Below, in pieces: positions 1-5,687 of a stretch of 5,687 bases of DNA (positions are counted from its first letter, which is position 1; the number at the start of each line of letters is the position of its first letter). The position numbers and the translations under genes are program-made. Origin of the DNA: Blastococcus sp. CT_GayMR20 (lineage in GTDB: Bacteria > Actinomycetota > Actinomycetes > Mycobacteriales > Geodermatophilaceae); contig NZ_SPQM01000216.1 of the NCBI RefSeq assembly GCF_004570345.1, positions 1-5,687 on the forward strand, in the 5' to 3' direction. The notes under the pieces are model-generated. The model was not told where the DNA came from, made no database searches, and was given only the letters and a program-made list of their open reading frames with translations.

Positions 1-452
1 CCCAGTGCGTTCTCCGGCTCCGCGCTGACCGCCTCCGGGGAATGGAACTTCGTCAGCTCGAGCCGGCCGTGGCCGTCCGGGGTCCGCATCATCGCGATGT
101 CGACCCGGACGCCGTCGAGCCCGTTGAACCCCGGAGCGCCGGGGCGCCGTCCCGCTCCGATGCCGGCGGCCAGGGCGTCGTCCTCGTCGGCGTAGCGCGC
201 CGCCACGCCCGCGAGCGTGGCGGCCACGGCGCGCGCCCCGTCGGCCAGCAGCTCCTCGGCGGTCGCCCAGGCGAGCGCACAGCACTGGGCCGTCCAGCCC
301 TCGTCCCCGCCCAGCGCGGTGGCGAAGGACCGGCCGGTCGACCGGCAGAGCTCGGCGTCGCCGGCGAGCTGCCCGGCCAGGACCCCGAGCTCGGTCGCCA
401 GTGCGTGCAGGGCGGCCGGCTGGACCGAGAAGGCTTCCAGGGGTGAGGACAT
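1..452 (-). CDS. EspC-like type VII secretion protein fused in frame to a truncated VOC/glyoxalase domain (partial, 3' end outside window)
   Basis: The gene starts at ATG 452-450 and is open to the left edge (150 full codons). The start is well fixed: an in-frame TAG lies only four codons upstream (464-462). Residues ~8-100 resemble the EspC family of ESX secretion-associated proteins (PF10824, formerly DUF2580). They open with FSVQPAALHALA, are helical and Ala-rich, have a GW turn (G52-W53) in place of a strict WxG, and end with Y87-ADE-D91, matching the YxxxD/E type VII export signal. After a Gly/Pro/Arg linker (98-108), residues ~111-150 change character: GLDGVRVDIAMMRTPDGHGR followed by LELTKF is typical of VOC proteins (glyoxalase / methylmalonyl-CoA epimerase fold). 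E132 of LELTKF would be a metal ligand. The first VOC module, with its metal-binding histidine, is absent. I re-translated the stretch and saw no frameshift or stop at the junction. The EspC call is by resemblance; the VOC call is stronger. Function of the chimera is unknown, and it may be a deletion product. Confidence 0.65.
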   Translation of the reverse strand, partial: MSSPLEAFSVQPAALHALATELGVLAGQLAGDAELCRSTGRSFATALGGDEGWTAQCCALAWATAEELLADGARAVAATLAGVAARYADEDDALAAGIGAGRRPGAPGFNGLDGVRVDIAMMRTPDGHGRLELTKFHSPEAVSAEPENAL

Positions 453-458
453 GCGGCG

Positions 459-464
459 ACGCTA
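459..464 (-). promoter_or_regulatory. Possible -10 box of a leaderless promoter for the EspC-VOC gene
   Basis: On the minus strand TAGCGT fits the actinobacterial -10 consensus TANNNT and is separated from ATG 452 by exactly six bases. Transcription would therefore begin at or next to the start codon. No Shine-Dalgarno sequence precedes the ATG, which agrees with a leaderless message, a common arrangement in actinobacteria. No convincing -35 box is seen about 17 bases upstream, where a GC-rich hairpin (465-484) lies instead. Inferred from spacing only. Confidence 0.35.
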
Positions 465-484
465 GGAGCGGGCGCCCCCGCTCC
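465..484. repeat. Perfect 8-bp inverted repeat with four-base loop
   Basis: GGAGCGGG (465-472) and CCCGCTCC (477-484) are perfectly complementary around the loop CGCC. The repeat occupies the region where the -35 box of the EspC-VOC promoter would be expected. It could be an operator or simply GC-rich self-complementarity. There is no T tract on either side, so it is a poor terminator candidate. Confidence 0.4.
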
Positions 485-490
485 GTGCGC

Positions 491-520
491 CGACGTCCAC
501 AGCCGACGACGACGTCCACA
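491..520. repeat. 11-bp direct repeat, possible operator upstream of the EspC-VOC gene
   Basis: CGACGTCCACA occurs exactly at 491-501 and again at 510-520, a 19-base period. If transcription starts at 452 on the minus strand, the copies lie at about -39 to -49 and -58 to -68, where activators commonly bind. Each contains the palindrome GACGTC. The shared core GACGTCCAC also occurs in the hppA promoter region (2973-2981). The repeat is seen directly; the regulatory role is inferred. Confidence 0.4.
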
Positions 521-525
521 TCTCC

Positions 526-570
526 CCCGCGATCCTTCGGCCGGGTTCCTGCCGACCGGAGGATCGCGGG
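526..570 (-). terminator. Long inverted repeat downstream of hppA, probable transcription terminator
   Basis: Arms 526-544 and 552-570 (19 bases each) pair with two non-Watson-Crick positions around a seven-base loop (545-551). The structure begins 10 bases past the hppA stop codon and separates hppA from the next minus-strand gene. On the minus-strand RNA one odd position is a G-U pair and the other a C-A mismatch. There is no U tract after the stem, as is frequent for actinobacterial intrinsic terminators. The hairpin is certain; the terminator role is inferred from placement. Confidence 0.6.
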
Positions 571-580
571 TGTGCGGAGA

Positions 581-2842
581 TCAGGGAGCGGTGACCTTCA
601 AACCGCTCGAGGCGTCGCTGGCGGCACCGCCGACGACGACCGACCGGCGCTTCGAGACGACCACCGCGGCCACGATCACCACGACCGCGGCGATCGCGAT
701 CGCGACGCGGAGACCGGTGTTGGAGTCGTCGCCGACGGACATGGTGACGACGGCCGGCGCGATGATCAGGGCGACGAGGTTCATCACCTTGATCAGCGGG
801 TTGATCGCCGGGCCGGCGGTGTCCTTGAACGGGTCGCCCACGGTGTCGCCGATGACGGTCGCGGCGTGCGCCTCGCTGCCCTTTCCGCCGTAGGCGCCGT
901 CCTCGACCATCTTCTTCGCGTTGTCCCAGGCGCCGCCGGAATTGGCGAGGAACACCGCCATCAGGGTGCCGGCCGCGATCGCTCCGACCAGGTAGGCCGC
1001 CAGCGGGCCGATGCCGAGGCCGAAGCCGACCGCGACCGGGGCGAGGACGGCGAGCAGACCCGGCGTCGCGAGCTCCCGCAGTGAGTCCTTGGTGCAGATG
1101 TCCACCACGGCGCTGTAGTCCGGGCGCTCGGTGTAGTCCATGATCCCGGGCCGCGTGCGGAACTGCTCGCGCACCTCGAAGACCACCCGGCCGGCGGCCC
1201 GTGAGACCGCGCTGATGGCCAGGCCGGAGAAGAAGAAGACCACCGCCGCCCCGAGTACCGCGCCGACGACGTTGTTCGGGTTCACCAGGCTGAAGGCGTC
1301 GCCGAGGGTCTCGCCGGCCTCGTCGAGGGCGACCCCGACCTGGGCGTTGTAGGACCCGAAGAGCGCGGTGGCGGCCAGGACCGCCGTCGCGATCGCGATG
1401 CCCTTGGTGATGGCCTTCGTGGTGTTGCCGACGGCGTCGAGGTCGGTGAGGGTGCGGGCGCCCTCCTCGTCGATGTCACCGGACATCTCGGCGATGCCCT
1501 GCGCGTTGTCGCTGACCGGGCCGAACGTGTCCATCGCGACGATCACCCCGGCGGTGGTCAGCAGACCGCAGCCGGCCAGCGCGACGGCGTAGAGCGCGGC
1601 GCCGCCACCGATGAGGAACGCCCCGTAGACGCCGGCGCCGATGAGCAGGGCGGCGTAGACGGCCGACTCCAGGCCGAGCGAGATCCCGGAGAGGATCACC
1701 GTGGCCGGGCCGGTCAGCGAGCTGCGGCCGATGTCCTTGACCGGCTTGCGGCTGGTCTCGGTGAAGTAGCCGGTGAGCTGCTGGATGGTCGCGGCGAGCA
1801 CGACGCCGATGAGCACCGAGACGAACCCGAGGACCTGCGGGCTGACCGACAGGTCGGAGACCTCGGCGATGCTGGGCAGGTAGGTGAAGGAGGCCGCGGC
1901 GACGAGCACGAGGGAGACCGCGGCGGAGGTGAAGAAGCCCCGGTTGATCGGGACCATGCCGCTGGAGTCGGTCTTGCTCGGCCTGGTGGCCAGGACGCCG
2001 ACGACGGAGGCGATCACGCCGATCGCGGCGACCAGCAGCGGGAAGACCATGCCGACGTTGCCGAAGAAGACCTGTCCGAGGATCAGGGCGGCGACCAGGG
2101 TGACGGCGTAGGACTCGAAGAGGTCGGCGGCCATGCCGGCGCAGTCGCCGACGTTGTCGCCCACGTTGTCGGCGATCGTCGCGGCGTTGCGCGGGTCGTC
2201 CTCGGGGATGCCCGCCTCGACCTTCCCGACGAGGTCGGCGCCGACGTCGGCCGCCTTCGTGAAGATGCCGCCGCCGACACGCATGAACATGGCCAGCAGG
2301 GCGCCACCGAAGCCGAAGCCCTCGAGCACGATCGGCGCGGTCTCGTCGAAGAGCAGCAGGGCCAGTGCCGAGCCGAACAGGCCGAGCCCGATCGTGATCA
2401 TGCCGACGACGCCACCGGTGCGGTAGGCGATGCGGAAGGCCGGCTGGTAGCCGCCGCCGCGCGCCGCGGCCGCGACCCGGACGTTGCCGCGGGTGGCCAG
2501 CGTCATCCCGATGAAGCCGACGGACGCCGAGAACAGCGCGCCGACGAGGAAGAACACGGCCCGGCCGATGCGGGTCTCCCAGCCGCCCTCGGCGACGGGG
2601 AGGACGAGCAGGAGCAGGAACACGATGACGGCGAAGACGCCGAGCGTGCGGAACTGCCGTCTGAGGTAGGCCGCCGCGCCTTCCTGTACCGCCTGGGCGA
2701 TCTCACGCATCTTCACCGTGCCCTGGTCGGCGGCCATGACCGCCTTGACCAGGAAGGCGGCGAAGCCCAGGGCGGCAAGGGAGACGACGAGGACGATGGC
2801 AACCAGGGCCATGTCCCCGCCGGACAGCGAACTTTCCGGCAT
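581..2842 (-). CDS. hppA: Membrane-bound proton-translocating pyrophosphatase (K+-independent type)
   Basis: Hydrolyses cytoplasmic pyrophosphate and uses the energy to pump protons across the membrane; family members have about 16 membrane helices and act as homodimers. The 753-residue product is of normal length for the family. The first membrane helix is at ~11-35. The signature motif is present: D199-VGA-D203-LVG-K207-V-E209, followed by the acidic DNVGDNVGDCAG loop (226-236) that binds Mg-pyrophosphate. The second acidic cluster (SGDIDEEG, 454-461) and the C-terminal motif GDTVGDPFKDTAGPA (665-679) are intact. In GNTTKAIT (472-479) Lys476 and Thr479 replace the Ala and Gly/Ala of K+-dependent enzymes, marking the K+-independent proton-pumping class. 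The start is ATG 2842, preceded by GGAGG at a five-base spacing and followed directly by the conserved N-terminal helix. The frame stays open upstream to 3334, but that part is antisense to the helicase and lacks conserved character. Divergent from the helicase gene; followed by a hairpin terminator. Confidence 0.97.
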   Translation of the reverse strand: MPESSLSGGDMALVAIVLVVSLAALGFAAFLVKAVMAADQGTVKMREIAQAVQEGAAAYLRRQFRTLGVFAVIVFLLLLVLPVAEGGWETRIGRAVFFLVGALFSASVGFIGMTLATRGNVRVAAAARGGGYQPAFRIAYRTGGVVGMITIGLGLFGSALALLLFDETAPIVLEGFGFGGALLAMFMRVGGGIFTKAADVGADLVGKVEAGIPEDDPRNAATIADNVGDNVGDCAGMAADLFESYAVTLVAALILGQVFFGNVGMVFPLLVAAIGVIASVVGVLATRPSKTDSSGMVPINRGFFTSAAVSLVLVAAASFTYLPSIAEVSDLSVSPQVLGFVSVLIGVVLAATIQQLTGYFTETSRKPVKDIGRSSLTGPATVILSGISLGLESAVYAALLIGAGVYGAFLIGGGAALYAVALAGCGLLTTAGVIVAMDTFGPVSDNAQGIAEMSGDIDEEGARTLTDLDAVGNTTKAITKGIAIATAVLAATALFGSYNAQVGVALDEAGETLGDAFSLVNPNNVVGAVLGAAVVFFFSGLAISAVSRAAGRVVFEVREQFRTRPGIMDYTERPDYSAVVDICTKDSLRELATPGLLAVLAPVAVGFGLGIGPLAAYLVGAIAAGTLMAVFLANSGGAWDNAKKMVEDGAYGGKGSEAHAATVIGDTVGDPFKDTAGPAINPLIKVMNLVALIIAPAVVTMSVGDDSNTGLRVAIAIAAVVVIVAAVVVSKRRSVVVGGAASDASSGLKVTAP

Positions 2843-2847
2843 GTGTT

Positions 2848-2852
2848 CCTCC
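2848..2852 (-). promoter_or_regulatory. Shine-Dalgarno site fixing the hppA start
   Basis: GGAGG on the minus strand lies five bases before ATG 2842. It decides between this start, the in-frame upstream ATG at 3334 and the internal ATG at codon 11, neither of which is supported by protein conservation. Confidence 0.8.
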
Positions 2853-2945
2853 AAGCGGTCGACGGCCGCCGGGAGGCGTCCTGCACCCCGGATCGGCAAG
2901 CATCCGCCCGGCACGCGGGAAGCCCCACGCACCGGACGCGGCGCG

Positions 2946-2974
2946 AGTGTAAGGGAGGTCACAGACCGTGTAGA
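2946..2974 (-). promoter_or_regulatory. Candidate hppA promoter
   Basis: Minus strand: a -35-like TCTACA (2974-2969, four of six matches to TTGACA), a 17-base spacer, and a -10 TACACT (2951-2946) matching TANNNT. The predicted start of transcription is near 2939, giving a leader of about 97 bases before ATG 2842. A copy of the GACGTCCAC motif (2973-2981) touches the upstream edge of the -35 box. Prediction from sequence only. Confidence 0.45.
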
Positions 2975-3056
2975 CGTCCACGACGTTTTGTAGCCCGGAT
3001 CACATCGGTGGGATTCCGGTCGCCCGCGGATCGCCGAGAGGTGTGACAGTGGTGTC

Positions 3057-5420
3057 GTGACACTCGTCCACCCCGCCGAGGTGCTGCCCGGCGCCGACCT
3101 CCTGGCGTCGGTGCTGGCGGGCACGGACGAGGAGGAACAGCCGGTCACGCACGTGCACCACGTGCCGGTCCGGGTCAGCAGCACGCTGCCGTGGCCCCAG
3201 TGGGTCAGCGCCCCGTTGCGGAGCCGGCTGGAGGAGCGGGGGGTGCTGGCGCCCTGGCGGCACCAGGTCGACGCCGCCCAGCTCGCCCGGGACGGCCGAC
3301 ACGTCGTCGTCGCGACCGGGACGGCGTCGGGCAAGTCGCTGGCCTACCAGCTGCCGGCCCTGACCCGGCTCGCCGAGGACCCGCGCGCCTGCGTGCTGTA
3401 CCTCGCGCCCACGAAGGCGCTGGCCCGCGACCAGCTCGCCTCGGTCGCGGCGCTGGCCGATCCCTCGGTCCGACCGGCTGCCTACGACGGGGACACCCCG
3501 GGTGAGGAACGGGACTGGGTCCGCCGGCACTCGCGCTGGATCGTGACGAACCCCGACATGCTCCACCGGGGGATCCTGCCGGCGCACCAGAAGTGGTCGA
3601 GCACGCTGCGGCGGGTCGCCTACGTCGTGATCGACGAGTGCCACGCCTACCGCGGGGTGTTCGGCTCGCACGTCGGGCACGTGCTGCGCCGGCTCCGCCG
3701 GATCTGCCGCCGCTACGGGGCCGAGCCGGTCTTCGTGCTGGCCTCGGCCACGGTCGCCGACCCCGCGGCCGCGGCCACGCGCCTGGTCGGTGCGCCGGTC
3801 GAGGCGGTCACCGTGGACGGCTCGCCGCGTCCCGGTGCGACCTTCGCGCTGTGGGAGCCGCCCCTGACCGAGCGGACCGGCGAGCACGGCGCACCGCTGC
3901 GGCGGTCCGCGGCCTCCGACGCCGCCGGCCTGCTCGCCGACCTCGTCGAGCGGGGTGCCCGGACGCTGGCGTTCGTGCGTTCCCGGCGCAGCGCGGAGTC
4001 GGTGGCCGAGCAGGCGCGCAGGCTGCTGCACGACCGGGGGCGGAACGACCTGGTGCGGCGGGTGGACTCCTACCGCGGCGGCTACCTGCCGGAGGAGCGG
4101 CGCGAGCTGGAGCGGGCGCTGTCGGCCGGCGACCTGCTGGGCGTCGCCACGACCAACGCCCTGGAGCTCGGCATCGACATCGCGGGCCTCGACGCCGTCG
4201 TGCTCGCCGGCTACCCGGGCACCCTCGCCTCGCTGTGGCAGCAGGCCGGGCGCGCGGGGCGGGCGCAGAAGGAGTCGCTGGTCGTCTTCGTCGCCCGCGA
4301 CGACCCGCTGGACCACTACCTGGCCCACCATCCGCGGGCGGTGTTCGGCCGCCCGATCGAAGCAACCGTGACCGACCCGGGGAACCCGTACGTCCTCGGC
4401 CCGCAGCTGTGCTGCGCCGCGGCCGAGCTGCCGCTGCGGCCGGAGGACCTGCCCGACTTCGGCGGTCCGGCCGCGGAGGCCCAGCTCGAGGAGCTCGTGG
4501 CGGCCGGACAGCTGCGCCGCCGCCCCGCGGGCTGGTACTGGGCCGGGCGGGGACGCCCCGACGTCGACATCCGCGGCAGCGGCGGGGAGCCGGTGGCCAT
4601 CATCGAGGCCGAGACCGGCCGGCTGCTCGGCACCGTGGACGCCGACGCCGCGCACTCCACGGTGCACGACGGCGCCCTCTACGTGCACCGCGGCGACACC
4701 TTCGTCGTCGACGAGTTCGACGTCGAGGACGCCTGCGCCGTCGTGCACGCCGAGAGCCCCGACTGGACGACGGTCGCCCGCGACGTGACGGACCTCGGCA
4801 TCGTCTCCGTCGACGTCACCCGCCGGCTCGGCACCGTCACCGCGCACACCGGGGTGGTCGACGTGACCAACCAGGTCGTGGCCTACCAGCGACGGCGGCT
4901 CGGCACCGGCGAGGTGCTCGCCGAGTTCCCGCTCGACCTCCCGGCGCGGCAGCTGCGGACGCGCGCCGTGTGGCTGACCTTCGACGACCGGGCCATCGAG
5001 CACGCCGAGCTGGACGAGGTGGAGGTGCCCGGGTCGCTGCACGCCGCGGAGCACGCCGCGATCGGCATCCTGCCGCTGCTGGCGACCTGCGACCGGTGGG
5101 ACCTCGGGGGGCTGTCGACCGCCCTGCACCCGGACACCGGGACCGCGGCGATCTTCGTCTACGACGGCCACCCGGGCGGTGCCGGCTTCAGCGAGCGCGG
5201 CTACGCGGTCCTGCGACGCTGGCTGCAGGCCACGCGCGCGACCGTGGCCAGCTGCGAGTGCGAGAGCGGCTGCCCGTCGTGCGTGCAGTCGCCCAAGTGC
5301 GGAAACGGCAACGACCCCCTCGACAAGGCGGGGGCGGTGCGAGTGCTCGATGTCGTCCTCGACGAGCTGGCCGCCGATGAGGGGCCCCTCGACGACTCCG
5401 GCGAGGACCCCACCCGCTGA
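3057..5420 (+). CDS. Superfamily 2 DEAD/DEAH-type DNA helicase with C-terminal DUF1998/MZB zinc-binding domain (SftH/Rv3649/MrfA-like)
   Basis: Predicted ATP-dependent 3'-5' DNA helicase/translocase. Relatives are mycobacterial SftH (Rv3649 family), Bacillus subtilis MrfA (YprA; mitomycin-damage repair) and eukaryotic Hrq1. Motifs in the 787-residue product: Walker A ATGTASGKS (86-94), motif Ia APTKALARDQ (117-126), motif II DECH (193-196), motif III SAT (230-232), motif IV TLAFVRSRRSAE (303-314), motif V TTNALELGIDIAG (365-377) and motif VI QQAGRAGR (395-402). The C-terminal MZB/DUF1998 domain carries HAAEHAAIGILPLLATCDRW (662-681), FVYDGHPGGAGFSERG (700-715) and a cysteine cluster (C733, C735, C739, C742, C748), four of which would bind zinc. 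All catalytic residues are present, so the enzyme should be active. The start is GTG 3057; only a distant GAGAGG (3036-3041) precedes it. A GACAGT hexamer ends six bases before the GTG and could be the -10 of a leaderless message. Divergent from hppA, convergent with the TadE-like gene. Family sure; exact role inferred. Confidence 0.95.
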   Translation: MTLVHPAEVLPGADLLASVLAGTDEEEQPVTHVHHVPVRVSSTLPWPQWVSAPLRSRLEERGVLAPWRHQVDAAQLARDGRHVVVATGTASGKSLAYQLPALTRLAEDPRACVLYLAPTKALARDQLASVAALADPSVRPAAYDGDTPGEERDWVRRHSRWIVTNPDMLHRGILPAHQKWSSTLRRVAYVVIDECHAYRGVFGSHVGHVLRRLRRICRRYGAEPVFVLASATVADPAAAATRLVGAPVEAVTVDGSPRPGATFALWEPPLTERTGEHGAPLRRSAASDAAGLLADLVERGARTLAFVRSRRSAESVAEQARRLLHDRGRNDLVRRVDSYRGGYLPEERRELERALSAGDLLGVATTNALELGIDIAGLDAVVLAGYPGTLASLWQQAGRAGRAQKESLVVFVARDDPLDHYLAHHPRAVFGRPIEATVTDPGNPYVLGPQLCCAAAELPLRPEDLPDFGGPAAEAQLEELVAAGQLRRRPAGWYWAGRGRPDVDIRGSGGEPVAIIEAETGRLLGTVDADAAHSTVHDGALYVHRGDTFVVDEFDVEDACAVVHAESPDWTTVARDVTDLGIVSVDVTRRLGTVTAHTGVVDVTNQVVAYQRRRLGTGEVLAEFPLDLPARQLRTRAVWLTFDDRAIEHAELDEVEVPGSLHAAEHAAIGILPLLATCDRWDLGGLSTALHPDTGTAAIFVYDGHPGGAGFSERGYAVLRRWLQATRATVASCECESGCPSCVQSPKCGNGNDPLDKAGAVRVLDVVLDELAADEGPLDDSGEDPTR

Positions 5421-5687
5421 CCGGGTCTCGGCGACCGGACCGGCGCGCGCCCGGGCGGTCGCGGAGTGGACGCCGAGCCGGCCCAGCTCCAGCCGCACGC
5501 TGACCTCGACGTCGGCGATCCCGTCCGCCCCGACGACGCAGGACGTCAGGTCGGCGCCGTTGGCGGCCGCGACCTCCACCGCCCGGGAGCACCCGTCGGC
5601 CAGCCCCTGCACCGCCTCGCCGGCGGCGGCCAGCGCGGCGAGGTCGGCGGCGGCCGTCGCCCGGTGGCGGGCGGTGACCGCCAGGCC
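5421..5687 (-). CDS. Rv3654c-type TadE-like pilus/secretion protein, C-terminal part (partial; no in-frame stop nearby)
   Basis: Reading leftward from 5687, the frame opens with GLAVTARHRATAAADLAALA, continues with GLADGCSRAVEVAAANGADL, and reaches a conserved end ARARAGP at about 5436. This is characteristic of the small Rv3654c-family TadE/TadG-like proteins of actinobacterial Flp (tight adherence) pilus loci: an N-terminal membrane helix, here beyond the right edge, then a short secreted domain. Two cysteines (visible residues 33 and 50) could form a disulfide. The position facing the helicase matches the Rv3649-Rv3654c order remembered from Mycobacterium tuberculosis. Oddly, no stop follows ARAGP. 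The frame continues as VAETRSAGG and stays open, antisense to the whole helicase gene, until TGA at 3002-3000; the other two minus frames stop only at 5201 and 5188. The entry therefore covers only the supported non-antisense part. The true 3' end is unresolved. Confidence 0.75.
5431..5462 (+). terminator. Weak candidate terminator hairpin after the helicase gene
   Basis: GCGACCG (5431-5437) pairs with CGGTCGC (5456-5462). Inside, CCGG (5440-5443) pairs with CCGG (5451-5454) around a seven-base loop, leaving a small asymmetric internal loop. It lies 10 bases after the helicase stop and inside the TadE-like coding region. There is no T tract. DNA this rich in GC often makes such hairpins by chance. 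Confidence 0.25.

Follow-up and report, generated by a model that had tools for sequence, protein, structure and literature searches.

An in-frame EspC–VOC junction at the left end of the window

The window, the whole 5,687-nucleotide stretch of DNA analysed here, carries at its left end a reading frame that joins an EspC/WXG100-like small protein to part of a VOC (glyoxalase) protein. In our view this EspC–VOC fusion is, with a probability of about 0.83, a chimera introduced by assembly at the end of a contig. We favour an assembly artefact because the two parts are separate in the relatives examined, the VOC piece is 127 bp long and terminal, a hydrolase gene lies downstream of the EspC-like gene in those relatives, and the two sides of the junction differ in kinship.

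The frame reads on the minus strand from position 452 to position 3 as 150 codons without a stop and runs off the start of the window. Codons 1–108 are EspC/WXG100-like, while the remainder corresponds to the middle of a VOC protein. The fused frame claimed by the preliminary description is thus real, with residues 1–108 matching stand-alone proteins and residues 110–150 matching ordinary VOC proteins. The seam of the two unrelated sequences, previously placed at codon 111 near position 122, lies instead at codon 108/109 (127..128, minus strand), and the VOC-like DNA starts at base 127. Specifically, base 128 is T on the gene's strand versus G or C in 14 of 14 VOC relatives compared. The closest EspC-like relatives end in GAPGSR or GAPGSP at about residue 110, and the window there continues into FNGLDGVRVDIAMM; at the seam, the EspC-like part falls short by about two codons plus the stop. 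The open frame across the seam, earlier read as a possible sign of selection, is weak evidence, because random coding joins stay in frame about one third of the time and only about 42 codons follow the seam inside the window. An assembly artefact does not explain why the seam should fall so near the expected stop, some two codons ahead of it; on that reading the position is coincidental.

Searches for a fused relative gave negative results. With the whole 150-aa protein as query, none was present in the best 120 of 6486 candidates, only those sharing most words being scored. The EspC part retrieved 9 of 344 candidates at E ≤ 0.01, all of them stand-alone proteins of 106–117 aa. A profile of 17 rows, led by a 148-aa ORF and admitting 0.55–1.75 times 148 aa, i.e. 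up to about 259 aa, was used to score the 7996 candidates sharing most words; the best 120 of 193 relatives are all 100–122 aa long, and none is fused. Furthermore, none of the 112 family genomes contains the 30-base seam, even with up to three mismatches allowed, and an exact copy was absent among viral contigs. None of the 72 records from a plasmid search covers 80% of the query, and the five listed align solely to query positions 331–452, mostly the VOC stretch. The preliminary description knew of no EspC–VOC architecture, and within these scopes the whole-protein, EspC-part, profile and seam searches show none.

Residues 1–108 are EspC/WXG100-like

Residues 1–108 (129..452, minus strand) are assigned from sequence matches, an AlphaFold2 model and Foldseek. 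Among the matches listed, they match stand-alone proteins of 106–117 aa, led by P0001 (86%), P0002 (84%) and P0003 (71%). The AlphaFold2 model is a helical hairpin with helices at residues 12–47 and 49–101 (pLDDT 90.7), as in the WXG100-type helix-turn-helix of about 100 residues. In Foldseek against the PDB, EsxA/WXG100 folds come out on top, with TM scores of 0.73–0.78 for the first ten and E values of 0.17 or worse, none reaching 0.001. A sequence-profile search of the PDB is unspecific, and its Esx matches (E 0.006–0.83) carry little weight because a designed alpha-repeat protein scores best (E 4.1e-05).

The PF10824 (EspC) score is 11 bits for the 150-aa protein and 12.3 bits for the first 106 aa, below the gathering cut-off of 23.5. 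The sole match of the window's own 108 aa at E ≤ 0.1 is DUF7241, at 15.6 bits (cut-off 27). Among 19 aligned family members, nine match PF10824 (best E 0.002) and five match PF06013 (WXG100; best E 0.00037) at E ≤ 0.1. The W-x-G motif is absent at the turn, where residues 53–55 of the window protein are W53-T54-A55. We therefore use the label EspC/WXG100-like without assigning the protein to the EspC family, since it scores below the PF10824 cut-off. It had been described as a complete EspC-like unit of about 105 codons; the likeness extends to codon 108, but the PF10824 match is weak and the last two or so codons and the stop are missing.

The YxxxD signal proposed at Y87–D91 is present in the window protein. 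Both positions are invariant in an 8-sequence alignment; across 19 aligned sequences D91 never varies and Y87 is at least 90% conserved. PMC4852179 describes YxxxD as a signal for ESX export. All 10 relatives searched have EccC-like TIGR03924 matches, none of them above the curated cut-off, and the control responds just as widely, giving matches in 9 of 14 well-known genomes. Judged from these motif and profile matches, ESX-type export of the stand-alone EspC-like protein is plausible.

The EspC-like gene has a hydrolase neighbour in relatives

The EspC-like gene was found in 80 of 112 family genomes (E ≤ 0.001), of which 25 were examined as loci. It is a separate ORF of 103–112 aa in every one of these 25 loci, and an Abhydrolase_8-like homologue (PF06259, 73.2 bits for the L001 copy) adjoins it downstream in all 25. 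In 23 of the 25, a potential start codon of the gene that follows, GTG in 16 and ATG in 7, overlaps the stop of the EspC-like gene. The EspC-like and Abhydrolase_8-like genes form a conserved pair (L083–L107 and L001), with a 4-base ATGA/GTGA overlap in those 23 loci.

In the window, the EspC-like gene comes next after an intact hppA gene encoding a membrane pyrophosphatase (581..2842, minus strand), and a small EspC-like gene likewise follows hppA in all seven Blastococcus-group loci read. The preliminary description had suggested comparing the locus downstream of hppA; in all 25 EspC-like loci examined, the EspC-like gene stands alone with the hydrolase next to it. The VOC query P0011 has no match in these 25 loci (2.3–3.3 kb) or in 80 helicase loci. 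Five Blastococcus loci (L004, L005, L009, L012 and L028) have no EspC-like match; the long frame at its place presumably encodes topoisomerase I. The EspC-like gene seems to be absent from part of the genus.

The right end of the window is collinear with relatives. A DECH/DEAH-box helicase gene (TIGR03817; 3057..5420, plus strand) is 94% identical to Blastococcus locus L018 and 93% identical to L001 and L002, which shows the affiliation of the contig; hppA DNA reaches at best 90% identity within the family. A gene for an Rv3654c-family TadE-like protein (TIGR03816; 5421..5687, minus strand) is cut by the right end. A misplaced right end was ruled out, as relatives match at about 70–74% identity to within 5–15 bases of the end. 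The helicase gene adjoins the TadE-like gene, as their NCBIfam names, which refer to a helicase/secretion neighbourhood, suggest.

The VOC piece is an internal gene fragment

The VOC/glyoxalase piece (1..127, minus strand) is an internal gene segment that reaches the window end and is 97.6% identical over 127 bp to the copy in genome G095 (locus L108). Residues 110–150 are 95–100% identical to the middle of the VOC proteins P0009 and P0011, of which P0011 matches PF00903 above the cut-off (61.9 bits). Window residue F109 stands opposite V44 of P0011, so that about 44 N-terminal VOC residues, counted from the alignment, are absent, fewer than the 50–60 estimated earlier. The first metal ligand, from its presumed position in the family, falls within this missing part. 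The in-frame 43-residue fragment within the window has no Pfam match, and a complete PF00903 domain with metal ligands is not present there, the N-terminal 44 or so residues being missing and the C-terminal half lying outside the window.

Of the 112 genomes, 33 carry a P0011-like VOC gene (E ≤ 1e-30) and 12 have one at 79% identity or more (G034, G038, G003 and nine others), a patchy distribution across the family. The VOC gene lies on another contig than the EspC-like gene in all 12 of these genomes. In five of them the two genes cannot be close, because the EspC-like gene is 59.5–201 kb from the nearest contig end; in the other seven it is less than 22 kb from a contig end, and there separate contigs alone are no proof of distance. 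Both genes are more than 70 kb from a contig end in G089 and G050, where the distance on the VOC side counts only the low contig end. Four genomes carry both genes on one contig, with a weaker VOC match (45–48% identity) and a linear distance, by coordinate subtraction, of about 343 kb or more. Conversely, EspC-like queries (25 and the window's own) have no match in 25 VOC loci of 3.2–3.4 kb.

The two halves also differ in kinship, as revealed by comparing hppA and the 127-bp VOC piece between the window and 14 genomes. G095, with the VOC piece at 97.6% identity, has an hppA only 85.1% identical to that of the window, while G034, which has the closest hppA of the 14 (89.9%), has a VOC piece at 89.0%. 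Across 91 genome pairs the VOC piece reaches a maximum of 94.5% identity, and in pairs with hppA at or below 86.5% (51 of the 66 among the 12 close-VOC genomes) it reaches at most 93.7%. The conflict rests on 127 bases, in which the window and G095 differ at 3 positions, whereas at a comparable hppA distance there are at least 8 mismatches. From identities alone, this pattern fits a VOC piece from another organism, and horizontal transfer would look alike.

The length of the VOC piece matches an assembly k-mer

The VOC-like DNA occupies exactly window positions 1–127, and is thus a terminal, foreign-looking segment of 127 bp. The portion of PMC10604447 that gives the JGI metagenome recipe lists metaSPAdes with k = 33, 55, 77, 99 and 127. 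In simulated data, as an extract of the COBRA paper (PMC10914622) states, metaSPAdes contigs broken by repeats carry ends of maxK length in the vast majority of cases, and non-unique joins may stem from one or a few reads. We infer that metaSPAdes, with k up to 127, produced the window as one complete contig: its length is odd, both of its ends fall within genes, and the three closest EspC-like relatives among the matches listed have JGI sources. The terminal foreign segment then has the maxK length, with k = 127 being presumed for the contig of the window.

An assembly artefact would account for the window as follows. The contig would be a normal Blastococcus-like stretch with TadE-like, helicase, hppA and EspC-like genes. 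At its left end, some two codons short of where the EspC-like gene should stop, the assembler would have passed from that gene to a 127-base VOC k-mer from another cell or locus, and the contig would have halted there, the k-mer being a branch point in the assembly graph. One point against an artefact is that a de Bruijn assembler joins nothing without bridging k-mers, reads or a gap-closing step being needed to supply the junction. Here a few chimeric reads or fragments would have provided the bridge. The true gene would most likely encode a stand-alone EspC/WXG100-like helical-hairpin protein of about 110 aa, produced jointly with the Abhydrolase_8 protein and perhaps exported through YxxxD by an ESX-type (type VII) system.

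Alternative explanations

The preliminary description offered three readings, an assembly error, a deletion between neighbouring genes and a real two-domain protein; the assembly error is the best supported, the deletion is disfavoured and the two-domain protein is unsupported. The main rival is a real, recent rearrangement in the strain, in which insertion, transposition or illegitimate recombination would have fused the EspC-like gene with an internal fragment of a VOC gene, an intact copy of which would persist in the sample. Such an event is unlikely, yet it agrees with several observations: the frame is open, a repeat shared with the intact VOC gene would likewise end the contig 127 bp past the junction, and the VOC genes are as patchy as a mobile gene might be. 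The seam about two codons before the expected stop would also be a sensible site for a domain fusion if the fusion were real. However, no VOC gene adjoins the EspC-like gene in the loci examined, the seam occurs in none of the 112 family genomes, and the VOC piece is nearer another lineage, although transfer would explain that too. The more specific proposal that, in some of the sampled cells, a very recent cross-lineage recombination joined the EspC-like gene in frame to the VOC fragment, so that a type VII-type substrate acquired a foreign tail, is distinctly unlikely. The product of a true rearrangement would be an EspC-like protein whose tail, an incomplete VOC part, could disturb the C-terminal export region.

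A deletion fusing two neighbouring genes would readily produce an abrupt, in-frame seam, but it presupposes a VOC neighbour, and the synteny of the EspC-like, helicase and VOC loci led us to reject it as very improbable: the neighbour of the EspC-like gene is Abhydrolase_8-like in 25 of 25 loci, and in all 12 genomes with a close VOC copy that copy sits on a different contig, well away from the EspC-like gene in the five with long flanks. Equally improbable is a genuine two-domain protein exporting a VOC-like domain through an ESX system. The YxxxD motif is kept, and EccC-like matches occur in relatives, though all are below the cut-off and the control responds widely; against it, no fused relative is seen among the matches listed, the VOC part lacks its N-terminal 44 or so residues, and Pfam is blind to the fragment in the window. 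Were the fusion real, it would add a new type of cargo architecture to type VII secretion. Read as an assembly artefact, the window illustrates how convincingly the last k-mer of a metagenome contig can mimic an in-frame gene fusion; a terminal segment whose length equals the k-mer exactly, which is 127 in the part of the JGI metaSPAdes recipe cited above, warrants a check before a fusion is claimed.

Comparison with known systems

The left end of the window shares with the metaSPAdes maxK terminal overlaps described in the COBRA extract (PMC10914622) a 127-bp terminal piece that appears foreign to the rest of the sequence; it differs in that a partner contig carrying the same 127-mer is presumed here. 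With the VOC/glyoxalase family (PF00903, PF13669) it shares the match of residues 110–150 to the middle of P0009 and P0011, whereas the window holds a fragment only, which begins after the N-terminal 44 or so residues and whose sequence past residue 150 lies outside the window. The closest likeness of the remaining part is to the EspC (PF10824) and WXG100 (PF06013) ESX substrates, with which the window protein shares a length of about 110 aa, a two-helix hairpin, and Y-x-x-x-D in the second helix, and its best matches among solved folds are WXG100 proteins. In contrast to these substrates, it scores below the Pfam gathering threshold, has no W-x-G, and is encoded beside hppA. What is left is most likely an ordinary new EspC/WXG100-like protein, encoded beside hppA in a Blastococcus-like bacterium.
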